Of a stretch of DNA of 64,000 nucleotides, positions 1-64,000 are shown piece after piece. Source of the stretch: Pleionea litopenaei (GTDB taxonomy: Bacteria; Pseudomonadota; Gammaproteobacteria; Enterobacterales; Kangiellaceae); contig NZ_CP133548.1 in NCBI RefSeq assembly GCF_031198435.1, positions 2,700,001-2,764,000 on the forward strand, given 5' to 3'. The number at the start of each line of letters is the position of its first letter. The first letter of the stretch is position 1. Both the position numbers and the translations under genes were made by a program. The notes under the pieces were generated by a model. That model did no database searches. It was not told the DNA's origin and saw nothing but the letters and a program-made list of their open reading frames with translations.

Positions 1-336
1 GTCACGTATATTCAGTCGACCACCGATATTTTCTTTTGTGAGTCGTTCGCCGCGCGGCGTAATAACGGCAACACCTAGAGCAATCAGTTCTGCGGCTAAA
101 GGAATATCTTGAGTAACAACTAAGTCTCCTTGATTAGCACGACGAACAATTTCATTATCGGCTACATCAAACCCCGGCGGAACTTGAATGGCTCGCACGT
201 ACGCTGAGTTGGGCGTCGATAAGGGTTGATTCGCAACCAAGGTGGTCATTATTTTGGAACGCTGCGCCGCGCGAAATAAAATACTTTTTATAACATTTGG
301 GCAAGCGTCTGCATCAACCCAGATACTCACACTCAT
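1..336 (-). CDS. YaiI/YqxD family protein (DUF188), 3' end outside window
   Basis: Minus-strand frame open to the left window edge; 112 residues are visible and the C-terminus is missing. The N-terminus [14 protein letters not shown] and the later stretches [11 protein letters not shown] and ITPRGERLT are the hallmarks of the YaiI/YqxD (UPF0178, DUF188) family, which has a PIN-like fold with conserved acidic residues. The biochemical role of the family is not established. The ATG follows directly on the TAA of the upstream DUF3820 gene (TAAATG), so the two are probably translationally coupled. Family assignment is firm; function is unknown. Confidence 0.85.
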
Positions 337-579
337 TTACTTTTCATCCTTAAAATGATGTTGCTCTGACTTCAGCAAAGGCAGGAGCATAGATTCCAAC
401 CCATTTAATTTTATCTCATACATGAGTTCAAGTTGTCGCCCTAGTTTAGAGTTAGGAAACCCTTTTTGTTTGAACCACACCAAGTAAGGCTCAGGTAGCT
501 CGAGTAACGCCCTTCCTGCATATTTACCAAACGGCATGGTTTGATTAATAGCCGAAATCAATTCTTGAGACGGTTCCAA
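337..579 (-). CDS. DUF3820 family small protein
   Basis: 80 residues. The MPFGKYAGRALLELPEPYLVWF segment near the N-terminus (about residues 15-36) and the RQLELMYEIKLNGL segment match the DUF3820 family, also called the putative quorum-sensing-regulated virulence factor family. These are short soluble proteins of unknown function found in many gammaproteobacteria. No signal peptide or membrane segment is seen. Its stop codon abuts the ATG of the downstream yaiI-like gene, indicating a two-gene transcript. The family call is confident; no role is assigned. Confidence 0.85.
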   Translation of the reverse strand: MEPSQELISAINQTMPFGKYAGRALLELPEPYLVWFKQKGFPNSKLGRQLELMYEIKLNGLESMLLPLLKSEQHHFKDEK

Positions 580-675
580 TACACTTCACCTACATATTGA
601 CTGAGTTGACCATTAAAGCCTGCGATGGTTTGATCGCGATCATGGCAAATTTTCGATTTAAAGCCGAGAGCTAGG

Positions 676-681
676 TATAAT
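676..681 (+). promoter_or_regulatory. Possible sigma-70 -10 box before small membrane protein gene
   Basis: A perfect TATAAT lies 31 bases upstream of the ATG at 713. No good -35 box is found at 16-18 bases, so this is a weak promoter call based on the -10 box and its position alone. Confidence 0.35.
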
Positions 682-712
682 AGCCGCTGCTTTAGTTAAC
701 TAACATTTTAAT

Positions 713-1042
713 ATGACACCCGAAGAATTCTCTCAATGGGGCCTTGTGTTTGCCCTGTCTGCTGCTGCCGCCGCTTTGGCTCTAGGACTCATCGTATTTT
801 ACTCGATGCTGCAAGATAAAAAAGCCGGCATACCCGTTATTATTGCTTTTGCGTTAGCCGGAATCGGAAAAGCCGCGAAATATTATCTGTTATCGTCAAT
901 TGCGGTGGTTTTGATGTTACCCATGATTGCCTACTACAGTTGGAAGAACTGGAAAAAGCCGATGATATGGATCAACTGGATTGTCTTCGTTATAGCCAGT
1001 CCAATAGCCTTCTACGCCTATCAAACACTTTATGCCGGCTAA
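713..1042 (+). CDS. Hypothetical inner-membrane protein, 109 aa
   Basis: Unrecognised. The protein has about three hydrophobic helices (roughly residues 10-30, 57-76 and 86-104). A basic/aromatic loop YYSWKNWKKP separates the last two, suggesting positive-inside topology. There is no Shine-Dalgarno sequence before the ATG (AT-rich TAACATTTTAAT), so it may be read from a short or leaderless-like mRNA; a TATAAT lies 31 bases upstream. It stands alone between minus-strand genes. Length, hydrophobicity and an intact frame support a real gene. No function can be inferred. Confidence 0.65.
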   Translation: MTPEEFSQWGLVFALSAAAAALALGLIVFYSMLQDKKAGIPVIIAFALAGIGKAAKYYLLSSIAVVLMLPMIAYYSWKNWKKPMIWINWIVFVIASPIAFYAYQTLYAG

Positions 1043-1062
1043 ATACAAAGCTAAGAAACTGA

Positions 1063-1473
1063 TTACTCTGGGTAGCGCTCTTGCATTCGAGCAAGTGACG
1101 CTTCGATCAGCTCAGTTAATGCGAGAATGTCGAGTTCCTTTAAGCGTTTAATGTATAAACACGACTTGCCTAATTTTGGTTTACCTAAACGCTCAAGTAA
1201 TTGTTCTCGTTCACTAAAGCCATCCATTACATAGAGTACTAAAGCGCTTTTGCGCGGTGAGAATCCAATACGCATCCAGTCGCCACTGCGGCCGCTTGCG
1301 TACTGATAGCGGTAACTGCCAAACCCAACAATCGAATCGCCCCACATTTGCGCCGGCCAACCGCACAAGTCACCCAGCAGACTCATCAGCTGCAAAGCGT
1401 CGTCTCGTCGAGCTTTTGGTTCAACCGTCGATAAAAAGTGAGCGACATCTTTTTCATTGACCTGTGTTTTCAA
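1063..1473 (-). CDS. DUF1801 domain protein
   Basis: 136 residues covering essentially one DUF1801 domain. Typical features are MWGDSIVGFGSYRYQYASGR in the middle, followed by GFSPRKSALVLYVM and GKSCLYIKRL. The family has a CyaY/YdhG-like fold and no firmly assigned biochemical activity. The start is a TTG at 1473, chosen because a strong GGAGG lies six bases upstream and no in-frame ATG exists nearby. No signal peptide, so cytoplasmic. The neighbours do not suggest a pathway. Confidence 0.85.
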   Translation of the reverse strand: MKTQVNEKDVAHFLSTVEPKARRDDALQLMSLLGDLCGWPAQMWGDSIVGFGSYRYQYASGRSGDWMRIGFSPRKSALVLYVMDGFSEREQLLERLGKPKLGKSCLYIKRLKELDILALTELIEASLARMQERYPE

Positions 1474-1591
1474 AGTTTGCCTCCTTGTGATCTTCTCGAA
1501 TTAGCAATGGCCAGTGACCGTTTCAGTGAGTTTTATTGATGAGCGTTCATCGAATGCTTTGTATTGCCACCCTTGTTGAGTCGACCATAAG

Positions 1592-2161
1592 CTACTTCAA
1601 ACGAAAATGACCAACCAGTTGATATTCAAATAAGACATCTTCCATTACAACACCGGCGCCAATGTTATGAACAACCAGTGGACGCCGCCCATCGTTAGAG
1701 TCTCGATCAACCAAAATTCCAATGTGAGGCAACCCATTCTTTAACCGCCAAGACACGATATCGCCGGCTTTATATTCTGCGTCTCGAGTGGCAGGAAGCG
1801 TCTCTGCAAAACGCGAAAAATAAACTTCTAAATTAGGCACTCGACGATGATCAATATTAGAGTCTGGCCTAGTTAATCCCCAATTTGCAGGATACAACGC
1901 AAAGTTTTCTCGCATATCTTCATGCACCGCTTGTTGCAGATCGAGGCCTACTTTACGCAAACTGCGAATGATGACATCGGTGCAAACACCAATATTCTCT
2001 GGAACATCACCCATCGGGTAATCAAGCTTTCGATAGCCACCATCGTAGATAACGATCTTTTTCGTGCGCTCTTTGGCGGCTTCTACGAGCTGTTGAACAT
2101 CAAGTTCGGCATGTGCACTATTCACTAATAACACGGCCAATATCATTGGAAAACGACGCAT
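1592..2161 (-). CDS. DUF1287 family secreted NlpC/P60-like protein
   Basis: 189 residues with a Sec signal peptide (about 1-18, ending AHA) and then a DUF1287 domain. The conserved GVCTDV (Cys60), LPHIGIL (His146) and VHNIGAG (His165) fit the Cys-His layout of the NlpC/P60 papain-like clan to which DUF1287 belongs. A periplasmic peptidoglycan-related amidase or peptidase role is therefore plausible but unproven. The NIDHRRVPNLEVYF stretch is also typical of the family. It is transcribed alone on the minus strand, followed by the DUF1801 gene about 120 bases on. Confidence 0.85.
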   Translation of the reverse strand: MRRFPMILAVLLVNSAHAELDVQQLVEAAKERTKKIVIYDGGYRKLDYPMGDVPENIGVCTDVIIRSLRKVGLDLQQAVHEDMRENFALYPANWGLTRPDSNIDHRRVPNLEVYFSRFAETLPATRDAEYKAGDIVSWRLKNGLPHIGILVDRDSNDGRRPLVVHNIGAGVVMEDVLFEYQLVGHFRLK

Positions 2162-2265
2162 TTCTCGATACCTATTGAGTTTATTTCATCGTTTGCTTAA
2201 AAACGTCTGAATGCGCAAACCATGTCTAATTATCTCACTTACAAAGCTCAGGAGATTTTCTAGGC

Positions 2266-2291
2266 AAAAAAAAGGCGGGATAATACCCGCC
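2266..2291 (-). terminator. Intrinsic terminator of the 2362-2688 gene
   Basis: Read on the minus strand, a GGCGGG/CCCGCC stem with a six-base loop is followed by eight T residues. It sits about 70 bases past the stop codon of the small membrane protein gene at 2362 and isolates it from the DUF1287 gene. Confidence 0.85.
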
Positions 2292-2361
2292 ATTTATCTT
2301 TCATTAATTATTATTATTAAATCATTTAGCTATTCGAAAACCTAATCCGCTTCTCGAAATC

Positions 2362-2688
2362 CTAATTCGCCTCGCCAAAAACTCGTTGGTAAAAGTCGCT
2401 TTCACTGCGCGGCATAAACAACATTTTAAGCGAAACTGAGACCATAAATGTGCCCACTGTAATCGCCAACGCGACTAACCAAACTTGCGACATCCAAATA
2501 AAAACTAACTCACCAATCAATGTCGCGAAAGCCAACAGCATTAACGCTTGCAGCCAGCGTGGAGCGGTCACTACGTTGGCTTTTGCTTCCAAACGAGCTT
2601 GATTGAGATACTCAAAGCCACCGCGTAGTCCTTGATAAACAGCCATCATGATTGCTGCTAACGCTACTGCCAAAATTACTTCTAGCAT
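2362..2688 (-). CDS. Hypothetical inner-membrane protein, 108 aa
   Basis: Unrecognised small protein with a hydrophobic N-terminal helix (about 2-19), a basic/amphipathic stretch (about 20-45), and two more membrane helices (about 46-64 and 68-90), ending in a short soluble tail rich in charged residues (PRSESDFYQRVFGE). It is monocistronic: a strong intrinsic terminator follows and the next upstream gene starts at the far side of a 170-base AT-rich spacer. It could be a small membrane regulator or accessory protein; nothing more can be supported. Confidence 0.7.
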   Translation of the reverse strand: MLEVILAVALAAIMMAVYQGLRGGFEYLNQARLEAKANVVTAPRWLQALMLLAFATLIGELVFIWMSQVWLVALAITVGTFMVSVSLKMLFMPRSESDFYQRVFGEAN

Positions 2689-2862
2689 GTCCCACCTCTA
2701 ATTTAAACGGTCTATTTTTTTACTTATTAGCTGAACATATCAAATTATAGACTCATGACAATGGTTTTTATTTAACCAGGTTATTTACGGGTGTTTTTCT
2801 ATTAAAATCAATAAGATACAAAATATCTCAAGCAGTAGCTTTCGCTGCAGTGCAATATTTAA

Positions 2863-5226
2863 TCAACCGCCTTGATTCAGTACTTGAAACTCGATGGTTT
2901 CGGTTAGCCCCCGAGCATCCATCACCGTCAGTCGTTGTGGGCCAACCGAGCTGATGGTCAATGCCCGTTTGTAAGGTTTAGTAGAAGCTCCGATCCAATG
3001 CCCGTTATGAAACCAATGCACATCACCTTGCGCACCTAAAACGTCGAGGTTGAGTAACAAGGGTGCTTCCGTTGATGTGTAAAGTTCGGTTTTTGACTGT
3101 AAGCCAACGATTTTTAGCCGAACATCATTTCCTGAAGGAGTACAGGTCTTGGCCCATTTAGGAAGTAACGCATCACGATGCCAAGCTTTTGGTAGCCATG
3201 GTTCTGCCGCCAACGGCCAAACGGCGATTGCATGACGCTTGGCCGTAACACCACAAGTCGGGTTTACTCGATGTCCCTCTTGGTCAACGTCAACCTGGGT
3301 CAAGTAGCTGCCCCATTGCGTTAAAAAAGGATCCTTAATACTGGGCGGAGCCACATTATCGATTAACCATGCCGTCTTAGTTTGATAGCACCAGTGTGAC
3401 TGTTGTTGTGACTGCAAGGTACCGAGTGGCCAACAGACTTTATTTCGCTCAATACTCGAAGGACGCTCGGGGACTTCCAGCAAATGATCAGGCATAAGCT
3501 CCAAAATAATTTTGAGTAAAGGAACCGCAGTATTCCGGCCAAAGTTACCCGCCAGAGGAGTACCATCTGGTCGACCGACCCAAACCCCAATGGTTATGTT
3601 CTTACTGCTAGCCAACACCCAAGCATCTCGATAGCCATACGAGGTGCCCGTTTTGAAGGCAATATTTTGATCAACCCGGGTAGCCAATTGCGTGTCGGCT
3701 TCACTCAGTGAAACCTCGCGTAAAACATTCGCGGTAACCCAAGCGGCTCCGTCACTGATCAAAGGTCGTTCTACGGCAATCGGTGCATCTTGTGTAAAAC
3801 GTATAGGGCGGGTTTTGCCATTTCTTCCGAAAACTGCAAATCCGGTCACGAGATCTTCCATGGAGCTACTCACACCACCCAAAATCATTGCAAGATTTGG
3901 CGTAGCACCTTCTGGCAAAGATAAAGTGACACCAACTTGAGCCAAGCGCGCGTAAAATACATCGGGCGTTAATTGCTGGAGAAGCTGAACAGCAGGAATA
4001 TTTAACGAGCGCTGTAATGCTTGTCGGGCCGAAACCAGTCCACTGTATCCCTTTACGAAATTGTCGGGTCGATAGCCGTTAAAGTCTGCCGGAACATCTA
4101 GCAACATCGACTGTTCATGAATAATGCCTTGATCAAGAGAGAGTCCAAACAGTAATGGTTTTAATGTTGAGCCCGGCGACCGGTAGGCATTAATCATATC
4201 GATATGCCCGAAGCGACTTTGATTAGCAAAGTCTGCACTCCCTAGATAGGCTAATGCTGACATATCACGATTATCGACGACTAAAGCCGCAGCCGAAGTG
4301 CCTTGTGGAAATGCTGCAATATAATCATTCAACAGTTGTTCTAGTGACAACTGTAACTCCGCATCTAGCGTTGTTTTGATCACTTGCTGGTGCGGTTGCT
4401 CTTGGTGCAATCGTCTTGCCAATAAAGGAGCGGTCATCGGCGTGCCATGATAGTAAGCAACGACTGACTCTAATCGCGCATCGGCGACTTCTGAAGGCGA
4501 CCACGTTTGATTGTCGGCCAAGCGACTCAACACTTTATTTCTAGCATCTTGAGCACGAGACGGATAACGATCGGGGCGCAGCCGTGAAGGCGACTGAGGT
4601 AAAACCGCCAAAAGAGCGGCTTCTGCTCGCGTAAGATCACGTGACGACTTGCCCAAATAGGCGTAACTCGCCGCTTCAACCCCTTCAAGCGTGCCGCCAA
4701 AAGGTGCATGATTTAAGTACAGATTTAAAATTTCGTCCTTCGAAAAATGCCACTCCAGTTGCAACGCTCGGAACATCTGCTTGGCTTTTCCAGCCAGTGT
4801 TTTTTCATGTGGGTCGAGTAACCGAGCAACTTGCATGGTCAAAGTCGACCCGCCTGAAACCGGACGACCGTAATACATCCACTGCCAAACAGCTCGACCT
4901 AGTGCGAGAGGATTCACCCCAGGGTGTTGATAAAACCAACGATCTTCGTAACCCAATAAGGCTTCCAAATAATACGGGGAAACTAAAGTTTTAGACGTTG
5001 GGTAACGCCAAACACCTTGCTCATCAGCAAACACCCGAAGAGGGACCCCGTTACGATCAGTAATGACTTGAGCAAACCCTTGGTTGGCCTTAAAGGTTGG
5101 CAAAGGAAATAAAAAGTCAGCTAATAAAAAAGTCAGCCAAGCGCTAAACACCAGCAAAAGGAGACGCCTTAGCTGACGAACTCCCCAGGCTGATAATTTC
5201 TGCCAAGCCAATGTATTTTTTTGCAT
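2863..5226 (-). CDS. pbpC: Penicillin-binding protein 1C (glycosyltransferase/transpeptidase)
   Basis: 787 residues, normal for PBP1C. A membrane anchor (about 20-40) is followed by a GT51 glycosyltransferase domain with the catalytic EDRWFYQHPG (Glu94) and GGSTLTMQVAR motifs. The transpeptidase domain has SxxK in SPGSTLKP (Ser353, Lys356) and KTGT (Lys525). The C-terminus is a BiPBP_C domain (about 690-787). It acts in the inner membrane and periplasm on peptidoglycan. Its start lies three bases after the stop of the alpha-2-macroglobulin gene, so the two are one operon, the arrangement found in E. coli (yfhM-pbpC). Confidence 0.95.
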   Translation of the reverse strand: MQKNTLAWQKLSAWGVRQLRRLLLLVFSAWLTFLLADFLFPLPTFKANQGFAQVITDRNGVPLRVFADEQGVWRYPTSKTLVSPYYLEALLGYEDRWFYQHPGVNPLALGRAVWQWMYYGRPVSGGSTLTMQVARLLDPHEKTLAGKAKQMFRALQLEWHFSKDEILNLYLNHAPFGGTLEGVEAASYAYLGKSSRDLTRAEAALLAVLPQSPSRLRPDRYPSRAQDARNKVLSRLADNQTWSPSEVADARLESVVAYYHGTPMTAPLLARRLHQEQPHQQVIKTTLDAELQLSLEQLLNDYIAAFPQGTSAAALVVDNRDMSALAYLGSADFANQSRFGHIDMINAYRSPGSTLKPLLFGLSLDQGIIHEQSMLLDVPADFNGYRPDNFVKGYSGLVSARQALQRSLNIPAVQLLQQLTPDVFYARLAQVGVTLSLPEGATPNLAMILGGVSSSMEDLVTGFAVFGRNGKTRPIRFTQDAPIAVERPLISDGAAWVTANVLREVSLSEADTQLATRVDQNIAFKTGTSYGYRDAWVLASSKNITIGVWVGRPDGTPLAGNFGRNTAVPLLKIILELMPDHLLEVPERPSSIERNKVCWPLGTLQSQQQSHWCYQTKTAWLIDNVAPPSIKDPFLTQWGSYLTQVDVDQEGHRVNPTCGVTAKRHAIAVWPLAAEPWLPKAWHRDALLPKWAKTCTPSGNDVRLKIVGLQSKTELYTSTEAPLLLNLDVLGAQGDVHWFHNGHWIGASTKPYKRALTISSVGPQRLTVMDARGLTETIEFQVLNQGG

Positions 5227-5229
5227 AGG

Positions 5230-8200
5230 TTACTTCGGCAGTATCGTGATGGTACCTTCAGACTTGCCAATCGCACGAATATAAGGTCGATACATATCTT
5301 CTACTTGCGTCGGCGGAATCAAGTAGGTTCCAGGAGTCACTGCACGCGCTAAATAGAAAACCGTGGCATCTCGACGACGATATATCGGTAAAGCGGCCAC
5401 GAATCGATCGTCTCGATACTCTTGATGATTCAAACGAGTTGCGCTCATCCACTCAGAGACTTTGCGCTTACCAACCACCATTTCATCCATTTTTACAGCA
5501 GACTCCAGGTTTTGATTCTCCAACTCTAATCCTGCGGGTAGTAAATCAACTAGCATTCCTTCGGGAAGCTGATTTTCATCGGTGGTTTGCACATCGATGC
5601 GAACCAGCAGTAAGTCGCCAGTGGTCACTTGAGCAAGATCAATGGGCGCTCCTGTCTCTGAATAAAACGTGCGGCGCACTCGTATACCGTCACTGATCGG
5701 TGCTGGAGCAACGGTTGGATAGCCTTGTACTTGTGCGGTCAAATACAATGGTTTACTAAAGTTACTTTTAAACTCTGTTTGTTGAGGTATTTGATTGGCG
5801 ACAAAGTGTTTTAACCAACGGCCTGTCGTCTCTACCGACTGCGGTTTTGCGTCAAAAGACACTTGCATTTGCCACGTCTGCTTATTTGAAGCGTTAAAGT
5901 TCTGCGCAAGTTTAAATAAGGTCACCCGCTCTTGTGTTGAAAGCCAGCGTCGATCTCTTAACTCATCACGTAACTTAAACAATAAAGCCCAAGGATCTTT
6001 TACCACCTTACTTTGTAAGGCCAATACCGTTGTTAACGCCTGATCGCGAATAACTGATCCATAATCACCGGCATATTGAACTGACGGTTTTTGCGCAGAC
6101 AGCGCTGACGTCCATGCTTGATCGGCCCGCTTAACATCACCTGACATTTCTAATGCAGAAGCTAAATAGGCCAATGGCAAACGAGTTTTAGCCAGTTTGG
6201 CGTAACGATCGTATAGGTTTCTGGCATCGCTCAGTCGTAACTGTTGTTTACGCGCTAAAACAAAAGCAGCATAGGCTCGATAAGAAATATGATAATGATC
6301 GGGGTCGCTCGAATAGTGGCGGTTTTCAGACCACATTTTACCTGAAGTCGTCACGTACCTTTGTAATCGCTTCATGGCAGACTCTAGGGCTTTGGCATCA
6401 ACCGCAAACCCGTAATCTTTGGCCGTTAATAGAAAGTCGGTGGCGTAAGCGGTTAACCAATGACTTTCAGGGCTTTGATTGCTCCATAGTCCAAATGATC
6501 CATCACTACGTTGCATACTTAGAATACGACTGATCGCTTGGCCAACCAATTTACTGCGTTGTTTCGCGATTTCTTTATTATCGGTCGCGTCATATTGCAG
6601 TAGCTCAGCTTCGGTCGCTAACAATAGCGGCCATACTCGACTGGTTGTTTGTTCAAGACACCCATAAGGGTAACTCATCAATCGAGAAAAATGCTCAGCC
6701 GCGTTAAACGGCGGTTGATCAGAGGCATTAACAATAAGGTGTTGACCAGGAACCTGTAAACCCGCGAATAATTTCGCTGACAGTCCTTGCGTTTGATTTG
6801 GCTTGAGAACGGCATCCCACTGTCGCAATTCAGCCGCGTATGGAGAACGCAAACCAAGTATCCATTCACGCTGCAAATTCACTGCATCCGATTTGTTTTG
6901 ATTATCTTCAACAATGTTGACGGTCACTTTGCCAGCACCGGATGACTGCATACCTTTGATCGGTAATTTGAGAACTTGTTTTTGTTTTGGTGACAAAGTA
7001 ATCGAGCGCTGTAACCTTTCATCGCCAATAGCCGCATCTGCAGAAAATGTTAAGGTGAGTACTTGTTGCTCTTCGGTCATATTCTGCAAATCAAGCGTCG
7101 CCTCTGATTGATCACTAAAGCCTAAGAAACGCGGCATGCTAATTTCTGCCACCAGTGGCGCTGCTACCGTGACACGACCGTCTTGATGACCAAACTCTTG
7201 GTCACTGAATGCAACTGCCATCAGCTTCAACTCTCCATTAAAATAGGGAAGAGGCAGCTCAATGATGGCTTCGCCATTCGCATCTAATTCAACTTTATCG
7301 CTCACTAAGCTTACGACTTGAACATCGCTCACTGGTGCATCGCCACCACGACTGAGCTCAACATCACTGTCGCCGCCAAATCGTTGGCGTGCTGATTTAT
7401 CACTTAATTGCTCAATTAAGCTACCCCAAGTGTCACGAATTTCAGATTGATAACGACGCTTGGTAAAAAACCATTGATGTGGTTTAGGCGTGACGTGTCT
7501 ATGTAAACTAAGCACGCCCACATCCACTGCAGCCAAGGTCACATTGACCGAACCGGTGGTTTGTCCGCTGACTTTGATTTTGGTTGCCAATGTAGACTCT
7601 GGCAGAACTTTTTCTGGTGCTTCTAGCGCCACGGTCAACTGCCGAGATGTTCGGTCGAGAGGTAAGTGAAGGAGTCCGAATGCCCGTTTAGGTAACCGCT
7701 TTGTTTTCGCTTCACCTTGTCGAATGACCGTCACCGTGGTGTAAATATCATGTCGGCGCCAATTCGCTGCTACCGGAATGTCGACTGTTCCTTTGCCATC
7801 AACTAACGGTTGAACGCCATGCCATAACAAGTTGTCCGCCTCTACCGTTATAATCGCTTCGCCGTTGTAAGGAGCGGTAACCTGCAACTTGGCAACATCG
7901 CCCGCTGAAAAGGCATCTTTGTTCCACGCTAGCTGAACCATATCTGGCCGTCCGGTTTCCCCTTCGGCATTTCTATCCCAACGCCAGCCAGCAAAGAAGC
8001 GATAACTGTTCAGCAGTTCATTCTGCTGATTTCGAACCTCTAACCGATAATTTCCATATTGCACCGGAACGGTTAACGTCAGTTTTTGGTCTTTAGCTGT
8101 GCTGAGCGACTTACTGTACACGGGTACATTACGCATACTCTGCTGGTAGCTCCAACCATCATTCCATTGCCAATAATAATCAGCGTTCTCTCGCACCAAC

Positions 8201-10170
8201 GTGACCATCATTTGATCGGATGCTAACAGCTCATCATTCTGATCAATATTAATTAACTCCAAGGTCACATTCGATTCAGGAGGGGCTATCGAACCATCCC
8301 ACGTTGGCCTTACGCCAACCATTTGTGAACGCGGCCATACCCACTGATCGAGACTTCGAGAGACTGGACGCCCACCCGATTCATACAAACTTACTCGAGT
8401 GGTTAATCGCAATGGTTGTGAGGTCTTTGACCAAAGGTTGGGAATAGTGAGTTGCGCGGCACCCTGGTCATTAAGTTTGATAGGATTCAGATCTTTTTCG
8501 AGATCGAAATCCCTGAAATCTTCGACGCCAAAAATAAAATCCTGATATTTTTCTGAAAGAGTACGCGCTTGGCGAAGAATAACCGTTGCTTCAGCCCGGT
8601 TATTCGCTGCCGGAGCTCCGTACAAGTAATCTCCTTGCAATGAAATGGTGGCATCTTCACGATTAGTCAGCACTGACTTATCGGCAGTTAATTGCAGCTT
8701 CATTCGTTCAGGAAGAAAGTCTTCTACTTGAAAAGAATAATCAAATTTGTCGTCGTTTCCTAACTTAACCTCAAAGCGCCAGTCTCCCGTTAACGTATTT
8801 TTAGGCACACTAAACTCATGCTCGTAAAATGCTTGAGCATCGCCCTGCCAAACAAACGACTGAAAGGTTCTTCCATCAGGCCGTTTGATCGTTACCTGAA
8901 GCGGTTGCGGCTCAATTAATCGCGCATCATTGTCACGCAATAAACCTCTCACACGAACGGTTTCGCCAGGTCGATACAATTCTCTTGGACCATACAAGAA
9001 GAGTTCTAGAGACTGCTGTGGACGGCTAGCTAACTTATATTCAGTGAGATCCATCGCCGGTTTTTGCAATTTTAAAATTGATAAGTGACCATCTCGCTGA
9101 GCTAAGGCGACGTATGCTCGCTGATCAACCGAGTCTGCCGCCACCGAAACACCATTGATTTCTGCGAATCCTTGCGCATCCGTTTGTTTTTCTGCGAGAA
9201 CCTGTCCTTTGCGATTTAAAATCCGAACAGTGACATTACTTTGAGGCTTTGCCGAAACCGTATGATTGACAAAGGCCAACTGCTGCTGTCCGATACTGCG
9301 AATTTGAAAACCAAGATCACTGACTGAGAACCAAGTCACTTGATAGCGGTAAGGGTAATCTCCAGCCCCTTTCATAACCGCAATGTAAATACCCGGTTGC
9401 TGTAACGCTTGAACATTCTTGAGAGGGATCAGTGAACTGCGCCGACGGTTGGGGGTATAGTTTAGATCGTAGCGCGCACTGAACACTAACTGAGAGTAGC
9501 TTTTAAGGCGCTGCAATTCATAGTAATCATCACCCAAATAGCTAGCTAAAAAATCGCTCAACTGTGTGTCGTTTACCCGGTGAAAATCAATATCAACGGC
9601 TGGAACATTGATTGCCTCGACGCTTAATCCGTCTGACAAAGCAACCGACAATTGCGAACCTGTGCTAGTAAAACGAACCTGCTCTTGACTGCGCGCTGTG
9701 CGAACGGTTTGTTGCTTATCACGATCGAGTAACCGACCGTTAATGGCCGGAAGACCTTTATTGACTTTGATTTGATAACGAACTTCTGGCTCTATAAATG
9801 GAAAGTACGCAATGTTCATACTTTCACTTAAGATCCACTCTCCCGAAACCGGCTCCGACTTCTCTTTGGTCAACTCGATATAACGAGCAAGGCTCAATTG
9901 CGGGTCGATTGGAACTGAGAAAGTAATTGCGAGGGCGGGGCCACCATCATAAATCTGCTCTGAAATATTCAGTACACTGAAAGGTGTCGCAGAAAACTCT
10001 TCACTCAACTGTTTACGCTGATCTTCGGCCAGTGTTGGTGATTGATACTGTGGTGAGGTCGCTTTGCTAACCGGCGCTTCATTCACCTGTTGCGGTGCAG
10101 AGGAATCACACCCAATGATGATAACGCTTAGAATAGCCGCCCCAATTAACTTACCTAGCCAAATTCGCAT
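5230..10170 (-). CDS. yfhM: Bacterial alpha-2-macroglobulin lipoprotein
   Basis: 1646 residues. The N-terminus is a lipoprotein signal with lipobox IIGC (Cys21). MG1/MG-type and bait-region domains follow, then a thioester domain with the intact CLEQ motif in YPYGCLEQ (Cys about 1171), and a C-terminal receptor-like domain. Family members trap attacking proteases in the periplasm by covalent thioester capture and are thought to protect the cell when the envelope is breached, with PBP1C repairing the wall. The ATG at 10170 is preferred over a TTG at 10185 because a GAGGGAAG ribosome site lies about 7 bases before it. The next gene, pbpC, starts three bases downstream. Confidence 0.95.
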   Translation of the reverse strand: MRIWLGKLIGAAILSVIIIGCDSSAPQQVNEAPVSKATSPQYQSPTLAEDQRKQLSEEFSATPFSVLNISEQIYDGGPALAITFSVPIDPQLSLARYIELTKEKSEPVSGEWILSESMNIAYFPFIEPEVRYQIKVNKGLPAINGRLLDRDKQQTVRTARSQEQVRFTSTGSQLSVALSDGLSVEAINVPAVDIDFHRVNDTQLSDFLASYLGDDYYELQRLKSYSQLVFSARYDLNYTPNRRRSSLIPLKNVQALQQPGIYIAVMKGAGDYPYRYQVTWFSVSDLGFQIRSIGQQQLAFVNHTVSAKPQSNVTVRILNRKGQVLAEKQTDAQGFAEINGVSVAADSVDQRAYVALAQRDGHLSILKLQKPAMDLTEYKLASRPQQSLELFLYGPRELYRPGETVRVRGLLRDNDARLIEPQPLQVTIKRPDGRTFQSFVWQGDAQAFYEHEFSVPKNTLTGDWRFEVKLGNDDKFDYSFQVEDFLPERMKLQLTADKSVLTNREDATISLQGDYLYGAPAANNRAEATVILRQARTLSEKYQDFIFGVEDFRDFDLEKDLNPIKLNDQGAAQLTIPNLWSKTSQPLRLTTRVSLYESGGRPVSRSLDQWVWPRSQMVGVRPTWDGSIAPPESNVTLELINIDQNDELLASDQMMVTLVRENADYYWQWNDGWSYQQSMRNVPVYSKSLSTAKDQKLTLTVPVQYGNYRLEVRNQQNELLNSYRFFAGWRWDRNAEGETGRPDMVQLAWNKDAFSAGDVAKLQVTAPYNGEAIITVEADNLLWHGVQPLVDGKGTVDIPVAANWRRHDIYTTVTVIRQGEAKTKRLPKRAFGLLHLPLDRTSRQLTVALEAPEKVLPESTLATKIKVSGQTTGSVNVTLAAVDVGVLSLHRHVTPKPHQWFFTKRRYQSEIRDTWGSLIEQLSDKSARQRFGGDSDVELSRGGDAPVSDVQVVSLVSDKVELDANGEAIIELPLPYFNGELKLMAVAFSDQEFGHQDGRVTVAAPLVAEISMPRFLGFSDQSEATLDLQNMTEEQQVLTLTFSADAAIGDERLQRSITLSPKQKQVLKLPIKGMQSSGAGKVTVNIVEDNQNKSDAVNLQREWILGLRSPYAAELRQWDAVLKPNQTQGLSAKLFAGLQVPGQHLIVNASDQPPFNAAEHFSRLMSYPYGCLEQTTSRVWPLLLATEAELLQYDATDNKEIAKQRSKLVGQAISRILSMQRSDGSFGLWSNQSPESHWLTAYATDFLLTAKDYGFAVDAKALESAMKRLQRYVTTSGKMWSENRHYSSDPDHYHISYRAYAAFVLARKQQLRLSDARNLYDRYAKLAKTRLPLAYLASALEMSGDVKRADQAWTSALSAQKPSVQYAGDYGSVIRDQALTTVLALQSKVVKDPWALLFKLRDELRDRRWLSTQERVTLFKLAQNFNASNKQTWQMQVSFDAKPQSVETTGRWLKHFVANQIPQQTEFKSNFSKPLYLTAQVQGYPTVAPAPISDGIRVRRTFYSETGAPIDLAQVTTGDLLLVRIDVQTTDENQLPEGMLVDLLPAGLELENQNLESAVKMDEMVVGKRKVSEWMSATRLNHQEYRDDRFVAALPIYRRRDATVFYLARAVTPGTYLIPPTQVEDMYRPYIRAIGKSEGTITILPK

Positions 10171-10385
10171 TGCAACTTCCCTCAAGTTCTTTTAATTATT
10201 ACTGCAAGTATCTTAGCAATCTTTTAACGTTAGATTATGGCAAAAGATGTCAAAAAAAGGGCAAATACCCCAATACCTTAACAATGGACGATCTCTTACA
10301 AAAAGTCGATATTGCGGCTTACAGCCATCGCAAACTCATATTGATATACTTCCACCCCTTAGTAAACATGAACTAGGGAATGGAC

Positions 10386-10562
10386 ATGCTAGCGCGCAAC
10401 ACCCCCAGAGACCGAGTGTTTCATCAACCCCGAGGCTGGTTTTTTGCCACTCGCGAGGGCATTGATATGGGCCCTTTTCCAGACAAAGCGAGTGCTGAAC
10501 TTGAAATGGTTTGCTACATAAGAGACATGAAATTCATGGATCGCGCACGAGCCAATAAATAA
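10386..10562 (+). CDS. Small conserved protein, DUF6316-like
   Basis: 58 residues. The core RGWFFATREGIDMGPFPDKASAELE resembles the short DUF6316-type proteins of marine gammaproteobacteria, in which a 'FxTREGxDMGPF' motif is conserved. The function of that family is unknown. The ATG at 10386 is chosen over one at 10380 because AGGGA lies seven bases before it, a normal spacing; the other would be one base away. No signal peptide. A 170-base AT-rich trailer ends in a strong terminator. The family match is from memory of the motif, so moderately sure. Confidence 0.7.
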   Translation: MLARNTPRDRVFHQPRGWFFATREGIDMGPFPDKASAELEMVCYIRDMKFMDRARANK

Positions 10563-10660
10563 ATTTAAGTTTTTTAAACGTTTTTAGGAACTTTTAAGAA
10601 AACCACTCGTCTGAGTATTAGTGATTGTAAAGTTTTAACCAATTCCGGTTGTTTTGAGTT

Positions 10661-10695
10661 GTTTTTGAAGTATTTTTTTGAAGTATTTTTTTGAG
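10661..10695 (+). repeat. Short tandem repeat, 13-base unit
   Basis: Nearly three copies of a TTTTTTTGAAGTA unit stand head to tail in the trailer of the small gene ending at 10562. It may be polymerase slippage; no known function. The remainder of the 10563-10734 stretch is AT-rich and holds no credible coding frame. Confidence 0.7.
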
Positions 10696-10734
10696 ATAGT
10701 AAACCCACTCTTTGGTTGAATAAGTGAGAGACTT

Positions 10735-10759
10735 GCCCCGCACTGCGGGGCTTTTTTTT
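10735..10759 (+). terminator. Intrinsic terminator
   Basis: GCCCCGC/GCGGGGC stem with a short ACT loop followed by eight T residues on the plus strand. It ends the transcript of the small gene at 10386, or a small RNA starting in its trailer. Confidence 0.9.
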
Positions 10760-10804
10760 GCCTAACTACTTGCGAATTTAAAGGCCAAAAAGAGCGAAGG
10801 ACGT

Positions 10805-11431
10805 TTAGGAAGCCGCTTGAGCTAAGACTTCTGGTTCCATAAGTTGAAGCAAATAGCTTCTAAAACACTCTGCCATATCGTCAAGTACTTGCTCGTTCTT
10901 GCAGCATTTGGCAACACCAATGATGCCCTGCAAAGAAGCGAGTAAAAAGCGAGCTACTTTCTGCGGATCGACATCGGCTCTGACAACCCCGCTTTGCTGA
11001 CCTCGCACTAGTGCATCTGCGATGGCCTCTGACCAACGAAAGTAAACCGTATCTAAGCGCTCCCGAAAGCCTTCATCAATCGGCGACATTTCTTGGCTTA
11101 AATTATTGATTGGGCAGCCTTTTTCAATTTCTGAGACGGTTTTACCGGCGCGCTCACTCTCACAGATTTCGATAAGCGTTAGCACCGGATTCTCAGAAGT
11201 CTTAAGCGGCCCGACCCATCGCTCCATAACATCTTGACCAAGAATTTCATCAACGATGGCATACCCAATCGCCATTTTATTGGTAAAGTGATGATATAGA
11301 GCACCTTTGGTGAGCCCGGTTCTCTGCAAAATATGCTCTACGCGCATGCCTTGGAATCCACGAAGATGAATTTCTTCGAGTGCGGCATCGAGTATTTTGC
11401 GCCGTGTTTGGTCAGGGTTGCGGCTCACCAT
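10805..11431 (-). CDS. TetR/AcrR family transcriptional regulator
   Basis: 208 residues. The N-terminal TetR DNA-binding domain (about residues 8-58) shows the typical RRKILDAALEEI, MRVEHILQRTGLTKGALYHHFTNK helix-turn-helix. The C-terminal half is a ligand-sensing domain with two neighbouring cysteines (AKCCKNEQ). It is the last gene of a three-gene unit behind an RND exporter and a LolA-like protein (17-base gap). A perfect TetR-style palindrome lies inside the operon's promoter (14621-14638). It is therefore very likely an autorepressor of this operon, responding to an unknown lipid or hydrophobic ligand. Confidence 0.92.
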   Translation of the reverse strand: MVSRNPDQTRRKILDAALEEIHLRGFQGMRVEHILQRTGLTKGALYHHFTNKMAIGYAIVDEILGQDVMERWVGPLKTSENPVLTLIEICESERAGKTVSEIEKGCPINNLSQEMSPIDEGFRERLDTVYFRWSEAIADALVRGQQSGVVRADVDPQKVARFLLASLQGIIGVAKCCKNEQVLDDMAECFRSYLLQLMEPEVLAQAAS

Positions 11432-11448
11432 AATGTCTTACCTCTAAA

Positions 11449-12231
11449 CTATCGAATGCGTTTCAGCGCATTTTTATTAAAGTCTCTTTCATCCACACCG
11501 GTTTTAAACTCGTAGTCGCTCCACTCCAGAATAGTGCTGGTGCCTTTTAAGTGATTTTCCATGGTCATCTTATAAGCACGCCAAAACTTGTCTAAAAATT
11601 GCTTATAGTTGGTGTTAGTCAACGTCTTTAATAGCGCATTTTTTCGATCATAATACTTTGTTTTCAAAATGCGATACTCTTTTTGATCAATATAATTCAC
11701 CAAACGAGTGTATCCAGAGTGCTTATAGGTCGGCGTACTCTCGACGACAAATACGTTTTGACCATCAACCATTTCATCGCCAATATATTTATATTGATAC
11801 TTGTCGAGTTCAAAAGAGGACAAATCTTCGAAAGAAAATTCGCTGCCCATAAACGGACCTGACTTATTGCTCGAAGAAATGCGCTTGACTCGTTTTAACG
11901 CCGGTAAGTATAGCCATTGTTCATCTGGAACCTGTGCGTGAGAAAACGACAAGAATGCCGTTCCCTGAACGTCTTTCGGCTCATCAAAAATGGTCAGGCT
12001 CTTATCGCCGTCATCAGCGACCTCTAACGATTGCACACGAATTTTCCGCACAGAAGTGTTGCCAGACTTACTAATGAGAGTCATCAGCATATTCGCTTTG
12101 GAGTTATCCCAACCAGTATTGCGTCGCTCCGCTTCTTTAGCGATTTCTAATCCTTTTTCTTCCGCACTTTGAGACCATGCACTAAGCGGCAGTATTATCA
12201 GCCAAGCGAGAATTATGTGTTTCTTTAGCAT
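11449..12231 (-). CDS. LolA-like outer membrane lipoprotein-sorting protein
   Basis: 260 residues with a Sec signal peptide (about 1-20, ending AWSQS). It has the fold signature of the COG2834/DUF4292-like LolA-type proteins: LQSLEVADDGDKSLTIFDEPKDVQGTAFL, then DEQWLYLPALKRVKRISSSNKSGPFMGSEFSYEDL-like text. Such proteins are periplasmic lipid-binding carriers, commonly encoded beside MMPL-type RND transporters. It probably receives or delivers a hydrophobic substrate for its neighbour. The ATG lies inside the 3' end of the RND gene (50-base overlap, different frame), implying translational coupling. Confidence 0.88.
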   Translation of the reverse strand: MLKKHIILAWLIILPLSAWSQSAEEKGLEIAKEAERRNTGWDNSKANMLMTLISKSGNTSVRKIRVQSLEVADDGDKSLTIFDEPKDVQGTAFLSFSHAQVPDEQWLYLPALKRVKRISSSNKSGPFMGSEFSFEDLSSFELDKYQYKYIGDEMVDGQNVFVVESTPTYKHSGYTRLVNYIDQKEYRILKTKYYDRKNALLKTLTNTNYKQFLDKFWRAYKMTMENHLKGTSTILEWSDYEFKTGVDERDFNKNALKRIR

Positions 12232-14539
12232 GTTGTTTTTCCTCTAACTTAATTAATAGGGGAGGGAGTAATAGAAAGTCGACAATCAAGGCTATAGCAA
12301 TAGTCATAGCCGTCATCATGCCCATTTCACTATTCATAGTAAACGTCGACAAGGTCATTATGTAAAAGCCTGCGACCAATACAATGGTGGTGACGGTTAA
12401 CGCCATTCCAACCGTTTGAAAAGCATAGCGGACAGCGTCTTCTGGGCTGAGCCCTTTCTCTCGCCGCGCTCGTAAGTACTTACTTAAAAAGTGCACCGTA
12501 TCGTCGACTACGATACCGAGAGTCATTCCAAATACCACCGATAATCCCATACCGACATTAGCGACCAACAGCCCCCAAAGACCGAACGCAATGGTCGCCG
12601 GTAGTAAGTTTGGAATTAAACTCAGAACGCCAAGTTTAACTGAGCGCAATGCGACCATTAAAATCCCAGAGATCAAAATTAGAGCAATAGCCGTTCCACC
12701 AAGGCTGCTTTTGATATTTCGCTCTCCGATATGAGCAAACATCAAGTTTGAGCTTGCGGCATCAATGTTATATTGCGGCGCATTGGTGGCAAACCACTCT
12801 CGAACACGAACCTCTAAATCTAACAGTTCATTCGAAGAGAGGTTATATAAGGTGAGTCCTACTCTAGCTGCCGATTTATCTAAATTAATTTGATTGGTGA
12901 GATCTAACCCTTGCGGCAGCGACATTTCATACAACAATAGATATTGGGCGGCTAAATCTTTTTGTTCTGGAAGTCGATTCCAGCTTGGATCATCACCATG
13001 CATATTTTTATTCAGTCGCTTCATAATATGCGTGATCGACTCAACGTGACGCACTTCAGGCCAGGTCTTTGCCGTATCAACAAACCGCTCTAGAGTTTTC
13101 AAGTAAGCTGGATCAGATACCCCATTACTCTCGCCGGTTTTTACCGCAACAAAGATATTGTAGATACCGGTCAAATGCTCACTGGTAAAGTCTGTGTCGG
13201 CTCGAAAAGGCACTTCTTCACTGAAATACTTAACAAATTCATCGTTCAGTTGATTATTCGGAATAAATGCCATGGCTCCAACGGATAATAACGCTACGCT
13301 GGGTAACAGGATACGACGCTTGTTAATCACCCAATCGCCCAAATTATCCATCCAATGATACGCCTTGGGCTCTTTTGCTGAGACCTTCACCGGAAGAATC
13401 ATCATAATGGCGGGTAAGAATGTTACTGAAAAGACAAAAGCCAAGGTCACGCCAATCGCAATAATATTTCCAAAGTCATGCAAAGGTGGTACATCAGAAG
13501 CATTCATGCTTAAAAAGCCGATAACCGTCGTAAGACTGGTGAGAAACACCGGTTGCATGTTGATTCTTAATGACTCAACCATGGCTTGCTCTTTGCTGTC
13601 TCCACGCCGTAATTGCTGTAAAAACGTCACCAAAATATGCACTGCATCAGCAACCCCCATTGTAAGAATTACAATCGGTGTACTCATCGCCGGACCGGTT
13701 AGGTAACCCCCTAGCCAAAAGAAAATACCCCAAGCGGCTACGATTGAAAACGCATTCAATAGCAGCGACGCGAAAACGCCACTAACCGTGCGCACCATAA
13801 ACCACATAAAAATTGGAACGACAACAAACCCCATCAAGGGCAGCAATGACATTAGATCATTTTGAGTGGCTTCTGGGAATGAAACATTCATCATCACCAT
13901 GCCTGTTATTCTGACTTCAAGATTGGGGTCTTTTTCACGTAACTGCTGCGCCAAGTCACGAGCAAAACCTGCCACCTTCATGACCGCCGTTTTTTCTTTC
14001 ATTGTTTGTGGATCATCCGGCATTTGCACCGTTACGTTAACCGCGGTTGTTTGACGATCTTGAGAAATTAATCGATTGAGGAGTAAGGGCTCACTGGTCG
14101 CTATGTCACCAATTTTTTGCAGTTCTTCTGCGGTCAGATCATCTGGCGATAAAACGAGGTTCTCGACAATTAAATCATCATCTTCGGCATAGGTGTATTG
14201 AAAGTTGGTGATCGAATCGACTCGAGTCGATAACGGCGTTTGCCAGGCTTCTTCTGTGAGCCACTCTATCGAGGCTAAAGTTTGATTGGTAAAAACGCTG
14301 CCTTGCTTGGGCCGAATGACAAACATAACATTATCGGCCTTAGAGTAAGTATCTTGCATCTCGTCAAAAGCGACTAACTCTGGATTCTCTTCTGAAAAGA
14401 AAATTCGATAGTCACTTTTGAAGTCAAAGTTTTTAAATCCTAACCCAGCTAAGACCAGAGTCGCTAAGGTTAAAGCGACCACTAACCAGCGCATACGGAT
14501 AATCCATTGCGCGTAACGAATAACGAGTGAATTTGACAT
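12182..14539 (-). CDS. MMPL-family RND exporter
   Basis: 785 residues. Two repeats each have one leading membrane helix, a large periplasmic domain and about five further helices (leading helices near 14-35 and about 410-430). The second half holds the typical GMTLGIVVDDTVHFLSKYLRAR segment, and the first has the equivalent GVADAVHILVTFLQQL. This is the COG1033/MMPL branch of RND permeases, which move lipids or other hydrophobic compounds (HpnN and MmpL3 are relatives) and use proton motive force. It is the first gene of the operon, with a LolA-like partner and a TetR regulator behind it. The substrate is unknown. Confidence 0.92.
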   Translation of the reverse strand: MSNSLVIRYAQWIIRMRWLVVALTLATLVLAGLGFKNFDFKSDYRIFFSEENPELVAFDEMQDTYSKADNVMFVIRPKQGSVFTNQTLASIEWLTEEAWQTPLSTRVDSITNFQYTYAEDDDLIVENLVLSPDDLTAEELQKIGDIATSEPLLLNRLISQDRQTTAVNVTVQMPDDPQTMKEKTAVMKVAGFARDLAQQLREKDPNLEVRITGMVMMNVSFPEATQNDLMSLLPLMGFVVVPIFMWFMVRTVSGVFASLLLNAFSIVAAWGIFFWLGGYLTGPAMSTPIVILTMGVADAVHILVTFLQQLRRGDSKEQAMVESLRINMQPVFLTSLTTVIGFLSMNASDVPPLHDFGNIIAIGVTLAFVFSVTFLPAIMMILPVKVSAKEPKAYHWMDNLGDWVINKRRILLPSVALLSVGAMAFIPNNQLNDEFVKYFSEEVPFRADTDFTSEHLTGIYNIFVAVKTGESNGVSDPAYLKTLERFVDTAKTWPEVRHVESITHIMKRLNKNMHGDDPSWNRLPEQKDLAAQYLLLYEMSLPQGLDLTNQINLDKSAARVGLTLYNLSSNELLDLEVRVREWFATNAPQYNIDAASSNLMFAHIGERNIKSSLGGTAIALILISGILMVALRSVKLGVLSLIPNLLPATIAFGLWGLLVANVGMGLSVVFGMTLGIVVDDTVHFLSKYLRARREKGLSPEDAVRYAFQTVGMALTVTTIVLVAGFYIMTLSTFTMNSEMGMMTAMTIAIALIVDFLLLPPLLIKLEEKQHAKETHNSRLADNTAA

Positions 14540-14611
14540 TGAGCAGGCTTCCTTACTCAGCGAGTGTCATTAAGTATTAAAGATAGCAACGTAATATTGC
14601 GAAGGAGTGAA

Positions 14612-14641
14612 ATTATAAATACAGACCAGTTGGTCTGTCAA
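14612..14641 (-). promoter_or_regulatory. Sigma-70 promoter of the RND/LolA-like/TetR operon
   Basis: On the minus strand a perfect -35 TTGACA (14636-14641) and perfect -10 TATAAT (14612-14617) are separated by 18 bases. They lie about 75 bases before the exporter's ATG. The spacer is filled by a TetR-type palindrome, so repressor binding would block polymerase directly. Confidence 0.88.
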
Positions 14642-14647
14642 ACAGAC
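14621..14647. promoter_or_regulatory. TetR-type operator with a third half-site
   Basis: ACAGACCA and TGGTCTGT form a perfect inverted repeat around a two-base GT centre (14621-14638). The right arm is reused in a second inverted repeat, GTCTGT-CAA-ACAGAC (14633-14647), giving three half-sites in 27 bases. The site overlaps the -35 box and fills the spacer of the RND operon promoter. It is also upstream of the divergent lipoprotein gene at 14777. Confidence 0.85.
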
Positions 14648-14776
14648 AAAATGAGAGAGTAGATAATAAAAATGGAACTAAATCACAAAAACAATACTAT
14701 TATCTCAATAATGTATTTTTATTACTGTCTTTTTACGCTTTACTATCTAAAGACATTTGCATCGAAGAGTTGATAA

Positions 14777-15058
14777 ATGAAGTCACTTATTGCTGTATTC
14801 ACCTTTCTTGCACTGCCCGGTTGTAGCTCCTGGGTCGCGAACCCCGTTCACGTTACCGATTGGTATAAAGTCGGCGTACAAGAAGGGAAAGCCGGCTATA
14901 CCCTTAGTTGGCGACAAAACTACCATAAGGTCCGTGGCAAAACCCCAGAGTCGTTCAATCTCGATCAGTATAAATTAGGTTTCAAAGAAGGCCGAGAAAC
15001 ATACTGTTCAGTCTCTCTCTGCAACCATCCACACAACAGTATAGTCGAAAACGATTAA
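14777..15058 (+). CDS. DUF2799-like small lipoprotein
   Basis: 93 residues. The signal sequence ends in lipobox LPGC (Cys16), so it is a lipoprotein of the inner or outer membrane. The mature part contains DWYKVGVQEGKAGY and YKLGFKEGRETYC, the paired 'Y.xGxxEG' motifs of the DUF2799 family, whose role is unknown. A GAAGAG ribosome site precedes the ATG. It is divergent from the RND operon with the TetR operator between them, so the same regulator might affect it, though the operator is 140 bases upstream. Confidence 0.8.
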   Translation: MKSLIAVFTFLALPGCSSWVANPVHVTDWYKVGVQEGKAGYTLSWRQNYHKVRGKTPESFNLDQYKLGFKEGRETYCSVSLCNHPHNSIVEND

Positions 15059-15137
15059 GACTCGGCGTTCGACCAGTTGCGAAAGTCTAAAAAAACGATA
15101 GACTCCTCTTTTTGTGGTGAAATGAGACACGACTTCT

Positions 15138-15872
15138 TTGCTCAAAATTGCGACGCAAAATAAAGAGTTAAGCCAAGCAATCGCTGACGTAGGTTACTTT
15201 TCTGAATGTCCCGAACGTTCAGACGTACTCTGGTGGCTTGACTATTCGTCCGACAATAAACTTTCGCTAAGCGGAAAGCTCACTGACTCAACTTTTGACA
15301 TTTTCTTCGACTTTAACGATCCCAGTTTAATGTATCGACTAAAAAATGGCGGTGGTCGAAAGGAGCCCTTAGCAAAAGCCATTGGTTTAAAAGGGAATAG
15401 CTGCCCGAGTGTGATTGATGCTACAACAGGAATGGGACGAGAATCCTTTTTGTTAGCGCATCTCGGCTGTCATGTGACCTCACTAGAACGAAATCCAGTG
15501 ATCTTTTCCTTATTAAATAATGCGTTATCGCGCTATCAAAAACAGTCGACTCTTAATTGGTCGTTGCTTAACCACGATAGCATTCAATATTTATCGGGTT
15601 TACAAAATGAATCGCGTCCCGATGTCGTGTACTTAGACCCGATGTTCCCAGAGCGTAGTAAGTCAGCGGCGGTGAAAAAAGAAATGCGCGTTTTTAAACA
15701 GTTAGCGGGTGAAGACTTAGACGCTGACATGCTCCTTACTGCCGCGTTAAATGCCGCTACTCAGAGAGTTGTAGTCAAGCGGCCAAAGTCAGCTCCTTTT
15801 TTAAATCAACAATCCCCTAGCCACCAAATTGTATCGAAAAAGCATCGTTTTGATGTGTATCTCTCGCATTAA
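15138..15872 (+). CDS. rsmJ: 16S rRNA (guanine1516-N2)-methyltransferase RsmJ
   Basis: 244 residues, close to E. coli RsmJ (250). The SAM-binding motif is VIDATTGMGRESFLLA (about 92-107), followed by LERNPVIFSLL, and the catalytic-type motif is YLDPMFPERSKSAAVKKEMRVF (about 165-186). RVVVKRP and KHRFDVYLSH at the C-terminus are also family marks. The enzyme methylates G1516 in helix 45 of 16S rRNA. The start is a TTG at 15138; an ATG at 15122 is out of frame. Its stop codon abuts the stop of the convergent ABC transporter gene. Confidence 0.93.
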   Translation: MLKIATQNKELSQAIADVGYFSECPERSDVLWWLDYSSDNKLSLSGKLTDSTFDIFFDFNDPSLMYRLKNGGGRKEPLAKAIGLKGNSCPSVIDATTGMGRESFLLAHLGCHVTSLERNPVIFSLLNNALSRYQKQSTLNWSLLNHDSIQYLSGLQNESRPDVVYLDPMFPERSKSAAVKKEMRVFKQLAGEDLDADMLLTAALNAATQRVVVKRPKSAPFLNQQSPSHQIVSKKHRFDVYLSH

Positions 15873-17699
15873 TTAGTCGCCCAAAAATCCACCAGTTTGA
15901 TGAGCCCATAATTGCGCATATACGCCACCTGTTTTCAACAGTTCAGCATGGCTGCCTTGCTCTACAATTTGTCCTTGGTCTAAGACAACTAAACGGTCCA
16001 TTGCAGCAATGGTCGATAATCGATGTGCAATGGCAATCACCGTCTTTCCTTCCATCAAACATTCTAAACTGCTTTGAATGGCCGCTTCGACTTCTGAGTC
16101 TAAAGCAGAGGTGGCTTCGTCGAGAACTAAGATTGGCGCATCTTTTAACAACACCCGCGCAATTGCAATGCGCTGTCTTTGACCACCCGAAAGCTTGACA
16201 CCTCTCTCTCCAACTTGTGCATCTAGCCCGCGATTCCCATGTGGATCTTCAAGGTCTTTAATAAATTCATCAGCTTCGGCTAAGTGTATTGCTTGCCACA
16301 GTTCTTCTTCACTCGCCTCTGGTTTGCCGTATAAGATGTTTTCTCTTACCGAGCGATGCAATAAAGAAGTGTCTTGAGTCACCATACCAATTTGAGAACG
16401 CAATGATTCTTGATTGACCTGACTGATCATTTGACCATCTATACAAATGTTGCCTTTTTCAACGTCATAAAAACGCAATAGCAAATTAACAAGCGTCGAT
16501 TTTCCCGCACCACTCTTACCAACCAAACCTATTTTTTCGCCAGGTTTGATCGATAAATTGAAATCTTCCAGCACTCCAGACGCTTTACCGTAATGAAAAT
16601 GAACCTTGTTAAAATTAATCTGGCCTTGCGTCACTTGTAATGGCTTAGCGTCAGTTTTATCAACCACTTCACGGGGTTGCGATAAAGTACCAATACCATC
16701 GGCGACCGCACCGATATTTTCAAATAGACTGGATATCTCCCACATGATCCACTGTGACATTCCGTTTAGTCGTAAAGCTAAACTAATTGCAATCGCTGTT
16801 TCGCCAGGCGTGACTTGTTGCTGGGTCCACAAATATATCGCGACCAAAGCAGTGACAAAGACCAAAGAATAATTTAATGCCTGGACGCAAAAACTTAACA
16901 GCGTCACCAACCTCATTTGTCGGTAAACGGTTTTTAAAAAACCATCCATACTCTCCCGCGCATAGTTAGCTTCACTATCGGTATGGGCGAATAATTTAAC
17001 GGTTGCAATATTACTGTAGCTATCAACGATTCTACCGGTCATCGTTGAGCGTGCATCGGCTTGCTGCGCTGAGATACGTTTTAATCGGGGAATAAAATAA
17101 TATTGAATCAAAGAATAGCCTATTAACCATACGATCATAACTAGCATTAACCAGTAATGCGCCATGGCTAATAAAAACAAAGCACTGATGAAGTAGATAA
17201 CGATGTACAGTAAAACATCTAATAACTTCATGACTGTCTCTCGTACAGCCAAAGATGTTTGCATCACTTTCGTCGCAACACGACCAGCAAAATCATTTTG
17301 ATAAAATCCAACACTTTGTTTCAGCAAATAGCGATGAGCTTTCCATCGAATGCTCATTGGGTAATTACCCAATAGCGACTGATGCGTTAAATTTGAGTGT
17401 AACCAAATAAGTGTTGGTAAAATAATGACCATCAATCCACCAAGCATAAGCAGCGTGGGCCACTCTTGTTCAAAAAACTCTTCGGGCTGATAATGAGTTA
17501 GCCAATCAACGGTGTTCCCCATAAAACCAAACAGCGAAACTTCGATCATTGCTAACAGTGCAGTCACTAATGACATTGCGATTAAGGGTTTTTCCATGCC
17601 CTTGGTGTAATGTCTGCAAAACTGATAAATGCCCTGCGGCGGTTGCGCAGGCTCCTGTTCAGGAAAGGGTTTTGTAAGTCGTTCAAAAAATCGAAACAC
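15873..17699 (-). CDS. ABC transporter, fused permease/ATPase (exporter type)
   Basis: 608 residues. The N-terminal transmembrane domain has about six helices (roughly residues 38-315), followed by an ATPase domain with Walker A GKSGAGKS (about 393-400), Q-loop QDTSLLHRSVRENI, signature LSGGQRQR (about 502) and Walker B PILVLDEATSALD. This is an MsbA/MdlB-like half-transporter that works as a dimer and exports lipids, peptides or drugs. The substrate cannot be told from sequence. It stands alone on the minus strand with no paired half-transporter, so a homodimer is expected. Confidence 0.9.
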   Translation of the reverse strand: MFRFFERLTKPFPEQEPAQPPQGIYQFCRHYTKGMEKPLIAMSLVTALLAMIEVSLFGFMGNTVDWLTHYQPEEFFEQEWPTLLMLGGLMVIILPTLIWLHSNLTHQSLLGNYPMSIRWKAHRYLLKQSVGFYQNDFAGRVATKVMQTSLAVRETVMKLLDVLLYIVIYFISALFLLAMAHYWLMLVMIVWLIGYSLIQYYFIPRLKRISAQQADARSTMTGRIVDSYSNIATVKLFAHTDSEANYARESMDGFLKTVYRQMRLVTLLSFCVQALNYSLVFVTALVAIYLWTQQQVTPGETAIAISLALRLNGMSQWIMWEISSLFENIGAVADGIGTLSQPREVVDKTDAKPLQVTQGQINFNKVHFHYGKASGVLEDFNLSIKPGEKIGLVGKSGAGKSTLVNLLLRFYDVEKGNICIDGQMISQVNQESLRSQIGMVTQDTSLLHRSVRENILYGKPEASEEELWQAIHLAEADEFIKDLEDPHGNRGLDAQVGERGVKLSGGQRQRIAIARVLLKDAPILVLDEATSALDSEVEAAIQSSLECLMEGKTVIAIAHRLSTIAAMDRLVVLDQGQIVEQGSHAELLKTGGVYAQLWAHQTGGFLGD

Positions 17700-17717
17700 G
17701 GGTTTGTTCCATTTAGC

Positions 17718-18338
17718 TTAAATGTTGTTTAACAATGACTCGTCTATTGAGGTGACGCGATAGAGATAGAACTCCAAACCACCAACCTGCTTGGACTTAA
17801 TTTGCTCCCAATTATCTGGCGGGTTGATCGGATCGGAGTGACGCTCTCGCTCGACATAGATTAAGCTATCGGGCTGAACAAAGTTCGGATGGTTAAGTCC
17901 CTTTAGAATATTGTCTAGGTAGTCTTGGTAAAAAGGCGGATCAACGAAAATAATGTCATACGGTTGTTCATTTTTCTTTAACACTACTTCAGCACTGGTA
18001 TTAAACACACGATAATTAGTGAAGGATAAGTCCGCTAAATTTTGGTGGATAAAGTCAGCTGCTTTTTTGTTCTTTTCAACAAACATGACTTCTTTAGCAC
18101 CTCGAGAGAGGGCTTCAATGCCAATCGCGGCGCTGCCGGCAAAAAGATCTAAGCAACGTGCTCCTTCGATTTCATACATTAACCAATTGAACAAGGTCTC
18201 CCTGACACGGTCGAGGGTAGGGCGCAGTCCTGCTACCTCCATAAATTTCAATCGTCGCCCTTTCCATCGACCACCGATAATTCGTACTTGTCCGATCTTA
18301 CTGCCTTTGCTCGGACGACGTTTATTTTGATGAATCAT
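17718..18338 (-). CDS. rsmD: 16S rRNA (guanine966-N2)-methyltransferase RsmD
   Basis: 206 residues. RIIGGRWKGRRLKF at the N-terminus, GLRPTLDRVRETLFNWL, the SAM motif CLDLFAGSAAIGIEALSRGA and the catalytic DPPF in DIIFVDPPFYQDY are all diagnostic. It methylates G966 of 16S rRNA in assembled small subunits. The ATG at 18338 is used; a GTG six bases upstream (18344) is possible. It is divergent from ftsY, a pairing conserved across gammaproteobacteria including E. coli. The spacer to ftsY is about 110 bases. Confidence 0.95.
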   Translation of the reverse strand: MIHQNKRRPSKGSKIGQVRIIGGRWKGRRLKFMEVAGLRPTLDRVRETLFNWLMYEIEGARCLDLFAGSAAIGIEALSRGAKEVMFVEKNKKAADFIHQNLADLSFTNYRVFNTSAEVVLKKNEQPYDIIFVDPPFYQDYLDNILKGLNHPNFVQPDSLIYVERERHSDPINPPDNWEQIKSKQVGGLEFYLYRVTSIDESLLNNI

Positions 18339-18449
18339 GGGCACAACTCACTATGGCTTTAAGGGGTTTGGTGTTAGGATACGCGATTGAATCTATCTCA
18401 GCTATTATACGGCCTGAGATGCCTTAGGGAAACTCAGCACTGAAGAACT

Positions 18450-19526
18450 ATGTCTGAAAATAATCAACAAAAGTCTAAAAAATCCGGCGGTCTGTTTGGC
18501 TGGTTTAAAAAAGAATCTCCATCAGAGCAGACGCCATCTGAATCTGAGCTGATCAGTGAACAACCAGAGCCTCAAGCAAAGCCAAGCAACGAAAGTGGTG
18601 GCTTTTTCCAACGTCTCAAGCAAGGTTTAAGTAAAACGCGAGCGGGATTTTCAGAGGGTTTGGCGTCTCTGGTGCTTGGACAAAAGCACATAGATGATGA
18701 TTTACTCGAAGAAATTGAAACCCAACTACTGATGGCCGATGTCGGGATCGACGCTACCAGTGAGATCATTAAAAAGCTCACGGAACAAACTCAGCGCAAA
18801 GAATTAAAAGATGCCGAAGCGCTTATGGTTCGCCTGAAAGAGTTGTTAACAGAGATGATTCAACCTGTCGCACAACCACTAACCATCGATACCACTGAGC
18901 ACCAGCCTTTCGTTATACTGATGGTCGGTGTGAATGGCGTTGGCAAAACCACGACTATCGGCAAGTTAGCACAGCAACTAAAGCGCCAGGGACTGTCTGT
19001 TATGCTAGCAGCCGGAGATACTTTCCGAGCTGCAGCCACAGAGCAATTACAAGTATGGGGACAACGAAATCAAATTCCGGTCGTTGCGCAGCAAGAAGGC
19101 GCCGATTCCGCATCCGTTATTTTTGATGCATTAGCATCCGCACGCTCAAAAGGTGTTGATGTACTCATTGCCGATACCGCGGGACGGTTGCATACCAAAA
19201 GTAATTTGATGGATGAGTTGGCCAAGGTTAAGCGAGTGATGGCTAAGCTTGACGATACTGCCCCACATGAAGTTATGTTAGTGGTTGATGCTGGTACCGG
19301 CCAAAATGCTCTCAATCAAGCAGAACAGTTCTCAAAAGCGATAGGTCTTACCGGAATTACTCTGACTAAGCTCGACGGAACCGCCAAAGGTGGGGTAATC
19401 TTTGCACTCGCGAAAAAAACACCGACACCCATTCGATTCATTGGCGTTGGCGAGGGCATCGACGACCTTCGACCATTTGCCGCCGACGAATTTATCGAAG
19501 CACTATTTGCCGGAAAAGAACAATAA
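18450..19526 (+). CDS. ftsY: Signal recognition particle receptor FtsY
   Basis: 358 residues. A short acidic, low-complexity A region (about 1-55) is followed by the N domain and the SRP-type GTPase G domain, with G1 GVNGVGKTTT (about 163-172), DTAGRLH (about 241) and TKLDGTAKGG (about 306). It docks the SRP-ribosome complex at the inner membrane for co-translational insertion. The A domain is shorter than in E. coli, as in many gammaproteobacteria. ftsE starts 12 bases downstream, giving the classical ftsY-ftsE-ftsX-rpoH order. Confidence 0.97.
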   Translation: MSENNQQKSKKSGGLFGWFKKESPSEQTPSESELISEQPEPQAKPSNESGGFFQRLKQGLSKTRAGFSEGLASLVLGQKHIDDDLLEEIETQLLMADVGIDATSEIIKKLTEQTQRKELKDAEALMVRLKELLTEMIQPVAQPLTIDTTEHQPFVILMVGVNGVGKTTTIGKLAQQLKRQGLSVMLAAGDTFRAAATEQLQVWGQRNQIPVVAQQEGADSASVIFDALASARSKGVDVLIADTAGRLHTKSNLMDELAKVKRVMAKLDDTAPHEVMLVVDAGTGQNALNQAEQFSKAIGLTGITLTKLDGTAKGGVIFALAKKTPTPIRFIGVGEGIDDLRPFAADEFIEALFAGKEQ

Positions 19527-19538
19527 ACATTTGCGCCT

Positions 19539-20222
19539 ATGATTCAATTTAATGAAGTATCCAAGCGTTACCCCAATGGTCACGAAGCTCTCAGAAACGT
19601 AACCTTTACTCTGGGAAACGGCGAAATGTCCTTTCTCACAGGGCATTCAGGAGCCGGAAAAAGTACTTTGTTAAAACTCATTTGTGTTATGGAAAAGCCG
19701 ACTTCCGGTCAGGTGATTATTGATAATCGCAACGTCGGTAGAATTAGCCGACGAAAGATCCCTTTCGTAAGACGCAATATCGGTATGATTTTTCAAGACC
19801 ACCGGCTGCTGTTTGATCGAACAATTTTTGACAATGTCGCACTCCCCTTGGTCATCGCTGGATACCCGCATAAAGAAATAGGGCGACGAGTAAGAGCGGC
19901 ACTGGATAAAGTCGGACTTTTGTCGAAAGAAAAGTTATACCCCATTATGCTGTCTGGTGGTGAGCAACAACGCGTTGGTATCGCCCGCGCCGTAGTCAAC
20001 AAGCCGCCACTGCTGCTTGCCGATGAACCAACAGGTAATCTCGACCCAGAGTTATCCGCAGAAATCATGTCATTGTTTGAGCAATTCAATCAGGTCGGGG
20101 TAAGTGTTTTGATAGCCTCTCACGATCTTGGCCTGATCGCTCGGTTACCACACCGGGTGATGACGCTTAAAGAAGGTCAGCTGATTCAAGATGGGCTTCA
20201 GTCGACAACGGAGGTGCGCTAA
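19539..20222 (+). CDS. ftsE: Cell division ATP-binding protein FtsE
   Basis: 227 residues. ABC ATPase with Walker A GHSGAGKS (about 35-42), signature LSGGEQQR (about 138-145) and Walker [13 protein letters not shown]. With FtsX it forms a divisome-associated complex that activates periplasmic peptidoglycan amidases via EnvC-type adaptors and does not act as a transporter. Its TAA overlaps the ftsX ATG by one base (TAATG), indicating tight translational coupling. Confidence 0.97.
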
Positions 20223-21205
20223 TGACGCCTTCTAAAGATACACTGACAAAAGGTGCACAACTTTCGACCGGAAGTACCATCGGCTCTCGGCTGGCAATGG
20301 GCTTCAGGCAACATGGGCTCGAGTGTCGCAAAGGCTTGTCGGAACTGTTTAGAACACCCTTATCAAGCTTAATGACCATCGCGGTTCTTGCTATTGCACT
20401 CGCATTACCTGCAGGTTTCCATGTATTTCTAAAAAATGCTCAAGCGGTGTCGAGTGGTTGGGATAATGCCACTCAAATTTCGTTGTTTTTAAAACCTCAG
20501 CTCACTTCACAACAGACGACGCGTCTGACCAGTGACCTAGAAGCTTCCTCTAAAATTTCAGCCGTCGCTTTCATCTCAAAAGAACAAGGACTGCAAGAGT
20601 TTCAGTCGCTATCTGGCTTTGGCGATGCGTTAACGATGCTTGAAGACAATCCTTTGCCTGATACCCTGGTTGTCACACCGACAGCGGCGTTTAGCAGTCC
20701 AGAAGCTTCGGCTGAGTTGGTTGCCGAACTTCAAGCGATACCAGAAGTCGAACTGGCCCAGCTGGATCTTCAATGGGTAAGAAAGTTGTACAGTATGATG
20801 GATATCGCAGAAAGGGCCGTCAGTGCGCTCGGTGTATTGCTTGGCCTGGCAGTGCTACTCATTGTCGGCAACACCATTCGATTGGCGATTCAAAATAAGC
20901 GCGAAGAAATTCAAATCATCAAGTTAGTCGGGGCAACCGATGCGTTTATTCGTAGACCCTTTCTCTACGCAGGTCTCTGGTACGGTATTTTAGCCGGTTT
21001 AATCAGCTGGATACTGGTTAACTCCAGTGTGTTTTGGTTGAAAGAACCGGTACGAAATTTAGCTGGATTGTATGAAAGTCAGTTTCGCTTGAGCGGCTTA
21101 GGCTTTGTTGAAGCATTGCAGTTAATCGCCTTTGCAACTGGTCTCGGGCTACTGGGCAGCTGGTTATCGGTAGGTCGTCATATTCGAGAGATAGAACCAA
21201 CCTAA
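20222..21205 (+). CDS. ftsX: Cell division protein FtsX
   Basis: 327 residues. One membrane helix after a basic N-terminus (about 48-68) precedes a periplasmic extracellular loop domain (about 70-190), followed by three more helices (about 195-220, 248-270 and 290-312). NKREEIQIIKLVGATDAFIRRPFLYAG is the conserved cytoplasmic/helix segment of FtsX permeases. It is the membrane partner of FtsE and carries cell-division signals to peptidoglycan hydrolases. It ends 236 bases before the rpoH ATG; that spacer holds heat-shock regulatory sites. Confidence 0.95.
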   Translation: MTPSKDTLTKGAQLSTGSTIGSRLAMGFRQHGLECRKGLSELFRTPLSSLMTIAVLAIALALPAGFHVFLKNAQAVSSGWDNATQISLFLKPQLTSQQTTRLTSDLEASSKISAVAFISKEQGLQEFQSLSGFGDALTMLEDNPLPDTLVVTPTAAFSSPEASAELVAELQAIPEVELAQLDLQWVRKLYSMMDIAERAVSALGVLLGLAVLLIVGNTIRLAIQNKREEIQIIKLVGATDAFIRRPFLYAGLWYGILAGLISWILVNSSVFWLKEPVRNLAGLYESQFRLSGLGFVEALQLIAFATGLGLLGSWLSVGRHIREIEPT

Positions 21206-21268
21206 GCAATCTCCCTCGCTAATTGTCCGCTTTAATGAGATGGAATCTGTAAAAAGGTGTGTCAAAGC

Positions 21269-21298
21269 CTTGAAAACAGGCCGTTGAACGCCCACTAT
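21269..21298 (+). promoter_or_regulatory. Sigma-32-like promoter upstream of rpoH
   Basis: CTTGAAA (21269-21275) is a perfect heat-shock -35 box. After 15 bases comes CCCACTAT (21291-21298), resembling the CCCCATnT -10 box. Initiation would fall near 21305, placing both CIRCE elements in the transcribed leader. The -10 match is imperfect, so this is a candidate only. Confidence 0.5.
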
Positions 21299-21331
21299 TG
21301 GAGCACTCATTGATGGAAACTTTTTTTAAAG

Positions 21332-21358
21332 TTAGCACTCTAAGATTCAGACTGCTAA
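21332..21358. promoter_or_regulatory. CIRCE element 1 (predicted HrcA operator) upstream of rpoH
   Basis: TTAGCACTC, nine bases, then GACTGCTAA. The CIRCE consensus is TTAGCACTC-N9-GAGTGCTAA, so 17 of 18 arm bases match and the spacer length is exact. It lies 83 bases before the rpoH ATG. Confidence 0.85.
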
Positions 21359-21361
21359 AAA

Positions 21362-21388
21362 TTAGCATTCCCTACTCAGTAGTGCTAA
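21362..21388. promoter_or_regulatory. CIRCE element 2 (predicted HrcA operator) upstream of rpoH
   Basis: TTAGCATTC, nine bases, then TAGTGCTAA. 16 of 18 arm bases match the CIRCE consensus with the exact N9 spacer. Its centre is 30 bases from the centre of element 1, close to three helical turns, so two HrcA dimers could bind the same DNA face. Confidence 0.82.
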
Positions 21389-21441
21389 TATTTGCGTCAA
21401 ACCCTTATGTATAAAGACTTATAGTGCGGTTTAGGAGAACT

Positions 21442-22302
21442 ATGAACACACAGCTGTCAAATCAACATTTAGCACTTTCAGTGCCCCAAGGTAGCATTGA
21501 GGCATATATACATGCTGTTAATGCTATTCCGGTATTGAGTGTCGAAGATGAGAGAGAGCTGGCACGTCGTTTTCGTGATAGCGAAGACCTCGAGGCGGCA
21601 CGACAACTAATTCTCTCGCATTTACGTTTTGTTGTGCACATAGCTCGAAGCTATAACGGCTATGGTTTGCAACAGTCAGATCTCATTCAAGAAGGCAACG
21701 TCGGTCTGATGAAGGCGGTTAAACGCTTTGACCCAGATGTCGGTGTACGCTTAATTTCTTTTGCCGTCCATTGGATCAAAGCTGAGATTCATGAATTCGT
21801 ACTTCGTAACTGGCGTATCGTAAAGGTAGCCACCACTAAAGCGCAGCGTAAGTTATTCTTTAATCTACGTGGCTCTAAAAAGCGACTAGGCTGGTTCAAT
21901 AACGATGAAATTAAGGCCGTTGCTGATGACCTTGGTGTTAGTGAGGCCGAAGTTCGACGTATGGAAGGTCGCTTGAATGCTCGTGATATGGCTTTCGACG
22001 CACCTGTCGGTGATGACGACGATAGCGCACAATTCGCGCCGTCTCAGTTTCTTGAAGACAGTTCAGCCGATCCAGCAGCGAGCTACGAGCAAGACAATTG
22101 GCAATCTCACCATGAGCAAAAGCTAGTACTAGCCATGCAAGAGTTAGACGAGCGCAGCCAGAACATCTTAAAGCGCCGGTGGTTAGATGAAGAAAAAGCG
22201 ACGTTACAAGAGTTGGCTGACCAATACCAAGTGTCAGCAGAGCGAGTACGACAACTCGAAAAAAATGCCATTAAAAAGCTGAAAACCTCTATCGTTGCAT
22301 AA
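21442..22302 (+). CDS. rpoH: Heat-shock sigma factor RpoH (sigma-32)
   Basis: 286 residues. Region 2 contains [16 protein letters not shown] and the core-binding/-10 recognition segment [37 protein letters not shown]. The RpoH box QRKLFFNLR follows, and region 4 has a C-terminal helix-turn-helix ([28 protein letters not shown]). It directs RNA polymerase to heat-shock promoters. The ATG at 21442 is chosen because AGGAG lies just before it; a GTG at 21424 would place the ribosome site inside the gene. Two CIRCE elements and a sigma-32-like promoter precede it. A strong terminator follows. Confidence 0.97.
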
Positions 22303-22331
22303 GCTAGGCTTACCAAGCTTACTTAACATTT

Positions 22332-22357
22332 AAAAAAGCGCCTACGGGCGCTTTTTT
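22332..22357 (+). terminator. Intrinsic terminator of rpoH
   Basis: GCGCC/GGCGC stem with a TACG tetraloop, flanked by six A and six T, so it could work in both directions. It lies 30 bases past the rpoH stop codon. Confidence 0.92.
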
Positions 22358-22466
22358 AATATCCCTCGATTATCTCACGATTATTACAGACCTAAGATAA
22401 AATCAACTACACTTTAAAGACAGTCTACAATAACGATAAGAACTCACCTACAAAGGAGAGCTTGCC

Positions 22467-23279
22467 ATGTTACGTACTGCCATCACTTACTTGTCGATTG
22501 CAACTTTCGGCTTAGTTGGTTGCAACAATGATTCAAAAAACGCCGAAAAGAGCCAAAAATCCCAAACGCCAGTTGTCGAAACAACTTGCTCAGTGACGAT
22601 GGGCTGGGACCCTTGGGAACCCTACATGTATTTAGCACCAGGAAACAAAGTATCAGGTTTAGATATCGAATTAATTCAAGCACTTGCAGCTGAATCGAAT
22701 TGCGAGCTTAACTTTGTTCAAGATCAGTGGATGCGCTTGCTCGAAAAACTCGAGCAGGGAGAAGTTGATCTAGTCGCCGGAGCATCGGTTACGGAAAAGC
22801 GCAAAAGCTACGCTCTTTTTTCTGAGCCTTACCGAGCCGAGAATTTCGTTCTTTACGTGCGATCGGGTGAAAAAGATAGCTTTCCTAAGACTTTCAAAGA
22901 CATAGTCGAATCGGGTAAAAAAATTGGCGTCACAACCGATTATATATACGGCGACCAAGTGTCCGATTTTCAAGATGATCCGAACTATACAAAACAGTTT
23001 GTGTATTCTTCAGTCGGTGAAGCCAATTACTATAACCTGATGCAACATAACGTTGATGTGATCATTGAGGATCCCTTTGTTGGCGCGTACAACATTAAGC
23101 GCAAAGGTATCGAAGACCAGATCGACAAGCTAGACATACAAATTCACAGTGGTGATGTGCATTTAATGTTTAGTATGAAATCGGTGGATCATACTATCTT
23201 GACCCGCTTTAATGAGGCACTAAAGACCCTTAAGGCCAACGGGAAGTACAAACAAATTTTGCAGAAGTACATGCTCTAA
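22467..23279 (+). CDS. Orphan solute-binding lipoprotein (SBP_bac_3 type)
   Basis: 270 residues. The lipoprotein signal has lipobox LVGC (Cys19). The mature part is a type-II periplasmic binding fold of the polar amino-acid family: GWDPWEPYMYLAPGNKVSGLDIELIQALA near the N-terminus, then EKLEQGEVDLVAGASVTEKRKSYALFSEPY, and a C-terminal lobe ending LKANGKYKQIL. No permease or ATPase gene is nearby and no enzyme domain is fused. It may serve an unlinked transporter or act as a sensor. A strong AAGGAGAG ribosome site precedes the ATG. The ligand is unknown. Confidence 0.88.
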   Translation: MLRTAITYLSIATFGLVGCNNDSKNAEKSQKSQTPVVETTCSVTMGWDPWEPYMYLAPGNKVSGLDIELIQALAAESNCELNFVQDQWMRLLEKLEQGEVDLVAGASVTEKRKSYALFSEPYRAENFVLYVRSGEKDSFPKTFKDIVESGKKIGVTTDYIYGDQVSDFQDDPNYTKQFVYSSVGEANYYNLMQHNVDVIIEDPFVGAYNIKRKGIEDQIDKLDIQIHSGDVHLMFSMKSVDHTILTRFNEALKTLKANGKYKQILQKYML

Positions 23280-23290
23280 GCAATACGGAT

Positions 23291-23316
23291 TAAGCCTAAG
23301 CTATCGCTTAGGCTTA
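23291..23316. terminator. Long hairpin between convergent genes
   Basis: A perfect 11-base stem (TAAGCCTAAGC / GCTTAGGCTTA) closes a four-base TATC loop between the stops of the solute-binding protein gene and fre. It has no long T run, so termination efficiency is uncertain, but its position between convergent genes fits a bidirectional terminator. Confidence 0.55.
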
Positions 23317-23319
23317 GCC

Positions 23320-24048
23320 TTAAATGTCTTCGCCCATCTCACGTTTAATATCTAACATATCGGCAAAAATTTGTGTTTTACTAACGCCATTGTCGAGCAA
23401 CGCTTGATACACTGCCATCACCATTGCTGGCGAGCCGGATATGTAAAAATCTTTATTCGGTAAGTCAGACAAATCATTGATTGCAGGCTCATGAGCAAAG
23501 CCAGTTTCACCTAACCAGTCAGACTGTTCACCTGAAATAACAGGTACATAGTTGAAGTTAGAGAACGCGCTCTGCCATTGTTTCGGTAAGTCGTCTAAAT
23601 AGAGATCACTTGAGTGTTGGGCACCCCAATACAAGTGAAAATTTCTTCGATCTTGTTTAGCGAAAGCAGATTCAAGCATCGCTTTGATCGGCGAGAAACC
23701 CGTTCCACCAACAATACACACGACATCTCTGTCACTGTCTCGCAGAACACATTGTCCCATCGGAATTTGCACGTGGGCAGCTTTCGTCTGCTGAAGTTGT
23801 TCAACGATTTGCTCAGCCAACTCATGGCCGGGTAATAAACGAATGTGTAGTTCAACGTGGCTATTTTCTTCTGGTGCATTTCCTATCGAAAAGGGTATCC
23901 AGCGTCCGCCATCAACTTGTAATGTTAAATATTGTCCGCCTTGGTAGGTCAATTGACTCAACTCATCGGCAACCAACTTCACTCGATAAACATCCTTTCC
24001 GAGTACATCCAGTGACTCTACCTGACAAAAAATTTCCTTAACTGTCAT
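23320..24048 (-). CDS. fre: NAD(P)H-flavin reductase Fre
   Basis: 242 residues. Ferredoxin-reductase fold: flavin-binding RWIPFSIG (49-56) and nucleotide-binding [12 protein letters not shown] (114-125), with the C-terminal CxxC-less [15 protein letters not shown] tail typical of Fre/LuxG proteins. It supplies reduced free flavin, which UbiD/UbiX chemistry, ferric iron reduction and other flavin-dependent reactions use. Its ATG overlaps the ubiD stop by four bases (ATGA), and the ubiD-fre pair is conserved in E. coli. Confidence 0.92.
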
Positions 24049-25514
24049 TCTAAAATTCCTAATTCATCCCAAATTTCATCAACGCGTTTTTTTACCTGAG
24101 GATCTTGAGAAATCACTTCACCCCATTCTCTATCCGTCTCTCCTGGCCACTTATTGGTGGCATCAATACCCATTTTTGATCCTAAGCCAGAAACCGGCGA
24201 AGCAAAATCTAAGTAATCGATGGGAGTATGATCGATGAGGGTTGTATCTCTACTCGGATCCACTCGAGTGGTAATGGCCCAAATAACATCTTGCCAATCT
24301 CGAGCATTCACGTCGTCATCCGTAACAATTACAAACTTAGTATACATAAATTGACGTAAGAATGACCAGACGCCGAGCATGACTCTCTTCGCATGACCCG
24401 GGTATTGTTTTTTCATAGTGACCACCGCCATTCGATATGAACAGCCTTCAGGTGGTAGATAAAAGTCGACGATTTCTGGGAATTGCTTTTTTAAAATAGG
24501 TACGAAGACCTCATTTAAAGCGACCCCTAAAATTGCGGGCTCATCGGGCGGACGTCCAGTATAAGTACTGTGGTAAATCGGAGCCTTACGCATGGTGATC
24601 GCTTCTACGGTGAACACCGGAAATTCGTCGACTTCATTATAATAACCAGTATGGTCTCCAAAAGGCCCTTCAGGTGCTGTTTCATCGGGATAAATATATC
24701 CTTCAAGAACCATTTCTGCAGATGCAGGAACTTTCAACTGATGAAGCACTGCTTGCGTCAACTCGGTTTTCTTACCTCTAAGTAGACCCGCAAAAGCATA
24801 TTCACTCATTGAGTCGGGAACCGGAGTAACGGCCCCTAGAATCGTCGCAGGATCAGCGCCGAGCGCAACGGCTATAGGAAAGGGCTCACCTGGATGGGCT
24901 TGTTGCCACTCTTGAAAATCAAGTGCGCCACCACGATGAGACAACCAACGCATGATGACTTTATTTTTTCCAATCACTTGCTGGCGATAGATCCCAAGAT
25001 TTTGTCGAGACTGGTTTGGCCCCTCGGTGATCACTAATCCCCAAGTGATCAAAGGACCTGCATCACCAGGCCAACAGGTTTGTATTGGTAAACGAGACAG
25101 GTCGACATCGTCTCCACGCCACACCACTTCTTGGCAAGCAGCGTTTTTGACGTTTTTTGGAGCCATGTTTAACACTTGCTTGAAGATTGGTAACTGTGAC
25201 CAAGCTTCTTTAATTCCTTTGGGGGGATCAGGCTGTTTCAAAAAGGCCAGTAATTCACCAATTTCTCTTAAAGCCTCGATGTCTTTCTGACCCATTCCCA
25301 AAGCGACTCGTCGAGTTGTTCCAAACAGATTCGCTAACACCGGAATATCGCTGCCTTTCGGATTTTCAAATAACAGCGCTGGACCTCCCGCCCGCAAAGT
25401 CCGATCAGCGATTTCAGTCATTTCTAAGTAAGGATCAATTGGGTGAGAGATTCGCTTCAACTCACCCATGGCTTCTAATTGCTCAATAAAATCTCGCAAA
25501 TCACGATATTGCAT
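24045..25514 (-). CDS. ubiD: UbiD, 4-hydroxy-3-polyprenylbenzoate decarboxylase
   Basis: 489 residues, the usual UbiD length (E. coli 497). [22 protein letters not shown] at the N-terminus, the middle [10 protein letters not shown]...[27 protein letters not shown] prFMN-binding stretch, and [14 protein letters not shown]-type acidic active-site motif ([17 protein letters not shown]) identify it. It is a prenylated-FMN-dependent decarboxylase of ubiquinone biosynthesis, working with UbiX. It lies 27 bases after rho and overlaps fre by four bases. Confidence 0.95.
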
Positions 25515-25541
25515 AATTAGGACGTATCAATGAAACGCTAA

Positions 25542-26798
25542 CTAACGTTTCATTGACTCAAAGAACTCGTCATTGGTCTTGGTCAACGCCAATTTATCGA
25601 CCAAGAACTCCATGGCTTCAATTTCTTGCATTGGATGAACGATTTTTCTCAAAATCCACATTTTTTGCAGCTCATCAGGAGTGGTCAGTAAGTCTTCTTT
25701 TCGAGTGCCGCTGCGGTTGATATTAATAGCCGGGAACACACGTTTTTCAGCGATTTTACGGTCTAAATGCAGCTCCATATTACCGGTACCTTTAAACTCT
25801 TCATAGATAACCTCATCCATTTTAGAGCCAGTATCAATCAGTGCCGTGGCAATAATTGTTAAGCTTCCACCTTCTTCGATATTTCTTGCCGCACCGAAGA
25901 ATCGCTTAGGTCGTTGCAAAGCATTAGCATCAACACCACCGGTTAACACCTTACCCGACGATGGAATAACGGTATTGTAAGCACGCGCGAGGCGAGTAAT
26001 CGAGTCAAGCAGAATGACGACATCCTTCTTGTGCTCTACTAGACGTTTCGCTTTCTCAATGACCATCTCGGCGACTTGAACATGACGACTCGCTGGCTCG
26101 TCAAAGGTCGATGCTATCACTTCGCCGCGCACCGAACGTTGCATCTCGGTAACCTCTTCAGGCCGCTCATCAATGAGCAAAACAATTAGCGTACAATCTG
26201 GATTGTTCCCGGTAATCGACTGAGCAATGTTTTGCATCATCATCGTCTTACCAGCTTTCGGAGGCGATACAACCAATGCTCGCTGACCTTTACCAATGGG
26301 TGCCGCCAAGTCGATCACTCGCGCCGTAATATCTTCACTACTGCCATTACCACGTTCCATTCGGATGCGCTCATCTGGATGTAAAGGCGTTAAGTTTTCG
26401 AAGAGGATTTTGTTGCGGGCATTTTCAGGGCTATCGTAATTTATTTTGTTGACTTTCAATAGCGCGAAATATCGTTCTCCATCTTTCGGAGGACGAATTT
26501 TTCCCGAAATAGTATCACCCGTTCTTAAACTGAAACGTCGAATTTGACTTGGAGATACGTAAATATCATCCGGACCGGCAAGATATGAGGAATCTGCACT
26601 GCGCAAAAAGCCGAAGCCATCGGGAAGAATTTCAAGCACACCATCGCCAAAAATGTCTTCGCCAGACTTAGCGTGAGCTTTCAAAATTGAGAAGATAATA
26701 TCTTGCTTGCGGTTACGGGCCATATTATCAATGCCCATTGATGCTGCAAGTTCAGTTAGTTCAGAAGCTGATTTCTGTTTTAGTTCCGTTAGATTCAT
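25542..26798 (-). CDS. rho: Transcription termination factor Rho
   Basis: 418 residues, the size of E. coli Rho (419). The Rho N domain (about 1-45) and cold-shock-like RNA-binding domain (about 50-115, [13 protein letters not shown]) precede a RecA-type ATPase core with Walker A SPPKAGKT (178-185), Walker [17 protein letters not shown] and the R-loop/Q-loop region near 270-290. Hexameric RNA helicase that ends untranslated transcripts. trxA lies upstream on the same strand across a 336-base spacer, the same order as in E. coli. Confidence 0.98.
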
Positions 26799-27134
26799 GG
26801 CTGGATTTGTCGAGTGGTTGTTAGATTGTTATTGGTATCAAAACAATGAATAGGTTCATTTTAATACCGCTTGATTTTGTCGATCTTGACCCTTTGATCT
26901 TGGTTCCGTCGAATAAAATGTATCGAATAAACTAAATCTATTTTAACTATATAAATCTATTTAACTGTATCGATAAATTTAAACAAGGTGATTGCTTTAG
27001 CCTGGACTTAAAGAAATAGGGAGGCCCCACAGGAAAGCTAGATAGAAAATTAGCATTAAATCCCGACCCTGTCCAGCTTTCAGCCGAAAGAATCGGGACA
27101 TCTTCGAAAATGACTTCTTGATTACGGCAAAAAG
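26799..27134 (-). promoter_or_regulatory. trxA-rho spacer, probable structured rho leader
   Basis: 336 bases without a gene. At its 5' end on the minus strand is a compound hairpin (27061-27098): outer arms TCCCGA / TCGGGA enclose an inner CTTTC-GGCT-GAAAG hairpin and an unpaired CTGGACAGGG segment. The rest is AT-rich. rho is known to be controlled by attenuation in its own leader in E. coli, so a regulatory leader is a reasonable inference. Only a 12-codon frame (26821-26859) without a ribosome site is seen. Confidence 0.5.
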
Positions 27135-27461
27135 TTAAATGTTCGAATCTAAGAAGGCTACCAATTGTGATTTATTGACTGCGCCAACTTGAGTTGCTTC
27201 GGCAGCACCATTTTTAAACAACATTAGCGTTGGAATACCGCGAATTCCATATTTTGGAGGCGTTGCTCGATTTTCATCGATGTTCAGCTTAGCAACTTTA
27301 ACCTTGCCTTGATACTCGCTAGCGATTTCATCAAGGATAGGGGCAATCATCCGGCAAGGACCGCACCATTCTGCCCAATAATCCACCAATACTGGTACAT
27401 CTGATTGTAAGACTTCGGTTTCAAAACTATCGTCGCTTAGGTGGACAATTTGTTCGCTCAT
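27135..27461 (-). CDS. trxA: Thioredoxin 1
   Basis: 108 residues, one thioredoxin domain. The active site WCGPC (Cys33, Cys36) and the cis-proline in GIPTLMLF (Pro77) are intact. It is the general cytoplasmic disulfide reductase, reduced by thioredoxin reductase. An AGGAGA ribosome site precedes the ATG. It is divergent from rhlB across a 240-base spacer that contains an imperfect 44-base duplication. Confidence 0.97.
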
Positions 27462-27531
27462 TAGCAGGTATCTCCTGAAAAGGTTTCATGTTCGAATTCA
27501 TTAGCTAGAGAGCTAATTTGGGGTTAAGTTT

Positions 27532-27637
27532 GACAAATTTCAAGTGAGATATCAAAACTATCGGTTCCCAAATTCAATATTGGCGATTAAACTGGACAAA
27601 ATTCACTGAGAAATCAAAACGATTGGCTCTCAGGTTC
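27532..27637. repeat. Imperfect 44-base direct duplication between trxA and rhlB
   Basis: The blocks 27532-27575 and 27595-27637 share GACAAA.TTCA..TGAGA.ATCAAAAC.AT.GG.TC.CA..TTC, about 75 percent identity by eye, with starts 63 bases apart. They lie in the divergent trxA/rhlB promoter spacer. They could be duplicated regulator sites or a neutral local duplication. Confidence 0.6.
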
Positions 27638-27701
27638 GTTCGTATCGCGCTCTAAGCTACTTTAGGTATCGCGGCCAATCGATGAGAAAACTATACAATA
27701 T

Positions 27702-28949
27702 ATGACTAAACATCTCTCCGAAATTCCATTTCGTGCTATTGGACTCGATCCTCGATTGATCAAAGCACTCGATAAGCATCAATTCAATTTTTGCACGCCC
27801 ATACAAGCATTAAGCTTGCCTCTTGCCCTGAAGGGACAAGATGTAGCGGGGCAAGCGCAAACAGGAACCGGTAAAACCATTGCTTTTCTACTCGCTGTAT
27901 TTGATGAATTGCTGACGTTACCCGCCGACCCGAGTCGACTACAAAACGAACCCAGAGCCATTATCATGGCGCCGACCAGAGAGCTGGTGGTCCAAATCAT
28001 GGCTGACGCCGAAAAGCTATCTGAGTTCACTAAACTGAAAGTCGGCGCCGTGTATGGTGGCACTGGCTACGATGAACAACGTACCATGTTACAACAAGGC
28101 GTCGATATCCTTGTGGGCACTACTGGGCGACTGATCGATTATTTGAAACAGGGAGTGTATCGACTCGATGCCATCGACGTCGTTGTGCTCGATGAAGCCG
28201 ATCGTATGTTTGATCTTGGATTTATCGCCGATATTCGTTACTTATTCAGACGCATGCCACCGGCAAACGATCGTCTAAATATGCTCTTTTCAGCAACGCT
28301 CTCTCATCGCGTACAAGAGCTGGCTTATGAACATATGAATACGCCACAACACGTTCAAGTTGAGCCAGAACAGGTGACCGCGAAAAAAGTAAGAGAAGAA
28401 CTTTATTACCCCAGTAATTCCGATAAATTATCCTTGCTACTTGGGCTTTTAAATCGAGACCAGCCAGATAAAAGTATGATTTTCGTGAATACTAAGCGAG
28501 ACGCAGAAACCATCTATTCCATGCTAAAAGCGAATGACTGGAAGGTCGGCCTGCTTACTGGTGATGTTCCTCAGAAGAAACGAATGTCTTTATTAGATAA
28601 ATTCAAAACCGACGAATTGCCCGTTCTAATTGCAACGGACGTAGCCGCTCGAGGCCTTCATATTGATAATGTCAGCCATGTCTTTAATTACGATTTACCC
28701 GAAGATGCTGAAGACTATGTTCACCGCATCGGTCGAACTGCTCGCGCGGGTGCAGATGGCGATGCGATATCCTTTGCTTGTGAAGACAGTGCGTTTGCGC
28801 TGCCAGCGATTGAAGAATACATCGAACACAGTATCCCCAAAAAAGAAGTGACCAGTGAGCTACTCGCTGAGGTTAAAGCCTTTCAGGTACGCCGAAATAA
28901 TAATAACAAAGGCAGACCACGTAAGCGCCCTCAGCAACAAGGAAGATAA
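27702..28949 (+). CDS. rhlB: ATP-dependent RNA helicase RhlB
   Basis: 415 residues. DEAD-box helicase core: Q motif ([13 protein letters not shown]), motif I AQTGTGKT, Ia [34 protein letters not shown] and [12 protein letters not shown]. The C-terminus is a short basic tail ([19 protein letters not shown]). The divergence from trxA-rho identifies it as RhlB, the helicase of the RNA degradosome. ppx follows six bases downstream on the same strand, as gppA does after rhlB in E. coli. Confidence 0.95.
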
Positions 28950-28955
28950 TTAGTT

Positions 28956-30455
28956 ATGTCTAATGCTGCAAGCACGCCCGTGATTGTTGCCGTCGATTTA
29001 GGATCGAACAGCTTTCATTTAACCTTGGCGCAATTGCAGCACAACAACTTACAGATCATCGGGCGGCTGAAAGAAAAAGTGCGTTTAGCGGCCGGACTTG
29101 ATGAACAACATTATCTTACTGAAGAAGCTCAACAAAGAGCGCTCGCTTGCTTGCAACAATTTAATGAACGCTTAGCCGATACGCCCGCTATTAACGTACG
29201 TGCAGTCGGCACCTACACTCTGCGTAAAGCAAAAAATGCACAACAATTCTTACTTAAAGCACAACAAGTTTTAGGTTATCCCATTGAAGTTATTTCTGGG
29301 CGTGAAGAAGCACGATTAATTTTTGAAGGTGTCGCCCACTTTCAACTCACCAATAAAAAACAGTTAATTATTGATATCGGCGGTGGCAGTACAGAGTTTG
29401 CTATCGGTCAAGCATTCGAACCTGTATTACTCGATAGTTTACAAATGGGATGTGTCTCTTTTACTCAAAAGTATTTCCCCGACAATCAATTGTCGAAACG
29501 AAATTTCAAGCGCGCAATCATCGCTGCTCGGTTAGAACTAATTTCAATTCAAGACTTGTATCTAAGAGAAGGTTGGGAAGCAACCATTGGTACATCGGGA
29601 ACAATAGAATCCATCTTAGATATTTGCCGAGTGAATAATTTCAATCAATCAGAAGTGACTCTTGATTGTCTGCAAAACTTAAAGCAGCAATTGATCGATA
29701 TGAAAGATTTTGAACATATCGACTTGCAGGGCCTTCCTGAAAATCGACGAGAAATACTGCCAGCAGGATTAGCGATTCTTATCGCTATTTTTCGTACATT
29801 AAAAATCGATAAGATGGCCACGTCACCGGCCGCGCTGCGTGAAGGTTTGCTGTATGAGCTAGTCGGCTTAGAAAAAACGGCCGATATTAAAGAGCGGGCG
29901 ATTAAAGGTTTAATCGCTCGTTATCATATCGATATGGATCAAGCGCGACGAGTGAACCAAACCGCACAGCAACTTTGGCAACAGGTTGCGAAATATTGGG
30001 AACTTGACGACGATTACTTTAAACAGATGCTTAGTTGGTCAGCTCGCTGTCATGAAGTCGGATTAAGCATTAACTTTAGTAAACAACAAAAACACGGCGA
30101 GTACATTATTAAAAACACAGATTTGAGTGGCTTTAGCATTCCTCAACAAAGACTCTTGGCGCTGCTGGTTCGCTCATTTCGTCGCAAATTTCCGATGCAC
30201 CGATACGAAGCCATTGACGATGAGGCTTTACGAATTAAAATGATTCGTCTCGCAAGACTGTTGAGGTTAGCGGTAATTTTTAATCATCGTCGCCGTGACC
30301 TACAGTGGCCCAAAGCAACCATTAGCATTGATAAAGACCATGTACAGATTCAATTTCCAGAGGGGTATTTGGATGAACATGGATTATTAGAAGCGGATCT
30401 CGAACAAGAGCAAGCTTACCTTGCTTTGGTAAACTTGCCTTTCGACTATTCTTAA
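28956..30455 (+). CDS. ppx: Exopolyphosphatase / pppGpp phosphatase (Ppx/GppA family)
   Basis: 499 residues. Actin-like ATPase-fold N-terminal domain with VDLGSNSFHLTLAQ (about 11-24), then IDIGGGSTEFAIG (about 142-154) and an HD-like C-terminal domain (CHEVGLSINFSKQQKHGEYI). Enzymes of this family hydrolyse polyphosphate from the end or convert pppGpp to ppGpp. Sequence does not separate the two roles. The place behind rhlB is that of gppA in E. coli, but ppk1 lies 1.4 kb away. Convergent with the S41 peptidase, with a six-base gap bridged by a small hairpin over both stop codons (30453-30474). Confidence 0.9.
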   Translation: MSNAASTPVIVAVDLGSNSFHLTLAQLQHNNLQIIGRLKEKVRLAAGLDEQHYLTEEAQQRALACLQQFNERLADTPAINVRAVGTYTLRKAKNAQQFLLKAQQVLGYPIEVISGREEARLIFEGVAHFQLTNKKQLIIDIGGGSTEFAIGQAFEPVLLDSLQMGCVSFTQKYFPDNQLSKRNFKRAIIAARLELISIQDLYLREGWEATIGTSGTIESILDICRVNNFNQSEVTLDCLQNLKQQLIDMKDFEHIDLQGLPENRREILPAGLAILIAIFRTLKIDKMATSPAALREGLLYELVGLEKTADIKERAIKGLIARYHIDMDQARRVNQTAQQLWQQVAKYWELDDDYFKQMLSWSARCHEVGLSINFSKQQKHGEYIIKNTDLSGFSIPQQRLLALLVRSFRRKFPMHRYEAIDDEALRIKMIRLARLLRLAVIFNHRRRDLQWPKATISIDKDHVQIQFPEGYLDEHGLLEADLEQEQAYLALVNLPFDYS

Positions 30456-30461
30456 CCGTTA

Positions 30462-31778
30462 CTAGTATCGGTTATCAAATAACAACTCTTTCATCGACTT
30501 CTGTTGACTCGATGGACTGCGCTTTTGAACCACATAATTATTCACATTCGAACACGCATCGTTTTCAGCAAAGTAGAGTCCTTCAGCAAACACTGGATCT
30601 TGTAAACTGCCCCAGTCAGCAACAATTTGATCCGTCACATTACACTGTGCATTAATCCCGTTAAAGTAATCGCCAAATCCATTGGCATTCGTCACTTTGA
30701 AGTTAATAGCTGACATAACCATCTCACAGTATTCCTGCGGCGACATGCCTATTGGCTTACCGCAAGTCGTATCGCCGACAGTCACGACTTCAATGAAAGG
30801 ATCAATACCGTTGATGATCATTTCACTCGCCGAACATGTGTTTTCGGTCGTTAAAACTATCAGCCTACTGATATCCAGTTTGTTGACTAGATTGTCGAAA
30901 TAATAGGTACTGTTTTGATCCGAGTGTTTATCATTGAACTCCAAGGTTCCAAAAATAGACCCTGACGTAGTATCTCCGCCAATCAGCGAACCGAGTTGCT
31001 CAGCAATTGAAATTCGACCACCGCCGTTATAGCGTAAGTCCAATATTAATTGCGAAGGGTTAACTGCACTCAAGGTTGCAAAGGCTTGGTTTAACTCGGC
31101 CGCAGAAGGCTCAATAAAACCATGCTGAAATGACAAGTAGCCGACCGTTCCAGCACTGGTATTAAACGTTTCGACATCGAACACTGTGTTTGTACTGACT
31201 TGACCTTTCGTCATTTGGGTAGAAATCGTTTGATCGTTACTGTTGATGTAGGTGATATCGATTGTATATCCGTCTTGGTCTGGCCCATAGACCGTTTCGC
31301 CACTCAAATTTTGCGCCTTAATTTCAGTGGCCGTATACCCGTTTATTTCTATCAGGCGGTCTCCGCGTTTCAATCCAGCTTGGTCAGCTCCCGAACCTGA
31401 GAAGACATACCTTATGACATAAGCATCAGCGACCTGAGTAGTGTTTGAACTAAACCCATACCCAAAATAGCTACCACTGTTAAAAAACTCATCATACTCA
31501 GCTCTCGTGAGTACATAGGAAAATCTGTCATCAGGGGAGCGAACTGCATTGAGCATTTCTTCGATAGAGACATAACCTTCAGGATTAATTTGATCCGGCA
31601 AATCAGAGTAAAACAAATACCAATCTTTCAAGTAATCAAACCACACTAAATTCTGATCGGGTAAAGAACACGCCGGATATTCACCAGAACCATTTAAGTT
31701 GTTTGAATTATCACTGTTACTACATCCGGCAAGGATAAAGGTGGACAGCGATACTAAAAGCGCTTTTTTTAAAAACAT
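30462..31778 (-). CDS. S41-family (C-terminal processing-type) peptidase lipoprotein
   Basis: 438 residues. The lipoprotein signal ends LAGC (Cys19). A helical N-terminal part (about 40-90) precedes a PDZ-like domain (VRYVFSGSGADQAGLKRGDRLIEING, about 130-200) and an S41 catalytic core with LILDLRYNGGGRIS, the catalytic serine motif TCSASEM (about 315), and the lysine of GDTTCGKPIG. It is a Ser-Lys protease acting in the periplasm on an unknown substrate. The C-terminal segment after about 340 is longer than usual and has several cysteines. It is monocistronic. Confidence 0.9.
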   Translation of the reverse strand: MFLKKALLVSLSTFILAGCSNSDNSNNLNGSGEYPACSLPDQNLVWFDYLKDWYLFYSDLPDQINPEGYVSIEEMLNAVRSPDDRFSYVLTRAEYDEFFNSGSYFGYGFSSNTTQVADAYVIRYVFSGSGADQAGLKRGDRLIEINGYTATEIKAQNLSGETVYGPDQDGYTIDITYINSNDQTISTQMTKGQVSTNTVFDVETFNTSAGTVGYLSFQHGFIEPSAAELNQAFATLSAVNPSQLILDLRYNGGGRISIAEQLGSLIGGDTTSGSIFGTLEFNDKHSDQNSTYYFDNLVNKLDISRLIVLTTENTCSASEMIINGIDPFIEVVTVGDTTCGKPIGMSPQEYCEMVMSAINFKVTNANGFGDYFNGINAQCNVTDQIVADWGSLQDPVFAEGLYFAENDACSNVNNYVVQKRSPSSQQKSMKELLFDNRY

Positions 31779-31865
31779 AATAAGTCACTCCGGAATCATT
31801 TCACTTAATCTTACCGATTATCTTTGTTCAAAAAAAGTACAGAATTGGCAAAATACTCAATTATA

Positions 31866-34052
31866 CTAATCTGAACTTGGACAAATATGGTCGAGCAAAT
31901 ACTTCTGAGCTCGAATCGGTGTTTCTCCATCAACAGCAACGTTTTTGATGTATCGACCATCGCTATGCAACTCCCAACTTTGACTGTTATCTTGCAAATA
32001 AATATCGATGGTTTCTGATACCAGCCGTTTTGCCAGTTTCTCATCGGTAACAGGAAAACAAGTTTCTACTCGATGATAGAGGTTTCGGTCCATTAAGTCG
32101 GCACTGGACGCAAAGACTTGCGGCTCACCATTATTAGCAAAGTAGAAGACGCGAGAGTGTTCTAGAAAACGCCCTACAATAGAACGAACTCGAATATTGT
32201 CTGAAATATTCTTGAGGCCTGGTCTAAGGCAACAAATTCCACGAATAATAAGATCAATCTCTACTCCTGCTTGTGACGCCTCATACAATTTTTCAATTAA
32301 GGTTGCTTCCGTGAGTGAGTTCATTCTTAATTTAATAACACCTTCTTTCCCTGCACGCTTGTGCAGAATTTCTTGGTCTATTAAGTTGATTAAACCAGAA
32401 TGAAGCGTGAAGGGTGCTTGCAACATCAACTTCATATCATAGGCTTTACCCATGCCTGTTAACTGTAGAAATACTCGCTGAGCATCGTCACACAGCTTTT
32501 TGTTGGCCGTTAATAACCCAACATCGGTGTATAACTTCGCTGTTCCTGCGTGGTAATTTCCGGTACCTAAATGTGTGTAATGGCGCAGTTTCTTTTTTTC
32601 TCGCCGTGTCACCACACAAAGTTTTGCATGCGTTTTGTATCCTACGACGCCATAAACAACCAAAGCGCCTGCATCTTGCAATTTATTGGCAAACTCAATA
32701 TTTGCTTGCTCATCAAATCGAGCGCGTAATTCAACCACAGCGGTGACTTCTTTACCCGATCGCGCGGCATCAATTAATGCCTCAACAACGGGAGAGCTTG
32801 AACCACTTCGATACAAGGTTTGCTTAATTGCAAGTACATCAGGATCTGCGGCAGCGGACCGTATGAAATTAACCACCGACTCAAAGCTTTGATAGGGATG
32901 GTGCAACAAAATATCGTGTTGTTTTAATACTGAAAAAATACTACTGGATTTAGCCCGTAATAATTTCGGAACAGACGGAGTAAAAGATTTAAACTTTAAC
33001 TCAGGACGTTCGACCATATCACTGAGGCTAAGTAAACGATTTAAATTCACTGGGCCATTAACGCGATATAATTCTTGTTCAGTCAGATTACATTTTTGCA
33101 ATAAAAACTGAGCAATTTTATCAGGGCAATTGTCAGCCAATTCCAGTCGGACTGAGGTACCAAAGTCGCGACTTTGCAATTCTAATTTTAATGCATTGGC
33201 TAAATCTTCTACATCATCTTCGTCAACAAACAAATCAGAGTCACGCGTCAAGCGAAATTGGTAACAGCCTTTTACTTTCATACCCGGAAAAAGCTCTTCC
33301 GCATTGGCATGAATGATCGCCGAGAGAAAAACAAAATTGTCGCCTTTGCGACATAAGTGTTTGGGCAATTGAATGATTCTAGGCAGTGATCGAGGCATAT
33401 GAACAACCGCAAAATCACTTTCTCGACCAAAGGCATCTTTGCCTTCTAAGGCTACGATAAAATGTAGACTTTTATTCACTAGCCGAGGAAAAGGATGGGC
33501 TAGATCTAAACCAATCGGACTGATAACCGGTGCTACTTCATTAATAAAATAATCTTTGATCCATTGAGCTTGTTTGTCGGTCCAAAGGCTTCGACGTAAA
33601 AAGTGAATATTTACCGTCGCCAATTGAGGTAGCAGTACATCGTTAAAAATACGATATTGTTCGGTCACCATTTCGTGGCAGGTTTTACTAATTTCAGCCA
33701 GCGCTTGAAGTGGCGTTAAGCCGTCTGGCCCTAGTCGTTCAGGATGATGATTCGCCCAGTGCACTAATGAAGCAACGCGAACTTCAAAAAACTCATCGAG
33801 GTTATTACTAAAAATAAATATAAAACGGATACGCTCGAGCAAAGGCAAGTCTTCATCTAAAGCTTGCTGCAGTACTCGCCAATTAAATTGCAAAAAGGAC
33901 AACTCTCGATTGATGTAAAGCTCGGGATTTTTTAAATCTATTAAGGACTTTTTAGTGGGCGGGTGAATATCTTCAAGATAACTGGCGAGTGCTTTAATTT
34001 CTTCAGTGTTGTCGCTTTGATCCAAAGAAGTAGAAGTATCACTCGCCATCAT
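31866..34052 (-). CDS. ppk1: Polyphosphate kinase 1
   Basis: 728 residues (E. coli 688, with a slightly longer acidic N-terminus). YINRELSFLQFNWRVLQQA, the N-terminal domain opening, is diagnostic. The autophosphorylated histidine lies in YKTHAKLCVVTR (His475, equivalent to E. coli His435), and the second phospholipase-D-like half has LIIRGICCLRPG and HSRVFYFANNG. It reversibly makes polyphosphate from ATP. Its ATG lies four bases after the hemB stop, so it is co-transcribed with hemB. A Ppx-family gene is nearby on the opposite strand. Confidence 0.96.
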   Translation of the reverse strand: MMASDTSTSLDQSDNTEEIKALASYLEDIHPPTKKSLIDLKNPELYINRELSFLQFNWRVLQQALDEDLPLLERIRFIFIFSNNLDEFFEVRVASLVHWANHHPERLGPDGLTPLQALAEISKTCHEMVTEQYRIFNDVLLPQLATVNIHFLRRSLWTDKQAQWIKDYFINEVAPVISPIGLDLAHPFPRLVNKSLHFIVALEGKDAFGRESDFAVVHMPRSLPRIIQLPKHLCRKGDNFVFLSAIIHANAEELFPGMKVKGCYQFRLTRDSDLFVDEDDVEDLANALKLELQSRDFGTSVRLELADNCPDKIAQFLLQKCNLTEQELYRVNGPVNLNRLLSLSDMVERPELKFKSFTPSVPKLLRAKSSSIFSVLKQHDILLHHPYQSFESVVNFIRSAAADPDVLAIKQTLYRSGSSSPVVEALIDAARSGKEVTAVVELRARFDEQANIEFANKLQDAGALVVYGVVGYKTHAKLCVVTRREKKKLRHYTHLGTGNYHAGTAKLYTDVGLLTANKKLCDDAQRVFLQLTGMGKAYDMKLMLQAPFTLHSGLINLIDQEILHKRAGKEGVIKLRMNSLTEATLIEKLYEASQAGVEIDLIIRGICCLRPGLKNISDNIRVRSIVGRFLEHSRVFYFANNGEPQVFASSADLMDRNLYHRVETCFPVTDEKLAKRLVSETIDIYLQDNSQSWELHSDGRYIKNVAVDGETPIRAQKYLLDHICPSSD

Positions 34053-34056
34053 GTAT

Positions 34057-36019
<1,963 letters not shown>

Positions 36020-36034
36020 TTAACCTTTGAATGT

Positions 36035-36613
36035 TTATCGCAAACGCTGACCGGTTTGCCAATCAATTATTGTCGAGGGCGACATGCCTCCCTCAACCAT
36101 TTCATCACCACACCGTCCTGGTAATACACCATCGAGTTCGCTTTTGAACCATCGAAGGCATTGAATGCGGCGTTTTGCTACCTGTTTTCCACTGCGATTT
36201 GCACTCGTCGAAACCAATAAACCAAGGCGATCACACAAGGCTCTCATTAACGGATGCGTGGTCACTCGAATCGCAATCGTATCGCGCCCACCAGTAATCC
36301 AACTTGGCGCAGCGGCCGTGGCTTTAAAAATCCACGTGGTCGGTTGTTCGTTTGTTTGAAATAAGCGCTCGATTTCTCTAGCCGAAAGGGGCGCTACCCA
36401 ATTTTGCAAGTGCTCTGGCTGAGAGGCTAATAAGATAAGCCCCTTAGACAATGCCCGAGCTTTGATTTGCAAGATACGTCGTACCGCGCGTTCTGAATTT
36501 GCCAAACACCCCAACCCCCAAACGGTTTCCGTTGGGCAGGCAACCACTCCCTCATTAGAGAGTACAGACTCCGCTTGGTATAGTTGCCATTTTGAAAAAT
36601 GATAGTTGGTCAT
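36035..36613 (-). CDS. tsaC: Threonylcarbamoyl-AMP synthase TsaC
   Basis: 192 residues from the ATG at 36613. The YrdC-type fold has VVACPTETVWGLGCLANSERAVRRILQIKAR near the N-terminus and STSANRSGKQVAKR near the C-terminus, both shared with E. coli TsaC (190 aa). It makes threonylcarbamoyl-AMP for the t6A modification of ANN-decoding tRNAs. An upstream start at 36682 would add 23 hydrophobic residues absent from the family, so the later ATG is used, although its ribosome site is weak. It precedes hemF, as in Pseudomonas. Confidence 0.93.
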   Translation of the reverse strand: MTNYHFSKWQLYQAESVLSNEGVVACPTETVWGLGCLANSERAVRRILQIKARALSKGLILLASQPEHLQNWVAPLSAREIERLFQTNEQPTTWIFKATAAAPSWITGGRDTIAIRVTTHPLMRALCDRLGLLVSTSANRSGKQVAKRRIQCLRWFKSELDGVLPGRCGDEMVEGGMSPSTIIDWQTGQRLR

Positions 36614-36763
36614 AGGATTCTGACAAACCGCTCTATTAATGAGGTTTAATAGAAGATAGGCTGACGTAAGGAGTGAGAGCACTATCTGTCGTAAATTCTG
36701 TCGTGAATTTTAATTGCTAACTCGATGAATCAGTTTAACAAAAGTTGGAGTTGTGCGAAATTA

Positions 36764-37237
36764 TCAGTGAATATGGTAATCTAAGTTCTCAAACCAAGCA
36801 CAAGCACTCTCTCGTCCTGGCAAATTGAATAACACCATCATGGTCACCCATTTCAATTGCTCGAGATCGACATCATGAATTTCTAAAGCCAAGAGTCGTT
36901 CGATCACCGCCTCTCTCGATTCTGAATCGAGCACGCCCAATGACTCGAGATGATAGAGATAGCCTCTCGCCGCCAAATTCAAAACGTCGCACTCAGCATC
37001 GGTGTAAAGTCGGTTGGTGAACACCGCTTTACTTTCATCACCTGCCGCCGGGCCGCTGTTTTCTCTTAGCTCAACTAAGCCATCGATCCATTGCAGAGCA
37101 GAGTCTATCTCAACGTCAGAAAAGCCAACCTCGGTTAATTCATCGGCTAGTTTGCTGGCTTCTTCTATAACGACATACTCTTGATCTTGAAATCGCTCGA
37201 AGATGTACATCAATACATCCAGCACGTCATTTTTCAT
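36764..37237 (-). CDS. smg: Smg family protein (DUF494)
   Basis: 157 residues from the ATG at 37237, matching E. coli Smg in length. MKNDVLDVLMYIFERF at the start and the acidic middle (ELTEVGFSDVEIDSALQWIDGL) are diagnostic. AGGGG lies six bases before this ATG, so the longer frame opening at 37381 is not used. The molecular function is unknown; the gene is conserved beside dprA. It lies 101 bases after dprA on the same strand. Confidence 0.93.
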   Translation of the reverse strand: MKNDVLDVLMYIFERFQDQEYVVIEEASKLADELTEVGFSDVEIDSALQWIDGLVELRENSGPAAGDESKAVFTNRLYTDAECDVLNLAARGYLYHLESLGVLDSESREAVIERLLALEIHDVDLEQLKWVTMMVLFNLPGRESACAWFENLDYHIH

Positions 37238-37338
37238 TGTTGCCCCTAAATTGCTAACTCGGTTAGCTTGCTGTTTCATCGTTGGCGAAACTTTGATTAT
37301 TGTATGAGGCACTGAGCAGGCTGCCGGTTCCGTCGTCA

Positions 37339-38433
37339 TTATTTTAGACGCATGTACCCGCCATGAGACTGAGTGACCCATCCTTCCAACTCTAATGTTA
37401 ACAATTTTGGGGAAAGCTCAGCCACCGGTTTTTTAACTCTTTCGACCAATGTGTCAATAGCCGTGGGTGAAAAGTCGACATTCACTAACAAACGATAGAG
37501 GTCTTCGGTTAAATCAGGAGTTGGCAACTTCTCTTCTTGTAACAGGTTTTGCGCCTGTGCCAACCATCCCAGCTGGCTCAATACATCATCGATGGACTCG
37601 ACCAAATGCGCGCCTTGCTTTATTAACAGATGACACCCTTTTGCGAGGGTATTATCGACAGACCCTGGAATGGCAAATACCTCTCGATCTTGTTCTAATG
37701 CTAACCTAGCCGTGATCAATGAGCCACTTTGCGGAGCTGCCTCCACCACCAAAGTACCTAAACTCAAACCAGAAATTATTCGATTACGTTGCGGAAAATG
37801 GTTGGCTTTTGGCTGAGTGCCAAGCGGAAACTCCGATATAATTAATCCGGTTTCACTGATCTGCTGAGCCAAAGATCGGTGCCTAGCAGGATAAACTCGG
37901 TCTAAACCCGTCGCAGCGACGGCAATAGTCGCTCCATCCACACTTAGAGCTGACGAATGCGCCATACCATCAATACCCAGTGCTAGACCCGATGTGATGG
38001 TTAAGCCTTGTCGAGCAAGACCCTTACAGAATTTTCTTGCTTGAGACAATCCCGCCGCTGTTGGATTTCTTGATCCCACTACAGCGATTTGAGGCGTGTT
38101 CAGAAGCGAGCGGTCACCAACCCCATAAAGTAAGGTAGGAGGGCAGCTCGTTTGCTTTAACAGGCGCGGGTAATCAAGGCACTCGATGGTCAATACAAAA
38201 TGATTTGCCTCTCGATTCAACCACTCGTCTAGCTCGCTCAAATCAGGCGATTTAGCCCAACTTAGCGATTGAATCAATGAGTCGCTAAAACCAGCGAGTT
38301 TCAATTCTTCGGTAGAGGCGGCAAAGACAGATTCGATGGACTCGAACTGAGTTAAAATATTGATGCAAGTTGCAGGACCGACACCAGAAATGCTGAGCAG
38401 GGTCATCCACTGACTCACTCGTTTTAGGTTCAT
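37339..38433 (-). CDS. dprA: DNA-processing protein DprA
   Basis: 364 residues. An N-terminal SAM-like region (about 1-70) precedes the Rossmann-fold DprA core with VVGSRNPTAAG, GLALGIDGMAHSSAL, GLDRVYPARH and FPQRNRIISGLS, and a C-terminal winged-helix DML1-like domain (about 300-364, SPTAIDTLVERVKKPVAELSPKLLTLELEGWV). It loads RecA on incoming single-stranded DNA in transformation. Many gammaproteobacteria keep it without known competence. It lies between the TsaP-like LysM gene and smg. Confidence 0.95.
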   Translation of the reverse strand: MNLKRVSQWMTLLSISGVGPATCINILTQFESIESVFAASTEELKLAGFSDSLIQSLSWAKSPDLSELDEWLNREANHFVLTIECLDYPRLLKQTSCPPTLLYGVGDRSLLNTPQIAVVGSRNPTAAGLSQARKFCKGLARQGLTITSGLALGIDGMAHSSALSVDGATIAVAATGLDRVYPARHRSLAQQISETGLIISEFPLGTQPKANHFPQRNRIISGLSLGTLVVEAAPQSGSLITARLALEQDREVFAIPGSVDNTLAKGCHLLIKQGAHLVESIDDVLSQLGWLAQAQNLLQEEKLPTPDLTEDLYRLLVNVDFSPTAIDTLVERVKKPVAELSPKLLTLELEGWVTQSHGGYMRLK

Positions 38434-38463
38434 CCTTGAACCTCCGAATGTTTAATTCATTAT

Positions 38464-39558
38464 TTAATAAGGGGTTTTAGCTTTATCCATAACGTGCAAA
38501 GGACGTTGAGCTTTCAACACCAAACCTAAACTCACTTTGTCGAACGTACGGAAAATCATCATGGTTCCTGCTTCTTCATCAGGCAATGTCACCGTATCTT
38601 TTGAATTCACCAAAGCTTTAAAGAAACGTTTAACTGAACCATCTTCGTTAACGTTCTTGTTGTCCTTGGCATAAGGATCTTCGACTTGTTTTCCTCGTTG
38701 GTGAACCGTCAATACATGACCGACTTCAATACCGTCGCGCTCACCACGATTGATCACCACAACATCGTACTGACCTATTTGAATCACACCGTCATAAACG
38801 GAAATAATCGTTGCGTCGACTTCAGAGGTTGGCGCATGAGGAAAGTAATAAGGACGTAATTGCTCATCATTAGTTGGCCATATACGGTCACCGCGAAGTA
38901 CTTCAGCTACCGAATCTTCAATTCGAATGGTCGAAGGGTCACCAGAGCGGATTTTTACGCCTGCACCTAAATGCAATGCTTCTACCCCTAATTCTTCTCC
39001 GGTATCTGGGTCAATGTAGGTTTCTCCTCTACGATAAAAGGCGAACTTACTGACTTCGGGCTCAATGATGCCTCGAACATACACTTTATTATCTGCCGCA
39101 TTCGCTAAGCGACCTTCATCACCAGCAACCACATAAGGCGCATGTTGCAATTCTTCTTCCGATACGACGCGCGCACTCACCAGAAATGGTAGAATCGCAT
39201 CGAGCGGAATGGTTGTGATTGCTTGACCGCGACTTAATTCCCGAACTTGCGGCGACAATTTTACAGTGCCGTTAGGTAGGCGGTTCGTCTTAGTGATGCG
39301 AGGTTGACCGTCGATGTAAACCAACGCCAATACGTCACCTGGAAAAATCAAATGCGGATTGTCCACTTGCTCATTAACATGCCAAATCTCTGGCCATAAC
39401 CAAGGGCTTTTCAAAAAGGCCTCAGAAATATCCCAAAGAGTATCTCCCGGTTGAACAATGTGGAACTCGGGGTGATCGTCGCGCAACTCGGCCGCCTGAG
39501 TCCATGAACAGACGAAAAGTGCACTGATTGCCATCACACCGACAATAAACTTTTTCAT
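38464..39558 (-). CDS. LysM-domain protein, TsaP-like
   Basis: 364 residues. A Sec signal (about 1-22) is followed by a single LysM domain (about 33-80, FHIVQPGDTLWDISEAFL...VNEQVDNPHLIFPGDVLALV) and a long C-terminal region, in which the conserved VVINRGERDGIEVGHVLTVHQRG stretch resembles the FlgT-like part of TsaP. TsaP binds peptidoglycan and anchors the type IV pilus secretin in Neisseria and Myxococcus. The same neighbourhood (divergent from def-fmt-rsmB, followed by dprA) occurs in Pseudomonas aeruginosa (PA0020). No pilus gene is in the window. Confidence 0.85.
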   Translation of the reverse strand: MKKFIVGVMAISALFVCSWTQAAELRDDHPEFHIVQPGDTLWDISEAFLKSPWLWPEIWHVNEQVDNPHLIFPGDVLALVYIDGQPRITKTNRLPNGTVKLSPQVRELSRGQAITTIPLDAILPFLVSARVVSEEELQHAPYVVAGDEGRLANAADNKVYVRGIIEPEVSKFAFYRRGETYIDPDTGEELGVEALHLGAGVKIRSGDPSTIRIEDSVAEVLRGDRIWPTNDEQLRPYYFPHAPTSEVDATIISVYDGVIQIGQYDVVVINRGERDGIEVGHVLTVHQRGKQVEDPYAKDNKNVNEDGSVKRFFKALVNSKDTVTLPDEEAGTMMIFRTFDKVSLGLVLKAQRPLHVMDKAKTPY

Positions 39559-39771
39559 AATCGATATCCCTTAAATTATAATATCGCGATACTAATACTG
39601 TAATGACGGCTCGACGCAGACTGTCTATACTTTCACGGTTGCCCTCGGTGTTATCCTTGCGGTAACCCTTTTAGTACTCAACGCGCTGCTATCTTTCACC
39701 TGACTTATTCAGTATGATCATAATCTTAGCAGCAAAACTTACTTTTTTACTAGAACTTAGATCACAGATAT

Positions 39772-40272
39772 ATGGCTTTATTAGAGATTCTTGAATATCC
39801 CGATCCTCGGTTACGCACTCAAGCGCAGCCAATTGAACAGTTTGATGATGCTCTACAGCAGCAAATCGACAATATGTTTGAAACCATGTATCAAGCTCCT
39901 GGCATTGGTTTGGCCTCAACTCAGGTTGACTTTCATTATCAGTTAATTGTCATCGATATCTCTGATAATCAAGATAGTCCGTTAGTACTTATTAACCCCA
40001 AGATAATTGATAAGAAAGGTGTTGAGGAACGCGAAGAAGGTTGTTTATCCTTTCCTGGCGTGTATGCCAAAGTGGAGCGAGCCGACCAAATCACCGTTGA
40101 AGCACTGGATCGTGAAGGCAAACCTTTTACTTTAGAAGCCGACGATCTACTCGCTGTTTGCATACAACACGAGATCGATCACATCGAAGGTCGACTATTT
40201 GTTGATTATTTATCCCCACTAAAACGCGATCGTATTAAGAAAAAGCTCAAAAAGTTGTCGAAAGGGCGCTAA
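39772..40272 (+). CDS. def: Peptide deformylase
   Basis: 166 residues. All three signature motifs are intact: GIGLASTQ (44-51), EGCLSFP (Cys91) and HEIDH (His133, Glu134, His137), which bind Fe2+/Zn2+ and water. It removes the formyl group from new proteins. fmt starts two bases after its stop, so deformylation and initiator formylation enzymes are made together, as in most bacteria. It is divergent from the LysM gene across 213 bases. Confidence 0.98.
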
Positions 40273-40274
40273 TA

Positions 40275-41228
40275 ATGAGCAAACCGCGCTTAATATTTGC
40301 CGGTACGCCGGATTTCGCCAGTCATATCTTGGAGCAACTAATCGATGCTGGCTACTTACCAGTGGCTGTGTACACACAACCCGATCGACCGGCGGGGCGA
40401 GGTAAAAAACTGCAGCCTTCGGCAGTAAAGGCGCTTGCATTGGAACATCATATACCGGTTGAACAGCCGATTAACTTCAAAGATCCTGCAGCAGTTGAGC
40501 AGTTAAAAAGTTATAACGCTGACTTAATGATTGTTATTGCCTATGGCTTGCTGCTGCCTGAGTCAGTGCTTACTACTCCCAAACTCGGTTGTATTAATGT
40601 GCACGCCTCGCTGTTACCACGCTGGCGTGGCGCGGCTCCAATACAGAGAGCCATTGCCGCCGGAGATTCAGAAACTGGGGTTGGAATCATGCAGATGGAT
40701 GTCGGGCTCGACACAGGTCCGCTATGGCATTCCAGCAGCATTCCCATCTCGCCACAAGATACCGGTGCGAGCCTTCACGATAAATTGGCTCAGCTAGGCG
40801 CATCAACTTTAATTGCGACACTTCCTGCAATTTTACAACAGCAAGGCGAGCCGACGCCTCAAGGTGAAGCAGGCGTTGTCTATGCACACAAGTTATCGAA
40901 AAAAGAAGCCTTGGTCGATTGGAATGAAAGCGCTGAGACTATCGAGAAAAAAATCAGAGCGTTTAATAGTTGGCCCGTTGCTTACTGCCAAGTAGACGGT
41001 CAAGTGATGAGGATTTGGTCAGCCGAAGTCGTACCCATGCAGGGCAATCCAGAGCCCGGAACGGTGCTTTCTGCGAATCGCGATGAGGTGGTGATCGCCT
41101 GCGCGAGCGGGGCACTAAAGCTTATTGAAGTTCAACCCGCCGGAAGCCGTAGAATGTCAATGTCAGACCTTCTTAATTCTCGGCAGCATTGGTTTGTTGA
41201 AGGTATGCCGATTGGCGGACCACAATGA
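40275..41228 (+). CDS. fmt: Methionyl-tRNA formyltransferase
   Basis: 317 residues. LIFAGTPDFASHILEQLI at the N-terminus, PDRPAGRGKKL, NVHASLLPRWRGAAPIQRAI (HxSLLPxxRGxAPI formyltransferase signature) and the C-terminal anticodon-stem-binding domain (about 210-310) are all present. It formylates initiator methionyl-tRNA with 10-formyl-THF. It ends in a four-base ATGA overlap with rsmB. Confidence 0.98.
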   Translation: MSKPRLIFAGTPDFASHILEQLIDAGYLPVAVYTQPDRPAGRGKKLQPSAVKALALEHHIPVEQPINFKDPAAVEQLKSYNADLMIVIAYGLLLPESVLTTPKLGCINVHASLLPRWRGAAPIQRAIAAGDSETGVGIMQMDVGLDTGPLWHSSSIPISPQDTGASLHDKLAQLGASTLIATLPAILQQQGEPTPQGEAGVVYAHKLSKKEALVDWNESAETIEKKIRAFNSWPVAYCQVDGQVMRIWSAEVVPMQGNPEPGTVLSANRDEVVIACASGALKLIEVQPAGSRRMSMSDLLNSRQHWFVEGMPIGGPQ

Positions 41229-42520
41229 GTCAATCGTTGCGCGCAGTGATTGCCACTGCCTTTGACCAAATAGCATTTGAAGGGCAATCAGCACAATCTT
41301 TGAGAGATCGACTGTTCGATCTCGATCCACAGCAAAAAGCTTATGCTCAGCAAACTATTTATGGTTGTGCTCGACACATAGAAACCTTAACTTGGTGGCT
41401 TGGACATCATTTAGAAAAACCGATCAAGCGCAAAGAACACCTTGTTCAGTCACTACTAATTACCTCTCTTTACCAATTAAAATATTTATCAACCCCTAAC
41501 CACGCGGTAATTTCAGAGGCTGTTGAAGCTGCCAAACAGCTCCACAAAGACTGGGCCAGTGGCCTTATTAATGCGTTGCTTCGTAAAGCCGACCAACAGG
41601 CAGACTGGCCAAGCTCAGAAAGCAAAATGCCGTTGAATGTGCAACATCAATTGCCTATTTGGCTTCTAAAACGCTTAAAGAATGCTTGGCCAAAAGATTG
41701 GCAACAGATAGCAGAACAAAGTAATCAGCAACCACCTCTAACACTTAGAGTCAACCAACGCCATCCGCTAGCCGCAAATTCGACAAAATTATTGTCTCAA
41801 GCCGAAATTTCGCACCAAAGTCATCCAGTGATTGATTCTTGCATCAAACTCGATCAACCCCGCCCAGTCAGTGCAATACCTGAATTCGACACGGGCTTAT
41901 TCTCAGTTCAAGATTTAGCGGCACAATTAGCTGCTTTTTGGTTACCACTTAAACCCGGTCAACGGGTTTTAGATGCCTGTGCAGCGCCCGGGGGAAAAAC
42001 CGCGCATTTGCTCGAACGATATTCGCTCGATCTAACGGCGCTTGATATCGATGCCTCTCGCGCAGAAAAGATTCAGCAAAATTTACAACGACTCAATCTC
42101 AGTGCCAGCTTAGAAGTGAGCAATGCTTTAGATTTTCAGCCAAATCAGCCATTTGATGCCATATTGCTCGATGCTCCATGCTCGGCAACGGGCGTGATTA
42201 GAAGACAACCCGATATCAAGTTACACCGGCGAGATGAAGATATTTATCCTTTAGTGCTGTTACAACGACAGCTATTGGACCATATGTGGCGCTTGTTGAA
42301 GCCCGGTGGTTATTTAATGTATGCGACCTGCTCGATATTGCCTGATGAAAATGCCAAACAAATAAAGCGCTTTCTTCGCGATACACCGACAGCAGAATGT
42401 CTGTCGCTGCCGGTTGTAAACGACTTGCTTTATCATGACAACGAATTCGGCCGCCAACTCTTCCCAAATAGCTGGCATGACGGCTTCTTTTACTCTTTAC
42501 TTAGAAAAGTGCCCGATTAA
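41225..42520 (+). CDS. rsmB: 16S rRNA (cytosine967-C5)-methyltransferase RsmB
   Basis: 431 residues. A NusB-like N-terminal domain (about 1-135) precedes a Rossmann methyltransferase with the SAM motif VLDACAAPGGKTAHL and the catalytic cysteine motif DAPCSATGVIRR, with the second conserved cysteine in YATCSILPDEN. It methylates C967 of 16S rRNA. It overlaps fmt by four bases, so def-fmt-rsmB form one operon. trkA follows 92 bases later. Confidence 0.97.
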   Translation: MSQSLRAVIATAFDQIAFEGQSAQSLRDRLFDLDPQQKAYAQQTIYGCARHIETLTWWLGHHLEKPIKRKEHLVQSLLITSLYQLKYLSTPNHAVISEAVEAAKQLHKDWASGLINALLRKADQQADWPSSESKMPLNVQHQLPIWLLKRLKNAWPKDWQQIAEQSNQQPPLTLRVNQRHPLAANSTKLLSQAEISHQSHPVIDSCIKLDQPRPVSAIPEFDTGLFSVQDLAAQLAAFWLPLKPGQRVLDACAAPGGKTAHLLERYSLDLTALDIDASRAEKIQQNLQRLNLSASLEVSNALDFQPNQPFDAILLDAPCSATGVIRRQPDIKLHRRDEDIYPLVLLQRQLLDHMWRLLKPGGYLMYATCSILPDENAKQIKRFLRDTPTAECLSLPVVNDLLYHDNEFGRQLFPNSWHDGFFYSLLRKVPD

Positions 42521-42612
42521 TTTATTAACTTATTGATCTATTATGCTTTTTTACTGGAAAAACCCTTCAAATTACGCATAATGCTAAGACAACAAAACGA
42601 CAACCAGCGTCC

Positions 42613-43986
42613 ATGAAAATTATCATTCTCGGTGCCGGACAAGTTGGTGGCACCTTGGCCGTCAATTTAGCTGGTGAAGACAACGACATCACAGTCGTCG
42701 ACACCAATGCCAAGCGACTACGCGAGTTGCAAGATCACCTTGATCTGCGAACGATTGTAGGGTCAGGTTCGTTCCCACACATTCTTCGCCAAGCCGGCGC
42801 TGAAGACGCCGACATGCTGATCGCTGTGACCAACAGTGACGAAATCAACATGATTGCGTGCCAAGTTGCATTTTCACTTTTTCACACACCAAGAAAAATT
42901 GCTCGAGTCCGCTCGACCAGCTACCTGAATGAACCGGATTTATTTCAAAGCGATGCTGTTCCGGTTGACGTTGTGATCAGTCCAGAAGAACTGGTTGTTA
43001 AGTCGATTTATCGTTTGATTGAAAACCCAGGTGCTTTGCAAGTCATGGACTTTGCAGAAGGTAAAGTTCGACTAGTGGCGGTAAAAGCCTACTATGGAGG
43101 CCCCCTAGTCGGAAACGCCTTATCAGCTCTGAAAGAACATATGCCGACCATTGATACTCGAGTGGCGGCCATCTTTCGACAAGGTCAAGCCATTATGCCC
43201 ACTGGAGGCACCGTCATAGAAGCCGATGATGAGGTGTTTTTCTTAGCCGCTAAAAATCATATACGTTCGGTAATGGGTGAGTTGCAAAGACTCGAAAAGC
43301 CTTATCGACGCATCATGATCGCAGGGGGCGGAAACATCGGTTTAGGTTTAGCTAAATTACTTGAGAAAGAGTATCAGGTAAAACTCATTGAGCACAATGC
43401 AAGGCGTGCTCAAGTAATATCTGAAGAACTCGATGACACCTTAATACTGCAAGGCGACGCCTCCAATCAAGAGATGCTCATCGATGAAAATATCGAAGAT
43501 ATCGACGTATTTGTTGCCGTTACCAATAACGATGAGGTGAATATTCTCTCAGCGGTACTGGCCAAACGTATGGGCGCGAGAAAAACCATGGTATTGATTT
43601 CTCGGCCAGCCTACGTTGATTTAATGCAAGGCTATGAAATCGACATAGCGGTTTCTCCACAACATGCCACGATAGGTAGCTTACTGACACATATTCGGCG
43701 TGGTGATGTTGCTAATGTCTATTCACTTAGACGCGGAGCGGCGGAAGCATTAGAAGCCATCGCCCATGGTGATGAACAAACGTCGCAAGTGGTTGGTCGT
43801 GCAATTGGAGAAATCGAGTTACCTCCCGGAACGACTATCGGAGCAATCGTACGCGACGATCAGGTATTGATCGCTCACGACAATATCGTTATTCAGTCGA
43901 ACGATCACGTCATCTTGTTCTTAGTCGATAAAAAATACATCAACGACGTGGAACAGTTATTCCAAGTCGACTTTTCATTTTTCTAA
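42613..43986 (+). CDS. trkA: Trk system potassium uptake protein TrkA
   Basis: 457 residues. Two repeats of RCK_N (NAD-binding [10 protein letters not shown] near 7-16 and [10 protein letters not shown] near 237-246) each with a C-terminal RCK_C domain. It is the peripheral inner-membrane regulator that gates the TrkH channel in response to nucleotides. trkH follows 19 bases downstream. The rsmB-trkA neighbourhood is the same as in E. coli and Pseudomonas; trkH directly behind trkA is common in other gammaproteobacteria. Confidence 0.97.
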
Positions 43987-44005
43987 ATTCGGTGAGCTCA
44001 AGTAG

Positions 44006-45454
44006 ATGCAACGTAAGGTAGTAATAAGGATTGTCGGCATTCTATTGATGCTGTTCAGCTTTACCATGTTGCCGCCCATTGCTGTCTCTTTGTACTATTC
44101 AGATGGCGCCGGTTCAAACTTTGCCACCGCAATGATTGTCAGTTTAATCACTGGTTCGTTGCTCTTTTGGCCCAACCGCCATGCTCGAGCGGAACTCAAA
44201 ACACGTGATGGATTCGTCATCGTGGTCATGTTCTGGACCGTTCTAAGTTTATTCGGGGCCATCCCTCTGTATTTGGCAGACATCAATAACTTTGGATTGG
44301 CGGATGCTGTTTTTGAATCCTTTTCAGGTTTAACGACCACCGGAGCGACCGTCATCTCTGGGCTGGATCAACTGCCCAAATCAATCTTGTTTTATCGTCA
44401 GCAATTACAGTGGTTAGGCGGAATGGGAATCATCGTGCTGGCCGTCGCTATTTTACCTATGTTAGGGATCGGCGGCATGCAACTGTATCGAGCCGAGACT
44501 CCAGGCCCAGTAAAAGACGCCAAGCTCACCCCACGTATTGCTGGAACGGCGAAAGCACTGTGGTTTATCTACCTAGGCTTAACCATTGCTTGCGCAGTAA
44601 GCTATTGGCTCGCAGGAATGTCGCCTTTCGATGCCATAAATCACAGTTTTTCGACCGTTGCCATCGGCGGATTTTCGACTCACGACTTGAGTATCGGTTG
44701 GTTTCAATCATCCAACATTGAAATAATCTGCAGTATTTTTATGTTAATTTCGGGTGTTAATTTTTCACTGCACTTTGTGGCTTACCGTCAACTTAGCATT
44801 AAGCCTTATACCAAAGACCCTGAATTCAAAGCCTATATCACCATTATGGCGAGTGTTTTCGCCATTTGTTTTATCGGGTTGTTCGCGACTCAAACATTTA
44901 ACTTTAGTGAGTCAATTTACAAAGCCATTTTCCACACGATTTCTATAGGAACCACCACCGGTTTTGCCAGTTCAGATTTTTCAGCCTGGCCTGGGATGTT
45001 ACCGTTACTGTTATTGTTCTTGAGTTTTGTGGGTGGCTGCGCCGGGTCGACAGGTGGTGGTATCAAAGTCATCCGGTTTTTATTGCTATTTAAACAAGGC
45101 ATGCGCGAAATTCAGAAGCTGATTCATCCACATGCCTTGCTCAAAGTTAAACTAGGAAAGCAAGTATTGCCCGAAAAAGTGTCCGATGCCGTTTGGGGGT
45201 TCTTTGCGACTTATGTGGTGCTATTTGTATTAATGCTGTTGGTGTTAATAGCTGATGGTATGGATCAAGTCACTGCCTTTTCAGCCGTGGCGGCGTGTAT
45301 GAATAATCTCGGGCCAGGGCTTGGCGACGTTGCCGCAAATTATTCAAATATCAGCGACTTGGCCAAATGGCTACTATGTCTCGCCATGCTATTTGGCCGT
45401 TTAGAAATCTTCACCTTGTTGGTCTTATTAACACCCGCATTTTGGCGTAAATAA
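44006..45454 (+). CDS. trkH: Trk system potassium uptake protein TrkH
   Basis: 482 residues. Membrane-spanning channel with four pore loops: the filter-like stretches are SGLTTTGATVISG, STVAIGGFSTHD, TISIGTTTGFASSD and AACMNNLGPGLGDV. GGCAGSTGGGIKVIRF is the conserved cytoplasmic turn after the third repeat. The protein takes up K+ with TrkA in the inner membrane. It ends 39 bases from the convergent acyltransferase gene; no obvious terminator is seen there. Confidence 0.97.
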   Translation: MQRKVVIRIVGILLMLFSFTMLPPIAVSLYYSDGAGSNFATAMIVSLITGSLLFWPNRHARAELKTRDGFVIVVMFWTVLSLFGAIPLYLADINNFGLADAVFESFSGLTTTGATVISGLDQLPKSILFYRQQLQWLGGMGIIVLAVAILPMLGIGGMQLYRAETPGPVKDAKLTPRIAGTAKALWFIYLGLTIACAVSYWLAGMSPFDAINHSFSTVAIGGFSTHDLSIGWFQSSNIEIICSIFMLISGVNFSLHFVAYRQLSIKPYTKDPEFKAYITIMASVFAICFIGLFATQTFNFSESIYKAIFHTISIGTTTGFASSDFSAWPGMLPLLLLFLSFVGGCAGSTGGGIKVIRFLLLFKQGMREIQKLIHPHALLKVKLGKQVLPEKVSDAVWGFFATYVVLFVLMLLVLIADGMDQVTAFSAVAACMNNLGPGLGDVAANYSNISDLAKWLLCLAMLFGRLEIFTLLVLLTPAFWRK

Positions 45455-45493
45455 AAAACATTTTGGTTTAGAAAGCCATATTCAGAATAAAAG

Positions 45494-46369
45494 TCAGGAC
45501 TCAGTATAAAAATCATAGTCCCCATCAGGGGGCGATTTAAATCGTTTATATCCCCACTCAAATTGCGCAAGATCTTTTCGAATTAAGGCTTCTAGATTTG
45601 CGTTCAATTGTGTAGCAAAAGCTTCTTTATTAGCCGTCTCATCAAGTTTGCTGCCCTGTGAGATAGATAAATGCCAACCGGTCTTGGTTCTAAGAATATC
45701 GAAAAAGAGAATTTGCGAACCACAACGCTTTGCTAATTGATGAGGTAGCGTCATTGTGTAGGCAGGCTGTCCGAAAAAAGGGGCGAATACACCGCTGCCG
45801 GGATCTGGCTGCTGATCAGAAAGAATTGCAAAAACTTGGTTTTGCTTCAGTGCTTTCAATACTCTTTTGATGTTTTTAGCACTAGCAGAGTACATGTTAG
45901 CACCTGATTTTCCGCGGTATTTAACCAACAACTCATTCATTTCACTTACCTTAGCGTCTCTAAATAACGCGATAAAGGGGAAATGCTGTGGCGTCCACAA
46001 AGTCATTAGCTCCCAACACCCAACGTGGGCACCCGTTAAAATAACCCCGTTTCCACTGGCTAGGTGTTTAGAGATCAGTTCACTGCCACTGACGGTAAGT
46101 CGCTGGTTAATCGACGCTATTGAGCGTCGCCATACCCAAAAAGAGTCAGTAATGGTCATTCCTGTGCTCAGACAGCTTTCCTTGGTAAGTGACCGCCTAT
46201 GCTGAACAGGTAGCTCCGGTAAACAATGACGTAAGTTGATTTCAGTTGTCTTTCTAATTCTCGAATTAGACCAATACAAAAAACGACCATAACAACGACC
46301 GAGTAGACGACTGATGTTTAAGGGTAGCGCAGCATGGAAAGCGACAATTAAGTCTATTATCCACTTCAA
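45494..46369 (-). CDS. LpxL-type lipid A acyltransferase homologue (second of pair)
   Basis: 291 residues. Lysophospholipid/lipid A acyltransferase fold (LpxL/HtrB family, PF03279) with the catalytic HxxxxE motif in TGAHVGCWELMTLW (His about 113), and later ILSDQQPDPGSGVFAPFFGQPA and FEWGYKRFK. The N-terminus has the usual hydrophobic anchor. It transfers an acyl chain, probably to lipid A or a related glycolipid. It overlaps the paralogous gene by four bases (ATGA) and aligns with it end to end, so the pair arose by tandem duplication. Its exact position-specificity is unknown. Confidence 0.88.
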   Translation of the reverse strand: MKWIIDLIVAFHAALPLNISRLLGRCYGRFLYWSNSRIRKTTEINLRHCLPELPVQHRRSLTKESCLSTGMTITDSFWVWRRSIASINQRLTVSGSELISKHLASGNGVILTGAHVGCWELMTLWTPQHFPFIALFRDAKVSEMNELLVKYRGKSGANMYSASAKNIKRVLKALKQNQVFAILSDQQPDPGSGVFAPFFGQPAYTMTLPHQLAKRCGSQILFFDILRTKTGWHLSISQGSKLDETANKEAFATQLNANLEALIRKDLAQFEWGYKRFKSPPDGDYDFYTES

Positions 46370-47250
46370 GACAATTCTCGATAGACGGGCTCATACCCGT
46401 CGGGTAAAGGCCGAAATCGACGATACGACCATTCAAATTGCTCTGGATGTTGGGCGATTAAGTTGGTTAATCCCCTATTCAAGTGTTCGGCAAATAGGAC
46501 TTCATCTTGTTCTTCAAGATTGAAACTCGCTGGCACTATCTGCACTTTATAGCCGGTCTCGGTTCTCAATGCATGAAAATACAATAGCTGCGCATCGGTT
46601 TTTTGAACCAGCTTTTGAACAATGGTCATGGTTAACGCTGGCAGATTAAAAAAGGGAGCAAATACACCGCCTTTTTTTCCTGGACGTTGATCCGATAAAA
46701 TCACGAAAGTTTCGCCTTGCAACAAACAATCAAACATTTGTTTCACGCCAGCACGATTGCCAGTGATCATTTTTACGCCACTTTTCTCTCGCGATTTGCG
46801 AATGATCGGGTCCATGGCTAAGTTCTTGGGCATCTTATAAGCGATGGCCGACGGCGTCTTTTGCGCCACCCAATTAAGCAGAGCTTCCCAGTTGCCCATA
46901 TGTGCGCCGGTAAATACAACGGGTTTTCCTGCTGCTTTAGCCGCTTCAAAGTGCTCTAAGCCTTCGACCTTTTCAAATTTTGGTAAAATTTTATCAACTG
47001 ATTTAAACCAAACCCAAGCAGACTCTAAAACACATTGGCTAGAGTGAATCGCACTGTTTTTAACTAACGTCTCTTTCGTATCTCTTGAAAGTTCAGGAAA
47101 ACAAAGTTCAATATTTCTTCGAGTGACCTTGGTGTTCCGAGTATTGGTAAAATACGCCATACGACCGAATAGTTTTCCAATGACACGCAGCCATGAAAAA
47201 GGCAGACACGACATCAATTTAAACACTGAAACCAATAACAGTGTTTTCAT
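46366..47250 (-). CDS. LpxL-type lipid A acyltransferase homologue (first of pair)
   Basis: 294 residues from the ATG at 47250, which aligns exactly with the start of its downstream paralogue; an ATG at 47280 adds ten residues. Catalytic HxxxxE in TGAHMGNWEALLNW, followed by ILSDQRPGKKGGVFAPFFNLPALTM and FEWSYRRFRPLP. It is an inner-membrane acyltransferase of the LpxL/HtrB family. Neither candidate start has a Shine-Dalgarno sequence. Two strong inverted repeats lie just upstream and may control it. Confidence 0.87.
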   Translation of the reverse strand: MKTLLLVSVFKLMSCLPFSWLRVIGKLFGRMAYFTNTRNTKVTRRNIELCFPELSRDTKETLVKNSAIHSSQCVLESAWVWFKSVDKILPKFEKVEGLEHFEAAKAAGKPVVFTGAHMGNWEALLNWVAQKTPSAIAYKMPKNLAMDPIIRKSREKSGVKMITGNRAGVKQMFDCLLQGETFVILSDQRPGKKGGVFAPFFNLPALTMTIVQKLVQKTDAQLLYFHALRTETGYKVQIVPASFNLEEQDEVLFAEHLNRGLTNLIAQHPEQFEWSYRRFRPLPDGYEPVYRELS

Positions 47251-47285
47251 TCGATCGAGAGTTGAGAGTGAAGAGGGCATAAGCG

Positions 47286-47312
47286 TCGGTCGCGTTAACT
47301 ATTCGCGACCGA
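47286..47312 (-). promoter_or_regulatory. Strong hairpin in the leader of the acyltransferase pair
   Basis: A perfect nine-base stem (TCGGTCGCG / CGCGACCGA) with a nine-base loop TTAACTATT ends five bases before the ATG at 47280 on the minus strand. There, a folded stem would cover the usual ribosome-site region. It may instead be a protein-binding operator. In the plus direction it has only four T residues after it. Confidence 0.55.
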
Positions 47313-47318
47313 TTTTAT

Positions 47319-47340
47319 TAGAATTCTTGATAGAATTCTA
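47319..47340. promoter_or_regulatory. Perfect inverted repeat upstream of the acyltransferase pair
   Basis: TAGAATTC, six bases TTGATA, then GAATTCTA: a perfect eight-base inverted repeat of operator size. It lies six bases beyond the hairpin at 47286-47312, within the likely promoter of the acyltransferase genes. No regulator family can be named. Confidence 0.5.
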
Positions 47341-47419
47341 TGCTTCAACGGGCTCCTAACGCCAGTCGATAGTTTTCTGGCGGCATAGCATAGATTGAAA
47401 AATGCTGAAAGAGAGTCGC

Positions 47420-48175
47420 TTAATGTACTAAATCGATATGCTTGTAGGCAGCCAATTCCGCCTGCAATTTGGTTTCGACCGCATCAATTCGACGTAAGTG
47501 ATCGCAAAACTTAACCGCTTCTTTTTCAATATCAGCGGCTTGAGCTTCGAGTTCCCTCTCAAGGTCTTCACCAAACATTTCCATCCGAAATTCAAAATCA
47601 GCCAACTCTTCCTCATCACCACTAAAGATTTGAGCTAACGATTTGGCCACGATCTTGCCACTGGCTTTTTCAACAGCCTCTGACACGAGACTTTCGATTT
47701 CCTTTTCAAAGGTTTGATCCAGTTTGGCGTCATTCAGTAGCTGACCGTTAACATAGCTTTCATTAAAGTTCGCTTTAATTTTTTCTGAAAGTCCGTCGAG
47801 CTTTTTCATCATTTTGTCTTGAAATTCAATATCATCAACAAACAAAGCATTAATAGTGATACTTGCCGCTTTCACACCAATTTCGGCAGCTTCGCTAGCA
47901 ATATTCGCGATGATGGGCACCATCGCTCGGCACTCCACGGCCATTTCAGTTGTTAACTGCTGTTGCTTAGCGTTTAAGATCTGCCGCTCACCCTTGATGT
48001 AGAGCTGATTCGAATTATCAATCTTTACTAAACTATTTCCATGGTCGAGAATTTCAACCGCTTGTTTATTGATATTGATATCGTAGGGTAAGTCCAGTTT
48101 GCATGAATCGGTTTGAATGCCAGCAAAAGCCGACACAGAGACCAGTGAAATCAATAGATACAGGTTACGGTACAT
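47420..48175 (-). CDS. YggN-like secreted protein (DUF2884)
   Basis: 251 residues with a Sec signal (about 1-18, ending AFA). The mature part is largely helical and acidic. Features shared with E. coli YggN are CKLDLPYDININ near the N-terminus, AVECRAMVPIIANIASEAAEIGVKAASIT and the C-terminal FCDHLRRIDAVETKLQAE, with two or more conserved cysteines. The role is unknown; proteins of this family are periplasmic. It precedes the acyltransferase pair by about 170 bases on the same strand. Confidence 0.82.
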   Translation of the reverse strand: MYRNLYLLISLVSVSAFAGIQTDSCKLDLPYDININKQAVEILDHGNSLVKIDNSNQLYIKGERQILNAKQQQLTTEMAVECRAMVPIIANIASEAAEIGVKAASITINALFVDDIEFQDKMMKKLDGLSEKIKANFNESYVNGQLLNDAKLDQTFEKEIESLVSEAVEKASGKIVAKSLAQIFSGDEEELADFEFRMEMFGEDLERELEAQAADIEKEAVKFCDHLRRIDAVETKLQAELAAYKHIDLVH

Positions 48176-48277
48176 ATTTCCCTCCGCTATGATATGAACC
48201 TGTACTAACAGACGCCAGTTGCTAAAAAATAGTTTTAATTGCGACGGTGATTTTCAAGATTGGATGTAAGTAAATGT

Positions 48278-48304
48278 AAAAAAGGGCCCTAAAGCCCTTT
48301 TTTT
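48278..48304 (-). terminator. Intrinsic terminator after dsbA-like gene
   Basis: GGGC/GCCC stem extended by A-T pairs, with six A on one side and seven T on the other, so it works in both directions. On the minus strand it lies about 30 bases past the stop of the DsbA-family gene and separates the glmS/dsbA transcript from the YggN-like gene. Confidence 0.85.
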
Positions 48305-48330
48305 ACTCTAATCAATAGTTATCGAAAGCG

Positions 48331-48930
48331 TTACATATTCAACAATTGATTGATACCCTCAAGTAACTCTGCGTTAGATTTGAACGCATTCGCGTTAACA
48401 CGAAAACGATCATTAACCACAAAGGTAGGGGTTGATAATATTTTATTGGCCATCGCTTGCTTGCGCGCTAAGCGCTGCTTTGCATCCAATTGAAACGACT
48501 TAGCAGCGGCGTCGAATCGTTTTCCGTCAGCCCCTAAATCAACAAAAAATGCTTTCAATTGCTCTAAGTCGCCAATTTGCTTTTTCTCTACGTGGACGCG
48601 ATGAAATATTGCCGTGTGGGCTTTCTCACTCATCTCTAGCATTTCAGCAATGTAGAATGCTTGAACATAAATGCGCCAGCCCGGGTGATTCTCAAAAGGA
48701 ACATGAGAAACTTTAACTCCTTCTGGAACACCGTCTGCCACAAATTTCACCAGACTTTCCGCTTTAAAGCATCCAGGACAGCCATAGTTAAAGTATACCG
48801 ACACAAATTTTCCATCGCTAGGAAGTGTATTAACCACTTCATAATGCACACCTTCTTCTATTTCAATCGCTTGGCTAGATATTGAAAAGGCCAATAGAAG
48901 TGATGTAACAACGATTTTAAATATCTGCAT
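48331..48930 (-). CDS. DsbA-family thiol:disulfide interchange protein with CPGC active site
   Basis: 199 residues. Sec signal (about 1-21) and a thioredoxin fold with inserted helical domain as in DsbA. The active site is NYGCPGC (Cys51, Cys54); DsbA proper usually has CPHC. The cis-proline loop is LSTPTFVV. The glycine in place of histidine suggests a different redox potential. It is a periplasmic oxidoreductase whose partner is unknown. It lies three bases after the glmS stop, so it is likely co-transcribed with it. Confidence 0.88.
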   Translation of the reverse strand: MQIFKIVVTSLLLAFSISSQAIEIEEGVHYEVVNTLPSDGKFVSVYFNYGCPGCFKAESLVKFVADGVPEGVKVSHVPFENHPGWRIYVQAFYIAEMLEMSEKAHTAIFHRVHVEKKQIGDLEQLKAFFVDLGADGKRFDAAAKSFQLDAKQRLARKQAMANKILSTPTFVVNDRFRVNANAFKSNAELLEGINQLLNM

Positions 48931-48933
48931 AAC

Positions 48934-50763
48934 TTACTCCACGGTAACTGATTTAGCTAAGTTTCTTGGCTGATCGACGTCAGTGCCTTTAATCACTGCA
49001 ACGTGATAGCTTAATAATTGAAGCGGAAGAGTGTAAACGATAGGTGCAGTCACTTCATGCTCTGAGTTCACATTAACCACTTTGATTCCGTCATCATTGA
49101 CAAAGTTAGAACTGGAGTCAGCAAACACATACAGCTGTCCGCCACGAGCTCGAACTTCTTCCATATTAGATTTCAGTTTCTCTAAAAGTTCATTTTGAGG
49201 CGCAACCACTACGATTGGCATTTCATGGTCAATTAACGCTAAAGGACCATGTTTTAATTCACCAGCAGCGTATGCCTCAGCATGAATGTAAGAGATTTCT
49301 TTTAACTTCAATGCTCCTTCCATAGCGATCGGGTATTGATCGCCACGACCCAAAAATAGGCTATGATGTTTCTCAGAAAAATCTTCAGCAAGCTCTTCGA
49401 TCAAAGGATTTTGTTCAAGCGCTCGGTTAATTTCTCCCGGTAGAGCTTCTAAAGCACTGACGTATTTTTTGATCTCAGCTTCGGCCAATCCTTTATGTTT
49501 AGCAATCGCAACGATTAACATTAAAAGGCTCGCTAATTGAGTGGTGAACGCTTTCGTACTTGCGACACCAATTTCAGCACCTGCGCGAGTCATAAATGCC
49601 AAGTCAGATTCTCGAACTAACGACGAACCAGGAACATTACAAATCGACAGTGATGACATAAAACCACTTTCTTTTGCCAATCTTAACGCCGCTAAAGTAT
49701 CCGCCGTCTCACCAGATTGAGAGATGGTGATAAATAATGCATTTTTGGGTACAAAACTTTTTCTATAACGATATTCGCTTGCGATTTCTACATGACACGG
49801 AATATTCGCAATTTCTTCGCACCAATACTTTGCGACCATGCCAGCGTGATACGACGTACCACAGGCTACGATCTGGATCGCTTCTAAAGTAGCAAAAATG
49901 TCTTTTGCTTTTTCACCGAAAATGTCACTGTTAATAGAGCCATCTTTAATGCGACCTTCTAGAGTATTAGCGATGGCATCTGGTTGCTCATATATTTCTT
50001 TTAACATGTAGTGGCGATAAGGTCCTTTATCTCCCACATCGTGTTGAATGGACGATTCTTCAAAGTCACGATCGACTTTATTTCCATCTCGAGAATATAT
50101 TTGCAGTTCGGTGCGCGTCACTTGCGCTACTTCACCTTCTTCTAAATATAAAAACTGACGAGTGACAGGCAACAAGGCTAATTGATCAGATGCAACGAAC
50201 ATTTCACCTATACCCTTACCAATCACAAGTGGGCTACCTGAGCGAGCGACGATTAATTGTTCTGGCATTTCACGATGCATAAACACGGCACCGTAGGCAC
50301 CATCAAACTGTTTAACTGCATTTTGTACTGCTGATAATAAATCGTTTGTTTGCTTAAATTCTTCTGCGACCAGATGAGCCATCACTTCAGTGTCAGTAGC
50401 ACTAGAAAATTCATAACCTTTAGCAATTAATTGCTCTTTTAGTTGTTGGTGATTTTCTATAATGCCATTGTGAACGATGGCAATATCACTGCCAGAAATA
50501 TGTGGATGTGCGTTAATTTCGCTTGGTTCACCGTGTGTCGCCCAACGCGTATGAGCAATACCGGTACCACCGTTAAGAGGCTCGAGTGCTAACGCATCGG
50601 ATAACTCTTTAACTTTACCTAATCGTCTAACGCGATTAATGTCTGCGTTATTAATAATAGCGACACCTGCAGAGTCATATCCACGATACTCTAAGCGTCG
50701 TAATCCTTCGACTAAAATCTCAGCAACGTCCCTTTGTGCAACAGCACCGACAATTCCACACAT
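48934..50763 (-). CDS. glmS: Glucosamine-6-phosphate synthase (glutamine-hydrolysing)
   Basis: 609 residues as in E. coli. Class II amidotransferase domain starting MCGIVGAV with nucleophile Cys2 and [11 protein letters not shown]; two SIS sugar-isomerase domains (about 285-420 and 455-600) with [15 protein letters not shown]; the C-terminus is [11 protein letters not shown]. It makes glucosamine-6-phosphate for peptidoglycan and LPS. glmU lies 16 bases upstream, so the two enzymes of UDP-GlcNAc supply are co-transcribed downstream of the atp operon. Confidence 0.98.
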
Positions 50764-50779
50764 GACTACTTCTCCAATA

Positions 50780-52144
50780 TTACTTAGATTTTACCGGACG
50801 TTGCCATCCGGTAATTTCTTTTTGTTTAACACGAGTGATGCATAACACATCATCGTTAACGTCTTTCGCGATGGTGCTGCCAGCTCCAATGGTGGCATTT
50901 TCGCCTACCGTCACTGGTGCGACTAGTTGAGTATCGCTACCGATAAAAGCGCCATCTTTAATAATCGTTTGGTGCTTATTCGCGCCATCGTAATTGCAGG
51001 TTATGGTGCCTGCGCCCACATTGACTTTCTTACCTATAATCGCATCGCCAATATAGGCTAAATGATTCGCTTTGCTGCCTTCACCGATCTTTGACTTTTT
51101 CACTTCGACAAAGTTTCCGATATGCGCATCGTTGGCTAATTCAGTACCCGGTCGCAGTCGAGCAAACGGCCCAACACTGCAGTCGTCGCCTAAATTTGCT
51201 TGCTCGATGATTGAGTTCGGTTTTATGTCGCAATGTTTACCGATATGACAATCTCTAAGGATGCAATTAGCGCCGATTCGAGTGCCGGTTTCAATAACAA
51301 CATTGCCTTCAATAATGACGTTCACATCTAAAGTGACATCTGGGTCAACCGTCAGTTTGCCGCGCAAATCAAAACGATAGGGGTCAAGTAAAGTAACACC
51401 GCCCGCCATTAGATTTTGCGCGCATTGATATTGAAAGTCTCGCTCCAAAGCGGCCAATTGCATGCGGTTATTTACACCTTCGACTTCCGATTGGTTATTC
51501 GGAGCTGCCGTGATGATTTCTCGTTGATCATTCGCCGCAAATCCAATCACATCAGTCAGATAAAACTCACCTTGAGCATTGTTAGACGAAAGGTTAGATA
51601 ACCAACGTTTCAAATCGGCTGCACCCGCAGCTAAGATGCCAGTGTTAACTTCATTTATTAATAGTTGCTCGGTACTTGCATCTTTTTGTTCAACAATACC
51701 TACCACTCGGTTTTCGTCGTCTCGAATAATCCGTCCATAACCGGTGGGATCCTGCATTAAATTAGTCAGCAAGGAGATGCCGCCGGTGGGGTAGGTCGTT
51801 AACAGTTCGTATAGGGTGTCATGATGGATCAATGGGACATCGCCGTATAAAATCAGTACTTGGTCATCATCTTTAAGATGATCTTTAACTTGCGCTACCG
51901 CATGCCCAGTACCTAACTGTTCTTTTTGCTCAACCCAAGTAACCGTTGGCTCTTGAATCGCTTGCTTGACAAGATCTCCACCATGACCATAAACGATAAA
52001 TATTTGGTCAGCTCTTAAGCTCTTACAGGTATCTACGACATGCTGAAGCATTGGTTTACCCGCGATGGGGTGTAATACTTTAGGCAAAGAAGACCGCATA
52101 CGGGTCCCTTGACCTGCGGCTAAAATAACGACACTCAATCCCAT
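50780..52144 (-). CDS. glmU: Bifunctional UDP-GlcNAc pyrophosphorylase / GlcN-1-P acetyltransferase
   Basis: 454 residues. The N-terminal uridylyltransferase domain opens with the nucleotide-binding [24 protein letters not shown]. The C-terminal left-handed beta-helix of hexapeptide repeats (about 250-440) holds the acetyltransferase site, with [11 protein letters not shown] and the lysine-rich KPNSIIEQA region. It makes UDP-GlcNAc in two steps. A strong terminator separates it from atpC (136-base gap), so it likely has its own promoter there. Confidence 0.97.
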
Positions 52145-52230
52145 AACTTATCCCTATTGAATCGGTTTACATTCAATCTTGCTCTATTCAACTCCATTCT
52201 AAAACAGGTGCAAGATTAATACTACGAACG

Positions 52231-52254
52231 AAAAAAGGGAGGTTTCCCTCCCTT
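52231..52254 (-). terminator. Intrinsic terminator of the atp operon
   Basis: On the minus strand AAGGGAGG and CCTCCCTT form a stem with a GAAA tetraloop followed by four more T residues. It lies 27 bases past the atpC stop. Confidence 0.92.
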
Positions 52255-52280
52255 GAAAAGACTGTGTTACCAATTTAAAG

Positions 52281-52715
52281 CTATTTACCTGCTTTTCGGC
52301 GAATCGCTTGCAACGTACGAAGTTGCGCTACTGCTTCAGCAAGTTCAGCCGCTGCTTGAGAGTACTCAATTTCGGCACTCTGATCTTTCAGTGCTTGTTC
52401 TGCTGCTTTCTGTGCTTCTATTGCAGCAGCTTCGTCAACATCACCAGCGCGTACAGCCGTATCGGCAAGAACGGTTACGACGTGTGGTTGCACTTCTAAC
52501 ATGCCACCAGAAACGTAATAAAACTCTTCTTCGCCACCATGCTTAGTTACTTTTACCGGACCTGGTTTCAAGGTAGTTAACAACGGCGCATGGCCTGGAG
52601 CAACCCCTAGTTCACCTAGTTCACCGGTAGCAACTAGCATATCTACGGTGCCGGAGAAGATTTCTTCTTCGGCACTGACGATATCGAGATGAAATGTATA
52701 TGGCATAGTCTTCAT
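52281..52715 (-). CDS. atpC: ATP synthase epsilon subunit
   Basis: 144 residues. N-terminal beta-sandwich ([47 protein letters not shown]) and C-terminal helical pair rich in Ala/Glu. It is part of the rotor stalk and inhibits hydrolysis. It is the last gene of the atp operon, 14 bases after atpD, and is followed by a strong terminator. Confidence 0.97.
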
Positions 52716-52729
52716 CCCTTATTTAAGTC

Positions 52730-54118
<1,389 letters not shown>

Positions 54119-54144
54119 TTAACCAATATTTAATTCTTGTTCTG

Positions 54145-55005
54145 CTATACCGCAGCAGCGCCCGCAACAATCTCAGAAAGCTCTTGAGTAATCGCTGCTT
54201 GTCGTGCTTTGTTGTATACCAGTTGTAGTTCGTCAATCAGATCACCAGCATTATCCGATGCTGCTTTCATTGCAACCATTCGTGCCGCTTGCTCACAAGC
54301 GATGTTATCTACGACGCCTTGGTATACTTGAGACTCGATGTACCGAGTAAATAAAACTTCAAGTAACGACTTTGCATCAGGTTCGTAAATATAATCCCAG
54401 TGATGTTTTAACTCATCGTCTTCACTAGGAACGATAGGTAACAATTGAGCAACGGTTGGTGCTTGCGTCATGGTGTTTACAAAGTCATTAGACGCTAAGA
54501 ATAAACGGTCAATTTTTCCACCGTTATAAGAGTCCAACATAACTTTAACGGCACCGATTAAGTCTGCTACTTGAGGTGCGTCACCAAGATGAGTTGCTTG
54601 TGCAACCACGTTGCCGCCGAAACGCTTGAAAAAGCCTTGAGCTTTTGAACCGATTAGGCATAAATCAATTTCAACGCCTTGATCGTGCCATTGCTTCATT
54701 TCGGTTAGTGCTTTCTTGAACAAGTTGATGTTCAATCCACCACATAAACCGCGATCAGTAGAAACAATGATAAAGCCAACTCGCTTAACGTCGCGCTCTT
54801 TCATAAACGCATGCTGATATTCAACGTTTCCGTGTGCTATGTGTCCAATCACACTACGAATACGTTTGGCATAGGGACGAGTAGCAGCCATGCGATCTTG
54901 TGCTTTACGCATTTTACTTGCTGCAACCATCTCCATGGCACTGGTGATCTTTTGGGTGTTTTTAATACTCCCAATTTTCGTTCTAATCTCTTTAGCGCCG
55001 GCCAT
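54145..55005 (-). CDS. atpG: ATP synthase gamma subunit
   Basis: 286 residues. The helical N-terminus [32 protein letters not shown] and C-terminus [41 protein letters not shown] form the coiled-coil shaft; the middle [16 protein letters not shown] is the conserved Rossmann-like part. It is the central rotor stalk of F1. Confidence 0.98.
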
Positions 55006-55064
55006 AATATTTTCCTGTTAATCGTCTTTGGTTCATAAAAGGGAAGACTCGCTTCCCTAAATGA

Positions 55065-56612
55065 TTACCAGGTTTGAGTTGATTTAAACTTCGTCAATGA
55101 ATCTTCAAGCTCTGCAGCAATTTCATCATTGTAATCAGCTGTTTTGTTGATTTTTTCCATCAACGACTGATGTTGATTGGTCATATAGTCAATCAACGCT
55201 GATTCGAAATCACCGATTTTATCCAATTCGACGTCTTTTAAATGACCTTTCTCTGCGGCATACAAAGACACTGCCATTTCAGCGACCGAAAGAGGAGAGT
55301 ATTGAGATTGCTTCATCAACTCAGTTACACGTTGACCATGCTCTAACTGCGCGCGAGTTGCATCATCAAGATCCGATGCGAACTGTGCGAACGCTGCAAG
55401 TTCACGATACTGTGCAAGTGCAAGACGAATACCGCCACCAAGCTTTTTGATAATTTTGGTTTGAGCTGCACCACCAACACGAGATACCGATAGACCCGCA
55501 TTAACCGCAGGACGAATACCTGAGTTAAATAAGTCAGTCTCTAAGAAGATTTGACCATCGGTAATCGAAATAACGTTGGTTGGTACGAAAGCAGAAACGT
55601 CACCCGCTTGAGTTTCGATAATAGGTAATGCTGTCAATGACCCAGTTTGGCCTTTCACTTCACCACCGGTTAACTTCTCAACATAGTCTGCGTTAATGCG
55701 AGCAGCACGTTCTAAAAGACGTGAGTGCAAGTAGAAAACGTCACCAGGATACGCTTCACGGCCTGGAGGGCGACGCAATAACAATGAAATTTGACGGTAA
55801 GCCCAAGCTTGCTTGGTCAAGTCATCATAAACGATCAATGAGTCTTCACCGCGGTCACGGAAAAATTCACCCATTGAACAACCAGAGAAGGGGGCGATGT
55901 ATTGTAGAGCAGCAGAGTCAGAAGCGGCGGCTGCAACAACAACCGTATGCGCCATAGCACCATGCTCTTCTAATTTGCGCACGATGTTAGCAATGGTCGA
56001 TGCTTTCTGACCAACAGCTACGTACACACATTTAACACCAGTGTCTTTCTGGTTGATGATGGCATCAATCGCGATAGCCGTTTTACCTGTTTGACGGTCA
56101 CCAATGATCAACTCACGCTGACCTCGACCAACAGGAATCATGGCGTCGATTGATTTAATACCCGTTTGAACAGGTTGTGATACAGATTGACGGGCGATAA
56201 CACCAGGTGCAACTTTCTCAACAGGTGAGTATTTAGCACCTTCGATTGGGCCTTTACCGTCAATCGGATTACCCAACGCGTCAACGACACGGCCAAGCAT
56301 ACATTCACCGGTCGGAACTTCTAAAATACGACCGGTACATTTTGCTTTTTGACCTTCAACAATACCTGAGTAGTCACCAAGTACAACCGCACCAACTGAG
56401 TCACGCTCAAGGTTTAGTGCTAAGCCGTAGCGACCGCCAGGTAATTCAATCATTTCACCTTGCATTACATCTGCAAGGCCATGGATACGTAGGATACCGT
56501 CAGAAACGCTGACGATAGTGCCTTCATTACGGGCTTCAGAAACAACTTCAAATTCATTGATGCGTTGTTTAATTAGCTCGCTAATTTCAGATGGATTCAG
56601 TTGCATACTCAT
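55065..56612 (-). CDS. atpA: ATP synthase alpha subunit
   Basis: 515 residues. [18 protein letters not shown] opening, Walker [10 protein letters not shown] (about 171-179), [24 protein letters not shown], and the Arg-finger-bearing [11 protein letters not shown] segment. Non-catalytic nucleotide-binding subunit of F1. The ATG at 56612 is used because AAGGA lies about nine bases before it; one two codons later is possible. It lies 14 bases after atpH. Confidence 0.99.
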
Positions 56613-56626
56613 GCTCTGGATTCCTT

Positions 56627-57163
56627 TTATACTTTCAGCGTCTCTGACAATTTGGCTAGCTTACCGCGAACCGAACCGTCAATGACCATATCTTCAGCTT
56701 CGATGACCAGGCCGCCCAATAGCGAATTATCGATGGTTACATCAATATTGACCTGTCGCCCTAATTTTGTTGCCAATTTCTGTTTTAACTTTTCTTGTTG
56801 CTCGACCGTTAACTCAGCAGCAGAAATAACATGAGCATCAACGGTTTTTTCAAACTCAGATTTCAAATGTTCAAATATTTCTGCAATTTTTGGCAACGCT
56901 AATAAGCGGTGGTTTTCAGACAATAACTTAACAAAGTTTTGTCCTTGAGCATCCAGCTTGTCAGCACAAACATTTAGCATGGCGTCACGCTGTTGTTCAC
57001 GTGTTAAATGCGGGCTAGTCAGCAGATCTTGCATTTGCTTATCATCGGCAACCGCCGACATTAAGCTCAGCATATCTGACCAATTTGCCAGTGCATTTGC
57101 CGCCATAGCATGCTCAAATGCCGCTTTGGCATAAGGTCTTGCTACTGTGGTAAATTCAGCCAT
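56627..57163 (-). CDS. atpH: ATP synthase delta subunit
   Basis: 178 residues. [14 protein letters not shown] at the N-terminus and the C-terminal [35 protein letters not shown] are diagnostic OSCP/delta motifs. It links F1 to the peripheral stalk. It lies between atpF (12 bases upstream) and atpA. Confidence 0.97.
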
Positions 57164-57175
57164 GGTCTACCCTTA

Positions 57176-57646
57176 TTAAAGTTCTTTGACCAGTTTTTCG
57201 ACAATGTCGTTCTGTGCCGCAGCGTCGATGTTACGCTCAAGAATCTTTTCAGCACCAGCAACCGCTAATGTTGAAAGTTGTGCACGAAGTTGTTCACGCG
57301 CACGATTAACTTCTTGTTCGATTTCTGCTCGAGCACCCGCAAGAATTTTATCTGCTTCGGCACGTGCATCATCTTTTGCACCATCAACAATTTCGTTGTG
57401 ACGCTTTTTCGCTTGATCGATCAATTCTGCAGCTTGAGCTTTTGCTTCTTTCATCGTGTTTGAAGCGCTTTCTTTAGCAAGCTCCAAATCGTGAACGCCT
57501 TTTTCTGAAGCTGCTAAGCCTTCAGCAATTTTGTTTTGACGTTCGGTGATGGCAGTTTCTAGCAAAGGCCAAACGAATTTCATTGTGAACCAAACAAACG
57601 CTAAGAAAGCGATTGATTGAACAATTAATGTTGCATTCGGTTCCAC
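57176..57646 (-). CDS. atpF: ATP synthase b subunit
   Basis: 156 residues. One N-terminal membrane helix (about 6-26, [20 protein letters not shown]) followed by a long charged coiled coil (about 30-145) that forms the peripheral stalk dimer. The start is a GTG at 57646 preceded by AAGGAG. It lies 48 bases after atpE. Confidence 0.97.
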
Positions 57647-57694
57647 TTTAAAACTCCTTTATTTGTCTTAATCTATGGACGGCGGAGTTATCGC

Positions 57695-57967
<273 letters not shown>

Positions 57968-58011
57968 CTACTAAAAGGTATATTGATATTTAAAACTAAA
58001 CTAAAAACTGA

Positions 58012-58878
<867 letters not shown>

Positions 58879-58886
58879 TTAGATTA

Positions 58887-59276
58887 CTAATTCGACGCAC
58901 TGACGGTGATAATTATCGGAGCAAACACTTGCACTAAGGTTGCTAAGATAAAACCGCTGAGTGCTGCAACTGCCACCACTGGCAGCCACTTCAAAACTAA
59001 AACAAACAGCACGATAGCACCGAGAAACTTAATCGCTTCACCGATATAAAACCCAGTCATAACCTGTTTAGCCGCTTGAGCACCAGAGTGCCGAAACGCC
59101 CATCGAGAAAATAACAGGGACGGTATTATGATTGAAAGTCCACCAACCAATACCGAAAAAGAAGCATTAAATCCCCAAGCTAATGCTGCTGTGGCGCAGA
59201 CTAAAACTACGCCCACTTGAATCAATGTTAACTTCAGAGCAGTCGTTCGGCCTTTATGATTAATATCTTGAGGCAT
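58887..59276 (-). CDS. atpI: ATP synthase accessory protein AtpI
   Basis: 129 residues with four hydrophobic helices (about 15-35, 38-58, 72-92 and 98-120) and the AtpI-type stretch GGLSIIIPSLLFSRWAFRHSGAQAAKQVMTGFYIGEAIKF. It helps c-ring assembly or Mg2+/Ca2+ handling. It is the first gene of the operon; a near-consensus promoter lies 80-110 bases upstream. Confidence 0.93.
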   Translation of the reverse strand: MPQDINHKGRTTALKLTLIQVGVVLVCATAALAWGFNASFSVLVGGLSIIIPSLLFSRWAFRHSGAQAAKQVMTGFYIGEAIKFLGAIVLFVLVLKWLPVVAVAALSGFILATLVQVFAPIIITVSASN

Positions 59277-59355
59277 ACGTCACGCCTGTACTGTGTATTT
59301 TTGATTCATTTTGCAAGTGAGAATTATTCTCAAATGCTATTAAAAATTCCGGCAA

Positions 59356-59384
59356 ATTATAGGTTGTTAGGGGTTCCAGTTCAA
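59356..59384 (-). promoter_or_regulatory. Sigma-70 promoter of the atp operon
   Basis: On the minus strand -35 TTGAAC (59379-59384) and a perfect -10 TATAAT (59356-59361) are separated by 17 bases. Initiation would fall near 59348, giving a leader of about 70 bases before the atpI ATG. No other promoter of this quality is seen in the 59277-59584 spacer. Confidence 0.82.
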
Positions 59385-59397
59385 CCGAAATTGGAGC

Positions 59398-59529
59398 TTA
59401 TTCACCGATACTCCAACTTCTTGTGGATAAACGCGATTCAAGCCATTCTTCTTGATTCGAACCTAATCTGCCTAAAAAATCTACATCTAGTGCTCCCAAG
59501 GATTTTATAACCAAATATAGGCGATTTTG
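59398..59529 (-). pseudogene. Possible 3' relic of a PhoD-like phosphatase gene
   Basis: A 43-codon open stretch ending in TAA reads RLYLVIKSLGALDVDF, then LGSNQEEWLESRLSTRSWS. The second part resembles the 'LG..Q..WL...L....W' motif of PhoD-type alkaline phosphatases. It has no start codon or 5' part and begins at the terminator of the neighbouring protease gene. The match is short and from memory, so chance is quite possible. Confidence 0.2.
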
Positions 59530-59532
59530 GGC

Positions 59533-59563
59533 AAAAAAAAGCTGGCCAAATTGGCCAGCTTTT
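59533..59563 (-). terminator. Intrinsic terminator of the first subtilase gene
   Basis: GCTGGCCAA / TTGGCCAGC stem with a one-base centre, followed on the minus strand by eight T residues. It lies about 22 bases past the stop at 59585 and insulates the atp promoter from the protease gene. Confidence 0.92.
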
Positions 59564-59584
59564 TAGCACTCTAATTGGTAATTG

Positions 59585-61513
59585 TTACGGGTTCCATTCC
59601 GCGTCAATTCCCACACCTGAATAGGTAGAGTAGCCTCGAACACTGATGTACCAAGTGCCAGACGCTGGGTTATTGAACGAGCAAGACTCGGTGTTACCCC
59701 AACGGTATGGACGGCAATCATAGCTCGACGTGGTTGGTTGCGATCCGCGACGTACGTACATGTCAGCATCGCCTGAACCACCAGCCATATCAATGGTGAA
59801 GCTCGACATTCCTTGTGGAATTTGCACCGTAAAGTGCTGCCAGCTTCCAGAAGCGCCTTGGAGGTTCGACTTATTGAAAGTTCCACCATTACCACCGCTG
59901 CTTTCATTGAAAGAGCCAACTAATGAAGTACCAGAGAACGCACTGTAACCACGTAACATGACGTAGTAAGTACCCGCTTGTACATTAGAGATGTTACAAG
60001 TTTCATTGTTGCCATTTAAGTATGGACGACACTCGTAAGTTGACGTTGTTGGCTTAGAGCCGAAACGAACGTACATGTCAGCATCTCCAGAACCACCCGC
60101 CATTTGGAAAGTTAGGTCTGTTGCGCCTGCTGGAACGTCAAGGGTGAAGAACGCTTCGCTGCCTTGAGAGCCAGACAAGTTGCTAACGGTTTGACCGTTG
60201 GTCAACTCAGTGTCACCGCCAGGAGGTGGAGGAGGTGGGTTACCGCCGCCATCACAGCCATTGGCTAGATAGTCGTAAGCCGCTTTCGCTTTAACAATAC
60301 CCCAACCGTACTGGGTATCACGACCTGCAGAACCACGATCTTCGGCTGTTGCGTTTAACGCAGCTCGAATTTGCGACGCAGAACACGATGGGTAGTGACT
60401 CCAAACCAATGCAGCAACACCTGATACATGTGGTGTAGCCATTGAAGTACCGTCATAAGACGCATATCCATCATTCAATACCGTTGATAGAACCGATACA
60501 CCCGGTGCAGCGATTTCTACTTGTGAGTTGTATTGAGAGAATGAAGCGCGAGTACCGCTTGAGTTAACCGCAGCAACTGACATAACTTCATCGTAAGATG
60601 CTGGGTACGACAAACTGCTGTTTCCGCTGTTACCAGCAGCAGCAATTGAAAGTACGCCATTGTTTAACGCGCTCGCGAATGCATTACGCTCTGCAGTTGA
60701 TGATGCACCACCACCTAAGCTCATGCTGATAACATCAGAGCCCGCGCTAACACATTGGTTAACCGCAGCAACTAGGTCTGAACCGTAACCCCAACTACCC
60801 GCATTGTTAAATACTTTAACAATGTGCAGGCCAAGGTTACCGCTTGGGTTAACACCCACAACACCAACGTTGTTGCCACCAAGAGCAGCAATGGTTCCCG
60901 CTACGTGAGTACCGTGCGGATGACCTGGTTGATACCAATTGCCAGTATCGTTACCGTTGCCATCGTTATCGTCACCAGTAACGCCACTAGAAATTAAGTC
61001 TTCATGACCTAACTCATAGCCAGTATCTACGATACACACTTTCATGTTACCGGTTAAGCTGTCGCTCACTTGGTCGGCTTGAACCATTTGAATGCCGTAA
61101 GGCGTTGATTCTGCCATTGGGCTAGGCGATGCTTGAATGTAGCGAATGGGATCCACTTCTACGTATTCAACATTTGGGTTGCTTTGTATAGCGGCCAAAG
61201 ATTTAGGCGTTAACATCGCGGCTATGGCTGCGCTGTTAGGTAACTTACGCATGATACGTGCGTTAGTTTTAGCCATTAATTGATCCGCAGAAGAACCAAG
61301 TTTGGCTTGTCCATTCGCAGACATCACTGTGTAAGGTGAGTTGTCTTTGAATTTAATGATGTAACGTTGTTCAGCTGAAGAAGCGCTCGCTGCTTTCGCT
61401 GCTTCCGCTGTATTTTTGCTCAGATTAAAGTCATATGGCGACTGAGCCAACACTGCTGTAATCGATCCAGCAATCAAAGTCGTCATAAACAGTTTGGCTG
61501 GTTTGTTTTTCAT
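59585..61513 (-). CDS. Secreted subtilisin-like serine protease (S8) with two PPC domains
   Basis: 642 residues. A Sec signal and I9-type propeptide (about 25-135, RYIIKFKDNSPYTVM) precede an S8 domain with triad Asp163 (VDTGYE), His200 (HGTHVAGT) and Ser357 (GTSMATPHV). A GGGNPPPPPPGG linker and two pre-peptidase C-terminal (PPC) domains of about 95 residues each follow; both contain GGSGDADMYVR and a CRPY...C disulfide-type pair. The ATG at 61513 is used, with AGGGG eight bases before it. It is probably exported to the medium for protein degradation. The next protease gene upstream is a paralogue. Confidence 0.95.
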   Translation of the reverse strand: MKNKPAKLFMTTLIAGSITAVLAQSPYDFNLSKNTAEAAKAASASSAEQRYIIKFKDNSPYTVMSANGQAKLGSSADQLMAKTNARIMRKLPNSAAIAAMLTPKSLAAIQSNPNVEYVEVDPIRYIQASPSPMAESTPYGIQMVQADQVSDSLTGNMKVCIVDTGYELGHEDLISSGVTGDDNDGNGNDTGNWYQPGHPHGTHVAGTIAALGGNNVGVVGVNPSGNLGLHIVKVFNNAGSWGYGSDLVAAVNQCVSAGSDVISMSLGGGASSTAERNAFASALNNGVLSIAAAGNSGNSSLSYPASYDEVMSVAAVNSSGTRASFSQYNSQVEIAAPGVSVLSTVLNDGYASYDGTSMATPHVSGVAALVWSHYPSCSASQIRAALNATAEDRGSAGRDTQYGWGIVKAKAAYDYLANGCDGGGNPPPPPPGGDTELTNGQTVSNLSGSQGSEAFFTLDVPAGATDLTFQMAGGSGDADMYVRFGSKPTTSTYECRPYLNGNNETCNISNVQAGTYYVMLRGYSAFSGTSLVGSFNESSGGNGGTFNKSNLQGASGSWQHFTVQIPQGMSSFTIDMAGGSGDADMYVRRGSQPTTSSYDCRPYRWGNTESCSFNNPASGTWYISVRGYSTYSGVGIDAEWNP

Positions 61514-61709
61514 GTATTGCCCCTGTTTATCATTTAGTTTTTTGGTAGTCCTATCTGGCCATTTAACGACCAACCACAAAATTGCCACAGTGGGGTTACA
61601 GCGAAAATGTAAATATTACACAGAAATCTCACTTAATAATGACATATGACTCATTTTAAATTTTTATATCTCATCAATTTTTTAATTTTGACGAGTCAGT
61701 CATTTGGAC

Positions 61710-61743
61710 AAAAAAAAAGCGACCCGAAAAGGTCGCTTTTTTC
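61710..61743 (-). terminator. Intrinsic terminator of the second subtilase gene
   Basis: AGCGACC / GGTCGCT stem with a six-base loop and about eight T residues on the minus strand, 30 bases past the stop at 61768. A T run on the other side would let it work both ways. The 61514-61709 stretch beyond it is the AT-rich leader and promoter zone of the first subtilase; no confident promoter was picked. Confidence 0.9.
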
Positions 61744-61767
61744 TTTCAGAGATTTCTGAATGTTCGA

Positions 61768-64000
61768 CTATGGATTCCACTCAACGTCAAGACTTACGCC
61801 TGAGTAAGCTGAGTATCCATAAATACTCAGATGCCAAGTACCTGCACTAGGGTTAGTAAAAGTACAGACTTCAGAGTTACCATTTTTATAAGGACGACAG
61901 TCATAGCTAGACGTGGTTGGCTGTGAACCAAAGTTCACGTACAAGTCTGCGTCACCCGAACCGCCACTCATAACAACTGACAAGCTCGACATACCCGCTG
62001 GTATTTCTACCGTGTAATGGTCCCAAGCACGACGTGAGCCTGACAAGTTATCTAAACTTGCAGATCCACCGACAGCACCACCACCAGAACTTGGCTCATC
62101 AAAATTTGCGACTAAGCTAACGCCTGAGAATGCCGAGTAGCCACGTAACATGACATAGTAAGTGCCCGCTTGAACATTAGAAATATCACAGGTTTCAGTG
62201 TTGCCATTGCGATATGGACGACAGTCATAGCTGCTCGTCGTTGGTTTAGAACCAAACTTAACGTACAAGTCTGCATCACCACTGCCACCGTTCATTGCAA
62301 AGCTCAAGTTAGTTGCACCAGCAGGAACCACTAATGTGTAGTGAATTTCTTCGCCCGTCGCACCTGACAAACTTGTTTCGCTTTGGCCATTAACCAGTTC
62401 ACCGTCACCTGGCGTTGGAGGAGGTGTAGTACCGCCACCATTACCATCACAACCATTCGCCGACAAATAGTCCACGGCATCTTGCGCATTAACCATACCA
62501 AAACCGTACTTGGTATCTCGTCCTGCACTGCCTAAATCTTCTGCGGTCACGTTTAGAACGTTACGAATTTGAGCAGCAGTACATTGCGGGAATTGACTCC
62601 AAACCAACGCTGCAACGCCCGTTACATGAGGTGTTGCCATTGACGTGCCGTTGTAATAGGCATAATCGGTTCCGGTACGACTTTCTACCGTCGTTGATTG
62701 GCCAACCGACGCTAATAATGCTTGGCCAACAGCTCGGTTAACTGACAGAGTTGGGAAGTTAAATGCCGTGTTTGCATCGACTAAGAATGGATTTTGTAAT
62801 CCAGGACGGTCACTGTTTGAGTAAACGATGGCAGCCTTTGCACCAGCGTCACGACAGGCTTGAACTGGATTAGATTCTGGGTAATTTGATCCTGATTGAT
62901 TTTCAAAACGCTCAACCAAACAGATTTTGTTGCTCATGCTGTTACAGGTGTAACTACCGCTACCTGAAACCGAACAGGCGCCCAATGTTCCGGTTGCCGT
63001 TCCGTTAAAATACTGTAGCTGATAACTGCCGCTTACCGGCACAAAGCGCATAAGTGGTAAAGCACGGTCGTCACCAAAAGTCGTTCCACCAACGGTAATA
63101 TAACCTTGTGCACCATCGCCCACACCAACCGTTGAAAGAATCGCTTCACCTGGAGCCGAAAGCTCTACTTGACTGGTGTATTGAGAAAACTCCGCCCACT
63201 GTTTATTTTCATCAAGTGCGCCAACCGCGACAACAGAGTCATACGATGCTGGGTAGGACATAGTGGTATTGCCGTCGTTTCCTGATGCAGCGATTAATAA
63301 AACGCCATTATTGTAAATACTTTGCAAAGCGTTACGCTCAGTGGTGCTTGAACCAGCGCCACCCAAGCTCATGTTAACCACTTTTGCACCGTTGTTCGCG
63401 CAAGTGTTAATTGCTGACGCTAAGTCTGACGAGTATCCCCATCCACTTTCATTGAACACTTTCACAACATGAATGTTGACGTTTTGATTTGGTAAAACAC
63501 CAACAACACCTTCGCTGTTATTTACTGCAGCTATGGTTCCTGCTACGTGAGTACCATGAGATCCACCAGGCGTATACCAGTTGCCAGTACCTGAGTTGTT
63601 GGTACCGGCATGATTATTTCCTGCTAAGTCTGGGTTAGAGATGTCGTAGCCTGAGTCGATAATACAAACTTTCATATTCGACGCATTACCGTCACTTACA
63701 GAGTTTGATTGAGTTGTGGTGATCCCCCAAGGTGTATTTTGCGCCATTAGGCGACGTGGGTAATCGGGCTCTACATATTCTACTGCCGGATTATTCATTA
63801 ATGCTTGCTGAGTCTTTGGATTCATCACCACCGACATGGCCTTAGCAAATCCTAATTCTTTTCGAACCTCAACGTTCATCGATTTTAAAAAGCTGCGAGC
63901 AGCCTTGGCATTTAACTCGTATTGCCCTTGACCATTTTTCGCAGTCACGGTTGAGCCGTCTTTAAACTTTACAATGAAGCGTTGCTCAAGTTGCGCTGGT
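61768..64000 (-). CDS. Secreted subtilisin-like protease (S8) with PA insert and two PPC domains, 5' end outside window
   Basis: The frame is open to the right window edge, so the signal peptide and first residues are missing; about 744 residues are visible. The end of the I9 propeptide (QRFIVKFKDGST) is followed by S8 motifs IDSGYD, HGTHVAGT and GTSMATPHV. A PA-like insertion of about 150 residues separates the histidine-side core from the serine motif (GACSVSGSGSYTCNSMSNKICLVER...ACRDAGAKAAIVYSN). A TPPPTPGDG linker and two PPC domains follow. It is a paralogue of the next gene downstream, with the same GGSGDADLYV and CRPY motifs and the same EWNP ending. Confidence 0.93.
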   Translation of the reverse strand, partial: PAQLEQRFIVKFKDGSTVTAKNGQGQYELNAKAARSFLKSMNVEVRKELGFAKAMSVVMNPKTQQALMNNPAVEYVEPDYPRRLMAQNTPWGITTTQSNSVSDGNASNMKVCIIDSGYDISNPDLAGNNHAGTNNSGTGNWYTPGGSHGTHVAGTIAAVNNSEGVVGVLPNQNVNIHVVKVFNESGWGYSSDLASAINTCANNGAKVVNMSLGGAGSSTTERNALQSIYNNGVLLIAASGNDGNTTMSYPASYDSVVAVGALDENKQWAEFSQYTSQVELSAPGEAILSTVGVGDGAQGYITVGGTTFGDDRALPLMRFVPVSGSYQLQYFNGTATGTLGACSVSGSGSYTCNSMSNKICLVERFENQSGSNYPESNPVQACRDAGAKAAIVYSNSDRPGLQNPFLVDANTAFNFPTLSVNRAVGQALLASVGQSTTVESRTGTDYAYYNGTSMATPHVTGVAALVWSQFPQCTAAQIRNVLNVTAEDLGSAGRDTKYGFGMVNAQDAVDYLSANGCDGNGGGTTPPPTPGDGELVNGQSETSLSGATGEEIHYTLVVPAGATNLSFAMNGGSGDADLYVKFGSKPTTSSYDCRPYRNGNTETCDISNVQAGTYYVMLRGYSAFSGVSLVANFDEPSSGGGAVGGSASLDNLSGSRRAWDHYTVEIPAGMSSLSVVMSGGSGDADLYVNFGSQPTTSSYDCRPYKNGNSEVCTFTNPSAGTWHLSIYGYSAYSGVSLDVEWNP

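Follow-up and report, generated by a model that had tools for sequence, protein, structure and literature searches.

The leader of rpoH in the DNA analysed here (the window, 64,000 nucleotides, positions 2700001-2764000 of contig C1 in a genome of 4.42 Mb) contains two CIRCE elements, which coincide with the parts of two candidate promoters. We consider it likely, on the sequence evidence set out below, that HrcA gates this promoter cluster, repressing both sigma-E and housekeeping transcription of rpoH, probably in dependence on GroEL. Direct control of rpoH by HrcA, which an earlier note on this DNA had proposed, is a likely prediction because the genome contains hrcA and a further CIRCE at groES, the family conserves the rpoH sites, and the occurrence of CIRCE at rpoH is associated with that of hrcA. 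As a kind, a CIRCE at rpoH is nothing unusual among gammaproteobacteria that carry hrcA; the special trait of this locus is the doubled operator.

Two CIRCE elements in the rpoH leader

The genes of the locus are ordered ftsY-ftsE-ftsX-rpoH. Family models identified ftsX, the 5' neighbour (20222-21205, + strand), and rpoH, which encodes sigma-32 (21442-22302, + strand, with its ATG at 21442) and whose product scored 413 bits against TIGR02392 (rpoH_proteo, cut-off 323). The two genes upstream of ftsX we take from their sequence to be ftsY and ftsE. The coordinates 21269-21441 given in the earlier note are correct. The leader contains the ribosome binding site of rpoH, AGGAG (21433-21437, + strand), which is invariant in an alignment of seven leader rows from six genomes. 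Further upstream, the pentamer TGTAA at 21248-21252 is also invariant across the aligned leaders of the six genomes and lies, in the window, 68 nt 5' of the sigma-E motif described below. A search of 20000-23000 against Rfam returned no match over a gathering score. We assigned the genome to the gammaproteobacteria based on its relatives and on the RpoH tree, where the family shares one supported fork with genomes of the order, Pseudoalteromonas and Rheinheimera.

Both CIRCEs are inverted repeats, listed without strand. CIRCE1 (21332-21358) reads TTAGCACTC-N9-GACTGCTAA and matches 17 of the 18 arm bases (one mismatch), while CIRCE2 (21362-21388) reads TTAGCATTC-N9-TAGTGCTAA and matches 16 of 18 (two mismatches), each measured against the operator consensus TTAGCACTC-N9-GAGTGCTAA. 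Recomputation reproduced the positions and arm matches first noted for them, together with the exact N9 spacing and the pitch of 30 bp between the two elements. When up to three mismatches were allowed, the window contained two CIRCEs compared with a mean of 0.01 after shuffling, and none of 100 window shuffles gave two sites. The same tolerance applied to the whole genome (4.42 Mb) yielded three CIRCEs, two at rpoH and one at groES, and a reversed control pattern yielded none. The pair at rpoH is real and conserved, and it is probably functional.

hrcA and the predicted HrcA targets of the genome

The repressor gene presupposed by HrcA control is present, as a frame of 346 amino acids scoring 326.6 bits against TIGR00331, and its product matched the solved HrcA structure 1stz with an E-value of 5e-21. 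It adjoins grpE, and dnaK and then dnaJ follow 3' of grpE. The groES CIRCE is perfect and ends 74 bp 5' of the groES ATG. No CIRCE with up to three mismatches was found at hrcA, grpE or dnaK in the whole-genome scan, so that, of the two usual HrcA targets named in the earlier note, groES has its site and dnaK does not. Since CIRCEs occur only at groES and rpoH, the predicted targets of HrcA in this genome are groESL and rpoH, and HrcA would reach dnaK via sigma-32 alone. A CIRCE-like string 5' of hrcA was rejected, its spacing being wrong as judged by eye.

Two further observations concern sigma-32 at these loci. Across the end of hrcA (L004:2205-2232) lies CTTGAAT...CCCCCATAT; this strong sigma-32-like site would serve grpE-dnaK-dnaJ and has no CIRCE. 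In the groES leader (L001:1501-1550), the spacer and right arm of the CIRCE contain GGGGTTGAG, with GCCCCCATAT downstream, an arrangement resembling a sigma-32 promoter that runs through the operator. The consensus of 14 groES CIRCEs from the family has the same sigma-32 promoter look, GGGGTTGAG running into the right arm and GCCCCCATAT following downstream; these 14 control sites are those among the family loci retrieved, groES having been checked in part of the family genomes.

Conservation of the CIRCE pair within the family

All 40 genomes of the family were searched, and rpoH was matched in 37 and hrcA in 37, the two sets of 37 being different. The genomes without an rpoH match (G017, G400 and G401) lie outside the 37 leaders considered here. 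Conservation in relatives, which the earlier note had named as a check on the sites, is extensive: 31 of the 37 leaders have two CIRCEs (at most five mismatches each), and six have one. The pitch of the 31 pairs is 31 bp in 26 cases, 30 bp in three, and 32 and 33 bp in one case each. Within the window's own genus conservation is partial, as all four hrcA-bearing genomes have CIRCE1 and only G000 and, with three mismatches, G004 have CIRCE2; the latter was lost in G001 and G003, both of which carry hrcA.

The six single-site leaders come from two genomes without hrcA (G002 and G010) and four with it (G001, G003, G005 and G399). In G002 and G010, one rpoH CIRCE is destroyed and the other has two mismatches, the sigma-E motif is kept, and no groES CIRCE with up to three mismatches is found among the sites listed. 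As these two genomes belong to different genera and each has a half-decayed rpoH pair, they are possible natural hrcA knock-outs. G009 and G398 have hrcA and an rpoH CIRCE, and no groES CIRCE at that tolerance among the sites listed; the only listed sites of G398 are its two rpoH CIRCEs. Loss of the groES CIRCE is therefore not confined to hrcA-less genomes, which weakens the argument from co-loss, and in G009 and G398 HrcA may act mainly on rpoH, or the groES site may be weaker. G401, without hrcA and without an rpoH match, has a perfect CIRCE at groES (L182) and tells little, the genome being 95% complete. A perfect CIRCE was also seen upstream of a second, broken rpoH-like gene (G014:C30:5496-6480; 53% identity, several stops).

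Occurrence across the class and association with hrcA

We then compared 141 leaders, chosen regardless of CIRCE and made up of 130 from the class and 11 from an order sample. An rpoH CIRCE with up to two mismatches was found in 91 of the 115 hrcA-bearing genomes, leaving 24 without, and in 1 of the 26 hrcA-less genomes (Fisher p 3.7e-13, uncorrected for kinship). The class sample by itself gave 91 of 115 with hrcA and 1 of 15 without. Its 130 leaders are the best 130 by RpoH score, and hence nearer the query, from 366 matched genomes out of 377 in the class; hrcA was found in 278 of the 377. The hrcA status of the sampled genomes was assigned by eye from profile-match tables. Among hrcA-less genomes, G124 has an rpoH CIRCE with one mismatch, and G105, G232 and G021 have one with three mismatches, reflecting either recent loss of hrcA or gaps in the assemblies. 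G146 has both hrcA and a perfect rpoH CIRCE. Removing G146 and G021 from the 141 leaves a set of 139 leaders, and the 91 leaders used below for offset and word counts were drawn from this set at up to two mismatches, with G124 included and G146 excluded.

A second CIRCE with up to four mismatches occurs in 5 of the 139 leaders, four of them in family f65 (pitch 30, 30, 29 and 32 bp, second site with three mismatches) and one in f153 (34 bp, two mismatches). A strict tandem pattern with a spacer of 3-4, run over the class, matched 1 of 369, the window's genome. The weaker tandems of f65 and f153 escaped this pattern, so that more than one family has tandem CIRCEs.

In addition, a collection of genome contigs was scanned with a CIRCE-ATG-RpoH box pattern, which presupposes both the CIRCE and the RpoH box, and at least 119 stretches were found. 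The matches listed include Methylococcaceae, Lysobacterales, Nitrosomonas, Rhodocyclaceae, Burkholderiales, Alcanivorax, Halieaceae, Pseudoalteromonas, Woeseiaceae and some Reyranella-like alphaproteobacteria. We found 118 of the stretches again, each with an RpoH frame of at least 195 bits, and none had a second CIRCE (up to five mismatches) between 200 nt upstream and the vicinity of the start codon, six of them having less than 200 nt upstream. The earlier note had presented an HrcA site at rpoH as out of the ordinary; instead, it is the majority state in the sampled hrcA-bearing genomes of the class (91 of 115), and it had been predicted in Geobacter sulfurreducens, according to the part of PMC545781 available to us.

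Candidate promoter elements at the two CIRCEs

The earlier note had recognised the CIRCE sites and overlooked two elements lying on them, a conserved sigma-E-type promoter and an extended -10-like word. The promoter, assigned by the well-known sigma-E consensus, reads GAAACTT-N16-TCTAA in the window. Its -35 element, GAAACTT in place of GGAACTT, occupies 21316-21322 (+ strand), where AACTT begins 14 nt 5' of CIRCE1, and its -10 element, TCTAA, occupies 21339-21343 (+ strand), where CACTCTA is invariant in the seven aligned rows from six genomes. With the -35 starting at 21316 and the -10 at 21339, the final two bases of the left arm of CIRCE1 double as the opening TC of the -10.

This arrangement recurs in the relatives. 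GAAACTT, GAACTT or GGAACTT, followed after N15-17 by TC, was found in 35 of the 37 family leaders, against a shuffle mean of 0.73, the remaining two having no such motif. In 26 of the 35 its AACTT precedes the first CIRCE by 14-15 nt; in the other nine the distance is 28-47 nt. In the 91 class leaders, AAC is located 14 nt (60 leaders) or 15 nt (13 leaders) 5' of the CIRCE, every other offset from -60 to -1 accounting for five leaders at most. The family groES CIRCEs, which served as a control, had AAC at -13 to -15 in none of 14 cases. A looser sigma-E pattern was present in 72 of 90 class leaders with a CIRCE (shuffles 3.87), and it was kept in 15 of the 25 hrcA-less leaders of the 139-leader set (shuffles 0.91). 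In the hrcA-less G105 and G232, the sigma-E-like motif is accompanied by CACTCTTA, likely a relic of a CIRCE arm. We conclude from these comparisons that CIRCE has been superimposed on a putative sigma-E promoter and is able to vanish from it. The gene for sigma-E itself, rpoE, was found in all 40 family genomes, in 39 of them above the cut-off, and GAAC[TC]...TC sites, mostly GAACTT or GAACTA with GTC, lie 5' of it in 20 of 20 leaders from 20 of the 40 genomes, a plain count with no shuffle control.

The extended -10-like word, TGC-TAATAT (TGCTAATAT), is located at 21383-21391 (+ strand), its TGCTAA being the end of the right arm of CIRCE2. In the 31 family pairs, TGCTAA-N-AT is found with CIRCE2 in 22 and with CIRCE1 in none. 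Where there is a single CIRCE, the word follows it in 90 of 118 leaders of the broad set (among the matches listed) and in 52 of the 91 of the class sample. Since the word lies at CIRCE2 and the sigma-E parts at CIRCE1, promoter parts that often belong to one operator elsewhere are here split between two. A scan of the leader with the sigma-70 consensus revealed no full promoter, the proximal candidate being without a good -35.

The overlap raises the alternative that CIRCE2 is a promoter part alone, a relic match whose right arm is preserved by the extended -10 (TGCTAATAT), with CIRCE1 as the sole regulator. In line with this, the hrcA-bearing G001 and G003 retain TG-N-TAAAAT where CIRCE2 has decayed, and G002, without hrcA, retains TGCTAATAT. 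However, in 29 of the 31 family pairs CIRCE2 has at most two mismatches, and it is kept at a near-constant pitch from CIRCE1, and we regard the relic reading as unlikely.

Proposed control of rpoH

Our preferred reading remains that both CIRCEs act as HrcA operators. According to this model, rpoH would be driven by the sigma-E-type promoter (21316-21322, 21339-21343) and by a proximal extended -10 promoter (21383-21391). HrcA, active through free GroEL, would bind the two CIRCEs on the same helical face, one per -10, and the bound repressor would exclude RNA polymerase from the rpoH promoters; because both CIRCEs lie over likely -10 regions, about three turns apart and on one face, polymerase would be blocked at both. 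Heat or damage would divert GroEL and release HrcA, allowing sigma-E and the housekeeping sigma factor to transcribe rpoH. Sigma-32 would then raise grpE-dnaK-dnaJ and also the chaperonin, groESL having likewise been freed of HrcA, and once GroEL is restored HrcA would close rpoH and groESL again. In the common form of the class, the left arm of one CIRCE would hold the sigma-E -10 and the right arm the extended -10, while in the family form the operator would be present twice, with the two promoter parts shared out between the copies. HrcA binding, promoter use and GroEL titration at rpoH are what we infer from this layout, and the near-constant pitch taken alone would point to cooperative binding. 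The GroEL dependence of HrcA is known from work on Bacillus; the HrcA of Campylobacter reportedly senses heat itself, which would be equally compatible with the model.

The earlier note had combined HrcA repression with autoactivation by sigma-32 from a box upstream of the CIRCEs. The box, CTTGAAA-N15-CCCACTAT at 21269-21298 (+ strand), is present and weakly conserved. The fuller pattern CTTGAAA-N11-16-CCCNNTAT is rare by chance (shuffle mean 0.02 per window), and in G004 and G002 a TTGAAA or CTTGAAA is followed, at a shorter spacing, by CCCC. On the other hand, the looser TTGAAA-N11-16-CCCNNT is expected about once per window (shuffle mean 1.12), the alignment of the genus shows no conservation of the -10 half, and the strict CTTGAAA / CCCCAT pattern occurs in just 1 of the 37 family leaders, which does not suit an autoregulated promoter. 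Better sigma-32-like sites, as read by eye, lie at grpE and groES. Sigma-32 autoactivation therefore appears quite improbable to us. Least probable is that CIRCE2, a 5' hairpin if sigma-E transcripts start near 21350, acts as RNA on the stability or translation of rpoH mRNA: the 27 nt of CIRCE2 do fold (-5.5 kcal/mol, z -2.74) and the CIRCE hairpin affects mRNA stability in Bacillus, but folding of the 121-nt leader is no stronger than that of its shuffles (z -0.54), and a near-constant pitch together with a link to hrcA is what would be expected of a DNA operator.

Discussion

If HrcA controls rpoH as proposed, the sigma-32 regulon would answer to a repressor sensing free GroEL, and HrcA, sigma-E and housekeeping inputs would be joined within less than 80 bp. 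A wider reading, which we find quite possible while stopping short of calling it probable, is that rpoH in beta- and gammaproteobacteria was ancestrally controlled by the sigma-E promoter, CIRCE and extended -10 interlocked as a single element. The E. coli design would then be what remained after loss of hrcA and of the operator, and the doubling at about three helical turns in the family, which f65 and f153 share with a weaker second site, would provide cooperative and hence steeper repression. If this were true, a chaperonin-sensing repressor would gate the synthesis of sigma-32 by the envelope-stress and housekeeping polymerases, which suggests that the textbook control of E. coli rpoH is derived. 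The prediction is testable in culturable genera, with named species carrying the site in Pseudoalteromonas, Alcanivorax, Methylocaldum and others.

In E. coli, translation and protein stability dominate the control of rpoH, whose promoters include the sigma-E promoter P3. The leader described here resembles P3 in having an AACTT-type -35 and a TC-type -10 before rpoH. When 14 control genomes were searched with the hrcA model, seven matched, E. coli not being among them. The HrcA/CIRCE system of Bacillus subtilis, reportedly described by Mogk et al. 1997, acts on groESL and dnaK; it shares with the present genome the operator consensus, HrcA itself and the groES CIRCE. Unlike in Bacillus subtilis, the target here is the gene of a heat-shock sigma factor, and hrcA and dnaK are without a CIRCE.

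A 2004 survey of beta- and gammaproteobacterial regulons likely covers some of these leaders, and rpoH may be among the CIRCE sites given there. In the available portions of the HrcA/CIRCE literature surveyed (PMC545781, PMC3989490, PMC10696704, PMC8762339, PMC5904260, PMC9959188 and PMC1978210), an rpoH CIRCE is reported only in PMC545781, and no tandem CIRCE, sigma-E overlap or class-wide link to hrcA was found in those portions of the HrcA, CIRCE and rpoH literature. That report predicted a CIRCE upstream of rpoH in Geobacter sulfurreducens, where groESL is also under CIRCE (Rodionov et al. 2004, PMC545781); the part available contains no tandem or promoter overlap. As far as that part goes, Geobacter sulfurreducens and the present genome are alike in having CIRCEs at both rpoH and groESL, computational predictions in either case (PMC545781). 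They differ in that the rpoH site of Geobacter sulfurreducens is single, of full consensus and located at -51, whereas here there are two imperfect sites, and in that its hrcA-grpE-dnaK-dnaJ cluster has a CIRCE, which is absent here (PMC545781). Within the extent of these sources, the CIRCE at rpoH is already predicted, in Geobacter, and its tandem form, with the promoter parts split between two operators, is new.
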